Source of the DNA: Coniochaeta sp. PMI_546
Lineage: Eukaryota; Ascomycota; Sordariomycetes; Coniochaetales; Coniochaetaceae
Reading direction: 5' to 3'
Assembly (NCBI GenBank): GCA_021432605.1
Contig: MU271155.1
Span: forward strand, 496,001 to 560,000
Length of the DNA: 64,000 bases
The position numbers were made by a program, and so were the translations under genes. A model generated the notes under the pieces. The model was not told where the DNA came from and ran no database searches. It worked only from the letters and a program-made list of their open reading frames with translations. This document shows, one piece after another, positions 1-64,000 of this stretch. The stretch's first letter is position 1. Each line of letters starts with the position of its first letter.

Positions 1-3000
1 GGCTACCAAGATGTAATCTGTCCAGCCCACAATCCATTCCTACTCACGCATGTTTCGTACTTGTTGTGCACATTAGAGCTTATGGCCAGCAGACATCGTA
101 ATACACTATCATTCCAAGGACACTGTGTACGGTACTTGAGAATATTGGCTTGCTCCAGGACGTGTGCTATGTAGTTACCACAGGCAGCTCGCACAGGGGC
201 GTGCATGAATCAACAGGCTGTCCACCACCTTCAGTGAGAACACAAATGTGCGATCGTTCACACACATTCACGGAAAGGCTGGCATTACCCTATGGACGAT
301 CGACTGGATCGCAACGATGGTGACACTTGTTGCCTAGTGTATCAACCGTGTCTAACCTAGGATATTTGCCGCCAATTCGTTCACATTAGCATGCTTTTGA
401 TCGAAGGAAGCGATCACTTATCCCTCAGAGGCTCCCAAGCATCAGCCGTCACACCGGTGTGGACGTCCGCTAACGCCAGTCTGGTGATCTCTCATTAGGC
501 AAACACGGCCATGGAGACGTGTAACTTTGTGACAACAGCCGACCTCCACATGATCCATCCACAAAACCTGATAAATCACACAGAATAAGCGCCGTGTTGT
601 CTACTAGGTGTGCTGATATTACAACAAAAGATCAACTATACCTGTGCCTGCCTCATCGGCAGCTGTGTCTAGCGGCCGCGGCGCTGCATCTGGAGGCGCT
701 TGTAGCGGATACAGCGGACCCGCTTGCGAAGACCGCTATTTTTGGGGGCCGCCAGATCGCCATTCTGCTGCATTCAACTGCATCGCAAGCAAGATCTGCC
801 CCCAAAATACATACACGCGTACGACGTCTCTTATGCAACAGGTCGCAGCCATGCACCAGCCTTACAGATCAGTCATTGCATGGAGATGTTGGAATGCAAA
901 ATGGCCGATACTGTGGCTTTCCCGACCGGTGCAGGGCAGAACCTCCAAAACGAAACATCGAAACGTCCTGGGGAAACATCATCACCTTCAGTCATTACTT
1001 AATATTCGCCGCTTTTAGAATACCGCGAAAGACACACAAACACCCTCAGGCCGATGTTTCAAGTCCCTATTCTCGTTTCCTCGTTGTTCCACCCATCCCT
1101 TCCTTGCCGCGCACCACCAACATCTGAGCCGGCACCACCTTACGCACACTCCCTACCACCGACACGCTCGGTTCCCTTCTGGCACGGCTGACCTTTCAGA
1201 ACCCCTTCTTACCTAGGTGAATAGCCGCCTTAAAGACGAACATATACCACCATCACAATTTCTCTTCCAACAGTCAAGTCTATTCTCGGGCGGCTCGCAG
1301 GTGTGTGGGCAGCTCATATATCCATATACCCGATCGCCCTTTTGTATATGCAGGAATATATTGCCCTGGTTCTTTCGACCGGGACACGCGCCATGCGAGT
1401 CATCACGGTCTGCCTTAGATCCCGCGGGGTGGCTTGGTGATTGCACTTCGCTTGGGTCGAGGGCCGGTTAAAGTGAATCCCTCCAGGGTCTGTTCTGCCG
1501 ACTACCGTGCTGGATGATACGGCTTCTACATCTGAGGAACCGGTGGTCGGTGCGGTTGCGCGAACGTGCCCGGGCCAAAAGTGTCAGCGATGCTGTGGTG
1601 AGACACAGACCCTACGGCGTGCCGGCTGTATGGGCCTCGTCCGCATCTTGGAATGGATGTCATTCCGATCCAGAGAGATCAAGAACGTTGGGCGATCTGG
1701 GACGAAACTCTAGCGCCCCCGATGTGCAAAGTGAACTCTGTGGAGTCTGAGCAGCTGTCTGGGACGAGGCGTCAAAGCCATCCCTTGCAGCTTGCTTCCT
1801 GGTTTCAGCCTTCTCGTCATACCCCATCACAGCCAGAAAACATCCTGAGCATGTGTATAGAGGGGTGAAAAGCAATGCAGCCTCCAGGCTCCCCAGCCTC
1901 GTCCCCAAACCACACACGCACAGTGCGCACCTTAATTCCCCCCCTCCAGAGCACGAGGTTGTGCCCATTGAGTTCTCGGTGCTACCGCACCGCGGCCGCA
2001 TTTGGGTCCGTTGGCGCTTATCTGCGATTTCGTGCAGTAGCCAAACTTGGGGGCCAATCAGGACCAGCTCCGCTGACTTTCCTCCCTTCCGTTGGAGTGT
2101 GATGCAAAACGCAAGGGCTGGCGGGGTGCGGACCGTGATAGTGGCGCCAGACCATTGTTCTGCTCTCTCTTGACTTCAATAATCGATAGACAGAGCCTTC
2201 GAGATGAATACCTACTGAGACCATGGATCAAATCCACGACAGGCCTGTAACAATGCCCTCTTCGTATCGGCAGGGTCCAGCGTATCCAGGGCCTTTTACG
2301 AGAGCTCATTGCTTTGAGAGACAGGGGCCGAAGCTGACAACATGCGGACGGCGCCGACTAATCAATCACCTTTTCCTTCTAGAAGACCTTCCTAATCCAA
2401 ATTTTGCAATGCTGCTGTCCCACGTGCGGTAGGGAAACCCGCGCTGGTTCTATGAGTTATGACAGCGTGGCTTGATTGGTCTTTGCGCATCTCTTTGCAT
2501 GAACAATTCGTAAGCTCACACCCCCCCTTCCGCATGTCTCCGACTTTCCATGCTTGTCGCGGCTGCACTTCGTACTTCGGGCTATGCCTGCATCTGGCTG
2601 ACTACGACCACTTTTTCGACGACAGTCAAGCAGCAGGCTGAGCTCGTTTGTCAGCGGAGCACGAACGCATATCTCCGCCATGTTCGACAGGCACCGATCT
2701 AGGGAAGGTCTTGTCATCGGGTTGTCCGTCTGTCTGCTTTCCTTCGATCTCGACAATCGGTCAGTCTCAGCCCATTTTGCTTTTGTCTGAGGCTGCTGTT
2801 AGGCCGCCCGTGGTGTTACCTCGTACACGTCTCCTCATTTTACAGATTGCCTGCGGTGTTCCCACATTGTGCCACCGAAAGATACGCAGGAGATAGCTGA
2901 TCGATACGCAACACCGCCAACCATCGACACCAAAAGCAAGCCTTGATCAGTCTAGAACGCAGCCACCCGACGAAATCAAAATTGCACAGGGCCTTTCGGG

Positions 3001-4014
3001 CCAGACCAATTCGTGCTCCGTTCTTGATCGACGCGGTGTACAGCATTGTGCCCTTGGTTGTCTCGGTCATGCGTCGATCATCTGTTGCCAAACATCTCTC
3101 CTCATGTGGCAGCAGAGACGAGCTTCCCCCGCAATGTCTCAGTCCCTGACCGATGATGGCCGTCCCCTTCTGCAGGACGTCCGGATCGAGCGAGGGGTGC
3201 GCCGACTGGGGAACCGTTCTTCCGGGACCCTCAGAGCTCTCGAAATGGACCCCCGGCCGTGACGACATCGCCTGAGACGAAGAGGAACTCGACCTGCGCC
3301 GGGGCTGCCGACCGTTCTCGCTTGGCTGTGGGTTGCGGGCCGCCCCATGCCGTCGCGCGTGCTGGAAGTAGGAGCAAAAGGCCTTGAACGGCTAATGCAC
3401 CTTCGCGGGGACGCCGTGAACATGCACCTCGTCCTAGTCTAGAGGGGGCCAGCCGGATCCTTCTACGGCCACGTGCGCTTCCCGCTCGAGCTGGACCTTT
3501 TGGTGCGCTGCATCTCTCGAGTTCCAATTGCTCACAGATTAGTTTTCCTAGTAGCACTGGCGATTCCTGGAGGCTAGTTTGGAGCGGACTGGTGCAGTAA
3601 GAGCGATATGTGGTTTGCGATCATGACTAGTCATATATCCAGCATCATCATGTTTGCAAGGCCACCAACCGCCTAATGCTCTACAATATCGTCCTTTCAC
3701 AATTGGTCAAGTCCCGATATGCCGGGTGTGCTGTTTATCAGCGACGATGATCTCGCCAAGCGCCAAGTAGCGAACCTGAGGTTTCCCTTCCCTTGTGCTT
3801 TAGCTAGACTGCAGAGCCGCCATCATGATGATCAGATTGTGAGCCAGTGGTAGAAGTGAACCGCAGTGGAGAACATGTGGGAAAGTCAGGCTTTCGTCCT
3901 CTATGCTCAAAGTCGTCCTAGAGGCTTGATAATATAGCTTCATCGTCCCCACGCCTGAACACCTAGTCTAGACCCTCGGTAGCAAAGCCCACACTAAACA
4001 TCCCATACTTCCTA
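1..4014. other. Gene-poor left flank
   Basis: I find no gene I can support here. The longest open frames (594-1127 plus, 2840-3268 minus) lack family motifs, a credible splice structure or a signal peptide, and both strands carry frames of similar length over the same stretch, as chance frames do. No tRNA, transposon end or long repeat was seen. Confidence 0.5.
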
Positions 4015-4384
4015 CTAGCAGTTGGTCACCCCCCAAGCTCCTACCATCTGGCCGAATTTGTGATCCCAGTTCTCCTTCGAGTGCCCGATCTCCTGGTCGG
4101 CCGAACAAGGTCCTGCCGCGTAGAGGCGGAGAACGCAATTCGAGCTCTTGGTGTTTCCCCAGACCATCTTGAAAGAAACCCGTTAGTGATTGGTAGGGAT
4201 GGAATAATATAGCTCGGACTCCTACGTGATCACCGCTGACACAAGTTGGGATCTCGGTGCAGCCCTTGTTCTTCGAGCCAGAGTATGAACCAGTGAAACC
4301 GGAGCCTCTGGGGCAGTCGAATTGCATCGTCCAGGCTTCGACTGAAGTGGCGAGGACACAAAGGAAGGCAAGTGTCTGTTTCAT
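4015..4384 (-). CDS. Small secreted cysteine-rich protein (effector-like)
   Basis: Two exons, 4226-4384 and 4015-4167, flank a 58 bp intron (4168-4225) with GTAGGA donor, CACTAAC branch and TTTCAAG acceptor; the junction is phase 0 and the product is 103 residues. Residues 1-17 (MKQTLAFLCVLATSVEA) form a signal peptide. The mature chain of about 86 residues holds six cysteines, an even number that could give three disulfides, and ends in Cys. Reading through the intron instead gives a Cys-poor tail, so the spliced form is preferred. No family recognised. Small size, secretion and six cysteines are typical of fungal effectors or antimicrobial proteins, but that role is inferred. Confidence 0.75.
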
Positions 4385-5815
4385 GGTGAAGAGTTGATTA
4401 CTGGATGGTTTGGTATCTGAAACCGGTTGCAGTCACCGTGTCGCTGTAATATGTGTGTTCTTAGGAGGTTAACCTAAGGTTATCTACCTAGGTCTAGATT
4501 CTAGTTGTATATTCGTAATAGAGCTTTGCTTCTATATGGCAAGACTCGGTGCAATGTTTCCACCGGCTTATTCAAAAACCACACTAATTTAACGGTCATT
4601 CGACATGGCCAGCTATCTTTTGACAGGAAGGCAGGTGCTTGCCTGCCAAGAGCTGTCCATTGCTACCTCAGCCCCGTCTGAATGTCCGCGTACGGTACCC
4701 GTCAGTGGGAAGAAATAGACGACCCTGCGGTGAGCATGTTCTCTGACCTACGACGCTGAACATAGTCTCTTTATTCCAACGTTGAGATGCAACGTTACTG
4801 TTGAGTACTACCATCTCTACCTTAGCTTCATTGACCTTGCCGTGCGCCTGACCGCTACCATGTACGGGCTCTTTCACTTCCACCCGCATACCTTACTTTG
4901 TCTTTGGACCATTATTCTAGACTGGTGCCATGTATTCACGTTTGCATTGGATTCAGATTGAAGGCGTTCGATATTTCCAGCCACATCAACATTGGCTGTT
5001 TGCGTTACGCTTGAGGTTGATGGGGATGGTCTTACTCAGTCCTCAAGACTAACTTTACTTCGATTTGTCGGGGAAATAAACGGGAAAAAATGGGAAGTCA
5101 AGGTGGAAGGCGTTGAAGTCGTAGACTGCGACGAGGGGGAGAGCCTGACAGATGGACTACCCGTGACGCATTGCTGTGCCAGCTAAGGGGTATCGCCAGT
5201 TACGCAAGCCAGGAGGAAGTGAACACAATGATGATGTCTAGGCTCTAGATCTTGCGTTTGTCTGCTCATCTGGAATCTCGACTTCGTATGCATCGATCGT
5301 ACAGTCTAAACTTAGACTTAGCTAAGGCCGCTTCTATACCAAAGCTGCACACACAATATTCTGAAGCGGGACACACGAATAATGAATTCAGAAAATGGGT
5401 GAGGCGATGGCTGACCACGCTCAGTACGTAGTCTTGGGTACGACAGTCGACCCAAGCAGGCACGAGCAATCAAGCATACACGTTTCCCACCACCTCTGAG
5501 GACTCAATAGCTCAAGGTAACAGTAAACCTGTCTTCCTCTGCCATATGCTTTTTGAGACTATTGTTATCCTATTAGTAGGACTCATCATGGGCTCTGCAA
5601 TTTAGGGTCTTCACAACCTCTGGCGAAACTGGTCGAAAGACACCAGGTGCCCAAGGCATAGTGCTTGCCTCAATTCCTAGGCGGTGCGTAAAACCACTTA
5701 ACACGCTCCTACTAGCACTCCAGCGGCTCGCTACGTGGGTTCATATCTCCCGATATACACATGTAACATCTTACATAAAAAAAGACCGAACTCATCCTGC
5801 AATCATTAAGGTTGA
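4385..5815. other. Intergenic, no gene seen
   Basis: Promoter side of the small secreted protein and 3' side of the aldo/keto reductase. Open frames such as 4992-5186 plus (64 residues) have no recognisable feature. A short stretch near 4460-4500 is rich in CCTAAGG/CCTAGG-type palindromes. Confidence 0.5.
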
Positions 5816-7125
5816 CTAGGCCTCCCGCTTACCAAGAATGAGTGTCCCGACGATAGCTTCCTTCTTCTCCAGCCCCTTCCACCCCTCAAGAGCAGGCGTA
5901 TCAGCAAACAGGCCAAGGGCATGCTCCGCCGGCCATCTATCTCCAAACACGGATGCCTCCGTGACCAAGTCCCTGATATGCCGAGTCTCCTCCGGCGTGA
6001 GATGAACGTGCATGGCTGCAAAGTTCTCGGCAATGTACTTGAGCGTAATGGTTCTTGTCATGACATCAGCAACCGCGCCTCTCACGTATCGAACGAAAAA
6101 TTGACGAGGAACTCACCCAGGGATAGGAAAGATATCATCCCCCTGCGCCAACAGCCACGCCAGCGCGACCTGACTCACCGTCACCCCTTTCCCATCGGCA
6201 ATCGTCTTGATGGCATCCACGAGCTCCATGTTTCTGTAAAAGTTTTCCCTCGAGAATCGGGGGTAGAACCGACGGATGTCGCCCTCATCAAAGTCATCTG
6301 GTCCTTGGAGGCCGCCGCTAAGCAGCCCGCGGGAGAGGGGTGAGTAGGCGACCACAGCAACTCCGAGCTCGCGGCAGGTTGACAGCAGGCTGTGCTGGGG
6401 ATCTTCGATTTCGGTACTGAAGACGCTGTATTCCATTTGGACGGCTGCAATGGGGTGCACGGCGTGCGCGCGGCGGAGGGTGGTGGCGGAGACTTCGGAG
6501 AGACCTATGTGGTGGATTTTGCCCTGTCTTTGAAGGTGTTAGTTGGGTGTCGGTTGTGTGTGCTAGGCAGAATTCTGGTGTGGTGTCAGAGGGAGAACTC
6601 ACTCCTTCAACTTCACCATCTCGGCCACAATGAGCTCGACTGGGGTCGAACCGTCGAGACGATGGGGATAGTAGAGGTCAATGTACTCAACACCGAGCCT
6701 CTTGAGGCTCTTCTCAACGGCTTCGGGCACGTAGGCGGCGTCGCCACGGAACGTGAAGCCGTTTGGCAGCATTATGGCGCCGAATTTGGTGGCAAGGAAG
6801 ACATCCTTGCGCTTCTCCGGGTTGAGGGCGAGCCACTTACCGACGATCACTTCTGCGTCTCCCTAGGATATCGCGCAAGTCAGCATCGAACAGAGTAGTT
6901 TCGTCGAACGCATGCGGTTCGGTGGCCTACGTAGGCATCGCTCATGTCCCAGAACGTGCATCCAATCTCGTAAGCGTGGTCCAGGATGGCAAGCCGCTCA
7001 GGATCGGGAATTGGAGTCGACTTCCGGGAACCGGGGAAGCCCAATCCCATGACACCAAAGCCTATTCTGGGCACTAGAGGTCCATTATTTCCCAATGGTC
7101 GCAGAATAGGTGTCGTGGGACCCAT
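5816..7125 (-). CDS. Aldo/keto reductase (YakC/AKR13-like)
   Basis: Four exons (6931-7125, 6603-6862, 6117-6527, 5816-6053) give 367 residues; introns are 68, 75 and 63 bp with GT-AG ends, and the summed frame closes exactly. The (beta/alpha)8 reductase fold is shown by the tetrad Asp60 and Tyr65 (WDMSDAY), Lys91 (TKFG) and His132 (YYPHRLDG), by the [14 protein letters not shown] strand (split by intron 2) and by IFPIPGT, which ends strand 8 and is split by intron 3. Such enzymes use NADPH to reduce aldehydes and ketones in the cytosol. It lies 400 bp downstream of a Zn2Cys6 regulator gene on the same strand, which may control it. Substrate unknown. Confidence 0.93.
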
Positions 7126-7525
7126 GCTGATGTCGTTTGCCGTGCGTACAGGTCAGTGTATGATAGTTGAAGTATAAGTGTCGATTGTCCGCAGTATGAG
7201 CAGTGTTACGGATGGAAATGGTTCAGACCTGAAAGAACGCGATACATATATAGGGGATAGACCATTGTACGATGGCATCAGTTGGTTGAGGACTTCAGAA
7301 GCAAAGTCCGTTGTGAATGGTTAGACTCCGCGCCTGCAATGTGGACATGTTATGCCAAAGTCCGCAATTGGCGGAAGCCAAGGCCCGCCAAGGTGGCATC
7401 AGATGGCCTTGATGGCGGACTTATGTCTTGATTTCGCTTGCGGAAAGGAATTCTTTCGTCTCATCGACGCCCACATATCTGGTCGACCTGTTAGTTATGT
7501 ATCCAAGGTTTGCTTCATTGGCTAC
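7126..7525 (-). promoter_or_regulatory. Promoter region of the aldo/keto reductase
   Basis: This 400 bp gap holds a TATATA box at 7247-7252, about 120 bp before the reductase start codon. It also contains the 3' end region of the upstream regulator gene. Confidence 0.5.
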
Positions 7526-9080
7526 CTACACGCTCAGGAGTATCTCCGCAAACTCGTCCACATCGTCTCCTCTACCATATTTGAGAAAGTCATCAAATGC
7601 GTAGTTGTTAATCACGTAATGCGGCTTCTCTTTCCACATACGAAAGAAGCTGAATGAGGTGTCGGCCTCCCACAAATGACGGGAGAGCGTCCAGCGGTGA
7701 GTATAGGCCCACGGATTCTGGTCCTCTGCGTTTTCGTCAGCGTGGAAACAGCTATGGACTCCGGAGAAAGCTGACCTGGTCCTTCGTAATTCTTCATCAT
7801 CTGGTAGAGTGTTATGACAGAGTACGCCATAATGATAGTCCTCCGTAAGGATTCCGTGAAGATCCATCTCTGGAGTGACAAAATGCGTCAATAAGTGTAG
7901 TGACCTCTGCCAGAACGGTGCGATATTTACCTCCCACTTTTTCGGTGGCTCTTTCCTCGCCACACTGTCCTGGGCGTCCGCCAAATCGCCTAAATTCTCG
8001 CGGACTCTGCACAACTCCCCCAGCCATATCTGTAGAAGCGGTATGTCCGCCTCGCCCTGCGCACGTAGAGTGACGTCCCCGTCGAAGAGACGGATGACTT
8101 GGTAGAGGAAGAGAGCCTGGGTACGGGCAAGCTTCTCAGCTACTGTTGCACCTGCATGAACGGCCTCGGTTCGGACGAGGTCCCCAACATTACGCTGCAA
8201 TGCTCGCATGACCATGGCCATATTAGCGGGTTTGCGGTTTGCATATAGTACGTTTACTGTGAAGCACTCGAGAATGCACGGCGGCGTGTAGTCCCTGTAC
8301 AGGTACCGGTGCATAAAAGGCGTGGCGTTGCGTGCGGCGGCATCAGACGTGAAGCCCTTGATGCGGCTGACAACGTAGTGTAATGGTGTCTTCGGGTCAT
8401 ACAGCATCCATGCTTCGAGAGGTCCCTACGAAGCGTTAGACAGTGTCACATGTGAGCGAAGTGATGGCGCCGAGTTATGGCGTCAGAGAACGTCAAGGTG
8501 AGATTTGGCGGGGACGAGACGGCTCAACTGGACTTACACAAATAGGAGCCATCTTGTCATAAGCCGTTAGAGTCCCTTCATCAACAGGGGTGCCTGACCG
8601 GTCGATGGCGGAGCCGTGGTCCGTCGGCACGAGGGACTGGTGTAAGCTCGGGTCGAGGCTACCATCTAACATGTCCATGACGTGATCCACTTGGGGATTG
8701 CCGGGATCGGCAGCGTCCAGAGTGGAAGGGTCTAAGGACAGGGCAGTAGATGAAATTGTCTGAGAGTCCATAGGAATGAAATCGAGGTAATCCATGTCGA
8801 GTGGCGGGCCGGGGGAGAAGGAGAAAGTCGAAGAGGTGGAGCCTTGAAACTGTGACCCGTCTACATTCATATCCATGTATACCGGGGGTTCGGTGGTGGG
8901 CTCTCGAGCGTGGCTGCTACTAGCCGCACTCGTTCTTGCATAGACGCAATCGATGTTCTTGTCGGCGCACCTTTTGCAGATAGGGGTCTTTCTATCGCAT
9001 CGCCGTTTGGCCTGGACACACGCCGTGCAGTTTTTCTGTCTTGAGGCTGCTATTGCACCTCCTACAACCGTGTGACTCAT
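7526..9080 (-). CDS. Zn(II)2Cys6 transcription factor
   Basis: Four exons (8538-9080, 7931-8425, 7776-7869, 7526-7725) encode 443 residues; introns are 112, 61 and 50 bp and the frame closes. The N-terminus carries a binuclear zinc cluster with Cys18, 21, 28, 35, 38 and 45 (CX2CX6CX6CX2CX6C) and basic residues between Cys21 and Cys28. A Ser/Pro/Asp-rich linker follows, then a helical regulatory region. Introns 2 and 3 were placed because together they bring in RWIFTESLRRTIIMAY, a motif I know from this type of fungal regulator, and then return to the frame ending WEADTSFSFFRMW. Ignoring both introns also leaves an open frame but loses the motif. Likely nuclear; the neighbouring aldo/keto reductase is a candidate target. 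Confidence 0.9.
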
Positions 9081-10061
9081 GTCGACCGGTTACCTTGACC
9101 CGAGTGATAGTGGTAGATCGTTGGAGTGACGTGTTAAGATTAGTGGACGACTTGAGTCGAGAGAATGCACAGCGGTGGAGATGACAAACGCAGCGGTGGT
9201 GTCGTGAAGAGCAACGGTGTCAGCAGCCGTACACGTACACCAAAATCCACACTCCGCAACTCCACTCCAAACTCCTCCTCACCTCACTCCTCCGTTGCCA
9301 CACCCGGACCCACTCCGTCACCAAACTCCGTGACACAACCAACGTCTTGCGACTTCCTGCTATCAAATTCCATCGTTCGGCCTCCAAAGTTGGTCGGCGA
9401 AACAAACGACGTGCACTGGCGACTTTTGCATGTCTTGTGTGTGTGTTTTACCACATCTTCAAATACCGTGCAGAAATGCCGGTAATTGTTGCTAACGTCG
9501 GTGGCACGGCCTTGGTCAGGTCGATTTCCACCTTGGCTCAGACGAATACGCCGTCAAATACGCATTTCTCGTGACGCGCTCACCAGCCGCTGCCAAGATC
9601 AAAAGCCCCTGTAGCTTCTAGGCACACCGGAGCGGCCCCATTCGATATTGCCGTGTGCTCAGTAGTTCGAGTTTTCGGGGTATCGGTGCGTATGTACATG
9701 GACTTGTGATATAATAGTGGCAGGTCTAGCCAAGCACTGCTTCGAGCTTCGGTGGGATCGTGGATACAGTATGACCTCCATACGCACCCACGGACCGTTG
9801 CATCACGGACATGATGTAACCGTACAAATTGTGATATTTGGAATCTTACGTGCCATGGCCCGAGCCGTCGAAGGAACCGCGATGCACCACGCGCAACCGT
9901 CCGAGTTCGACAGGTCTGGTCTTGATCGTTCAACCTCGTGACAGCGCTGGAATTTGGAATTGGGACTCAATCATTTCATATAATAGATTGGTCTTCATCG
10001 TACCACTGCAACCACATGGAGAAGAGCAAGCCGGGTATCAACCAAATACTCCCAAATCAGC
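9081..10061. other. Divergent intergenic region
   Basis: Lies between the starts of the Zn2Cys6 gene (minus) and the secreted hydrolase (plus), so it holds both promoters. Open frames on both strands overlap one another and show no family feature. Confidence 0.5.
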
Positions 10062-11370
10062 ATGGCATATCTCTTGACGTCACTCCTCTTCGCAGCTTTA
10101 GCTGTCGATGCAACACCAACTACCAACGCAAAGACACGACAGTGCGTGCAGCTAGAGATCCCGATCAAGCTCTCGTCCTTCACCACCACCAAGTGGCAGC
10201 AGCCCCGGGTCGACAGCACCGTCGACGCCATAGACTGGGTCGACTGGATGACAACGTGGACAACACCAGCGAACAAAGTCGCAGGGACAATAACGATCAA
10301 GGACACTTTCAAGATCAACGGCCAGCTATGCGTCCCAGCTAAGGGAGCCAAGTCGGATATTGTCCAGCTTGCCACTCATGGCGTAGGATTTGATAAACGG
10401 TCAGTCAGTTCAAATATGTCCCGCAGCCACAGAACTAATGACATCTATGCCATACAGATACTGGGATGTCGAGATCGACCCAGACCAGTACTCGTGGGTT
10501 GACTATTCGCTAGCCCAAGGCTACTCCATCTTCACCTACGATCGCCTGGGCACCGGCAGCTCCGATAAGCCAGACGCGTACGACGTCGTGCAAACCGACG
10601 TCCAGGTCGAGATATTGCGCCAACTCACCTTGCTCCTTCGCTCGGGCAAGCTAATCAGCTCATCCAAGAAGCTCGGCGGCGCCAGCACACTCGATCGCTA
10701 CAAGCCTACCAAGATCATTCACGTCGGCCACTCATTCGGCACAATCTGCACCATTGGTCTGCTGCAGGTCAATGGTTCCATCAGTGACGGGGCCATCCTC
10801 ACTGGTTTCTTGCCAAACGACCAGCTGGGAGGCATCAGCGTGGGGACCTGGGGCTTCGAATTCGCCCGTGAGAGCGATCCTAAGCGATTCTCGGACCGCG
10901 GCTCGGGATACATCGTGCAGAAGACCAAATACAATGTTCTGCTCAGCTTTCTGAAGAAGGGTTCTTTCGAGCCGGCGCTCTTGGATTACGCTGAGCAGAT
11001 CAAGCAGCCCAACTCACTCAGCGAGTTTGTCTCGATTGGAGCAATATTCGGTACGCCTGCTAAAGATTACAAGGGTCCTGTCCAGGTATGTCATTACATA
11101 AGCTCGAAATGGAATTTGTGTCTGCAAAGTAAGATTGCTAATGAAGTGGCGATTTTGTAGTTCGTCATTGGCGAGAACGACTACGGCTTCTGTCGCGGCG
11201 AGTGCTACAACACTTACAACATCACGGAAATTGAGACGGACTACTACCCAGCTGCGTCAAAGATTGGGATTCACATACAGCCAAAGACGGGCCACGGACT
11301 GACCCTCTCGACCAATGCGACTGCGGGCTATAAGGCCACCTTTGACTTCTTAAAGTCAGTTGGCCTGTAG
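10062..11370 (+). CDS. Secreted alpha/beta hydrolase
   Basis: Three exons (10062-10399, 10458-11085, 11161-11370) encode 391 residues; the 58 and 75 bp introns leave the frame intact. Residues 1-17 look like a signal peptide. The alpha/beta-hydrolase core shows HGVGF (106-110, probable oxyanion-hole loop), YDRLGTGSSDKP after strand 4, the nucleophile elbow GHSFG with Ser205, an acidic GENDYG in the last exon and a His in KTGHGLTLS near the C-terminus. This resembles fungal secreted hydrolases of the AB_hydrolase_6 type, whose substrates are mostly unknown. Its 3' end faces that of the GH105 gene, 252 bp away. Confidence 0.88.
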
Positions 11371-11622
11371 GAGAAGATGTAGTCGATTTTCCAGTTCAAT
11401 GAACATTGGAAAAGAGCGAGTTACACTTCTCAGATATAGTTATTGGATAGAATAATGTCTAAGCTGGAGTTGGAAGATTATGCATTCTAGAGTTCCTTCT
11501 ACTTCCTTCTCTTCTCCTTCTCGTCTGAGGAGCATGTGCTTTCAATGTTACGAAACTGCCGGAACAACTACGATAGTCACCCACCACAACAGCCTCTTTC
11601 GCAAAGCCATAGAGGTCTAATC

Positions 11623-13081
11623 CTAGCTACCTCCATCCAAAAGCATTAGCTCTATACTAGTCAGGATGGCTCCGACCTCGCCAAGCAGACTATTAGGCTT
11701 CAGTGGTTGAGAGACATAAAACTGCCACATGTTAGAAACGCCGCAAAGCGACTGGACCAAAGTCTTCCCTGGCTAGAACAATACTCATATCAAACGTTGT
11801 CGTCGAGTTTATGCTGCAAACGTCAACCGTCAGGTTGTATCCCAACGTTCCGTCACCAAGATCCAGAACAGCATTGTGCTGTAACCAATTAAAGGCTTTC
11901 TTCGCAGCGGTGAGATATTCGGAAGCAGTCACTCCATCCGCCGCATCGAGGTACCCCAGCCGAACTCCTCGCGCCATAGCATGTGCGAATAGCCCAGTCG
12001 CACTACTCTCGAGGTAGTTGCCGTTCCGGTGTGCGAAGTCCATAACCTGCCACCAAGCACCGCTCTCGTGGTCTTGTGCCAGAAGTATGGACTTCATCAG
12101 CGTGGAGAACATACCACGCAGCTCAGCGGCCGCGGGCTCGCTGGTCGGAATGACGTCGAGAGTGAGAAGGAGCCCAGTAACTGTCCAGCCCATGGCGCGT
12201 CCCCAAATAGATGAGCTGTGGCCACGGCATGTTAGATTGCCCCAGAAAGGGAAACGGTGGGTGGGATCATAGCCGTGGAACAATAGGCCTGATGAGTGAG
12301 AAAGACAGCGCTTCAGAATGTTGGAGAACTGAATCACCGCGCTGTTGTATTCAGCTGGAGCGGATGAAGGGTCAAACACTTGGGCATAGAGGGCTTTGAA
12401 CTGCGGAATGGAGAAGAGGCCATCTTGTGTGGTGACATTGGGGTATACGTAGTACCAGTATGATTCTGTATAATTGGGTTAGACATCGAACTTGGTATGT
12501 GAGAAGTGGTGGCAAGGCGGTAAGATACCATCTCTCTGCCGTTTGCGCAACAAATCAGCTGCATGGAGAGTTTGGATTGTTGACAGCAATGTTGTATTTC
12601 CTGTCTGTGCATATCTACTCCACGAGGTAAGTGAATAAGTATCATATTCGTGCGCTGCTTAGCTTGATGACAACCAATTAGGGGATTCCCAAATCTTGAA
12701 AGAGAAGGACACCGCTCACCGTCGAATGAATTCGGAACCAACGCTAAACTCGTCCAGTGGACTCGTTTTATCAGCAGTCACGTTGGCAAGGGCCGGGATC
12801 AGACCCGATATCACGAGATCCATATATGTCCCGTACTTCTCCGCCGTAGACGGAGGCAGCTCGACATGCTGCAACACCTCACGAATACCAGTTAACAAAA
12901 GCCCTGCCTCAATTATACTCGTTTTTACCGCGGCGTTGACCGTTACGCCCTGGTCTCGTGCGATGATGCTATCCAGCATGTTCAGGGCAAGGCTATTCGG
13001 CGGCGGTTTAGTCTTGCCCTTGGGAGTCGATGTCGCCGCCACTCCGAGAGGGAGACAGATGAGGTAGAACGGAGCTTTCAT
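11623..13081 (-). CDS. GH105 unsaturated rhamnogalacturonyl hydrolase
   Basis: Exons 12720-13081, 12529-12614, 11780-12465 and 11623-11721 give about 410 residues. The start at 13081 opens a signal-like stretch (MKAPFYLICLPLGVAATS); an in-frame Met at 13096 is also possible. Family marks are SIIEAGLLLTGI, RYAQTGNTTLLSTIQTLHAADLL, LLFHGYDPTHRFPFW with the likely catalytic Asp, and SSIWGRAMGWTVTGLLLTLD. These enzymes cleave unsaturated galacturonate from rhamnogalacturonan fragments. The 3' end is uncertain. The frame matching the family tail (FYVSQPLKPNSLLGEVGA) needs a weak donor, GTTCTA at 11779. The stronger donor, GTATTG at 11784, uses the same acceptor but shifts the frame and ends after nine residues. 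Confidence 0.85.
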
Positions 13082-14975
13082 ATTTGTGACTCGCACATTT
13101 CCTCAAGATCAAAGCCCTTGAAACAATCTGAGAGGTGAACTGGGTACAGATATGACACACCACCGACGACGGGTCAGAGTTAGTTCACAACGACTGACTT
13201 AGCAAATGTTCAGTCTTCACACCTATTAAATATCACTATTGGGGAACCAACTTGTAATACCAAGTCTGAGGGTCTGGAAATGTCGATCACTAAGGTAAGC
13301 ACTAACAGCGTATCCTGAACGGGTACGCCTCATCAAGTAATAATGAATGCACTCTGATGGTGGCATGATAACAATAAGGTTACGTATTCGTGTTACTCCT
13401 AGACATACACAGGATAAATCAGAACGTCATCTAAGGCTGACTGCTCTTGTGGATCTGGGTATCTGACATGGGTTACTTAATACTTTCTGCCTTCATCATC
13501 ACCCCATAGTTGCAAGGTCTTATCAGCACTATCGGTAATAAAAATGAACACGGTCTCCGGTTCGTTTGCTCCAGTTGATTCATGGTAAAGTGTATCCTTG
13601 GGCATGCTGTGTCCTTTGCTCATCCGGGCTTCCTGCTGGAATCGACACCTATTCTTATTGTGCATTTATGATCACGCGGTGACGACATCATGTAAAAGGT
13701 CGGCTTCGCTAAGTATTGACGGTGAAATCCGTCAGGGGCTGCCAGCGTAGTCTTGCAAAAGGACAACATTTCTTGTATTACGGCACATGGATGCATCTCG
13801 TCAACAGCCAAATCCAGTGCTTCATCACTAAAGGACGACGACGGCTTGCTCTCAATTTGTCGATTGCCTCCGTCATGCAGTCGTTACTCGCATCCACATA
13901 TCGGTCCATCGCCGGCTGCTCGAGAAAGTGGATTCGGCTGTACTGAAAGGACCAAAGACTTCCTTTGGCTCTCGTGCCGCGCTTGGACTGGAAGTCCGGT
14001 TGGGATGGTGCCTACAGTATTGTCATCGCACACGACCCAGCATGAAGCCAGAAAGGCTTCCTGGAGCGCATCATCTGTCTACTTCTGCGCAGGGTGGGCG
14101 GTTTGCTAGCAGTCCACACGCGACGCGACACTCCCAGCATCGTCGACATCAGCGTCAGCTCTGCGTGGTAGCAGGCCTTTGACAGACCAAGCGGGATCTG
14201 AGCGGCTCGATAACCACGAACACCGCGTATCGCACGGTGATGGTGTCTTCACTGTCACACTAGGGTAAGTTATGGCGAAAGAGTTCGGAGGAAAAGGTTC
14301 GCCGCAACACAGTGGATGATCTTACTCACACTGGAAACCGTCGCTCAATCCAAGGATCGTGCGGCTGACGTGTTGTCGACTCTCTGTAATCACGGACATA
14401 AGTCAAGAAAGCCACGTCGGCAAAGTTCCTTATACACTGTGAGGTGCCTTTGGGCATCTGGATCGTCATTATTTTCCACTGTGCTGCCGTAGTTGAGCGC
14501 CGCAAGTCTAGAAAGTAGTCGGGATGTTTCGCTCAATCTTGGTCTGCGGCTTTGAGCATCCTAGGCACAGGAAGCGAGGTAGGCAGAGTTTTGGGTGCGA
14601 GCATTCTTGCCTTCTTCCGCTTGGAAATTTTGATGGTCTGTATCGCCGGCTCAATGAGCTTCTTCTGCCTTGCCATCTTGTTAAGAGGGCAGGGATATCT
14701 TGCTAAGCTGTCAAGTGAGGTGCAGAACGACTTACCCGTCAACTATATCTGGGTGACGGCTCATGCAGGGCTTCGACGTTCTATCAATGGCACAGTCGCC
14801 ACATCTCTACAGAAGTAGGGCATCTCTGTTCGCCAATGAGAGTTGGATAGTCCGGCACGGGTAATGAAGTGGGCATATATTGGAGTATCATTCGTCAGTG
14901 TGGGAGTCCGCCTACGTGAGCGACTGATTAAGAACTGAGATGACAGAGATTGCAGAGAGCAGTACATCTATCATC
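13082..14975. other. Unresolved region with exon-like blocks
   Basis: No gene can be closed here. On the minus strand several short frames read like protein but do not join: around 13680-13860 (a frame containing VDEMHPCAVIQEMLSFCK), 13860-13960 (YVDASNDCMTEAIDKL) and 14340-14460 (NFADVAFLTYVRDYRES, followed by a GTGAGTAAG donor). They may be exons of an intron-rich gene, a 3' extension of the next entry, or decayed coding sequence. Confidence 0.3.
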
Positions 14976-17900
14976 TCAGGGCTGTATATGGCTGGTCTGA
15001 AGTGCCGCTTCGTCGATGCTCATGCAGATGACAAATAGGCGACCAGCCTCCCTCGCGTCGTTCTTCCCACTGTGATGCGTCTCATAGTTCTCATCGAGAG
15101 CCTCCATCATTGCATAGCGCGCATTGGCTGCGGCCTGATCGTTATCCCAGAGTAACAACAGTCCATCGACGGAGCAAAGGTCTCCAGGTAGGTATGTGCG
15201 CTTAAATTCAGCTCAGCGCCGGGCTTTCGGTTGGAGAGGTGACACATCCTGAGAGCGCTGAATCTAGTTTGAGAACTCAGATGGTTTTGACTGGTATCAT
15301 GCTTCTCGTGGGTCATATTCTCCTTCACTTGTTGGCACAGTAGCCTCTTGCACCCAATCCCAATACACTTGCCCGGCTTCGTCTGTGGCCTTGGCCACAA
15401 AGCACTGAAAGCAGACTGGCTCTGCCCGAAATCCGAGAAAAGTCTTCGTCAATCGCTGAGACTCTTCCAGAGAACATCACGTTCTTCCATATCTGCTCGT
15501 GAATCTTCATTTGTTGAGCTCGTTGCCTCCTGCGCTTCCTGTGCTCCTATCATGTTGGCTAGGTCAGGTACGATAGGCCTGCGCTGCACAGGGTCATCTT
15601 TTACTTTGCGCACAAGAACCTGCCTCACACCATGTTGATAGGTTAGCATGATGCGCCAAAAACACTCAGGGGAGTTTGACACGATCGTGTCTAAGATCTG
15701 AAACGATCATTTTATGTTAGTAGCGTTCATAGCAAGTTCTTTCTATTTCACAGAAAGGGTAGATAATCAAAATCAACCATCTGCTACTCAGAGCAGTCTT
15801 TATCCATGTTGCAAATAAAGCATGAGATGCAAGGCATAATCACTCACACTTGGTATGCTATTACCATGGAGACATTGTCTCTCAAGAGGCGATGGAGCAT
15901 CGGTCCACAGACATGTACCCTATGTCGAGATCGGATATGTTAGCTTCTAGTAGATGGTATATACTTATGAGATAATTGCTCATCGACATATCTCAGGTCT
16001 TATGGTTCGCATCACGCCATTGAATGCTCAGATTGTTGGTTCCTTTTGATCATCATTGAGGGTAGCGGGAAGAAGCAAGGCGTTGAGTAATTACTTACCA
16101 GGACAGCCAGGGCTTCATAGCGGTCACTTCCAGACCATGATCGCAAAGACATCGTAGAACAGGCTCAAGCACCCAGCTTTGACATCTCCTTCTGGCCGCA
16201 TATTCGACCTCCCTGTTGAAAGTCAGCAAGATAATAAACCTGAACTGGTGACGTAGCGCCAGGGAGTTCGCTAGCACGAGATTAGGGCAACTGTCTCGAA
16301 TAGAGTGACTGGGTGACTGTCTTGAGTAAAGATGGTTATCTCCAACTCATGGCTGCGGAATCGTGCTGACTTCGATATGCCATAAATCCGCCTTAACACG
16401 TTGCTGGGTCGCTCTTTCGAAAGGGATCTTCATTATGTGCAAAGCAGACTGTGGGAAAGGGTGATAGGTACTTGCCAAGTAATACCGAAGTCGACAGTCT
16501 CCAAACTTTTAATGCGGTGATAGAGTCCTGTGTGTCGTATATGTGTCCGTTAGCAAATGTCTATTAGATAGAAAATGTCAATTCTTTCAGTCAAGGTATG
16601 GGTGGCATTCAGAATTATCCGAGTTTTAGTCATTGCACGAGAGCCTGGTTTCGAACTCCAGGCACTCGCTAGTCGTGTTTAGCCATCGGTAGGCGCTCGT
16701 ATGAACCAATTTACAAGTTGTTCATCATGGCAAACATCAGATATAAAGCTTGGGCGTGACACTTACTTCGCATAACCAGCAGGTGAACACTCCAAAGCCT
16801 TAGGAGATCATCTAACCACAGAATGCTCTTAACATATTGTGATTCAACACCGCAAAGCGAGCCAATTAAGCGGAATGTGAAGATTTGCAAGTATATGTCG
16901 TGCTCGGGCAAAGAGAAAACAACTTGGGGGCTGACATGCTGTGAAGGTCGGGACGACGCGCGAGTAGAGGTGATTCGCACGAGTATAGCATGGCGTCTTT
17001 GTAATGAGAGACTTACACGGCATGCCACGAGCTCATTGGCCGAGAAGGTCAAGCGGTACGGACCGTCAATACCGCCTCAGTTAACTGCCGAACAATGCTG
17101 TGAGAGAAGGAAAAGACTTACTTGAGAGTTTGCAATGCTGTATAACGAACAGAGATTTAAGCTGTACAGCTTATAGAGCTTCAAAACAAAGTCAGTCGCT
17201 GGTCCAGAGAGGAACATTAGCATCGACTCCGTGATGTAACGAAGAACAAACAGCATGATGAAAGGAAGCGGAGTATCTCAGACTGTGTGATTTCCTCAAT
17301 GACAATGGCTAGAAGCCCATTGCAGTAGGTGCGATAAACGAGCTTTAAGTCATCATCGGAGTAGTGTAGCGCAAATGAAGCATATGAAACCAGGCTTTGA
17401 CATTGCGCACATCGGACTTATCGAGTTAGACTTGGTCTGCCTTCGATAGCGGTGCAGAGGAGAGAGAGCAGTATAGGACTTTTCAAGGTTCGTAACTGGT
17501 CATGTGGCCCAACTGAAGCAGAGCACACTCACATCTTCGTTTACGATCTTGATGGAGTTGCCAAGTCGTTGGTCCAAGGTGTGACTAAGAATATACTCCA
17601 CAAGTAGATGACTTTGGACCACTGATGAGAGTCTGATGGGCTCTGGGGAATGACTCGAACAACGCCCTGTCTCCGACAATCGAAGTTAGATCAGTGAGTA
17701 AATATGAGAAGCACACCTTCTCAGCCCTGTTCATGGACAGGCCAATCTGAATAAAGTTGATTAGGCCAAAGAAGGATGATCAAACATCGAGCAACGTGAC
17801 ATGGAAGCGGCAGAGTAGGAGAAGGAAGGGAGAAGGACAAAGGAACAAACCATACCTGGAAGGTTCGTGAGAAGAAACATGTCTTCCGCTGTCATTAGTT

Positions 17901-18841
17901 CACTCTCATACTGTAATCAAAGAACTCCTCATCAGCAGCGACAACTGTTATATGACTTGTGTTATCAGTCTGCCATAACTGCTGTGAGGCTCAAAGACGT
18001 TCGTTGTATATGTAAGAGGTAAAAGTATTCGAAGTAAGAAGTTATTATCTTTGACAAACGTGAGTGTGATGAGGTTGAAGAACGGAAAGATAAAGCCATT
18101 CACGCAGTAGTGGAAGGAAGACTTGACAGAGGGAAGTTGAGTGGAAAAATTCTTACCATATCCCTGGGAAAGTTATCAAGCAGACGTCAACGGATGGAAT
18201 GATGAAGACGTGCGAGATCAGTGCGAAATGGTGTAGGTATCGGTCAAAGGGAAGAATGATCTGCGAAGCAGAGATGCGCAGAGTGTTGGATAGCTCAGAT
18301 TTGGTGTGGAAGAAGGTCAAAGTAAAGAAGCAGCCAAAAGATGTACTGACCTTAGAGTCCCAGTTCTTGTCGTACCTTGCCCCTGATACGCGGTCGGTCA
18401 ACAGCGCGTGAATGGCGGACACCCTGTGACGCGGTGGAACCTAGCAGGAGACAACTCACCAGCACCATGCCCCGAAACCTGGATTTGGAGCTTTTCGTAG
18501 GATGTGCGAGATTTTTCAGGCTTCTGGAGCTCAAAATGAAGTACCAGTGTATGCTGTAGGTTAAGTTATTGAGGAGTGTTCGAGGATGTGTGTTCGATGC
18601 TGTCTTTACTCGATGTGAGGGCCAGATCCGAGACAGAAAGATTGTTGTTGAACGCCGAAAAAATCCAAAGAAGTATAAGAGAGACCAGAAGGTTGGAAAT
18701 CCTGAGAAGAGCAGAGTATGGTGGAGATATTCGCCCAATACCTTGAAGATGGACAAGTCCTTCGCGCACAGACTCCTGGCACTGATACGGGTAGCACGGA
18801 GACGCGTCTGGTAAAGTTACCCCTCCCCGGAGTTTACCCAT
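14976..18841 (-). CDS. Intron-rich gene of unknown family, partly assembled
   Basis: Blocks on the minus strand carry strong splice signals and compatible phases. 17856-17910 joins 17533-17666 (phase 1). A block ending at 17017 joins 16767-16938 across a 78 bp GTAAGT...CACAG intron. 16099-16290 joins 15850-15919, which joins the block starting at 15697; that last acceptor has a perfect CTACTAAC branch and TTTCAG. The blocks read as ordinary helical protein (for example LPEHDIYLQIFTFRLIGSL; VHVCGPMLHRLLRDNVSMV; WRIMLTYQHGVRQVLVRKV). The last block ends at 14976 with ARYAMMEALDENYE upstream. Other joins, notably near 17020-17120, 17260-17400 and 18350-18560, would not close by eye. No family is recognised; the 5' end, placed at the 18841 ATG, is a guess. 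Some blocks may be decayed. Confidence 0.4.
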
Positions 18842-20930
18842 TAAGTCAAGAAGTTACTTGAAGGGACGAAAGAAATGAAAGAGATGGCAGTGGGTTGTAG
18901 CAATTGATTTGCATGTATCCTTTTTGTGACGTAGCTGAAGCCATAGGAGCCAGCCCATGCTACTCAAGTTGAAGTGTGCACATGCCTGGCAAGGAACAAG
19001 AGAAGGTGATAGAGGCTGCCTTCATGATCAAGAACTATTGTTACACCAGATACAGACGTATAGGACGATAAATGTCGTCTTTGAAGTCAGTTGGTGACTA
19101 TTTAAGTAGTCCCCATTGGCTGTGATGGTTTACACATCATAATCCTGGTAACGTGAGGTCTCTGCAAACACTGCTTAAGAGGGAGAGAATAAAGTGACTT
19201 TATTTGCCCGCTCACTGGGCGGCTCAAGGATGTATATCCATTTCAGGAGGCATATTAGATTGAGCGCCGGTAAAGCGCCATGCAGGTGAAAGGCTGCTCC
19301 GGACTAGCATGGCCATGAATCTTCCACAGAAAAGACTTGACCTTGTTACTTCCCGACCCCTTCCCACTTCCTATCCTTCGTCTGTCTTCTCATGCCAAGC
19401 CTCCAGCGATATATTGACCCGAACCCTTACATTCGTACAACATGTCGCTCGCCCAGGACAATGCTCTGCATGTACTGCATGTACTAGTTGTAAGCAAGCT
19501 TCTACCTAACTCAACGTCACATCCTGATACTGACTGCCTTACAAGCCATGCCTCCATACCTATGACTGCCTCTTGAAGATCCGATGGCGAAGTTCAACTC
19601 TGTATGGGAGTATGAGGCCACTTGATCGCTTGTTCTCGGTGATCAACATGCTGGACACACGCCCACTCCCTATTCATGCCACAAAGGAGGAACATTAAGC
19701 TTGAAACCCCATCACTGGACATAGTGGCCGCGGTCCAAATACCCAGTCCGACAGTGGGCATCAGCTTACTCTACACCGCGTCTTCACTGCTGCCCTGGAA
19801 GTGTCTCTATTGACAAAGGGGGTAAACTTCTGCTCAAGTGAGAAGACCACTAGACTCTACTGCTCTCGCCATATATTGCCCTCAGTAGCAGCAGCCGGAC
19901 AAATGACGCCCATAAGCCATTTCGGTCCCAGACTCCCATGCTTCCAGTCCGTAGACTTGGTCAGGACCGAAGGATCAAGACAGTACCTTAGCCGGACCAC
20001 CTATCTCATACACAGACCAGGTGGAAGATGTTTTCCAAAGCTAAGGAGGTACTACGAATACACCGAACACTATAAGGGGCAAGCCATCGCAGTGAGCCTT
20101 CAACAGAGAATCAACGGAGTCGGTGAGTCCCTTGTGCTCCATTTATCCCTTGACTCTTAAACTGACATTTGGCATCGTGTTAGATCAGAAATACTGAATC
20201 AACTCAAAACTCTACGGCTTCAACAACTCGAACACTATCGCCCAACCTTCTGCTAGTTGGCCATTTACCAGCTGAGAACTACATCTACATATGTTGACGG
20301 CACCCTGCAAGGCCTCCTGGGTGCTTTCGACCTCGTTGTCCTAGGCTGTCGAAGAGATACTGTTGGTACGTTACCGCTGGTAACGAAAGCACGGCCGCAT
20401 TGGCTGATTCAGACCTTGCTGCATGGAAGGAGCGTGTACTGGCATAGCTATATCTAGGTTTGAACCATGTCTTTTGAGGAGCTCACTGGCCTGTAGCCGC
20501 CAGCAGGACTACGCTCCTTCTTCTAGGGCTTAGTGAGTAGGTTATCAACATTGAGAACATCCGGACAAAGTGACAGCAGGTCTCTGCAGTCATTTCGTGC
20601 AACGCCACGCTTCTGAGACGGCCATCGACAGATGCAAGGCTTTCTAATGGATAATACAGCTGTCTGGCAATTTTAGGAGTGTATTGCCCTATCGCAAAAG
20701 TTGGGTCATGCCGGAGAGCGGTGATACTTCCGCAAAGAATTGAAAGTTTATTAAGACAAAGGGTATTCGCTGCTACTGAGATAGCATCCTTCGTGAAGAG
20801 TTCTCCAAGCATCACTACCCGATTAATCGCTAAGAGTCTAAGACGTAAGGTATCCATAGAACACAAACCTGTCGAAGAGAAAATCCCATTAGAAACTCCA
20901 AACCCTGGTATAAAGCCTTTGAACTCCTCA
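18842..20930. other. Mostly non-coding; one possible open frame
   Basis: A plus-strand frame at 19801-20160 has no family feature. A minus-strand frame at 20483-20965 (160 residues, containing LLAINRVVMLGELFTKDAI and SILCGSITALRHDPTFAI) reads somewhat like protein. It overlaps the 3' end of the next gene by 35 bp and has no partner exon, so it is not called a gene. Confidence 0.35.
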
Positions 20931-22635
20931 TTACTCCATCCTGTGGTCCCCATTGACCATCCCATTCATACCACCATCATCCATCCTGCCCCCCTCAACC
21001 TTATACCCACCGTTCTCGACGCAACCCACGTTGACATAGCGGACCAGCCAAGAGACCTCGCGCCCGCGATGTCCATCGCAGTCCTTGCAGCCTTTTCTCG
21101 CCATCTCGAGACCGGCAACGCCATCCATCACAACCTTGCTCATCCCGTCCCTCTTCTGCCCGGCCGTGGCGCCGAGTCCAGTCCAGCTCAACCGCTCCTT
21201 CTTGCCGTCCTTTGGCGAGCCGCCGGCGGAGGACCGCAGGGCGGCAAAGTTGCTCATGGCGGCAAACTCGCGCTTCTCGGCGACGTCGCGGTCGATGAGC
21301 ATCACCTCGTCGAGGACGGAGGGGTTGTGGCGGTTGGACGTCATCTGAGTGGGAAAGAGGGCGGTAAGGTAGGTGTGGAGAGACAAGCCGGTGGCCGACA
21401 TGGTGGCGCGGGCGGACAAGGTGGCCTGGGCCGAGACGGCGGACTGAGATGTAGCTGACATGGTGGTTGTGCGGGCTGTGGTGGCCGTGGTCAAGGTAGG
21501 AGGCGTCATGACGAACACACCGCCGCAGAAGCGCGTCTCAAGGGTCTCCTTCGCGGCGCGCAGGACGCCGATGTTAGCGAAGGGGTCGGAGGTCAGGGCG
21601 AAGTGTTCTACGTGGGGCAGGCTGTGGGGACGGCGCTCGAGAATGGGCTGCTGGTGGTGGCCGTTGGCGAGGGAAGGCGATGATGGGGCGGACATGGGGG
21701 CTTCGCCTGTGGGAAGGACAAATTCGCTGGTTGCCGCGCCGAAGGTGTAGATTTCGAGTTTCGAGAGCTTCTCGGCGGGGAGGTCGGTGAAGAGCTGACT
21801 GAGGGCTTTAGAGACGGGCAGAGAGCCGAGGTTGTGGCTGAGGACCACCACGCGGTTAATGGACGAGTCGAGGAGCGAGGACCGGAGCTGGGTGTAGAGG
21901 ATGCGTGTTGTGTCCGAAGGGAACGGGGTGTTGCGCTGGACAAGTGTGAAGAGGAGGTCTAGAGGAAGTCCGTAGGTGCGCATTGGGATGGCGATGAGAG
22001 AACGGCTGAAGAGCTTGGAAAGGGAGGGAAGTGTCGTGCTCGAGAGACGGCGGGCGCTGTTATTTGGTGTTAGTTCTAATGTAGGCCCAAGAGTGCCGTG
22101 CATCGACATACCTCAGTTCCATACCTCCGACGTAGATCCATTTCTCGTCCTCCGCCTCCTGACCCATCATCCAACCGTCAGAGCCAGCCATACAACGGAT
22201 GACACGGCTCTTGCCATTCAGAATACGCGCAAATCCCATAACTATCACTGCACAGACAGCACACCATAATGCGGTTACAGCACCTGGCATGACAAGGAAG
22301 AGGGGGATGAGAGCGACCATCATGTAAAGTTCCATAATTGTGAGACTCAAGTGGATGAGTCCATCCCCCATATCAGCCCAGGATAGACTCCGCGCATGGC
22401 ACATGAGCTCGGTCCAGAGCGATGTGAACATGGTCGGCACCATACTCACCATGACCCGTGCATCGTCACGGAGTAGCGACATGGTCGGCTGCTCAGCCCG
22501 AAGCACGGTGCCGCAAGCTCCATCGATCAGTGGTGGGATATAAGCTAATGCGGACAAAGGCGGCGTCTTCTTGGTGACTGATGCTTGGCGCGAAGCCTGC
22601 ATTGGGGACGACGGCGTGCTGGCTAACCAAGGCAT
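20931..22635 (-). CDS. Membrane protein with lipase-like alpha/beta hydrolase fold
   Basis: Two exons (22112-22635, 20931-22056) around a 55 bp intron give 549 residues. The start at 22635 (MPWLAS) is chosen over an in-frame ATG at 22710 because TATA-like boxes lie only just upstream of 22710, which would place transcription start after it. Residues about 93-137 form a hydrophobic hairpin (two membrane passes). The C-terminal half has the lipase-type strands RVVVLSHNLGSLPVSKAL and KLEIYTFGAATSEF. I recall the second motif from a widespread fungal family in which the first reads HSQGG. Here Asn250 stands where the catalytic Ser would be, so the protein may be inactive. A Ser/Thr/Ala-rich insert (TTTMSATSQSAVSAQA) follows. 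Confidence 0.8.
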
Positions 22636-22712
22636 GATGATGTTGGTAAAGACTGTGGAGTTTAAGGCTTGGAGAAGAAAAGAAGCTAACAACGGTGACG
22701 GGAAACTCATAC

Positions 22713-22738
22713 ATTATATATGGCAATCGTGTATATAA
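22713..22738 (-). promoter_or_regulatory. TATA-like boxes before the membrane hydrolase gene
   Basis: TATATAAT (minus strand, 22713-22720) and TTATATAC (about 22731-22738) lie 78-103 bp before the chosen ATG at 22635. This spacing supports 22635 over 22710 as the start. Confidence 0.45.
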
Positions 22739-23328
22739 CAGTGCTGTTGGACTTGAGATTGTGACATTTGATGTTGTTGAAGCTGCTGCATTCCAACAAG
22801 GGGGTTTGTTGGCGTGACGCGATATCTGTTGGTGGTGCGGTGACATTCCAGCGGCCAGTACAGCAAGATCGCACTCTGGGGAAAGCTATTCAGCCCCGGA
22901 AAGCTGATCGAAGATTGTGAGACATAAAACAACGACTACCGCGTCTAGTGCGATTGGCATGGCCGGATTGTTTCAACCGTGTCCCGAGCCGCAAAGTCAT
23001 GACGCTGAGACTGTTGCAATGCCAGAGAGTGGGATGATCGTCAACAAGCGTAACTGTATTTGGACTCGGAACAAGCCACGATTGGACCAGATGGTATGTG
23101 GTGCAAATGAGACGCATAATTGCAAGACTACGATCGATGAACTGTGCTAACATGTGAAGGGAGGAAAATTGCAGAAAAGCAAGAGAATACATCTGCCAGG
23201 TCGTTATTCGTGTACTCGTACTTCCATCAACAACACCACTCCAGTCTCAGAAACGCCTTGTTTGGGCAATTCCTCTGGCTAACGGTGGCTGGATTCCAGG
23301 AGGTCCCATGCGTGCGCTATCAAGGCGT
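22739..23328. other. Intergenic, no gene seen
   Basis: Open frames on both strands at 22890-23192 are short and lack features. Upstream side of the membrane hydrolase gene and 3' side of the HsbA-like gene. Confidence 0.5.
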
Positions 23329-24016
23329 CTAGAAGGGAAGAAGACCCAACAGGCCCCCGGCAAGACCGCCGAGAACACTGTCGAGAATCTTCTTGACCGC
23401 GAAAAGGAGGCCATCAACGACCTTGTCAAGAGCGATGATGAGCTTGCTCAGGGCAAGGATCAATGGGGTAAGGTAGACCAAGACACATCCTAACATGTGT
23501 CAGTCATGCTGTCGTCGTCCATCAGCGATCCAATGAAGAGTGGACATACCGAGACCGAGCTTGATGATGACAAACTTCAGGGTTGAGACAATCTCCCACA
23601 CCAACAGCTTGACCTTGATGCCAAGACAGTCGGCGGTGCAACCAGAGTTGCGCTGCCACACCTCACGCTTGGACAGGACCTTGGTGGCCGCTGTGAGAGC
23701 GTCGGTGATACCCTGGAATTGGGGAGCAAGAGCCGTGGCTGTGGCTGTCTGGGTGAGAACATCCGGGTTGTTGGGCACAGCAGCAGTGGTCTGGTCTGTG
23801 TTGGTAGGGTCATGTTAGTGTTATGGCAATCTCATATCTAGGTGTGTCTGTTTGTTGCCAATGGGGCGGCTTACTGATGCTGGCGGTGTAGCCTTGAATT
23901 TGAGTGAACAGCTTATCAAGCTCATCAGCCTGGGTGTCAAGTTGACGCTCGGCGATTATGGGACCGGCCAGAGCGCTGGTGGCAAAGGCAAAGACGGCAA
24001 AAAAGACGGCCTTCAT
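23329..24016 (-). CDS. HsbA-like cell-wall protein (hydrophobic surface binding)
   Basis: Three exons (23875-24016, 23550-23795, 23329-23489) encode 182 residues; the 79 and 60 bp introns, both phase 1, have CACTAAC- and CTGAC-type branch sites. Residues 1-18 (MKAVFFAVFAFATSALAG) are a signal peptide. The rest is amphipathic helix: QLDTQADELDKLFTQIQGY, then LAPQFQGITDALTAATKVL, a Cys pair (SGCTADCLG), and a long hydrophobic C-terminal part ending in GGLLGLLPF. This layout fits the HsbA / cell-wall galactomannoprotein family (PF12296), secreted proteins that bind hydrophobic surfaces and recruit cutinase or polyesterase in Aspergillus. A TATA-like ATAAATAG lies about 155 bp upstream (near 24170). 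Confidence 0.85.
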
Positions 24017-27000
24017 TGTGTCTGCTGGTAGTTTGTCTGGATGAGAGATGTCTCGAGGATGGTCTGCGAAGGTCTGGACTGGGGAGTCTAAAGTCTGAGA
24101 TCTGAACTCTGATGTCTGATGTCTGGAACTTGCTGTCGAGAAGAGGATTTCCTCGAGATGGACAGGACCTATTTATGCTTTGTGTCTCTCGAGGATCATC
24201 TTGTCGAGGTGTTCGATGCCCGGTGTCAACTCCCATGATGACCTTCGAAATATCGGCTCTGGACTGTCATCTTCTCCACAGTCCACGAATGCCGCAACCT
24301 CAATGCGATTTTTCTGGGCCGCGATAGTGTCGGGGCACAGATATCTGCTCGATGATGTCAGTTTTGTAACTTGATCATGCCATCGTCCAGATTTCCTGAG
24401 CGATTCCTGATCTCCAGCAGCTCTTGCCAAGTCGTCTACATGTGAGAAGATTAAACTTCCATAACGGAGACGACGCGGGAAAAACTCCGACTGTCGATCG
24501 TCGCTGCAAGACTTTAACAGAACCGAGCACAAAATACAGTAACACAAAGAGGCCCGAAAGGCCGCCAGCCGAGACTCTTGAGTTTGTTCTTCGAGATCTC
24601 CGTACACACAGCGGCACGTATGGGTGAGGCGCCATAGTAAGTCGGTAGGTTGGTCGGTATTAACGGTTTGGCTGTCCAAGCACCTCCGGGAATGCTATGC
24701 AGATGGCTGGGAATCAACGCTAGTCAATATCATCTGCGCGAAGCGACGCCACTGGGCGTCTTTCCGCACCTCCACCTGGCAGTCGTCCCGGAGATGCAGC
24801 CGAGACATGAGGACAACCCTCCACGGTCCTTCACTGGCCACTGTTACTCTGTGCCTGTTATTAGATGCGACGGAACGTTCACACGGAGCTTGCTGCGACG
24901 CGTGGTTCTCCTGAATGTCCTCATCGTGGTCAAAACAACTCTAACCGAATCTGGGTGGGTGAACATCTAGACTCTAATCTTTCCAATGCAACGGAGTGAC
25001 GTCAGAAGAGTTGAGATCTATGAGATTGAGCCGTGTACGTGGATGAATTGGAGTGGCCATCTCACTTCCCGTACACGTGTACCTCGATGGGCAATAATTG
25101 TAGGGACCGATGTCGCCACCGACAAAAGCGGATATGGATGTCCAGGGCCAGATGTGTAAAGCGGGAAGCTCAGCCTAGTATTCTAGAGTCTAAAGATAGA
25201 AGTCGAAAGAATGAGATCAGCATTGTGGAATTGATCAGCACTGCTAGTCAATCGGTTCTCTTAGTCGCTGGTGAAGTTGCCTACACTTCAAATACTGCCT
25301 CTCAAATCGTTGTCCAGGTCGTGACGGGATCGTCGGATGGCCAGGCTGTTACAGCGGTCTGGACTTGGAAGACCGAGCGGGCAGACGCTTTCCGATAGCG
25401 GGCGAACCAAAAAAAACCAAGAATAAAGGTCGCAGTGGGATCCGCCACAGTGAATGAAGGCTAAATCGAGATGTCACCTTGCCCTGTCTGGTCCCAAAAT
25501 AGGAGGTGTGGAGATACTCACCAGCTCAGTCCCCAGTGCAGATCCAATTTATTCAAGAGCACTCAACTGCTTTCTTCATATATTTCATTTTGCGGGGAAA
25601 CCAGGGGCAGCAACTGTGAAAGTAGTAGCCGCAGAGTAGCTGCAGTAGAGTCGAGCAGTGCTAAATGTAATATAATATGTTATTACGGAAATCGTTCTGT
25701 AAGACTTTTCGTCGCGTGTACTGAGTGAGACGCATAAGGAAAAGATCAGCATGCAATCGAACGGTCTCGGATGGTTCCAGCTATGCTTAACTTTGGAACC
25801 GGGCTATTTGCAATGAACTGGTTACCTTAGTCAACAGGTTCCATGCCTATGCACGTCAGGCCATATGAAAGCGGCTAGAGATTGGGACTCGGCTTTCTAC
25901 ATCTCAAGGACACTCGACGAAGGTCTGCCGTGATACCCGTCCGCCGTCACTTGACATGGAACCTGTCGCAATTCCAAGGATGGTTCTTGAATGGATCGTC
26001 ATCACGAAGTTACGGCAGTCTCAAGGCGTATGAACTCGGGTATCTTGAGTGGGCGATAATGTAGAAAGCCGAGTGCTTGACGGAATGACAGGATCCATGT
26101 TAGGATGGTATCTCGGTAACCGCCAGTCGTGACAAGGAGTACTCTAAGGCAGCCTCTGCCGAAGATAGACACACTATCCACACCGGAAATCCGGGCCATC
26201 AAGGGGCATAATGATATATGAGCTACTAGACTCGGAGACGCATCTGAGCCTACCCAGTCAGCGTGGTCGATGGAGCACGATGACAACAGGAACTTTAACC
26301 ACAAAACTGGAGCCTGGTATCAGAGAGCGAGTTTGTTGAACAACTGGCGTTTTCCTCGCCTCCGGAGCCCTAGTTCGTCTTGCCGGTGAAAGTCTTGCTT
26401 GTGACGCGTTCGTTGTATTCCAAATCGCAGTTAGGCACACCAACGCGACTGAGCTCTGCTGAATCCAGTCAGTTAGGACCTGAACTGAGGCAGCAGTCTA
26501 CACGTGCCCTGTGGACACTGCATGGGACAATCAAACCTACCAACTTACTACCACAGTTGTTGCTTGTCCTTCCACAAGCCTTATCTATCATAAGTGCATG
26601 AGCGCGAGCGACATCAAAGCCTCCTCACGCTGTATTTCAGGCAGGCCACGAAATGATGCAGGCTGGCGGCCCAGCATTACTGGAAAAGCAAGAGACAGTC
26701 GACGCTGACCAACTCATGATCCTCGTCATCTGAAGTTGAGTTCATCAACCTCAAGCCTGCTGATATGGTCCTGAAGTGGTTTGTGAACCTCCTGAAGGAG
26801 TCCGGCGCATACAGACACGGCCAGTCTCGTTGCTCACCCATTCTGCCAACGCCAGGACGGACTACGTCCCTGTCCTGAACTACCTCGGCTCGCACTCATC
26901 CATCAAACACTTTTGTTGTATTGCTGCTTTGGCAGGTTGAGTATCTCAGACTATTTTAGGCAAGGAAAACAAAGAAAATAATAAATTCTGGGACCGATGC

Positions 27001-27488
27001 TGGTCTGAACGGCTGATCTCTGGCAAGCAATGCCACCAGAGCTTTGGTAGTTGCCTGAGGCCTGAGGGGGTTGTTGGGGACTTAGCACGGACCAACCCGG
27101 TTAGGGTTCCAAATCAGGACAAGCGCACGCCCAAGCCTCTTGTACTGCGTAACCACTGTGGGAACTCGGGATCCGCGCCAGCTTCCTCTCTCTCAAAAGA
27201 CTGACGTCGCAACACGTCTGTTTAAAACTACCACCTAGCAGTCGAACATCACTATCGAACTAGCTTTGATCTCGCCCCAAACTCTGCCTCAGCTTCCCGT
27301 CAGAAATTTCCAGCCATTGTAGCGCCGCTTCCAAGGCTAGATCCAATTATCGAACTTCACCCAAGGAAGTCAATGTCCTCCCAATCAGACCGGGCCCAAC
27401 CAGGAAACAGCTGCGTGGAGCGCCACCAACTATTGGCAGCAGCTCGAATACCCAAAGGAGAGTCAATCTGGTTTCTCTCCGGGAACAA
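24017..27488. other. Long intergenic region with one doubtful frame
   Basis: About 3.5 kb without a supported gene. The longest frame, 24173-24679 minus (168 residues), has ordinary composition but no motif and would end 157 bp before the HsbA-like start. Plus-strand frames at 25033-25398 and 25454-25728 look like chance. No repeat or transposon features seen. Confidence 0.4.
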
Positions 27489-29018
27489 ATGATGAAGCGA
27501 ACGCTTGGCCACTTGGACAAGCGCAAGAGAATCACACGATGCAAAGCCTGTGCTGGGAGACGCATTAAGGTCTGATGGGCATAGCTACCTTCTTTAGCAC
27601 CTTCACAATGCTGATTTGGAGTGTTAGTGTGAAGGAGGTTATCCGTGCGAGTATTGCACCCGAACCAAGAAGTTGTGTCAAAGACAGGTGCCCCTGCACG
27701 AAGAAGTAAATTTCGTCACTGTCAGGAACCCTGGCCAAGCATGTCGGTCAACAGAACTGCAAGTGCAAGTGTGTAAGCATGAGGACAACCTTTACCTGGA
27801 TCATTTCGCGTTGTTCATGCAACGGTGTCAGTTCACGAGAGGCTTTGCCTCGGTGGCTACTGATCTGCTGCCTCTCTTCGAAGCATCCACTTCATTGCGA
27901 AGCGCGGCTATAGCGATTGGAGCGCTCGACGCCAGCAGGCGAAGCTCTGTCAGCTCGTTGCGTGAACAGAACTCACCCAGCCACGTGGCGCTCATGTCAT
28001 ATGGCAGATCGTTACAAGCTTTACGGACTCAGCTTGCGAAAGCTACCCCGGTCCAGTATGAAGACGTTCTCTGGTGCACCTTCTTATTGGGATTATTCGA
28101 GGTACGTGACGATGATTCGCCAATGTTGGAATGGGCTCTAACATAGTAGTGAAAGCTGATATCAGAATCGTCTGGAGACAGCTGGGCCCAACATATGTGT
28201 TACGGCACATCCAAGATTCTGCAGATGGCAGGTCCTACTAAATCATCGTCTTCCCTCCGCCGGACATTATTCGACGCTTTTCGAGTCTTAGAAGCTACCA
28301 GAGCGATCATGTACGGCGATGAAACATTCCTATCACAGGATACATGGCTGTCCTATCACCCGAGTTCGGGCTTGAAACAAAGCGGCGCGCCGGATCTTAT
28401 GGAGACTATCTATACGCTCATGATCCAGGCTTCGTCCTTTGCTAACGTGTACGTTTGGTTCGGGTTCAATGCTTTGCCCCTTCTGACTGATCGTATTATA
28501 GTCTGTTCGACCAAGTGGAGAGTATACCGGAGGCGTTAAGATACAACGATCCGAACATTATCGCTCTTGCTCGCCATGGACTCCAAATCCAACACAGTAT
28601 ACGGAGCTGGTACCCTGGTAATGCTTCCCACCTGAAGCGCACAGACTGCTATGCCCAGCTGGCTTTCGCGAACTACCACGCCCTCGAACTGTTCCACTGC
28701 AAGAACTTTACGTACCACTCATGTTGGGAGAACAAGGCAGTGCCTTACTTGGACCTAAACCAGATCGATGAACATGTAACGGGCATATTAGATGTATCCG
28801 AGCAGGTTCTTGAGGCGTCGATTGTCCCCGCAGTAACATTACTTTTCGCTCTGCGCATGGCTGGTGCCAATGCTTCTGCCACGAATCAGGAAGCAAAGGT
28901 TATGGAAATCCTTGGCCAAATACACAGGTCAGGGTTCGTTGTGGCGGATAGGATAAAAGTAGACGTGCAAGAGTTATTAGATTTTCAGGCGGCACGAAAG
29001 AGGTCGAGTCGGCAATAG
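27489..29018 (+). CDS. Zn(II)2Cys6 transcription factor
   Basis: Four exons (27489-27569, 27628-28105, 28166-28448, 28502-29018) encode 452 residues; introns are 58, 60 and 53 bp and the frame closes. The zinc cluster is split by intron 1 and has Cys18, 21, 28, 34, 37 and 44 (CX2CX6CX5CX2CX6C). The following region matches the fungal-specific factor domain 2 type: FASVATDLLPLFEAS, GALDASR, GRSLQALRTQL, then VLWCTFLLGLFEV, split from GDSWAQHMCYG by intron 2. The start is the first in-frame ATG after a stop near 27267, leaving 17 residues before the cluster. It is convergent with a secreted-protein gene 146 bp away, a possible target. Confidence 0.9.
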
Positions 29019-29164
29019 GATCCAAAGTAGACTGTATTTACTTATCACTATGTCTAACCCCGGTGAATCGTCTTCCCAATGAGCGCTAAGGAATTGTAAA
29101 AACCCTGGAGGGTGCACCCGATGATTCGGTCCTTCCCATGTGCAGTGGCAAATTCGTACTGCCG

Positions 29165-29952
29165 TCAAGCAGAGGCGGACGTGATTTGGATGTTGAAATA
29201 TTCTGTTACAACCCTGGTTCGCAGGTCGGGCGAGAAGTAGTCGTAACCGATGACGACGTTGTGATTGTCCACGAAAATCGTGACGGGGATGACACCTTGG
29301 TACATAATGTTCCACTGTTCAAGACCGCGGTCAGTATGAGTTCGGTAACATGAGTTGAATATGATCAGTGCTATGGGTCTCTCACCGCCGCCACAAGACC
29401 TTCGACGAACTGCCGGTGAACGAGACCACCGAAGACGGCACCAGCCTTGACTAGTATGTCTTGTTGAAAGATAGGAAAGTTCGAATTAACGTATCCCCTC
29501 CATACATCGGGCGTGGTGGAGTTGCTGTTGTAGGTGGTCAAAGTGTTGTCGACAAGACCTTGTTCGCTTACGTTGGCATAGTTGAAGAACGACGAAGCCA
29601 GATTGCCATCGTAGGCTTCATCGACGCGAACAAACCTCGCCGAGGGAGAGTTGTTGATGAAGCCGGTTGTGATATGGGATAGATTTTGGTTCCTGCAGTA
29701 TGTCTTAGTCCTTGGCCCCTGTGGCATGCTGAGAGGTGTGAAGTGTGATAGCGCTCACCATTTGTGTTGGACGAAATTGGTCCGGTACTCTGACTTCACC
29801 AGTGGTGGTTCGGGCTGCTTGAAATCAGCCGAAAACAAGAGCATCGAGGAAGGGAATTGCGAACAGCTTGGTCGGCCTGTCGTGCTTCCGGCGGCCACCA
29901 TGGCGAGCGATGCTATAAGCACCTGAACGTAGTGCATCTTTTGCAACCTCAA
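29165..29952 (-). CDS. Secreted protein of unknown family
   Basis: Three exons (29759-29952, 29386-29692, 29165-29314) encode 216 residues; introns are 66 and 71 bp with GTGAGC/GTGAGA donors and CTGCAG/GAACAG acceptors, and the frame closes. Residues 1-22 form a signal peptide (an in-frame Met at 29937 is an alternative start). The mature part has a single Cys, so disulfides within the chain are excluded. It is rich in Asn, Val and aromatic residues, with several NxS/T glycosylation sites (NLS, NVS, NST). The second exon contains NNSPSARFVRVDEAYDGNL and GAVFGGLVHRQFVEGL. No family recognised. Confidence 0.75.
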
Positions 29953-30041
29953 ACAAGGGGCAGGTGACTGTTATATCTGATACTTGTCAATAGTCTGACT
30001 GATGTCTGTTCTTGTGTGATGGCGGTCAAGTCTAGACGGCT

Positions 30042-30049
30042 TATATATA
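30042..30049 (-). promoter_or_regulatory. TATA box of the secreted unknown
   Basis: TATATATA lies about 90-100 bp before the start codon at 29952, the spacing seen for other genes in this window. Confidence 0.55.
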
Positions 30050-32110
30050 CTTTCAGATTCTGAATGAGAGTTTGCGATCATGGCCAAGGGATGCCTCGGT
30101 CGACCTGGGAAGCTGCCTTGCCATGTTTTCGACTGCGTTCAAATCTTTCCCCTTTCGGGATACAGTGACGGTACCTAACTCAGAGATCCGCTTACATACT
30201 CTGCTATTTGCTAAATCAGCATAGCTTTTTTTTCGTGTACATGTGGAGTGCACAAGGGAGCATTAGACTAGTACAGCGTTTATTTAGGCCTGCCTGGTCA
30301 CCAACCTCTGGAACTCGTCGGCGCGCTCGATTACTTCCCGATCGAGAGTGTGGGTTTGATGTGTGGCGTAGCTGTGGATCCCAACACAGGTAGCGTTCGA
30401 CTGCCCTCCATCCACTTCATAGGTATTCTCTTACGCGTTCGATCTCACTTATTCGCCCAGCGCACTTTCCTTACGTATCTGTTGGCTTTGGGCTGCTGGG
30501 TCAGCCCCTGAAATACCTTGTAGAACACGGCACTCAGAGCCAAGCTTGTGATCCAGTCGTTGTGGAGACCGACGACGCTCCAGAACGAGGAAACAAGACC
30601 GAAACGTACCATCTTTAGAATATGCAAATACCCTTTACAAATAAATCGTACTGAAGGAGGGCTCAAGTTTGGTGCTGTCGTCGTCGAGGTCGCCTTGTTG
30701 TTTGGTAGCTACCATAGTTGACATCTGCTCCCTGCGCTGATCTCAAATTCTAACCGAGCCCGCTTAACTCCGTATATCCTGGAGTCCACTACAGGACGGT
30801 CATGGACGTGCCTTGAACTTGGCCCTGATTGATGCGCCGAAACAGCATCCTTAGCCATCGCTGTGAAATTACCAGGGAGAACAAAGACGTATAGACGTCT
30901 AGTGATACCTCTATGGATGTTCGTTACCAGGTTAAGCCGGTGGAATCGCTTAGGCCAGTGGCTTCTGCCGCCCGACAGAGACTACTAAGGAGTTAGCAGA
31001 CTGTACTTGGAGTGTTACAACGAGTTCACTCACACCCGGACGTATCCATACAAGCTCCTGTCCTAAAGGTCACTACGAGTGTCAACGATCGGCCCTCGCC
31101 TTCCCTTCTGAGACCGGCCATGACCTCTATCAAGATCTAGTTGCATTTTCGCTGGTGGCTGCGGTCATGTTATGAGTCGTCATTATGCTCCCAGGTGTTC
31201 CTCCTTCCCCCTGGTGCAGAAAGGGTTCCTGGCAACTGAGAGACTTCTACAGTGACCGTAGGGAAGCCAGCCTCTTCCATCATGTTCTTAAGTTACGGCA
31301 GCAAGACGGTCTTTGCGAATTGTGCGTATATCATAAGACGGTCAGCACATTAGACCTGGATTGATGAGATGATGTGATAGGGTCTTAGACTTTGAACCAA
31401 AAGGTCATTCCAGGTCTGTAGAATGTGCCCATCGAGACTACCATCGATGGTCTTCGAGAGCATTGGCATCCCCATGATGTCCAAGTAGCCACCGGGTTGA
31501 GCTTGTCATAGATGGAGCCCAGAAGTTCTGAAATTCGGCCACAGATGGACAATGGACAGCAACAGCCATGGTTGTCGTCGAGTATATACGTGTACATCAA
31601 CCCATCCACACAGACATCAATATCGGAACGGAACGGGAGTTGGGCCGGGCATGGACTGGTTGAATGGGGCCCAAATCTGTGCCCAGGAGGAGGAGAATCG
31701 GCGCCGGATCTGAAAGTGATCATGGTGACGCTTCTCACTTTCAAAGCCACCAAAAATGGTGGGATGTGCTAGCGGGTTTGAGCAGTCTGTCGCCTTAACG
31801 TGTAAGGTCAGTCAAGTTTTCTTTGCCTTGTTTCAAATAGCAGGCATCAACAAGAGCCTTGTCGTCCGGACAAAAAATTCAGACAAGGGATTGTGACAAC
31901 GAAGATACAAAGAAAAGGGTCAAATCAAGGGTCGCGCCGGTTGGGATCAGACGCTTAAAAGGTAGGACGCCTCCAGCTGGACCCTCAGAAAGTCGTCAAG
32001 ATACCATACCATCTACATCACCCATTTTCCAAGCTCTGGGCATTCCATACGCGTAACACCATCCAGAGACGGTAGAGAAAAGTCCACCAAGACAACGAAA
32101 AACAGTCGCC
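30050..32110. other. Intergenic, no gene seen
   Basis: About 2 kb between two divergent starts. Short frames at 30445-30666 and 31385-31772 overlap on opposite strands and carry no domain. Confidence 0.45.
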
Positions 32111-32845
32111 ATGTGCTACAAACTCATCACCCACACACTGCACTGCGACGTGCGTCCACTCGTGGTTATGGGTGACGATGTTGCCAAACCTCTGGTCGAC
32201 CCGTATGCCACCCCAACGGCCTGCAATTGCAAAGATCGTGATCCCAATATCCGACTTCGACTCCGCTGTGACTACGGTCACAACTGCTGCTACATGACGG
32301 CCAAGCTTGTCTTCTGCCGGAAGCAGGACTGCAACGAAGCCGTGAGGTTCCACAAGTATACCCGCCGCAGTATCGTCGCCAAGGATCTTGCCAAGCGCGG
32401 TCCCGCGGAGGAAGACGAGGGATGGGCACCGCTACCGGTCATCGACGGAGACTTCTGCGATGTGGGCGTTGCCCCTTGCCCAACGGCAGAGTTCATCCGG
32501 GCCCGGGAGAAGTTTCTGCAACAAGCGAAGGGTCTGTATGAGATTTTACTGCAAATCAAGAAGACTGAGGCTGATATTCGTCAGAAGTGTATTCATCTGC
32601 TCAGCCCGGTGCACAATAACTGCCTCTACTTAGAGGGGTGCTGGGAGGCGTTGTGCGGATACCCGACCGAGAATGACGTACACTGCTATGGTGAGCATGA
32701 GATCGAGGATATGGATAACGAACTTCTGCTCCTGGAGAGCGAAGCGGAAGAGATTCGCTCGGACTTCGTGGACTACTATGTTCAGTTGATCCGGCTGGAG
32801 GACGAGGGACACGACACTATCACGGGTCTCGATGCCTGGGACTGA
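32111..32845 (+). CDS. Cys/His-rich conserved fungal protein, unknown function
   Basis: A single exon of 244 residues with ATG in good context (GTCGCCATGTGC). The N-terminus MCYKLITHTLHCDVRP resembles the opening of many fungal hypothetical proteins that begin with MC and a spaced Cys/His pattern. Cysteines cluster at residues 2-74 (ACNCKDRD, CDYGHNCCYM, CRKQDC), with more at 118-190, so metal binding is plausible. The C-terminal 70 residues are very acidic and helical (HEIEDMDNELLLLESEAEE). No signal peptide or membrane segment; likely cytosolic or nuclear. Function unknown. Confidence 0.82.
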   Translation: MCYKLITHTLHCDVRPLVVMGDDVAKPLVDPYATPTACNCKDRDPNIRLRLRCDYGHNCCYMTAKLVFCRKQDCNEAVRFHKYTRRSIVAKDLAKRGPAEEDEGWAPLPVIDGDFCDVGVAPCPTAEFIRAREKFLQQAKGLYEILLQIKKTEADIRQKCIHLLSPVHNNCLYLEGCWEALCGYPTENDVHCYGEHEIEDMDNELLLLESEAEEIRSDFVDYYVQLIRLEDEGHDTITGLDAWD

Positions 32846-33754
32846 ACTTGAGAATACCGGCTATTTAGAGGTGCTATGGCGAAGATAAAAACCAGTACGA
32901 AGCGGTATCTGAACCTGTGTTTAAGATAGTAATAGAGGAGAAGGCACATCTGCTCGCATTCCTGTACTTTGAAGCGGCATCAGATATGGGGATTTTCGAT
33001 TTGAACTTAACAGGTACACTTACCAAGTTCCGTAGAGCTGACGCATTCAATTCTGAAATGCGATACGCTGAATTTCTGATCAGTTTATCTTGGTGCCAGG
33101 TAATTCCAGCCGTCATTGATTTTGATTTGTGTGATGCAAAACAGAATTATTGTAGCGAAGACGGAAGAGAGCCAGAACGGCAGCAGCGATACGACACATC
33201 ACCATTTCCGGCATCGTGGGTCTGTGCTTAGTCAGACGCATCGCGTTCCTTCTCATCAAATGAACTTCTCCTCTTCAAGGCCAAGTTTCCTCCAGCAGCA
33301 AGAGGGCTCTCTCAGATTTCTGCCTATCTTGAATTTCTGCTTTCTCATACCGTATGTTCTTGAACTTGATGGACTCCTCGATAAATGCAACTGAAGAGTG
33401 CTCGGCCGCGTGAGTCAGTCGGGCCGTGCTGTTGAGCCTTGGCTGGTTTCGGCGAGCCTATTTCAGCAGCGGCGTGGCTTTGTCAAGCGGTAGGCTCTCC
33501 AGGGACGGTTACACTTCGCCTCAAAGTTGAGAACGCAGACTGCAAATCCCGTTTCTTGAGATTCAGATATTTAAACTGTGCGTGTATGCCGTCCGAAAAT
33601 GTTTCTCTTTTACTTTGTCGACACACACTCCTGCTAGTCTGCCTCAACTTCACTCGCACAACGGTCCCATTAGATTGGTGTTTACCGTAGCGATTCTTCT
33701 TTTCCCTCTTGGTTTTCCCTCAATTCAGTTGTCAATATCACTGCCTTTGCCAGA
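32846..33754. other. Intergenic, no gene seen
   Basis: About 900 bp. Overlapping short frames occur near 32917-33394. The last 200 bp before the next gene are pyrimidine-rich (CTTTTACTTTG, TTCTTCTTTTCCCTCTT), as in fungal core promoters and leaders. Confidence 0.5.
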
Positions 33755-35857
33755 ATGGGCAGCATCAGTACTATACCGGCCCTTCGCCAGCGGTTGCTCC
33801 GGGACATTGCCGAGCTTCAAGAGAAGCCGTACCCCAACATCCGCCTGCACTTGCACGACGATAATCTCACGACCGCGTGCCTGATCCTGACCCCTGAGAA
33901 TTGGAAAGGACTGCATCTCACGGTGCATTTTGGCAGCGACTATCCGCTAAAAGCGCCGCAGATCACTATCCAGACTATTATCCATCATCCAAATGTGTTC
34001 GGTGACTATATCTGCGCCTCGATACTGAACACGGAAGAGGGCTATACTCCAGCATACACTCTCAAGGGAATCGCCATCCAACTTCTCAGTTTCTTCAGCA
34101 GTGACAAGCTCGAGCAAGACTGGGGTGGCGTAAGAGATCTCAACCACTATCGCTCTGCGTCACAAGATTGGAGCCGAGCCGAGCGGAGGTATCGATGCGA
34201 AAAGTGTCGGTTCGGTTGCGGTAATAGCAGGCGTAAGGCGTCCGCGGCTTCGGAATGCTCCCGCAGTGCGACTGCAACCAGTGCCTCCCTATCACTCAGC
34301 ACGGAGCAGCGTACGTCACACATCAACAAGCTCCCGGATGAAGTGCTGTTGATAATCCTCCAACAGCTGGAATTTGAGGAGCTGACCTTGCTGGCGCGAG
34401 CATGGCCTCGAATTGGGACCATGATCACAGACTACGACTTGATCCGCACACGTGAGCTCCAGTGTTACGTGGTGAAGAAGGACTACCGGAAAGTCAATCT
34501 TGGTATCGGCGTCTCTGTCGTCATGAGCGGCCGGCAGGGCACCATCCAATCCGAGTTTGACCTTATCTCCCGTCAAGCCGTGTATGAGCTTGATGTTCGC
34601 AGATCCATCCACGGTGTTCCTTTCCAGACGTGGCTGCCTTTGCCAATATCCCACGCACACTGGCGACAAGTTCAGCAGCGTGTACCAGCCAGTCTGTCCT
34701 CCCTTGCGTCAGCAGCCAAATTCTTTGATTCGGGGTTAGCTCTCTACGGTTTCATGAACGACATCGTGGTACGTCTGAACCTCGACCTCGAGGACCCGGT
34801 AGAGTCGTACCGCTCCACCAAGAGTACGCTTCGCCATGCTTCGGAAAAAGCCATAGAGTCGTACTTTCACCTCTTCCACCTCCTCCTGTGCCTTGCGACC
34901 AGCCCTGCCGGTCACGGCATGGTCCCGGCTGCCAACAGGATGATCAACTTCTTCATGGCGGGCAAGACCGGCAAAGCTCACGTGCCCAACTTGGGCTACC
35001 TGCTCATTGCGCTCTTGATCAGTGACGTCGAGGTTACTGAGAGCCTCATGAAGACCATCATCACCGAAGCTATCACCCGAAATGTCGTCTGGCTGCTCGA
35101 CAAAAAAGGTGCCGGTATGGCTGAGCTGGCATACCTTGAATCAGACAAGATATCAGAATACCGACTCAAGAAAACATTCGAAGGAAGCAGGACATCCTAC
35201 CGCCTACTAATGTTCTCAGAGCTTTTCCGTCGCACGGCCCGGCCCAACGCCCCTCGATCAGAGCAGACGGCCGTTCCGGTATCTGCACCCCCGCCATCAG
35301 AGTCGGGAGCTTCGAGGCCAAGACGATTGTATAGCTCTGCAGCCGCCTCAGCTCCACAAGCGCATCCGCCTATCCCCCAACCATTGTCGGGTGGAAAGGC
35401 ATCTCTACTTCACCTGCGCGACGAGCTCTTCACCCGCCACGGCGCACCGCCACCAGGCGCAGCCGCCCGCCTCGCGTCCGAGGTGCGTCGCCTCCAGAAG
35501 ATCGAGGACTTCCCGTCGTTCCTCCACGAGATGGGCATCGCCGCCATTCCCTCCAAGAGCAATTTCACGGAGGTCTTACGCTCGACTGTGACCACCAGCC
35601 ATGGGCGTGGGTATTCGAAGGCTGCACTTAGGCAGCACGATGCGCTGGCTCTGCGACTGAGATACGACACGGCTTTGGATTACAATCTTGTGCAGACCCA
35701 GATGGATGGTTGGGGTATATCTAGGCTTCCGGAAGCTGCTTCGGTTCAACAGCACCTGGAGCAGTGGCATGTGACGTTCTTTCCTAGTAGAGACAAGGAT
35801 GGTCGAAGAAGGGGTGGAATGAGGGAAGGTGTGGGATCTGGAGACAGTAGTTGGTGA
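33755..35857 (+). CDS. E2-like ubiquitin-conjugating domain fused to an F-box
   Basis: A single exon of 700 residues. Residues 10-125 form a UBC fold: helix LRQRLLRDIAEL, strand WKGLHLTVHFGSDYPLKAP, the HPN tripeptide at 78-80 and, seven residues on, Cys87 in DYICASILN, placed like the E2 active-site Cys; then YTPAYTLKGIAIQLLSFF. A small basic Cys cluster (CEKCRFGC, 148-155) follows, then an F-box at about 190-230 (INKLPDEVLLIILQQLEFEE), which in known proteins binds Skp1. The rest is a long mainly helical region (HLFHLLLCLATSPAGHG), a Pro-rich linker and a C-terminal domain. It could join ubiquitin transfer and SCF assembly in one chain; enzymatic activity is inferred. Confidence 0.88.
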   Translation: MGSISTIPALRQRLLRDIAELQEKPYPNIRLHLHDDNLTTACLILTPENWKGLHLTVHFGSDYPLKAPQITIQTIIHHPNVFGDYICASILNTEEGYTPAYTLKGIAIQLLSFFSSDKLEQDWGGVRDLNHYRSASQDWSRAERRYRCEKCRFGCGNSRRKASAASECSRSATATSASLSLSTEQRTSHINKLPDEVLLIILQQLEFEELTLLARAWPRIGTMITDYDLIRTRELQCYVVKKDYRKVNLGIGVSVVMSGRQGTIQSEFDLISRQAVYELDVRRSIHGVPFQTWLPLPISHAHWRQVQQRVPASLSSLASAAKFFDSGLALYGFMNDIVVRLNLDLEDPVESYRSTKSTLRHASEKAIESYFHLFHLLLCLATSPAGHGMVPAANRMINFFMAGKTGKAHVPNLGYLLIALLISDVEVTESLMKTIITEAITRNVVWLLDKKGAGMAELAYLESDKISEYRLKKTFEGSRTSYRLLMFSELFRRTARPNAPRSEQTAVPVSAPPPSESGASRPRRLYSSAAASAPQAHPPIPQPLSGGKASLLHLRDELFTRHGAPPPGAAARLASEVRRLQKIEDFPSFLHEMGIAAIPSKSNFTEVLRSTVTTSHGRGYSKAALRQHDALALRLRYDTALDYNLVQTQMDGWGISRLPEAASVQQHLEQWHVTFFPSRDKDGRRRGGMREGVGSGDSSW

Positions 35858-38800
35858 TGTTTCTAGCTGAGAATCGTCTTTCTGGCAGGTGATAGCCTCT
35901 CTAGCTGGTGATGATCTAGCTGGCTAGCGATAGCATTGTGCTTGGCAATGTTCAGCAGATCATATACATAGAAGTATACCCATGTTTTTTGTTGTGCTAC
36001 ATGAAGTCCCCATCCATGTGCCAAGCCTGCACCGCTATGTCGCAAGACCAACCTGACTGCTTTTCGTGTCGCATCAATGACATTTCAAGTTCGAAAACAA
36101 CTTCAGGTTGTTCCGTTATGAGCGGTTCAGTTCTATCTCCAAAACTATACAATGGTTGCTCGTGGTTGGTATCTAAGCACTGTATTATGGTGTATAAATA
36201 CCCGGGCATGTTCTAGGGATCACAGGGGACTCTTACCGGGCATTTTGAGTATCCTATCCCTGGGCATGGCTCAACCATAGAGATCACTTAGACTTACTAC
36301 ATCCAGAGTGGGAGATGGGTCTCCAGCAGCTCCGGACTGTCGCCCTGATGCCAGCTGGTTCCTCATGACTCACATATAGCACACACGTAGAGGCTGGTGC
36401 AACACGATTATGCAAGGTGTGATATCATGGTAGTTGTGTTCCAGACGGCATGGATGCCTACGGAAATCGCCGTGATTGCACATACGCCGTCTTCCAGAAC
36501 TAGATTTTCGTGCCACTGAGATGCATTAGCTGTATAACTCTCTTGGTGTGGCCGCTGAAAGCGCTGCAGCACAGGTGCATGCTCGGTTCAAACACAGGCC
36601 CTTTCGGCGTTGCTTATCGCCGTGCCACTGAGCAACCGCGATGGCGTTATCTAGGCAGAAAACAAGTGATCCATCCCGATGTAAGCACTTACGTGCACGA
36701 GATATTATCAGACTTGGCGAGGTGAACAATCAGTGTCGAGCAGAAACTTGAAGATACTACCGACTCCACTCCGTTGTGCCGTAGGTTAGGATCCTCGAAC
36801 TATGTATTTAATATTGAGGTTGACCGCTGGATCAATCGACATGGTTATGCTCCCGTTCTTGGTACTATCAGGAGAAGAAAGGCAATAGACAACTCTGGGG
36901 CGGTTGATTTCAAAGACGTCTTGATGTAGTCTCTTGACCCTATTGTTTGTTAACAACTCTAACAAAGGGTGGAACTACCTCTAGGCAGATAGATACGCAT
37001 GCCTTCAAGCAAGTCCGATGTGTCAGTCCGGCATGAGTCAAACAGGACGTAGTCAACACGCTCGACGTTGGAAGCCTGGAAGGATGGATGATGATAAAAC
37101 TTGAGCGCAATTTCCACCCATTCGCCAGTCTGTTAGGTCTCTGAGCCTTGTTATATGACTCTTCCCAAGTGTCATCAGTCTACGACGCAGTAAGTCAAGA
37201 AGTCATGGAAGACTGGCAATGCGCACCGGCGGACAAGACCGGATCAACTGTTTGAGCAAGCGTCTGCTTATCCTGAAACCCTGTCGGGGACGAGCTCGTT
37301 CATTGGGTCGACGAAACTTTGGAGCTGCAAGCTTATGCGAGCTACCAAATAGCGCACTTTGCATCCGAATACAGTAGCATGAGTGACCGCCCCGACTAAG
37401 CTTATTGGCTGCCAGTAAGTCTTTGGGCATTATGCGATAGCGGCGTGTGTAGAGTTGCTGGCGTGCCTTTCTTAAATACCAGCCAAGTTACGCCACATAG
37501 TGAATCACATCTTAGCTGGCTAAGTTCAAAGCCCACGCAGCGAAAGAAAGTGGCAGAATAAGAACATATCGTTAGAAACATAAGCATTGAGTGTGTGCCA
37601 CTCGTGACATCCAGACTGCGATGGGTTCATGGCTGCTTTTGACGTGCGAGCTAAGCATTGCACTGCGAGGCGGGATTGAATGGTAATAACTGCCAGGAGG
37701 GCATAGCAAGGTCCTAAATCTGAGCATAACTGATATGTGCTGGAATTGCGGAGTGTACCACCAAAGTTTGCTATATGTCTGCCTATCAATATGATTTAGG
37801 TTCGACCGTGAAACAACGATGACGAAGCCACGTTACAGCAGGTGTATTAGAACATTCCTCACCTTCACAGTACCCTGGATAAGAGAGAAGAAAAGTTAGA
37901 AGCGGGTCTTGCGACAATGTAATTGCCTAGAAATCTTCACCCAACGCTTGCAGCAGTTGGTTCTGGCTTCTATTGCGTATATCGTAAACGTAACCGAATA
38001 CGTTAATGAAAAAAATGTGTCGCACGTGCCATCGTCGTGTCTGGAGCATCTACGAATACCTACCTCTAGTTGGTACCTTAGGTAAGGTACCTTACCTTAT
38101 GTGAGTGATGTGATACTGGCTATCTGCAAGCGCATGTCAGAAAGCCAAATGCCGATCACAACTAGCACTCGTTCTCGGATATAGGCTGCGCCGAAAAGCA
38201 AACCACAGTAGGTGTGGCGTGCGACTTTTCCCGGTCCCCTTACTCGGTTGATAGTAGCAAGTACCAACCGGTGCACGTGGAAGATAATAAGATACCTTGA
38301 CAGTATGAGTCAAAGTGGGGGCTGGTCGCATGGTTTGCTCAATCTGTCAACAAAGTTCACGATGCCTGATTGCATGTACGGCCATTCGTGTCCCTATAAG
38401 GTATGCAGCTGGTGGAAGGTGGAAGGTGCAGCCACACTGCTTGGCACTGATACATTAAACTATCGCAACACGTGTAGAGAATGATCAGAGCTACACGTGT
38501 AAGGTACGTAACAAGTACCGTGGGACGGCTTGAATAGGCGTCGGAATCAGGTCTCGGACTTGCGGCCGCAATTGGCTGGGCGCGGTCGCTGGGCTCGATG
38601 CCACCTGCCACAGTACACTACCTCTACAGATATTGCATGGTGGGGCGATTATCATGTGCTCACTAAGGGGGCAGTCGCCGCTATGTAATCTTTACGGATG
38701 CAGTCGAATGGACCAGCTGTTATACGCGCTCACATCCTAATTGCCGTATTTGGTGCGCTGTGATAGGACGGCAAAGCAAAATAGGTATTTCTTAGTCGTG

Positions 38801-40713
38801 GGTAGCATGTCTCCATCCTGTTACTGCTGCCGCGGCTTCCTTATCGTTCCTAACGCATGCTACTAGCGAGCTGGCTAATAGCCTGCTAAAGAAAATGGTT
38901 GGTGGCGCCGCATCCCCCGGCATGTCTTCATTTCCTTGGGGTTGTCACTCGTCAGGCCGTCTTACCAGGAATTAGCATAAGACCCGATAGCGACCCCCTG
39001 CATCATCTGTGTCTCGTCAAATCGAGTCGCAATTTTATATCGCTAGTCTCACTGGGCTCCACGCGCCACCGGCCCTTCTATGGCTCAGCAACCCAAGGTT
39101 TTTGGCGGGATCAGTACACGTAGATGCGCCGCCCTACATAACCGTACTGCGCACCTTGAGCAACGAGTGATGTATCATTCAGCCCGTAAATCCCGTATGG
39201 ATGTCTACACGTAACTCCACGAAGGTCTATCTCGCTACCCCTGCTGCTTCTTTCCCTTCCTGCCCTTGTAGGCTTGTACCGAATACACCTTGCCGGTTAG
39301 GGTGCTCGTTACAAATGGAATCTAGGACGTTCTGTGCAACCGACTAAGCATAAGGTTTTTCCCACCCCATATCACCGTAGTATCGTCCTCGTTAATCTCC
39401 TTTGGTTTCTGTTTTCTCTTCCTCCCTCCCTTTCCCACTCTACTACTCTTTCCCTTTGCATCTACACTTTCTACTAACGTGACACCTTTTGCATCCATCT
39501 ATCCACACGTTCTTTATCCATAGCATCTATTAATGTCATCTACACACCTTTGCTTCTCAAACATCGTTTAATTAAACCTTTGCAGTTTTTTAATCTTCTA
39601 TATTCGATCTTCTAGCTACCTCGACATCGCAACTGCACTCCTCCTCCTCCACGGAGTGACAAGATCGTTCCTTCCCTGTTAGGTAAGCACATAGATTATT
39701 GCCGCGCTTTTCCAACTTTTGCGTGCTGTGCTGTCAACGCTGCGCGAGTGCGCGTCGTCGCTGGCGCTTTCCCTATTACCAACCGACCCTGCAACACCAT
39801 TAGTGCTGCAGATGCGCGAGTCTGAAACTATCTCTACCTTGTGCGTACTTTTCACTTCTAGTCTACACCACGTCATCGCACCAACATCACATCATCATCA
39901 ACAAGCATTCAATTCATCAGATTGTTGTCGACCTCTGATACCCCCATGCGTGGTCTAAATCACTGTTCCTATTGCCATACCTTTCGCTAGTCGCTAAGCC
40001 AGGCCTATACTTGCTTGCTGCCAGCCTACTTTGAAAGTCTTTGGACTTGCCTGTCGCGTAGTAGCCCCACTGAGACTCCCGCGTTTTCATTTCAAGTGCA
40101 GGCGACTCCATGACGCAAACTTGGCTTCCGACTCGCTTTTCTGTCTTTGGCTGGCGATAATCGACGCAATTTTTTGGTCGTGCAAGCTACCTCAAGCAGA
40201 AAGACCGCCGGTCGGACTTTTAGGGCGAGGTATGTGGCGTGCTATCTCGGCCAACTTGCATAATCCCGACCTAAGCTTGCTGGATTCGTACACGCTGGTT
40301 ATGCATGGTCATGGTGCAGCATGACTGCACCCGCCTAGTGGGTGCGGCACTGTCTCAACGACTCTGGCTATTGTCGCTACGCTGAAAAGATCTTTCTACA
40401 ACCCTATATCTTACTATTAAGCTGTCAATGTGTCATGAAGAGCCTCCATCAGTGCCCCTTGGCCTTCTTTCGCTACACGGAAGCCATTTCTGACTTCACA
40501 CTGCACAAATGGCGACTGCAAGTAACCAGCTGGATTCTGTAACTAACTAGATGTGCAACAGGGATCTTCGGCAGGCGCAACTGGGCAGAGTCTCAAGGAC
40601 CCTAAGATTGCGACGCGGCTGGATGTCGCTCTGCAGTGTTTCTGCAGGTTCGGAACGTTGATACCAGGTGTCACAGCGCAGAGTTCTGAGCGTGCTAGCC
40701 GCTGCTCATAAAA
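35858..40713. other. 4.9 kb region without a recognisable gene
   Basis: No frame above 100 residues with any family feature. A 16 bp perfect palindrome lies at 38081-38096. From about 39400 the plus strand becomes strongly pyrimidine-rich (CTCTTCCTCCCTCCC), which suggests the promoter and a long leader of the gene starting at 40714; several short upstream frames, such as 40031-40324, would lie in that leader. Confidence 0.45.
38081..38096. repeat. 16 bp perfect palindrome
   Basis: GGTAAGGTACCTTACC reads the same on both strands. It overlaps a second inverted repeat: GGTACCTTA at 38072-38080 and TAAGGTACC at 38083-38091 are separated by 2 bp. The stretch could form a short cruciform or be a binding site. 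Confidence 0.8.
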
Positions 40714-43700
40714 ATGGCGTCAACGCGAGATCAGATCCTGGAGGCGCAGCGTCAGGCGGAAGCCTACTTCTTCGAGTGGAGAGCTGGCCGGGAGCAACTT
40801 GAATCTCAATACGAGGCGGCAGAGAAGAAGGAGGAATTTGAGTATCGGAAGGCCATCGAGTCGGTTGATGCTGAGTTTAAGCACAATATGCGGGTGGTGG
40901 AAGCCGGCGGACCTCAGTCTCTGGATATGTTGCAACAAGTCGTGGTCGACAAGAGGAATTTGAAGCTGAAAACCCTGGAAAATGATTATCGAGATACGCG
41001 CTCAAAGATGCGAACCCACTTCGAAAAGCAACTCCTAGAACACACGGAGAAGTTTAGTCAGGGCATCATCGACAAGATGACCGTTGCCGCTAAGTTCAAC
41101 CCAGTAAGTAGCATTGCAAAACCGTGTACAACATCGTATGGATTCGCCATATACTCACATTTCCAGACGCATCTCAGCACATTGTCAGGAAGTCGTCTGC
41201 CACCATCTTCAGCCCAACCGACGACGCTTCCATTTTACCAACCTCCGCCGCTAGGTAGCAATGGCGATAGTCGGTTTCCCATTTCCGACCATGGTCGGCA
41301 TCCCCTGCAATCAGGACCGTTCCATACCGGAGATTATGCTCGCTATAATGCACAACAAAGGTCGTTTCGCGAGGGAGACTATGCTCGCCATTCAGGTCAG
41401 ACTAAAGCACATGATGGTTACTCGATCTCGGCCGGCCCCCATAGGCACTCCGGATGGACCGATTCACCACATTCCGGCAACCCGAGCGATGCAAGAGTCC
41501 GCCATCCGCTACCCAGCCATCAGAAAATTCTACCATCCACACCTATAGTTGTCGATCCAGAGCGTGTCAGTGCACCACCAAGTACAGTCAGTAGTGTAAG
41601 TGCAGTTCCGAGACTGCTGCGGTCATTCTGCTAACTTTTTGAAGGCGAAGAGAAAATCTGACACCCAGGTTGACGGACAATCCGAACAGGCATTTTCAAA
41701 GAGGACCCGGTCCTTCGAAAGCCATGGCAACAGTGAGACCCGCCAACTTTTCCCCGGCGAAAAATCCCAAGACCAAGGTGAGAAGCCGCAAGCCCCCAAT
41801 GGGACCGACACGGCCAATCCTCCTACCCCTCGGCTCTCGCAGAAGACGTCCACTGTCAAGAGGACGATCGACTTCCACGAGGTTTATCAGGATGGGGATG
41901 CCGAGTACAAGCACATCATCATTCGGTATCCGCCGGGCGACGATGGTAAAGGTGACTGGTGGATCCTGAAGTGCGACGAGCATGGCGTCCACTTCAACAC
42001 GAATCCTCTCCACGGTGCCGCGAAGCATCTGCACAGCAATCAGCACAACAATATGTCCAAGGAGCACGCACTGGCTATCCGGGAGCTGGGGCATATGGTC
42101 TGGGACTGTACCAAGGAGCTGGCCGACAAGAACAATGAGGCGGTCAAGATGGCTTTCGCGAAGGGGTACAAGCCTTTCAATAGAAACCAACTCACCAAGA
42201 CGGAGCGGAGGAGCATGGGTTTCGCCGATCCCGAGACTACCCCGGCACGCAAGAACCATGCGCCGGCCTCATTTCAGCGGAAGAAGGCCGGTCTGGATTA
42301 TGTCAAGAATGGGTCCTCCAAGGAGTTTACTGGAGTTGTTTATCCGGTCGTTGCCGAGTTGTATCTCGGGTACTGGAGTAAGAACAAGACCCGCTATGTT
42401 GTGATGCTTTTGCCTTGGGGAGACCTTGACCCAACGGGCATAGAGGGTACTCTGATGGGTACCGGTCTTCTGGAGAAGCCTCCCAAGTGCTACACGATTG
42501 ACAGAGCCACGCGCGAAATCACTGGGTGGGCTGAAGGTTTCGAAGATGGAGGACGGCTAGTGACTAAGAGGGAGTTTCCAGTCATGTACTTTGACGGCGC
42601 TCAGTCGGTCGGCTGGCTACGGGCTAAGGACATGTCCCTCTTCAACTTCGAGGATCCGGATCCACAATCCATCCCCTACTACAATGAGGCCCGCAATAGG
42701 TATGCGAAGGCCCAACCTGAGAAGTTTGAGAGCTACCAACATATGAAGGAATACTACGCGGCGAATGGACTCCCGCCAAAGCTCTTCTCCTCCGTTCAAC
42801 AACCATCCCCGTCATTCCAAACGCCTGAGCCCCCCGCTACCTTTCCTACTTCGGAAGATGTCGCCAGGAAGTCTGCGGATAGAGAGCCCAACCCTGGCTC
42901 GGACGGCAACAGCTCTCCACGGCCGGAAGGTCCTGTCAAAGTGAATGGCCACGGAGGGCCGGTAGATGTCGAGATGCTTGATGTATCCAGGGCCGATGAC
43001 ACAGAATCTTATCATGACTCCGCCCCTTCCGACGCACCCGAGAGTGACGACGATGTGGAGATGGGCAATGCGGAGAGTCGGCGTACTTCCGTGTCTCATA
43101 AGGGACTAGGTGGGGACGAGGAGCCTTCCACGACGACAGTCGCTGACAAGCCGACTGCTGATCCTCCTGCAGCCGGCAGCGGCAGCGATAGCTCTGACGC
43201 GAAAACCGCTGCCATGGCTTCCCCTAGGAACAGACAAGGCGCCGATCACGCTGGTCACGAGATAGGCAAAGACACCGTCACGGCTGTGATGCAGACCACC
43301 GAGGATGCATCTATAACGTTGAAAGAGGCGGCCGATCGCGTGACGAGCGGAAGAACAAATGGGGCATCTTCGAGGCGCGAATCGGAGTCAAGCCCAAGCA
43401 CAGGATCCGACTCTAGAAAGGTTGTCAAGATACACGCTCGAAGATCGCGAAGTCTCAGAGCCAGTGAAAGTCCTTCCATGGCTGCTGCCACTCTGGCTAC
43501 CACCAATGGTGCTGTGCTTTCACCGTCATCTCCGCGGACCGAAGACTCCATCGTTCACAAGGCGCTACCGGCGAAGACAAGCACAGTGGTTGATGAGTCC
43601 CAGCCTAGTTCTCTTCCTGATGTCGCAAAGTCACCTGCGCCTTCTGCAAGACAAGCCGATGCGAGCACAACGTCGCCAACCGACGAACAGCAGCCGGTGC

Positions 43701-44619
43701 AGAGCTCTATATCTGCGCAGGTCACAGTCGCCGCACCGGTGCCGACGTCGAGGATGTCTGACAGCTCAAGCGCGATCTCATCTCCCCGGAGTACGTCGCC
43801 TACACCTATCGCAGCGCCAGCGTCTCGCTCATCTTCTGGAACCTCTACTCCAAAAGTCCTCCGTCCGGACGACACGGTGCAGGCGACTCGATGGCGCGCC
43901 GTCCGAGGCGAATCCAGTCCGCAGGCGGCAACTCCGCTTCAGCCACAGTCGACCGATCCTGCATCGGCTGAAAAGTCCGGCGCCGCGGCTTCTAAGGAAC
44001 AGTCTAAGGAACCGTCTGAGGAACCGTCTAAGGAACCGTCTAAGGGACCGTCCAAGGAAGGCTCCGTTCCGTCAGCCGGGATTCAGGGTTCAGCTACCAC
44101 AACTAGCCGGAACAGTACGCCATTGGGTGGCAAAATGGCATCCGAGGAGTTATTTGAGATTGCGTACTACGAGGACGACTCGGGCGGCAAGTTCCACAAA
44201 CAGAAGGACGGGCCATTTCTGCGTATAGTGGTCGATAAGCAGGCCAACATATGCGAGACAAGTCCTGGCCAGTCGACGGAAGTGAAGATCAGCCCGCACG
44301 ACATCGCGCGTGTCGATGTGAATCCCTTGGATGACAGCCCTGGCGCTCCCTGCATGGTGTCTCTTGAGCTCAAGGATGAAGCCAAGGGTCCGAAAAAGCA
44401 GCAGCTGGTGTTTGAGACGAGCAAGGCCATGGGCCGCGAGGAGGCTGGCCGCATCCATGCTCGGCGCTTTTGCGGTTGGGTCAAGAGAGTGAATGCTACT
44501 ATCGACTATCGCAACCACACGTGAGTGTCTTGCTTCGCACCTTTGGCGAGGACAGCGAGTACTAATTCCTCGGCAGATACAACTCGAGCAGACCTGCGAC
44601 GTCGTACACTCGTAATTGA
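40714..44619 (+). CDS. Large low-complexity protein, probably nuclear
   Basis: Four exons (40714-41103, 41167-41595, 41645-44520, 44577-44619) encode 1245 residues and the frame closes. Exon 1 is a charged coiled coil (LEAQRQAEAYFFEWRAGREQ through residue 125). Exon 2 is Pro/Ser/His-rich. Exon 3 holds a globular region, EYKHIIIRYPPGDDGKGDWW then KCDEHGVHFNTNPLHGAAKH with a Cys/His pattern that could bind zinc, and GVVYPVVAELYLGYW. A long Ser/Pro/Thr-rich disordered part contains six SKEP-like repeats. Near the C-terminus is a second folded part (LFEIAYYEDDSGGKFHKQKD to GRIHARRFCGWVKRVN). Basic patches (KRTRSF, ARRSRSLR) suggest a nuclear site. The 63 bp first intron has no in-frame stop. No named family recognised. 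Confidence 0.88.
43991..44062 (+). repeat. Six-unit 12 bp coding tandem repeat
   Basis: Six 12 bp units of TCTAAGGAACCG type (1-6 changes in some) encode SKEQ, SKEP, SEEP, SKEP, SKGP and SKEG inside the disordered region of the large protein. Such arrays often vary in copy number between strains. Confidence 0.85.
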
Positions 44620-46102
44620 GCCAAGTATCGAGTGTACAGAAATGGGATGTTATAATTTGGGCGGTCTCATTTTACAGGACTACGTGTTCAAGGGCTACGT
44701 GATCCCTAATGCGCTAGGCCCGACTGTTCTTTGCGTCTGTTTCTTGAACGAGCCTCTGGGTTTTTTTATCCTACATGGGCGCACCCGTTTTGCGATGATG
44801 ATTTCAGCTACTAGAGCGAGAGCGGTGCCGGAGCTTTCAGAGAGCAGTTTGTCCGGCTTCTGCACCTGGGGATGACGACAGGAAAAGTAGGTGGTCTGAC
44901 ACCGCAAAGATGCTGAGGGGGTTTCGTTTTGCGCACAGAGATACCATTTTGTATTTTTTGTCTGTTTCTTTCTTTCTTCCTCGCACTTTAACTCCTGAAA
45001 CACATGGTGTGTAGCGAGTGATAGACACTGGTCCCCTGTGGGCAAATGAATGTGCATTGATAATCATCTGCCTGTGGGTTGGCAGTCTCGTGCATCGTAA
45101 AGTCTAAGGTATTTGTAGGCCGATGCATATCATATCAAATACGTGGTGAATATGTTTAGACTTACTACTGTGTATAGTCATGACTGCAGATACGACGAGA
45201 GGCGCTTATGCGAACAGGTGCTTCCTTTTGTCTGGCATGTGATATTTGCTCCTCGGTAACATTCTGGCTGATATAACGATGACCCATGACTCGGCCAAAG
45301 AGCTATGCAACTAGAAGAAGCGATCCGTCTTACCGCAGTCACTTTCCGAGCCTCCGTTGCTCTCTGCCTTTATTCTGCATTGCTCGCTCCTGATAGACCT
45401 CAATAACCTCTCTAACCTGGATTTGTTTCCGCGCGTTGTCCTTCGAAAGGTTTCCTATAGCTTGTTTCTTGGATTGGCCGGTGTCTTGTCAGATGTCGTG
45501 TGCGCACGCTCCCGCACCCGCCGGCTTCCCTCTTCCCTGCACGGTCGACCTGGTAGACTCTGGACTGGACCTCAGTAGCCCGCCTGATGACGTCGGATTT
45601 CATGCTCAGTGGACGTGCTGAGAGCTGCACCACCACCACCGCATGAGCTGGACGTCCCTCCCTCCCCTCCATCATTTCTTTTAATGGCTGCCTTCGTAAG
45701 TTTTGTCTGATTAATTGACTATATTTTTCTATCCATGCCGTCATCTACGACTCCTCTCTTGTTCCTCCATTTCTCCCTTCCCTTCAATCATCAGTCCCGC
45801 CACGTATCGCCGTCAAAAAGGTGCACTGTATCCCGGCAGGTCCTGTGACCGAAGCTTTGGACGCTAGACTTGGCGCAGCCGACGACATAAAGCATCGCTC
45901 TGCGCCGACCACTACAGGCATCCAGAGCTTAAAACCAGCTCAGACCACCACAACTCCCGCAACAACATAGTCTTTAGCCTTACCTTATCACCCACAGCCA
46001 TGCACGCTACAACCACCAGGAGATACCATGATATAGCCTAGCTGACCTTTCTCTCTGCTCCTTGCTCGCCAACAGGAGACACCCTGGCTACTAGAATCGC
46101 AC
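44620..46102. other. Intergenic, no gene seen
   Basis: 3' region of the large protein gene and upstream region of the peroxin gene. The last 400 bp are pyrimidine-rich (CTCCTCTCTTGTTCCTCC), typical of a fungal promoter and leader. Frames here are short and overlap on both strands. Confidence 0.5.
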
Positions 46103-48350
46103 ATGTCCACCCCTCGATCCCAACGCAGCGACCCGCTGGACTCGACTACCTCCCCGTCGAAAGGCGCCTACACCTACGATGCCTCCACCTCCACGCCCTC
46201 GGGCGCCCCGAACCCTACATACGCTACCTTCTCCCCGACCACACTAAGCGCGACCACCCCGACCGCGAGCTCGGCTGCCAAGAGGAGGAGCACCATCCTG
46301 GTGCACCAGAAGTCGCCGTTACTCCTCGCCACCCCGCCGCAGATCACCCGAGCCCTTGCATACAGCCATCCGTTCCTCCTACCGCTCAATAAGCTCGTTG
46401 GTCTGCTTAGCTGGACGACAGGCGATCCATGGGAGAGCTTCCTCATGGTCGTAGCCTTTTGGGCTACGGTCCTGTACGGCGACGTGATAATACGGGTTGC
46501 CGGACCCTTGGTGCTGGTCCTCCTTCTCATCGGAGGCATGTACGGCCGGAGATACAGTCCGCTGAGCAGCAGCGGTTGGACCGATCCTGGCCTGGGCACC
46601 GCTGATGGCAGCGCTCTCAGCGCCGCGGACGCTGCCAAGACGAGACGAGCCGGGAAACAAAAGAACCTCTCTGTGGATGCTACGCTGGACAGGCAGTCCA
46701 AGACCGGCGGCAACGGCGCAGACAACGCATCCAGCGCCAGCGGACATGTCCGCGCCCGATCGCACAGCACCGTGGCAGCTGCCGAGGCGACCTCGACGCG
46801 ACACCAGAAGACGCTGGACGAGATCGTCAAGACGCTCAAGGAGTTCACCGGGCGGTGTAACATCCTGCTCGAGCCCCTCCTCGAGCTGACCGACTTCCTC
46901 AGCACCCAGCGCTCGCCCACCTCAGCCACCACCAGGCCGGCCCTGACGACCTTGTTCGTCCGCATCCTGCTGTGCACGCCCTTCTGGTACGCGCTCACGC
47001 TGCCGCCCTGGCGCATCATCACCACGCGGCGAGTAATCCTCGTCTTCGGCACCGTCGTGCTGACCTGGCATTCGCGCGTCACGCGCGTCTCGCGGGTGAT
47101 TCTCTGGCGGAGCGCTACGGTCCGGAGGGGGCTGGCGCTCATCACAGGACTGCGATTCGAAGCACCTACGAAATCAACTGCAACCGGGAGCGAGAAGACG
47201 AAGAAGGACGCCGGTGATAAGCTGGGGGCCGCTAGCGCCAACAGCGGAGGTGATGCGACTTCGGGCAAGAGCAACGGCGCCACGACAACCGGCGCAAAAG
47301 GTCCGCAGCGCGAGTCGGAGCTCACCAACGCCCTGCGCCGGGCGAAGAACGGCCGCGATGCAGGTGTCAGATTTACATTTATCATATACGAAAACCAGCG
47401 ACGGTGGGTTGGCCTGGGGTGGACGAACAGCCTGTTTGCTTACGAGAGGGCTGCGTGGACAGACGAGCACAACAACCCCGTGCCGCCTAGGGATGAGTTT
47501 GAACTACCAGAAGTCGAGGACGGGAGCAATATGCGCTGGATGTGGGTAGAAGGCAGCCGTTGGAGGGTCGACGGTGTCCCAGATGAAGCTGTCTCGACGG
47601 GAGACTCACAAGCAGAATGGGACTATGACGGCCCTGGAGGGAGGATGGGGTGGGTTTACTACGATAACAAGGTATGTTCTTCACGTCATATATACAGCGG
47701 TTCATGGCAAGGTTACTGATCTCTGTCCTCAACAGTGGCAAAACGGCCGTCGTGGCCAAGACGGCTGGGGCCGATGGACGAGACGAAGGAAATGGTACCG
47801 CGACGCCGAGCTTGTCGAGGTAGAAGAAGACGACAGCAGCAGCGGCGCGCTCCCAGCATCCTCCCAAGCCACCATCAACATCACCGAGCCCGACGAGGCA
47901 GCGCCTTCCTCTCTACAGCCGCAGCTGGACAGCAGCGCCTCCACAACCACATCTTCCAGCAGCTCTAAACCCGAACTCCCACCCCGGCGGACCTCTCTGT
48001 CCCAACGAGCCTTCTCCCCCACCCCACCATCCCTATCCAACGCCACCGTCTCGAACCCGGAAGACGACCGCGAGGGGGAGGACGAGTATAACAACGACTC
48101 GGCCTCGATGCTGAGCACGTCGTCGAAGTCCGCGCGCTTCGGCTCCGTCAAGTCCGGCACCGGTATGCCGGCGCTGAGGAGGCGGGGTACGGACTCGTCT
48201 ACTTCGCGCCGCACCGGGGGGCGACGCGCTAGCGACGTTGCCGAGGAGGAGGATGCTGCTGTGCTAGGGACGAGCCTCGGCCTCACTCTTGGGAGGGAGG
48301 GGGACAAGGGGTGGGGGGTTGGGGATGAGGTTCGGATGGGGCTGGAGTAG
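46103..48350 (+). CDS. Peroxisomal membrane peroxin, Pex23/Pex30 family (dysferlin domain)
   Basis: Two exons (46103-47671, 47736-48350) around a 64 bp intron encode 727 residues. A Ser/Thr-rich N-terminus leads to two hydrophobic blocks (about 112-146, FLMVVAFWATVLYGDVII onward, and about 276-330, ILLCTPFWYALTLPPW onward). Then comes the DysF domain: N-part FIIYENQRRWVGLGWTNSLF and WTDEHNNPV, C-part WRVDGV, EWDYDGPGGRMGWVYYDNK and, after the intron, WGRWTRRRKWYRDAEL. Yeast relatives Pex28-Pex32 sit at ER-peroxisome contacts and control peroxisome number and size. The tail is acidic and Ser-rich. Which member of the family it is cannot be told without alignment. Confidence 0.92.
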
Positions 48351-50494
48351 GATATCCTGTGTTGGATGAGATTGGTTGACGAGTTGTGCGAACACAGCGA
48401 TCTGCGGCTGCTAAGCTTGAACATGGTCGCAAGCAGATAGTGCATACGGATGGAGTTTGGCTGATGGCTATTGAGGGAAGACTACTACTGATAGTAGTGA
48501 TACCACGGACTTTTGAGGGTCCAACTATATAATGTACGTATAGAGCATACTCAAGCTGCATACAAAGTGCACAAAGATACCAAAATCCAAATGTCCCTTG
48601 GGGCTTGCAGAGTCTCGTCTCTGTTTCAGCTCTGGTGACACGAACAGCCAATGCCGCTCTCCAAGAAGCTCCTCTATCTCTCAACTGCAAACAGTCGTGA
48701 CAGCCTGACTTGGTGACGTTGATTTCATATTCCGAACGACCGTTATTTGCATGGCATCCAGGATGGTCCTCTGTAGTTCAGAGATTCGTGGCACGCCGCT
48801 ATACAGCATCTCTCGGCTGACGAACGTGTGACCGCTCATGTCCTCTTGCTGCCTGACGGGCTCAACAGCATGGCGACTCCGACAGGGATAGACAAGGGGA
48901 AGGGCAGCGGGTTCGCCGGCGTGGCCATCATGGCTATGGCGAAGGTTTGGTTGATCTGCTTTCCGGTTCCTCCGCCGTCAGACCCGGGTGTCGCGGGAGA
49001 GGGTGTCGGCGGCGGGTTCGGACGGGCTCCTTGCCTGTGCGATGGGCTCGACCTCTGTGGTGCGTTTCTTTGTCTTGATGTTGACGGATGTTGTGGAAAG
49101 GGTCTCATTTTGGGTTGAGATGATTTTGAGTAGTCGGCAGTCCCTGGGTTTGGCTTCGCGTGTGGTGTTGTAGTGAAGCCCGATGGTGAGAATGCAGTCT
49201 TTTGTTGCTTGTTACTTGATAAATATGTTTGCTACAGTATTAGCTCAAATATCTGGCATACAGCCAGAGGATACCTTATATACAGGCGAAGCTCGTCATC
49301 GTGCCGCTCTACACGGGCAGGTTCCAAATGTGGCCTTATATGGGCCCATCTTTGTTGAGACGAGACTCCAGCATCGTTTCAACCCCTGGTCGCTGTCCTC
49401 AAAACATACGATGAGTCCAGCGCGGTCTAACCGCTGCAATCACCACATGTCGGTGCAAGTATAAACCTTGATACTGGGTTAGCATCAGCCAAGCTCCGAC
49501 CAGAGGTCGCTAGGTGTGAGACTTGGGAAGGACCTCGGTGATCAGCACTCCAGCTCTGCCCACAGCACCAAAACCACCGACGCACCGCACGCCAAGCATC
49601 GTGGAGAAGATCGTTTTAAGCACCTGCGGTACGCAAGATGTGCAGCGTTCCAGTAAAACGCAATGATGTCGCCTGTATAGATACAGGGAATGCAGAATGC
49701 CACAGGTAACACCAGCAGCTACTTGGTTATAGCTCAATGGTGGGAAGCCGAAGATTGTGTCTGCCATCTCGGCAAGAGTTCGTGAGCAGAACGATGCTGA
49801 ACCTACGGATAGTATGCAGACGATTGAAGAGGCTTGCAGAACCGTGAACGCCAAGTTGACAGCCATTGCCGTGGGCAAATTGAAGCCGCGAAAGCAACAT
49901 CGAGTCGTCCGTCCGTCTCGAGGCAGCATCAGCCCAAGCGGGAACAATTTACTTCCGATACATGATCAAGGTTGGAACCCCGTGATCTTGATACATATGG
50001 GACAGAAGAATAATATAGTCCATGCTCTATCAAGACCGGTTACGCAGAAAAGGAGGCTTAGTATCCGGAACCGGAGAAGGCAGCAGTTCAGACAAAGAGA
50101 CACAGCAGGAAATCGACGTGGCTTGCGAGGCGCCGTCCCGGCTACCGACGGTGCCTGGCTCTTGAGGCTTCTCTTCGTCAGCTTGGTCGATGCGGGAAGC
50201 CAAGAGCGTATGTAAATATTGTAAGCGTACCAGAAGGTTCGTTGCGGTGAAGAGTGTCAGCGACAGAGTGGCCATGGTGTGTCGTTTGGACTGTTCGGTC
50301 AGGTGGTGGTTCCACATCCAACCGCACAAATATCGCAGGCCCGCAACCCCGCAACTACAGCACTCGTCCCGAGGCTTTTCCACGCATTTCATTGGCTCGT
50401 CCCCTAAAGTGCCCAGGCGCTAGCGGTATTTGTGCCAACGATAGGCCCAGTACACCGCACAAACCACGCAGGCTTCGAACTCTAATCCGCTGTG
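48351..50494. other. Intergenic, with a possible transporter-like remnant
   Basis: No gene closes here. A minus-strand frame at 49510-49947 (145 residues) contains GFNLPTAMAVNLAFTVLQA and ADTIFGFPPLSYNQVAAG and looks like part of a membrane transporter, but no start, splice partner or complete domain was found. Another minus frame starts at 50275 (MATLSLTLFTATNLL). A remnant or an unresolved gene are both possible. Confidence 0.3.
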
Positions 50495-50501
50495 TATATA
50501 T
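50495..50501 (+). promoter_or_regulatory. TATA box of the metallothionein gene
   Basis: TATATAT at 50495-50501, about 150 bp before the ATG, is followed by a pyrimidine-rich CTCCTCTTCTCCCTTC leader. Confidence 0.6.
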
Positions 50502-50648
50502 TTCCAGCTCCTCTTCTCCCTTCGTTGCGCCTGATTTTCTACACCATCAACCACAGTACGATTACAAAACATAAAACACTTTACGCCAAATCAACATCAA
50601 ACAGACATCACGTTTTCTACAACTCCTAACAACTTCACGTCCATCAAA

Positions 50649-50793
50649 ATGGCTGGCGACTGCGGATGCTCAGGCTCCTCCTCTGGCTGCAACTGCGGCG
50701 ACTCATGTGAGTATCGAGCCCCTCCATATGTCTTCCTAGATCTGCGACAGGATGACTGACTTCCTATCAGGCAGCTGCTCTTCTTGCAAATGA
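50649..50793 (+). CDS. Copper-type metallothionein, 26 residues
   Basis: Two exons (50649-50706 and 50771-50793) with a 64 bp GTGAGT...ATCAG intron encode MAGDCGCSGSSSGCNCGDS followed by CSCSSCK and a stop. The seven cysteines at 5, 7, 14, 16, 20, 22 and 25 follow the Cys-x-Cys spacing of the Neurospora copper metallothionein, which also has seven cysteines in about 25 residues and binds six Cu(I). There are no aromatic residues and no His. The intron splits the codon of Cys20 (T|GC). The protein stores and detoxifies copper in the cytosol, and expression is probably metal-induced; I did not see a clear metal-response element. Confidence 0.93.
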
Positions 50794-51069
50794 TCTGTCA
50801 GGAAAGCATGTGAATACTTGACATATGTGGGACTACCGGTCAATAGAAGGGACAGAGCAGATGAACCAGTGGTGGAAACAAAGCTGTCTCGGTTACTGCA
50901 TGTTCATATTTTTAGGATTTTGATAGAGAGTCAACTCCGCGCTCAGGCACACACTTTCAGTAGAATAACAGAATACACCCATTCTGACATACCAGTCCAC
51001 AGTCGTCACTTATCCAATTGAAGACAATATGTGCAATGTGTTCGTCAACACAACGTATAGCACCCAAGT

Positions 51070-52164
51070 CTACAACATCATCACCCGCGGCACCGGCGGG
51101 TCCCCACACACATCCACCAGAAACTTCAATCCCTCGAACTCAACAGCATTCTGACCTACATCCTCTCTTGCCATCTGAGTCCTGCTCTTCGCCGGAGGCG
51201 GCCAGTTGGCGCAGGATGGACTTGCCAGCATCTCCGGCTCGGGCGCGGCCGGAACTCCCACAACCACGGCCTCCCCTGCGTACGCCTCGGTCGTCCGCTT
51301 GCCCGTCCTGCACCAGGGACTGGCTGTCTCGTGGCCTTGGAGGACGCAGCGCCGCGTCTTGTTCCCCTCTGCTGCCCTCCGGCTGTAGATGCCCATTATC
51401 TTGCTCGTCACCTTGGCGATCAGTCTGTTCCTAAAGGAGCGGAAGCTCCGGTGGCATATCCTGCCATGGAGATCGTCGTCTGACGGGAGGGATAGGTGTA
51501 GCGCGCTGCCAAAGGCGGATTTTGCGATGTGGTAGGTGTCGGTCGAAGATGTATCCTTACCGCCAGCAGCACCCTTTGCTTTTGCGATCTTCCTCCTCTT
51601 CACGATAACACGGGGTCTCACATCTTCGAGCTCGGCAACTTTTCGCTTGCCTTTTCTGGGAGGTTGGACTCTGGTAGGCGGTGTTTTGAAGGATTGTACG
51701 ACCGGGGTAGCGATCGTGACAATGATCGAGGGAGTGGTCGCTGTGGTGTCTGCGGGTCTACTCCGTTGCTCCAGGTGCTGCTTATAACTTGACTCCCAGA
51801 TTTCAAGAAGACCGCTGTTGCAGGGAGCGCCATCGCTTGTGACTTGTGTGTTTTTGGTCTCAACTAGTTGCAAGATCCTGTTCACCTCTGAGCGGTACCA
51901 GGCTGGTACTCGATGGCAGCAGAAATCCAGCAGGTTGTAGACCTCACCTGCTTTGAGCGATGTGAGATCCTTGCTTTGGTCACCTTCCGGGACACCACAA
52001 CTCTTTAGAAGTGGTTTATGGGATGCGAAGCAGGACGGCCCATCAAAGCAGTCCCAGTGTTCCTCGAGGAGGTTCTCCTCTGATTCGTGATAGTTGGCAG
52101 CGGATTGGGCAGACGGGCGCAAATGGCCCACGGCCTCGGTGTCTAGCAGGAGCGTGTCAGACAT
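51070..52164 (-). CDS. Basic protein of unknown function, probably nuclear
   Basis: A single exon of 364 residues from the first ATG (52164). The N-terminal 100 residues are acidic with several Cys (EEHWDCFDGPSCFASHKPLL), and the middle is Thr/Pro-rich. It then has strong basic clusters, PPRKGKRKVAEL and VIVKRRKIAKAKG, that look like nuclear localisation signals. The C-terminal part contains RSFRSFRNRLIAKVTSKIMG. No DNA-binding or enzyme fold is recognised. The opposite strand also has long frames over 51529-51792, so coding status rests on length, composition and the lone start. Confidence 0.6.
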   Translation of the reverse strand: MSDTLLLDTEAVGHLRPSAQSAANYHESEENLLEEHWDCFDGPSCFASHKPLLKSCGVPEGDQSKDLTSLKAGEVYNLLDFCCHRVPAWYRSEVNRILQLVETKNTQVTSDGAPCNSGLLEIWESSYKQHLEQRSRPADTTATTPSIIVTIATPVVQSFKTPPTRVQPPRKGKRKVAELEDVRPRVIVKRRKIAKAKGAAGGKDTSSTDTYHIAKSAFGSALHLSLPSDDDLHGRICHRSFRSFRNRLIAKVTSKIMGIYSRRAAEGNKTRRCVLQGHETASPWCRTGKRTTEAYAGEAVVVGVPAAPEPEMLASPSCANWPPPAKSRTQMAREDVGQNAVEFEGLKFLVDVCGDPPVPRVMML

Positions 52165-52635
52165 GTCAATACCTTGTTAGATGGGTAAGACTGGAAAGTC
52201 CTGGCTGGAGATTGTTTAGAGTTGCTGAGATTGTGGTCTCCTTGTGATGCAGGGGCTGCTTGTCAAGCGGAAATGCGAAGTCGCGCAATTACTGAGCAAT
52301 TGCACTTTAGAAGCAAAGAGGCTCCGAGTATGACAACTAATATAGTTCAAAGTTCTTTGATGGTGAAAGCTTACTTAGCTTTCGCCAAAGGATGCTTAGC
52401 CAAAGTAGACAAAGAATAGAGGTGGCAGTCAAGTAAGTAGCTATTTTGGGTCCGTTACCTCGACTCGCTTTACCGGAACCAAACGCTTGTTTGTGTGTAT
52501 TTGTCATGTGACGGCCAGTTTGCTCAAGGATACAGGTCGAGACCTGCACCTGTTGCGTAGGCCCCCGTGGTATACAAGGTATCAAAGCCGGTAGACAACA
52601 TGTGAAGATGGCGAAACATATTGACTATAGCACCT
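52165..52635. other. Intergenic, no gene seen
   Basis: 470 bp between the start of the basic protein gene and the 3' end of the peptidase gene. Only short featureless frames. Confidence 0.5.
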
Positions 52636-54598
52636 TTAACCTCTCATGCGAGCCTCCACATCTATCCCGGGCAGGAAGGCCTCCAACGGCACACCAAACT
52701 TGCTTCCCTTAGCACCACGACGCTGGAGTCCTGGGGTGGATCCGAACAGAGGGACAGATGGCTCGCACACGGTACCCGGGCTGGGTAATGTGCCATTGGC
52801 GAAAAAGGCCTGGGTGTGCCTTAATGTGCATGTAGAGATCTGTTGAATCGATGTATGCTGGAGTTCCAATAGGAAGATGAATCAGTCAAATGTCCAGATG
52901 ATGATCAAAGCGAGAAAGGACAGCAGAGTAACTCACCCCGTATGCGTCGTGTTGCAGGACGACACTCCCCTCAAACCCGTGGCTAACGTTAAGAGCTGAG
53001 GCCAGGGGCGTGACCGGATCGTACGTATTCCCGATAATCAGAACAGGATTCCGTGTCTTGACGTGGAAGTCACCAGCATACCGCTCTTTGGCCTCGAATC
53101 TCCAGTTTGCGCACCAACTGAAGACCATCGTCTGAATGTCCGAGAATTTGCTCTGGTCGTAGAGATCGTGGACAAATGGGAGCATTTCAGTCAGGTCCGA
53201 CGCCCGTGGTGCCTTATCGCCGCACTGGATACCAGCTAGGAATTCGTTCAAGAGGGGATTGATTGAGCCCTCCACGAGATTCTTAAACTCCAAGACTTCC
53301 GTGGTGTTCCTAGTTATGATACCGTGGAGACCGGAGGCGAGGAGTGGCCAGGACCCAGGCGAATATAGTAGATTAACGATGGCACCTTTGACAGTGGAAT
53401 AGTCGACCACGGTCGAAGCAAGGACCAAGGGGTTGTATTTCAGGTGCGTTAGAAAATCGTAGAGAGACTTTTCGAGCCGGGCCGCGGTGGCGTTGTTACC
53501 GGCCAAAGCGCAGTTTTCTGGTGCTGATACACAGCCTTTGACAAAGCCGGAGAACACTTTGTCAGTGTCTACATACTTTTCAATTTCGCTAAGACAATGA
53601 ATTAGCGCTATTCGGAGCAGAAGCCCTTCGAAAGCCATCATATACCGGGCGACTTACTATCCGTGGTAGTACTCAAAAGGGTTGACGACGCCGTCAAGTA
53701 TCACTTTACCCATTCGATCAGGGAACATGGCAGCAACTGTGGCTCCTAGGAGCGTCCCGTAAGAGAACCCTGGATCAGCGTCAGCCGTGGTATCCTATTG
53801 CGGTCTGTAACCCAGACCAGTCGTTAGGCACTTCCTGGCATACCCCAATAGTTCAAGAGATCACCTTGGCCCTCTTCGCTGAGAGCATCAACAATTTGCA
53901 TCACGTCCCTCGCGATGAATGCAGTGCCTATAAGAGACCCAGTGAGGTTGTTGGCCGCATAGCAATTCTCGGCGAAAAGTTCTCCGTTCGCCCACTGCGC
54001 ACCCAGAGCAGTTTCCGACGACCGCCCGAAGGTTGGCATCGACACTGCACCGACTGCTCTCGTCACATCGTCGGCATAGCAAAGAAATGGTAGCGTGTTA
54101 TAAGTGCCTCTAGTTTTTGGTATTAGCAGAGCGTCAATTTCTGCCCATGGACCGGGTCAATTATGACTTGCCTCGTGTCGAAAGAGATGAGGTCGTGACC
54201 GCCTCCGGTTGCACTAGCAATCCCAACATCAGCATGTCTACCATCACTAACTATAAGCCTGGTTTTGGGACAGATGCCACCTACACTAGCAAGTAACTTG
54301 CTAATTGCGCCAGGTTCAGCCTGTCTGGCTCCCCAGGACCTCCGAAGTTGAATATGATGCTCCCATTCGGCGAGGGACTCGTGGCCGATGCTTTTACTAA
54401 CTGAAGGACAACGGTTGCAGACGAGTTCGCGTTTGTATAGTCCAGCGGAACGGATAGATTACCACATAACAAAGGTGCTGTCGAGTTGAGCAGGTCAGGC
54501 TCAGTGCATGACTGCCACTGTATTGGCTCGGCGACAACTTGGACCGCTGCCGTCGCTAGTGCCAAGGCAATGGAGAAACTGAATGGTCTGCGAAGCAT
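52636..54598 (-). CDS. Secreted S33 tripeptidyl-aminopeptidase-like hydrolase
   Basis: Six exons (54285-54598, 54172-54213, 53844-54109, 53658-53769, 52937-53588, 52636-52857) encode 535 residues and the frame closes. Residues 1-23 are a signal peptide. The oxyanion loop is NFGGPG (84-89), followed by HDLISFDTRGTYNTLPF. The nucleophile is Ser210 in WGFSYGT, the acid Asp435 in GNTYDPVTP and the base His463 in DAYGHTS, all as in the TAP family (PF08386 C-terminal domain). Many NxS/T sites fit secretion. Intron 2 is GC-AG with the consensus GCAAGT; exon 2 is only 42 bp. It probably releases peptides or esters outside the cell. A TATATAT box lies 107 bp upstream. Confidence 0.92.
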
Positions 54599-54704
54599 TA
54601 TCGTGAGTTGGCGAGTCGAGGGCTTCGATTCCAGCTACTGCAACGTCGTCGTCCTCTGCAGGTATCGCAAGTATTCAAGGATGCATCTGCACCTGGACTC
54701 CTGG

Positions 54705-54711
54705 ATATATA
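54705..54711 (-). promoter_or_regulatory. TATA box of the S33 peptidase gene
   Basis: TATATAT 107 bp before the ATG at 54598. Confidence 0.55.
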
Positions 54712-55746
54712 GCGGGTTGAGCTCCATTTTAAGATCCAAGGTCAGGTAAACAGTGACTGCCCAATTAGGAAATTGCAAGTACACGTGTATCTACCTTACT
54801 CAAGTGAGACGTAGTTTTAGCGCCGTTGTGGCGGTGTCAATCGATCGCCGGATCACAGATGGCACGAGAGCAGGAGAGGTCTTGGAATCATGGTTTCGAG
54901 CGCCGTGAGGTGTTGGGTTGGTGCACACATTGCAGGGGCTACTTCGCTTCTTTCGTATTCTATTCGGCCGATGTCGCAGTCCTTGTTTTCTCTTACGCGA
55001 TGCTGTTCCTTCCGGAGCCCGGCAGCGCGGGCGGCCTCTACTACACTGCGGTGATCGGCATTATAACCTGCCTGTTACGATTTGACGCAATGTGCCATTA
55101 CACTAGGCAGATTTGGCCCAGATGCAGAGTATGCCTTATGATTGACCGACCTTAGGTCTCGCTGCTGTTTCTGGTTTCTAATCAAGGATAGAAGATTGTA
55201 CCGTGTGCGACAGAAGACTCTTGGTTTTTTTTTTCCCCGGTGACGTATTGTGACAACACAAAGAAGCTGGCAAAGAAGCTGCTGGCACAGTCCGCCCCCT
55301 GTTCTGGGCTGCATCCATCCAGTCATCCCGTGTCCCGGCTACCGGGTTGGCGAATGATTCTGAATTTATGAGGCGGGCGATCACAGCCGGATGGGCGGCT
55401 AAACTCCTTTCTCAATTTCAACATGCCAGTTGACACAAATTACCGACAGCACGAAAAGTACGCCTCTGAGTCCTTAGGTGGTTTCCAGGTAAGACAATCG
55501 TTGGTGATTGTCGTGCGACTAAAGTCTGGTGCTAACAGTATCTCCTCGTCAGAGTGCTTCAGATACATTCATCCGCCTCTCCCGTCTCCCATAAAGCTGT
55601 GGCAGACGCGATCAGCTGGTGGTAATAGCAGTCCTGGAAAACGAGAACCAGACTGTTTCTTTTCCATGGATCTCAAGATATGTGCTCATGTAGTCTAAAC
55701 GAGCTTGTCACAGGACCTCAGCCTCCGTGTACATAGCCATTATCGC
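54712..55746. other. Intergenic, no gene seen
   Basis: About 1 kb. A plus-strand frame at 54826-55155 has two hydrophobic stretches but no start context or partner exon; not called. Confidence 0.45.
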
Positions 55747-56440
55747 TCATGCTCCGTGTACTAACCGCTTGTAGACTGTTTGACTGTCATCAAGCCGAGA
55801 GCCTGATGGCATGAACGGATCCGTCTTATACAAGTCTCGATATGGCGATTTGCCATCAGCTCTTTCTACATCCGGTGTCTTCAGTCAGCACAAGAGGTCT
55901 TCGGGGGCTTTAGTAACAGCCTTGAGCAACGGATATATGCAAGAAGATTCTTACCTGGAAATTCTCCCACAGTTCTTCCACATGTTTTGCCTTTTCTACA
56001 TCGCACAACAGCTCAGTTCTGCATTCCCGAAGCACTTTCAACTGCCTGTCAAGCTCGTTCAGCGTTCCTTCCCACCAGTCATCTGCTCCGATTGTCCAAT
56101 TTAGAGGATTCGGCCTGGTCGCTTCGATCACGGCTGCGGTCACAGCCACTTCGTTGTCCCATCTTTTAATGCTAGCCAGGTCTTTAGCAAGAGGTTCGCA
56201 CACCTTGTCAAACCTTTTCAACTCCTCATTTAGTTCGCTGTCCACGTGCCCAACACTGTGCTTAAATAAGCGGATTTGCGCCAACAGGCTCATCAACCGT
56301 TTTTCCAGGTTATCCCGGACGGTACGACCATTGGGGTTTGTCACTGAATCCGAATCAGAAGGGTTTTCGAACGCCGTCATCTTCGCAAAGTCTTGTTGTA
56401 AGTCGTTGTATCTCACTGAAAAGGGAGACGAGGAAGCCAT
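55747..56440 (-). CDS. Array gene 1: small helical protein, unknown family
   Basis: Two exons (55955-56440, 55747-55878) with a 76 bp intron (GTAAGA donor, GTGCTGACTGAAG acceptor) encode 205 residues; the junction is phase 0. The start MASSSPF is chosen because a TATAAAT box lies about 140 bp upstream (near 56580); the frame is open further upstream but would run past that box. The chain is almost all helix: NLEKRLMSLLAQIRLFKHSV, LNEELKRFDKVCEPLAKDL, then WTIGADDWWEGTLNELDRQL and ELLCDVEKAKHVEELWENF. The short second exon is polar. No signal peptide or domain recognised. It is the first of four like-built genes in a row. Confidence 0.75.
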
Positions 56441-57359
56441 CTTGATGAGCCTGACTAAGGTCTGGTGGTTCTTGGCAGCGATGTTTTGAGGTTCTTCGGT
56501 GTTCGTTTCGATTATCCGAGTCGTTGACAGCCGCAGAGCGATCCAGGGAGCTTTCCAGGGACACAAGGGAGGGGAGCTGTATTTATACATAAGAGCCAAA
56601 GGGGGAATCAATGAAGTTGGGACCGACTGAACAAGTGTTCAGCAGCATTCTTCGATTCAAGCGTGTCCTGTGTTAGGCACCTCTTAGAGCGTCAACCAGG
56701 TTCAAGATTTCTGGAAACATGAAATTGTGTGCTCCGGCTACCCATAAAGCGCGAATGTCTTTCATATCGAGTAGGCGCCTATTAATATGTGACATCTGTC
56801 TTGTACTTGGATCGGGTGGATATTCCAGGTCGTGTCTAGAAGCCTGTTCCACGTAGCACAAAGAGTCCAGGTTACAACTACCTTCAAGCCCGCATCCCAT
56901 TGTATCGATACTGCGCCAAATATGCATCTCGTACAGCACTTACAACCGCACAATCGATCAAACGATATGGCCAGCAAACCATCCTCTCAGCCCTTACTCT
57001 GGTCATGTAGGCTTGCGCGAGTGCGCATCAGGATCAAAGCCACGAGACATCGGGTAATCTTCACCATAAGGACTCTATCGGCAATGGTAGTCCATCAACC
57101 AATATCTTAGCATAACCCACGTGTCTATGCACTGCGTGTGATCAACGACAAACCGTGTTTTCGCGACAAAGTTGTCATGTTTCTTGATACGATACTGGCG
57201 GCCCCTGGCAGTGATCCTGACACTATCTGTGGTAGACTTGCAACAACTTCCTGCTGTTGTGGTCACGGTGACCCTGCGTGCCATAGAGCCCGATATTAGG
57301 GCACTTTTTTGCTTCTGAAAACGCCATACGATGCAGTTTTGTGTCATAGTTCTATAAAG
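56441..57359. other. Gap in the array, possible small or decayed gene
   Basis: Two minus-strand frames look protein-like but I cannot join them: MARRVTVTTTAGSC from 57284 to about 57120, ending near a GTGGGT donor, and a block at 56673-56939 (MSHINRRLLDMKDIRALWVA). They could be exons of one small gene or a decayed array member. Also holds the promoter of array gene 1 (TATAAAT near 56580-56588). Confidence 0.3.
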
Positions 57360-58112
57360 TCAACCCAAAGTTCCACCTTCTCCAGGGGCAGCGGGTGCTG
57401 TCTGTGAAACTTGCTGTATTGCATCCTGTGTCGCGACCTGTTCGGCATCGAGAACCTTCCATCCCGTCTTCAACAAGCCCTTCCAGCCCCGGATCCGATC
57501 GCCACATTCATCAGGGTTCGGTGGTGCCAGGCCCCAGGGCGATCTCTGGTCAACCAAGTCTTGTAAGTCAAAATGCTTCCACTCAAGATGGTGGCCGGCC
57601 AGGCCTCTAAGGTTAACAATGATCGTCTTACTCACCACAAAGGTCTGCTCGAATGAGGTGATGATGTGTCCCAGCTTCATCGTGTCAACTTCCAGAGCCA
57701 ACCTGATACTATCCAGCACCCTGTTCAAGTTGGCGATGTCCCCTTGAACGCCTTGCCACCGCCACAGATCTTTGATGTCTGACTTCTCCAGACCCTGAAC
57801 TACATCAAGCAGCCTTCTAACTTGTCCCGAAGATCTGTACCAGGCTCCCATGCTGTCGAAGCTTCCCCCCAGATCTATGCACATGAGTTCCATCTCCTTG
57901 AGTGAACTGTGCAGGTATTTCGACGTGTCAAGCAGCAGAACATCGTCGATCAAAGCCACAAGATCGCTCAGCTTCAGTCTCAGCTCCGTTGCTTGTTCTT
58001 TGCATAAAGTAGCCAGCTCTTCAACACTCTCGCTTTCTGTCTTGACTTCCATTATACAGTTCGACAGACTGTCGGGAGCGATAGTAGAGCTTCGTGCTGT
58101 GTTGGAAGACAT
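57360..58112 (-). CDS. Array gene 2: small helical protein, unknown family
   Basis: Two exons (57636-58112, 57360-57545) around a 90 bp intron (GTGAGT donor, GACCAG acceptor, phase 0) encode 220 residues. The intron has no in-frame stop, so keeping it would add 30 residues. An upstream acceptor (TTACAAG) is also possible but shifts the frame to an early stop. ATG 58112 opens the polar MSSNTARSSTIAP, then helices CKEQATELRLKLSDLVALID, LHSSLKEMELMCIDL and GQVRRLLDVVQGLEKSD. Trp pairs occur at LWRWQGVQGD, and the second exon has RGWKGLLKTGWKVL. TATA-like ATAAATA lies about 135 bp upstream. Similarity to the other three is in build and size more than in sequence. Confidence 0.7.
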   Translation of the reverse strand: MSSNTARSSTIAPDSLSNCIMEVKTESESVEELATLCKEQATELRLKLSDLVALIDDVLLLDTSKYLHSSLKEMELMCIDLGGSFDSMGAWYRSSGQVRRLLDVVQGLEKSDIKDLWRWQGVQGDIANLNRVLDSIRLALEVDTMKLGHIITSFEQTFVVSKTIIVNLRGLAGHHLEWKHFDLQDLVDQRSPWGLAPPNPDECGDRIRGWKGLLKTGWKVLDAEQVATQDAIQQVSQTAPAAPGEGGTLG

Positions 58113-58598
58113 TTTGTAAAGTTTGAAAGGCAAGCCTCTGAATATGCACTGCATTAATGAGGAAAGTCATGCTCCGCTGTCCCAGTGCTGACCTCTGTTG
58201 ACAGCAATGTCAATGGGGTCGAACAACACGGCCCAAGGACACGTATTTATGTGACAAAACAGTAGGTGAAGAGACCGAGTGACACATGGGGAAATATTCA
58301 GTATATTCCAGTCTCTATTTGCCATGAATCAACTTTATACCCACACGAGTAACAAGCCGAGACTGAACCTGAGATGAACATAGTCCATAGGTTTGAGACC
58401 AACGTGTCCCTTCTGTGCGGAGTCCGTATCGTCTATATAATTGTTTCGAGGGTCGAGTAATCATTCGTTATTCGATTTTGATCACGAAATATCGAGACCC
58501 AAACCTTGATCTCTCGTCGTGAAGCCACCAGGAAACAAACACGCCAGGCTCGAGGCTGCCCCGCTACCGCAGCGCCGCGACCCATCCGACTCATCTGC
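58113..58598. other. Intergenic between array genes 2 and 3
   Basis: Holds the array gene 2 promoter with ATAAATA at 58244-58250. No gene seen. Confidence 0.5.
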
Positions 58599-59375
58599 TT
58601 ACCGATTCTGGGCCACAAGAAGTGTAACTGTAAGGATTACGTTACACCAGATTTGGATTAGATGCTTCAATTGTGGGTAGGCTCGCGGGCTGAGGTGCTA
58701 TGGATGTGAATTGTGGTCAGCTGGCAGATAACGAGACAATTTGATAAAGCTATTTACGCAGGCTTCATATGTACATACCATCGGCATACTAGTCATTATT
58801 GTGTGGATCGCTTCGACTTTCGTTGTATCGTTTTTCATCTGGACCTGGTTGAGTTGGAGAGAGGCAACGAGCTGGGCGAGCTCGAGCTCCTGTGATGCCC
58901 ACCATTGCACCGCTTCCCCCAGATGAGCCTGTATAATATCCTTTTTCCGAGTTTTCTTGCAATGACTGACCCAGCAGTCCCAGTTTTGAATTCCGTGAGG
59001 AGCTTGGAAAACAAAGAAATCTCGGTCTGTAACCTGTCCGTAAAGCTTCTTGAAGTCAGACAGACACAGCGATCGTTCGCCTAGCTCGTGGCATCTAGTC
59101 GCCAGGGCATTCAGATATTGTGTTAACTCTCTCGTCATGGCGTGCGTCGAGTCCAGCATGTATTTTAATCCATACATCCGCTCCGCTATCGCCGTAACAG
59201 CCTGCTGGAACCTGATAGAAAGGGCAAGGCTCTCTTCGCCAATTGGTGACAATAAGAGGGTGAGTTCGGCGGCATGTCTGGTGCTCGCATCCAGGCGGCG
59301 ATGCAGCTCCTCTTCTGTTAAAGGAGTCGGCGGCATAAGCCCGGCTGGTGGACGCGGTTGCAGATGGCGCGACAT
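58599..59375 (-). CDS. Array gene 3: small helical protein with Trp-rich core
   Basis: Two exons (58779-59375, 58599-58697) around an 81 bp intron (GTATGT donor, CATAG acceptor, phase 0) encode 231 residues. A Pro-rich start (QPRPPAGLMPPTPL) leads into helices LTEEELHRRLDASTRHAAEL and ALSIRFQQAVTAIAERMYGL. The core FQAPHGIQNWDCWVSHCKKT then GEAVQWWASQELELAQLV matches array gene 4 position by position (F-P-G-I-W-W-S-H, then AV-WW). The last exon, PQLKHLIQIWCNV, resembles the last exon of gene 4. A TA-repeat TATA box (about 59502-59515) lies about 130 bp upstream. No signal peptide; probably cytosolic. Confidence 0.78.
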
Positions 59376-60235
59376 AGTGATTTTCTTCTGGATTGTATGC
59401 TGATCTGCCGAAGGGTTGAGTATTCCCACGAGGCTAGATGGTCTGATGCTAGGACTTGAAAATTGTCGGTTGGTAGCGAGAGACCAGGTTGGGAGGTTTC
59501 TTATATATATATATATTGCCAACGGAATGCCCTCATCCTTTTCTTACTTCAGAGTGCGTGAATATCTCATAATTATTTGCACTTTTCACTGAGGGGAGCT
59601 GGAGCGGTGAATGTGAACATCGAAAGAATCGACGGAAAGTCACTCATGATCATTGTCAGTAAGCGTGAATACGAAAGCTAATCTCGCCTTTCAGCCCATA
59701 CATGTGAGCATAGGAATGTGAGACGGCCAGATATGATAGACTGGACCTCTCTGTTGCCACTAAGAAGAAGTATGTACTTAGAGAGCCAAGGAAAGTCAAA
59801 GTGCGCTGAAGAGCCTATTTCCAGACATGGTATCATTGTCTGACAGACAACAAGTAAAAAGGGGAGGCCCACAGCTGTGAATCATCTAGGTTGCACTGGC
59901 CGGCTGAAACATCAACGCTCTAGTCCAGCGTAATATCTAGCATCGCGAAAGTGACATGTTTATTATTTGTTCTTCTTCTTTTACCCCCTCTTCAGCCCTC
60001 TTCTTTTCGCCCTTCTTGGCAGATATGTACTGTCGGCATAAGCAGACGTAGATATCACTTGCGGTGGATGAGTGCTTTGGTCATGGCAACACTAGAGCCC
60101 GATCGCTGCAAAGATGGACGCAACATGTGGCTCTGGAGCAACGTGAGGGGCCGTGGGACACTCTCTGGTACTTCCAGGCACAGTGAAAAGGGTGGCTCAT
60201 GATTGTTCGCGATCTCTTGGGGATCCAGACGTCAA
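59376..60235. other. Intergenic between array genes 3 and 4
   Basis: Holds the array gene 3 promoter with a TATATATATATAT run at 59502-59515. No gene seen. Confidence 0.5.
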
Positions 60236-60975
60236 TCAGCCCTGCAGTTCTCTTAAAGGAATCCCAAGGACTTGGGTGCACCAAGCCTCGATTTGCCTCA
60301 TGGCATCATCTCGCTGCAGACGGGATGACTAGAATCAATACAAATTAGTACCGACGCGGATAAAATCTTGAACGGACTAAGACTAGTACATGAGACACCT
60401 ACCTGAATCAATCTCTGATCCTGATTGATTTTGCAGACAAGATCGAAGTCTCTCCTCAGATCGACCATCCCCTTCTCCAGCGCCGTCTTGATGGTTTCCG
60501 CCCGACTGTATAATTCTTCCCACCAATCTACCGCCTCTTCGACATGAATTAGCTGTTTTTGGCAGGTTTTTCGCTCATGTGATGTCCAGTCGGTCCAGTC
60601 GGCGATTCCATACGGTGGTGTGAATGTCTCAAACTGAAACTCTGCGATCTTCTCATCCGTCTCTTTGGCGTCGACGAGGCTCTTTGCGTGCGTTTGCAGC
60701 AGTATGCAACGACTGTACATTCGCCTTACCCTCCCTCTCAGCTGTTGCGCCGTGGCATCACCCGGAGGGGCTTTGTTGTCTAAATACGCGAGTAATGCGG
60801 CAGTGTGCACCCGGAGTTTTGGCAGCTCGGCCTGGAGCAGGTGGACGAGCTCCTGGGCATCATAGTTGCTCGTCGACGTGTAGATCTGGATATCTGTGAC
60901 CATTTTCTTGCTTTGACTGAGGCGGAATCTTAAGTCCTCCTCCTTCTTTTGCGTGGTTGGCAATGGTAAAGACAT
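60236..60975 (-). CDS. Array gene 4: small helical protein with Trp-rich core
   Basis: Two exons (60403-60975, 60236-60313) around an 89 bp intron (GTAGGT donor, CTGCAG acceptor, phase 0) encode 216 residues. Helices: KKEEDLRFRLSQSKKMVTDI, DAQELVHLLQAELPKLRVHT and QQLRGRVRRMYSRCILL. The core FTPPYGIADWTDWTSHERKT then EEAVDWWEELYSRAETIKTA matches array gene 3. The last exon encodes RDDAMRQIEAWCTQVLGIPL. ATG 60975 was chosen over an in-frame ATG at 61020 because MSLPLP fits the short polar starts of its neighbours; TATAAA lies at 61196-61201. No known domain or signal peptide. Confidence 0.78.
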
Positions 60976-63014
60976 TGTGCCTATGCATCTGCCTTGCCAG
61001 ATTTGTGGATGATATTGCAAAAGATGTTCGTCAGAGTCAATGCTGTCATTTTCGTCGTACGTAGCGCCAATGAAGTGGGATCTTGCGCTTGTAGACGGCA
61101 GTGTTGTCTTCTTGATATCGGTACAGGTAGATATCTAGGACATTCTATGGCAACAAGTCCTGAAGATTTCGAGAAGAGCAAGCACGAGTCACGAGTTTAT
61201 AAGCTTGTCTGTGGCTACCCTGTCGAGGGAACGGAAGGCTACTACCGCTGCTCTCGATCGCTAAACCAGAGAATATTGGAAGAAGGAGGCAGCTGTGAAA
61301 GGTCACAAGTACCCAGCCTACCATACTTTACGCCAACGTGCGCAATGAACAGTACTATTTTGGTTCTTTGGGTAACACCGCCTACGCACAGTAGATTTTC
61401 GCTGCCCACGGCATATCTGATACGATTCCAAGCATGTCGATACAATCATGCGTGCTGGTATTACTGCGAGACTCTGGAAGAGACTGCCTCTAAGACCGCT
61501 CGCTTGAACAACTCATTCTACAACTCTCCTGAGCTGGCCTCAAGGGCACACTGTTAAAAACATGCTACACGCTCCGACATACTTACCTGCATGATTGTGA
61601 ATAAAGAGAGTCATTGTGGCTATCACAGTTTGCCTTGGCAGGAGCAATGGACACGATATCGTGATGCGGGACACTTCCCTGAATGAACCAAGACGACTTG
61701 CCAACCTGCCTGCATCCTTACCCTGACCCGTTGGCTCGCTGTAGCACTTTTCAAGTTTATGTACTGCACGGGAGTATACTCTATACTATACTTGTTGAGC
61801 CAAGAAACGTCCTAGCCGCAGCATCTTTGCCCTTTTCTTTTTGTCCCGAATTCTGACTTTGGCAGTCGTTCTTACGCTGCTTACCACACTACCTTAGACT
61901 TGCACCATCTAGACCTCTCCACTTCCACGTAATCTATCCTCCTTTCTATCTATCTCCCAGAATTAACACAGCAACTAGAAGTTGTTCTTTGTGACATACT
62001 CTGCAACACCGGCCACGAAAACACGCCCTGGTCAACAGTAACCCTATCGAAAAAAAGGTCGAGATGGCTCGGGCATACCACATCAAACAACATGGTTTTT
62101 CTCGAGATCATGACCATATTGGGCCTGTTTCTTCGGAGTCTTGTGCTCTGCGATGCCCCAAGCTGAGGTGCACCATCATTGGGAATGATCCAGAGACGGT
62201 TCAAGCCACAATCAAGGGAACAGTTGTCAGATAAATACTCGATGTTGGGTGGGGACCAGGACCTAGGAAGTTGCCTACACTACGATACCCGACGTAATCG
62301 AATTTAGCCGCGTCCAGGAGCCCAATCCGCGTGAAGCTCCACCGACTGGCTGTCCGTCAGGCTGCTTAGTGCTCAAGAAAAGGACTTTCCTTAGGATGGC
62401 AATGATCTGAGCCGGTATGCAGCTTGGCTTCGAATGATTGCGAGACAATCCGAATGATCCAAAATTTCTCTTGATGATCGGTATGCTTGCTGGCAAGGCC
62501 TTGAAACTACTACCCAAGGTACAGTACAGGCACAGAGATAGACCTTTGGGCATCATGCAGGTGTGATCGCCGGCCAGGGCACCTTGATTGAGAATCGTCG
62601 TTGGATAGAGTGCCTAAATGCAGTCAAAGGCGTGTATGAGGTTCGCTGGCATTGCACCGTGACAAGTCAGAATCCAGTCTAGACTTAGCAGTGCTCAACC
62701 ATTACTTCGTCCCCAAATCTCAGTCTTATACCTCTTACTAGATGCGACCGACACCAGGTGAGAGAGACCAGGATTGGGGTCAGGCGGAGATCCCTCACAA
62801 CCTCGCCGTGATCCTTCACGGTTCTCAACCAATCATAGGATGGCTTTTCCGAGCCATGTCAGCAATGGCTTCAGAACGTTATCAAGATAACCTCATCTCT
62901 CGACATCAACATATATTCATACCATATGCATCTTCCCCAACATAGTTTGTCGTTCGCTTTGTAATCGAAACTAGGAGTTGCTATATAGCCTTGCACTCTC
63001 GTTTGGCGAAGGAA
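60976..63014. other. Intergenic, no supported gene
   Basis: The plus frame 60994-61557 (187 residues, containing MATSPEDFEKSKHESRVYKL) overlaps the array gene 4 promoter and lacks a domain or splice partner. A minus frame at 62275-62556 is featureless. No repeat or transposon signs. Confidence 0.4.
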
Positions 63015-64000
63015 ATGGCAGCCGAAGGTTCGAAACAGTCCACAGGCAAATTCTCTGTAGCGGTGATTGGAGGCGGTGAGTGTCTTGACACAAATTGCAT
63101 AACTTGATGTGAGTGCTGATAATCTCGAAGGGCCGACCGGCTTGTCGATGCTGAAGACGCTCCGCGAAGATGGATTCGACGTCACACTCTATGAACGCCG
63201 GAGCCATGTAGGTGGCTTGTGGGCATCTTCTGAAAACCCGTCATACACCACTGCGCTTGCAGGTGAGCCTAATTGCTGTGCGAGGGAAGTGATAGTTTTA
63301 CCGAGTTTTGAGTAGCTGACCTAAGCAGTAACGCGTGCAAACATCAGCAAGTTTACGTGTGGTTTCGCAGACTTTCCGATGCCTGACAGTAAGTCTGGTA
63401 AAACAAAGCAGCAGGAGACAGGATTCCGAAGGCCGGTTGACGTCCAAGAACTGACAGTCAAATAGAGTACCCGATATGGCTGTCACCAGGGGAATTCCAG
63501 GAGTACATGGAGTCCTACGCCAGCCACTTTGACCTCTTCAAGGACATAGTCCTCAACACAACCATCCGTAACGTGCGCAGAGACTCTACAGACACCAAGT
63601 GGCTCCTGGACATTGAAACAACAGCTGTAGACAAAGGAGAAATAAGAGCAGACACAGTATCATTCGACAAGGTGACCTTCTGTCACGGTTACCAGACGAA
63701 GGCCAAGATCCCGCGGTGGGAGGGTCAAGAATTATTCGCCGGGACCATCATGCACAGTCAGGCCTACCGCAGCCCAGAACCCTTCAAGAACAAAACAGTG
63801 GTGGTGGTAGGGTTAGGGAGCTCGACCGGCGATGTGGTTCCGAATCTTGTCGAAGTAGCTCGTAAGATCTACATCTCCCACCGCCGAGGGGCAATTCCTG
63901 CCAAACGCGTACGCAACGGGACACCAGCGGAGCTCGGTATAACCTGGCGACGTCGCCAGATCAGCCAGTTCCTGAGCAAACATTTTCCGGCGCTGTCTAG
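63015..64000 (+). CDS. Flavin-containing monooxygenase, 5' part (runs off the window)
   Basis: Four exons so far (63015-63075, 63131-63262, 63329-63388, 63466 to the window end) give 262 residues; introns are 55, 66 and 77 bp and all joins are phase 1. The FAD-binding GGGPTG sits at 19-24, split by intron 1, followed by DVTLYERRSHVGGLW. Next come PIWLSPGEFQEYMESYASHF, the FMO fingerprint FAGTIMHSQAY, and the NADPH-binding VVVVGLGSSTGD. These class B monooxygenases oxygenate N, S or carbonyl carbon using NADPH and O2; fungal ones often act in secondary metabolism or detoxification. The C-terminal half lies beyond the window. Confidence 0.9.

What the first reader, a model, noticed from the sequence alone, without database searches (positions are those of the whole stretch)
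55747..60975. Four-gene head-to-tail array of undescribed small helical proteins
Four consecutive minus-strand genes encode 205-231 residue, all-helical proteins without signal peptide or recognised domain. Each has two exons with one phase-0 intron (76, 90, 81, 89 bp) near the 3' end. Genes 3 and 4 share a clear core (F-x-x-P-x-G-I-x-x-W-x-x-W-x-S-H, then A-V-x-W-W), and gene 1 has a related DDWWEGTL helix. Gene 2 is linked mainly by build. This looks like an old tandem expansion that has diverged strongly, as seen in self/non-self recognition, conflict or host-adaptation genes. Function is inferred, not shown.
Basis: partly seen in the sequence, partly recalled or inferred. Interest (0 to 1): 0.75.

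Follow-up and report, generated by a model that had tools for sequence, protein, structure and literature searches.

The report
Diverged four-gene fungal helical protein array
Four neighbouring genes in a Coniochaeta-like fungus look like very diverged copies of one small, probably all-helical protein gene of unknown function; they are interesting as a family, but nothing found ties them to recognition or conflict.

Summary
The four minus-strand genes are there. They form two pairs: genes 3/4 (26% identical, z 22.3) and genes 1/2 (24%, z 6.9), so gene 2 is linked by sequence. Exon 1 alone gives the same (z 21.9 and 7.2). Between the pairs alignment is weak (local z 1.6-3.5; hhalign P 0.039). 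Gene structure supports common descent: each has one phase-0 intron 39 or 40 codons after a WW motif (WRW in gene 2). Gene 1's intron (76 or 89 bp) and gene 2's (90 bp or none) are uncertain. The genome is Coniochaeta-like by one neighbouring protein. No Pfam family reached its cut-off, no PDB fold matched at E <= 0.001, and 2 of 4152 database candidates passed E <= 10, both array genes themselves; distant orthologues could be missed. Two structure models are helical but poor (pLDDT 58.9, 53.7). The self/non-self reading is not supported: the nearest HET match is about 102 kb away, and no HeLo or NACHT match was found on the contig. Best reading: an old, perhaps lineage-restricted, tandem family.

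The parts
60236..60975 (-). gene 4 (221 aa): exon 1 60975-60403, intron 60402-60329 (74 bp; 89 bp also possible), exon 2 60328-60236
   Evidence: best codon score of exon 1 in this frame
60577..60633 (-). F-x-x-F-x-x-P-x-G-I-x-x-W-x-x-W-x-S-H core of gene 4
60520..60525 (-). WW motif of gene 4, 39 codons before the intron
58599..59375 (-). gene 3 (231 aa): exon 1 59375-58779, intron 58778-58698 (81 bp), exon 2 58697-58599
58962..59018 (-). F-x-x-F-x-x-P-x-G-I-x-x-W-x-x-W-x-S-H core of gene 3
58899..58904 (-). WW motif of gene 3, 40 codons before the intron
57360..58112 (-). gene 2 (220 aa spliced, or 250 aa unspliced): exon 1 58112-57636, likely intron 57635-57546 (90 bp; 76 bp also possible with another frame), exon 2 57545-57360
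   Evidence: unspliced form listed as P0002
57756..57764 (-). WRW motif of gene 2, 40 codons before the donor site
55761..56440 (-). gene 1 (196 aa): exon 1 56440-55955, intron 55954-55866 (89 bp), exon 2 55865-55761; with a 76-bp intron 205 aa ending at 55747
56072..56077 (-). WW motif of gene 1 (DDWWEGTL), 39 codons before the intron

Best explanation
One ancestral two-exon gene for an intracellular helical-bundle protein was duplicated in tandem; the copies diverged and each was duplicated again, giving the pairs 1/2 and 3/4. Shown: two pairs by sequence, and a shared donor position and phase relative to a WW/WRW motif. Inferred: each protein folds as three to four long helices with the tryptophan pair near the start of the last long helix. 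Inferred and unproved: they act as non-enzymatic, oligomerising or adaptor-type accessory proteins, each made from its own promoter, free to diverge because no catalytic site constrains them. I put about 0.9 on common descent of all four and about 0.4 on the adaptor-type role.
For: Pairs 3/4 and 1/2: z 22.3 and 6.9, 0 of 1000 shuffles each; 0 of 500 locally shuffled; exon 1 alone z 21.9 and 7.2, 0 of 1000 each. All six pairs score above the maximum of their reversed controls (genes 3/1 only by 58 to 57). Motif-to-intron distance 39, 40, 40, 39 codons in genes 1 to 4, phase 0 in 4 of 4 (noticed after the fact). In the 39 residues after the motif the family register ranks 1 of 158 for genes 3/1 (12 of 2000 shuffles), 2 of 182 for 3/2 (6 of 2000), 4 of 158 for 4/1 (55 of 2000) and 24 of 182 for 4/2 (223 of 2000). 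Of 211 TGGTGG sites in 221,005 bases, 4 have an open frame and a donor 38-41 codons on: genes 1, 3 and 4 and one unrelated site. Models of genes 4 and 1 show a similar order of long helices. At least one TATAWA within 400 nt upstream in 4 of 4 genes, background 0.15 per 400 nt. No signal-like N-terminus.
Against: Between the pairs plain alignment is weak: local z 1.6-3.5, 5 to 74 of 1000 shuffles reach the score; global z 1.1-2.8, 11 to 160 of 1000; exon 1 alone z 1.9-2.7, 16 to 49 of 1000; locally shuffled 7 to 36 of 500. hhalign probability 1.3%, P 0.039. A profile of 3/4 finds gene 2 at E 0.86, behind a non-family segment at 0.65, and gene 1 at E 7.1 among 3270 segments; a profile of 1/2 lists neither gene 3 nor gene 4. 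Anchored at the intron instead of the motif, 4 of 6 pairs lose the block signal. Exon 2 boundaries of genes 1 and 2 were chosen partly by resemblance, so full-length scores lean towards kinship. Models are poor, both were built from alignments of the same four exon 1 translations, and there are no expression data. The adaptor role has no direct evidence.
Confidence: 0.5

Rival explanations
1. Allorecognition or conflict genes: diverging partner proteins that signal non-self on hyphal fusion or act against mycoviruses or other elements.
For: Strong divergence in a tandem array with no relatives found; the genome has many HET matches (87); in Neurospora lineage-specific genes often lie with HET-domain genes (PMC10684091, passages read).
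Against: Nearest HET match about 102 kb away; no HeLo or NACHT match on the contig; no match to those families in the four proteins. Divergence between paralogues does not show rapid evolution within the species.
Confidence: 0.15
2. Two unrelated pairs: genes 1/2 and genes 3/4 are separate families that lie side by side by chance.
For: Weak cross-pair similarity; the F..P.GI..W..W.SH core is absent from genes 1 and 2.
Against: Shared motif-to-intron distance and phase in 4 of 4, register support in the block after the motif for 3 of 4 cross pairs, same orientation and neighbourhood.
Confidence: 0.08
3. A diverged branch of a known helical family (BAR-like, HeLo-like, or a domain of a larger complex) whose sequence signal is lost.
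For: Helical models; the Foldseek list for gene 4 shows generic bundles including BAR domains. The helix after the WW motif weakly matches BLOC-1-related complex subunit 7 (E 0.014 with gene 4, 0.21 with the 3/4 profile).
Against: No Foldseek match at E <= 0.001 for either model and the models are poor; no Pfam match over its cut-off; sequence matches to solved structures are weak, partial and scattered.
Confidence: 0.2
4. Some or all of the frames are not translated (spurious or decaying genes).
For: Exon 1 codon scores are about zero for genes 1 and 3 (-0.001 and -0.004 per codon) and the exon 2 scores are slightly negative; gene 1 also has an open frame on the other strand.
Against: Two pairs similar at the protein level with intron position kept; best of six frames in 4 of 4; good start contexts.
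Confidence: 0.06

Closest known systems
Neurospora lineage-specific gene clusters (PMC10684091; passages read)
   Same: clustered paralogues without recognised homologues in a Sordariomycete; the paper says paralogues from duplicates are often clustered
   Different: no HET match within about 102 kb; about 110 kb from the contig end, which need not be a telomere; lineage restriction only partly testable here
HeLo domain (PF14479) cell-death proteins
   Same: about 200 residues, helical, intracellular, in filamentous ascomycetes (recalled; the profile has 205 positions)
   Different: no profile match in 4 of 4 proteins; the genome's 7 HeLo matches lie on other contigs
BAR-type helical bundles
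   Same: generic long-helix bundle in a low-confidence model
   Different: no match at E <= 0.001; no Pfam match; TM-scores about 0.3

Membership tests
HeLo domain (PF14479) | match to the family profile over the curated cut-off | tested here: not met
   0 of 4 proteins; no HeLo match on contig C13
HET-domain or NLR (NACHT) recognition genes | HET or NACHT domain in the protein or in a gene close by | tested here: not met
   no match in the proteins; nearest HET match about 102 kb away, no NACHT match on the contig
Lineage-specific gene cluster (Neurospora type) | no homologues outside the lineage | tested here: inconclusive
   2 of 4152 scored candidates passed E <= 10, both array genes, but the search needs shared 5-residue words; the same database gave 1558 relatives of the PEX24-type neighbour among 7996 scored
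Lineage-specific gene cluster (Neurospora type) | paralogues clustered together | tested here: met
   single-protein searches of the genome found no further copy, though genes 1 and 2 did not find each other in them
BAR domain | BAR fold in a confident structure | tested here: inconclusive
   models with pLDDT 58.9 and 53.7, no Foldseek match at E <= 0.001
Fungal secreted effector | N-terminal signal peptide | tested here: not met
   no hydrophobic N-terminal stretch in 4 of 4 by a simple hydropathy scan; no dedicated predictor was available

The most novel reading that the evidence does not exclude
A new lineage-restricted family of fungal helical-bundle proteins whose paired, strongly diverged paralogues work as interacting partners in recognition between hyphae or against genetic parasites, without HET or NLR genes nearby.
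Probability: 0.1. Interest if true: 0.7.

Novelty: new member of a known kind. Interest (0 to 1): 0.33.

Why it matters
It shows how a shared intron position and one short motif can tie together tandem genes whose proteins have nearly lost sequence similarity, and it gives a small, well-bounded protein family, absent from the libraries searched here, for structure and deletion work. Tandem families of orphan genes are a known feature of filamentous fungi, so by itself the case is modest.

Tried and rejected
Pfam on exon 1 translations and full proteins: only matches below the curated cut-offs. Solved structures by sequence with gene 4 and with profiles of both pairs: weak partial matches (best E 0.014, 0.0042 and 0.46), not taken as kinship. 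Foldseek on both models: generic bundles, best E 0.058 and 0.44. Prokaryote contigs (gene 3 exon 1 only) and viral contigs (gene 4 exon 1 only): 76 and 2 pattern matches, none confirmed. Plasmid records (1001 bases around gene 3): no match. Repeats in 55000-61200: 10 two-copy direct families of 16-27 nt, no sign of recent duplication. Bacterial promoter and terminator scan: near shuffle means and not suited to a fungus. Literature: listings (20, 8, 15 and 12 papers shown of 154, 8, 35,561 and 10,231; none found) showed no title or abstract start that I recognised as describing this family; only PMC10684091 was opened, passages only. No absence from print is claimed beyond that.

A profile search over 221,005 bases around the array listed no fifth member (best non-family E 0.41).

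Full report
What is there. The window is C13:496001-560000 of a 33.5 Mb genome in 24 contigs. A PEX24-type protein in the window (46103-47719) is 90% identical to one of Coniochaeta ligniaria, 80% to Coniochaeta sp. 2T2.1 and 74% to C. pulveracea among the named rows, so the fungus is Coniochaeta-like; this rests on one protein. Four minus-strand genes lie between about 55750 and 60975. My models give 196, 220, 231 and 221 aa for genes 1 to 4.

Gene models. All four have A at -3 of the start codon and at least one TATAWA within 400 nt upstream (one TA run in gene 3; background 0.15 per 400 nt on one strand). For exon 1 the stated frame has the best codon score of six in 4 of 4, with a small training set of five segments from this window; genes 1 and 3 score about zero. 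Introns: gene 3, 81 bp, branch motif CTGAC 19 nt from the end; gene 1, 89 bp with CTGAC at 19 nt, or 76 bp with it at 6 nt; gene 2, 90 bp with TTGAC at 22 nt, or 76 bp with it at 8; gene 4, 74 bp with CTAAT at 16 or 89 bp with TTGAT at 21. The 76-bp reading of gene 1 gives 205 aa ending at 55747, which is the finding's start coordinate; codon scores do not choose between the two (-0.090 and -0.110). Gene 2's stretch is open in frame and coding-like, and the protein database lists it unspliced (P0002). I chose the exon 2 readings of genes 1 and 2 by branch motif and partly by resemblance to the other genes, so tests on exon 1 alone matter.

Relationship. Local alignment with 1000 shuffles: genes 3/4 z 22.3 (0 reach the score), 1/2 z 6.9 (0), 4/1 z 3.5 (5), 3/2 z 3.1 (9), 4/2 z 1.8 (57), 3/1 z 1.6 (74); global alignment gives 14.8, 5.1, 2.8, 2.1, 1.1 and 1.6. 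Exon 1 alone: 21.9 (0), 7.2 (0), 2.6 (20), 2.7 (16), 2.6 (28) and 1.9 (49) in the same order. Locally shuffled controls: 0, 0, 7, 30, 33 and 36 of 500. Profile-profile comparison of the pairs: probability 1.3%, P 0.039. So the pairs are firm and the link between them is weak by sequence alone.

The link by gene structure. From the last W of WW (WRW in gene 2) to the donor site there are 39, 40, 40 and 39 codons in genes 1, 2, 3 and 4, phase 0 in all; I noticed this after the fact. The 39 residues after the motif put the family register first of 158 ungapped registers for 3/1, second of 182 for 3/2, fourth of 158 for 4/1 and 24th of 182 for 4/2, with 12, 6, 55 and 223 of 2000 shuffles reaching the score. 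Anchoring at the intron loses the signal in 4 of 6 pairs, the two firm pairs among them, as expected if the donor moved by one codon against the helix. In 221,005 bases, 4 of 211 TGGTGG sites show an open frame with a donor 38-41 codons on: genes 1, 3 and 4 and one unrelated site. Taken together I put common descent at about 0.9; this is a judgement, not a computed value.

Relatives. Single-protein searches of the genome found only the array itself: genes 3 and 4 found each other, genes 1 and 2 did not, so diverged copies elsewhere could be missed. In the large protein database gene 4 gave 1 of 269 candidates at E <= 1 (a 148-aa fragment identical to it) and the four-protein profile gave 2 of 4152 at E <= 10 (that fragment and gene 2 unspliced). 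The same database gave 1558 relatives of the PEX24-type protein at E <= 1e-10 among 7996 scored, many named from Sordariomycetes in the 120 listed, so such fungi are held; but the method needs shared exact words, and I estimate that orthologues below some 40% identity could be missed.

Structure. Models from four-row alignments of exon 1 translations: gene 4, pLDDT 58.9, helices 7-33, 38-68, 74-112, 127-137, 143-190; gene 1, pLDDT 53.7, helices 6-23, 36-62, 68-108, 119-161. The order agrees, but confidence is too low to claim a fold, and genes 2 and 3 were not modelled. Foldseek against PDB gave no match at E <= 0.001. By sequence the helix after the WW of gene 4 weakly matches BLOC-1-related complex subunit 7 (E 0.014; 0.21 with the 3/4 profile), which I do not take as kinship.

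Context. Below the array lies a TAP-like hydrolase, above it an FMO-like monooxygenase on the other strand; the following 10 kb holds a long leucine-rich-repeat frame (repeat type judged by eye). HET: 87 matches in the genome (a lower bound; six frames, no introns), 4 on this contig, nearest C13:449465-449716, about 102 kb away. HeLo: 7 matches, none on the contig. NACHT: 16 at E <= 0.001, 3 of them under the cut-off, none on the contig. The Neurospora precedent ties many lineage-specific genes to HET genes and chromosome ends (PMC10684091, passages); this array shows no HET gene near, and its distance to the contig end is about 110 kb.

Verdict. The tandem-expansion reading is well supported; the recognition or conflict reading is a guess that the context does not favour. 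It is a family absent from the libraries searched here, of a known kind.

Noticed in passing
window 58614-58670, minus strand: Gene 3 alone has a hydrophobic C-terminal stretch (19-residue Kyte-Doolittle mean 1.64 at residues 209-227), possibly membrane-associated.
   Followed up: no
window 60532-60975: The protein database holds a 148-aa protein identical to the start of gene 4 on a 2,689-base contig (P0001), perhaps from a second assembly of the same fungus.
   Followed up: no
window 6116-6862 and 11735-12478, minus strand: Aldo/keto reductase and glycosyl hydrolase family 88 frames.
   Followed up: no
window 40714-44524, plus strand: Long open frames (306 and 974 aa) without a Pfam match at E <= 0.01.
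   Followed up: no
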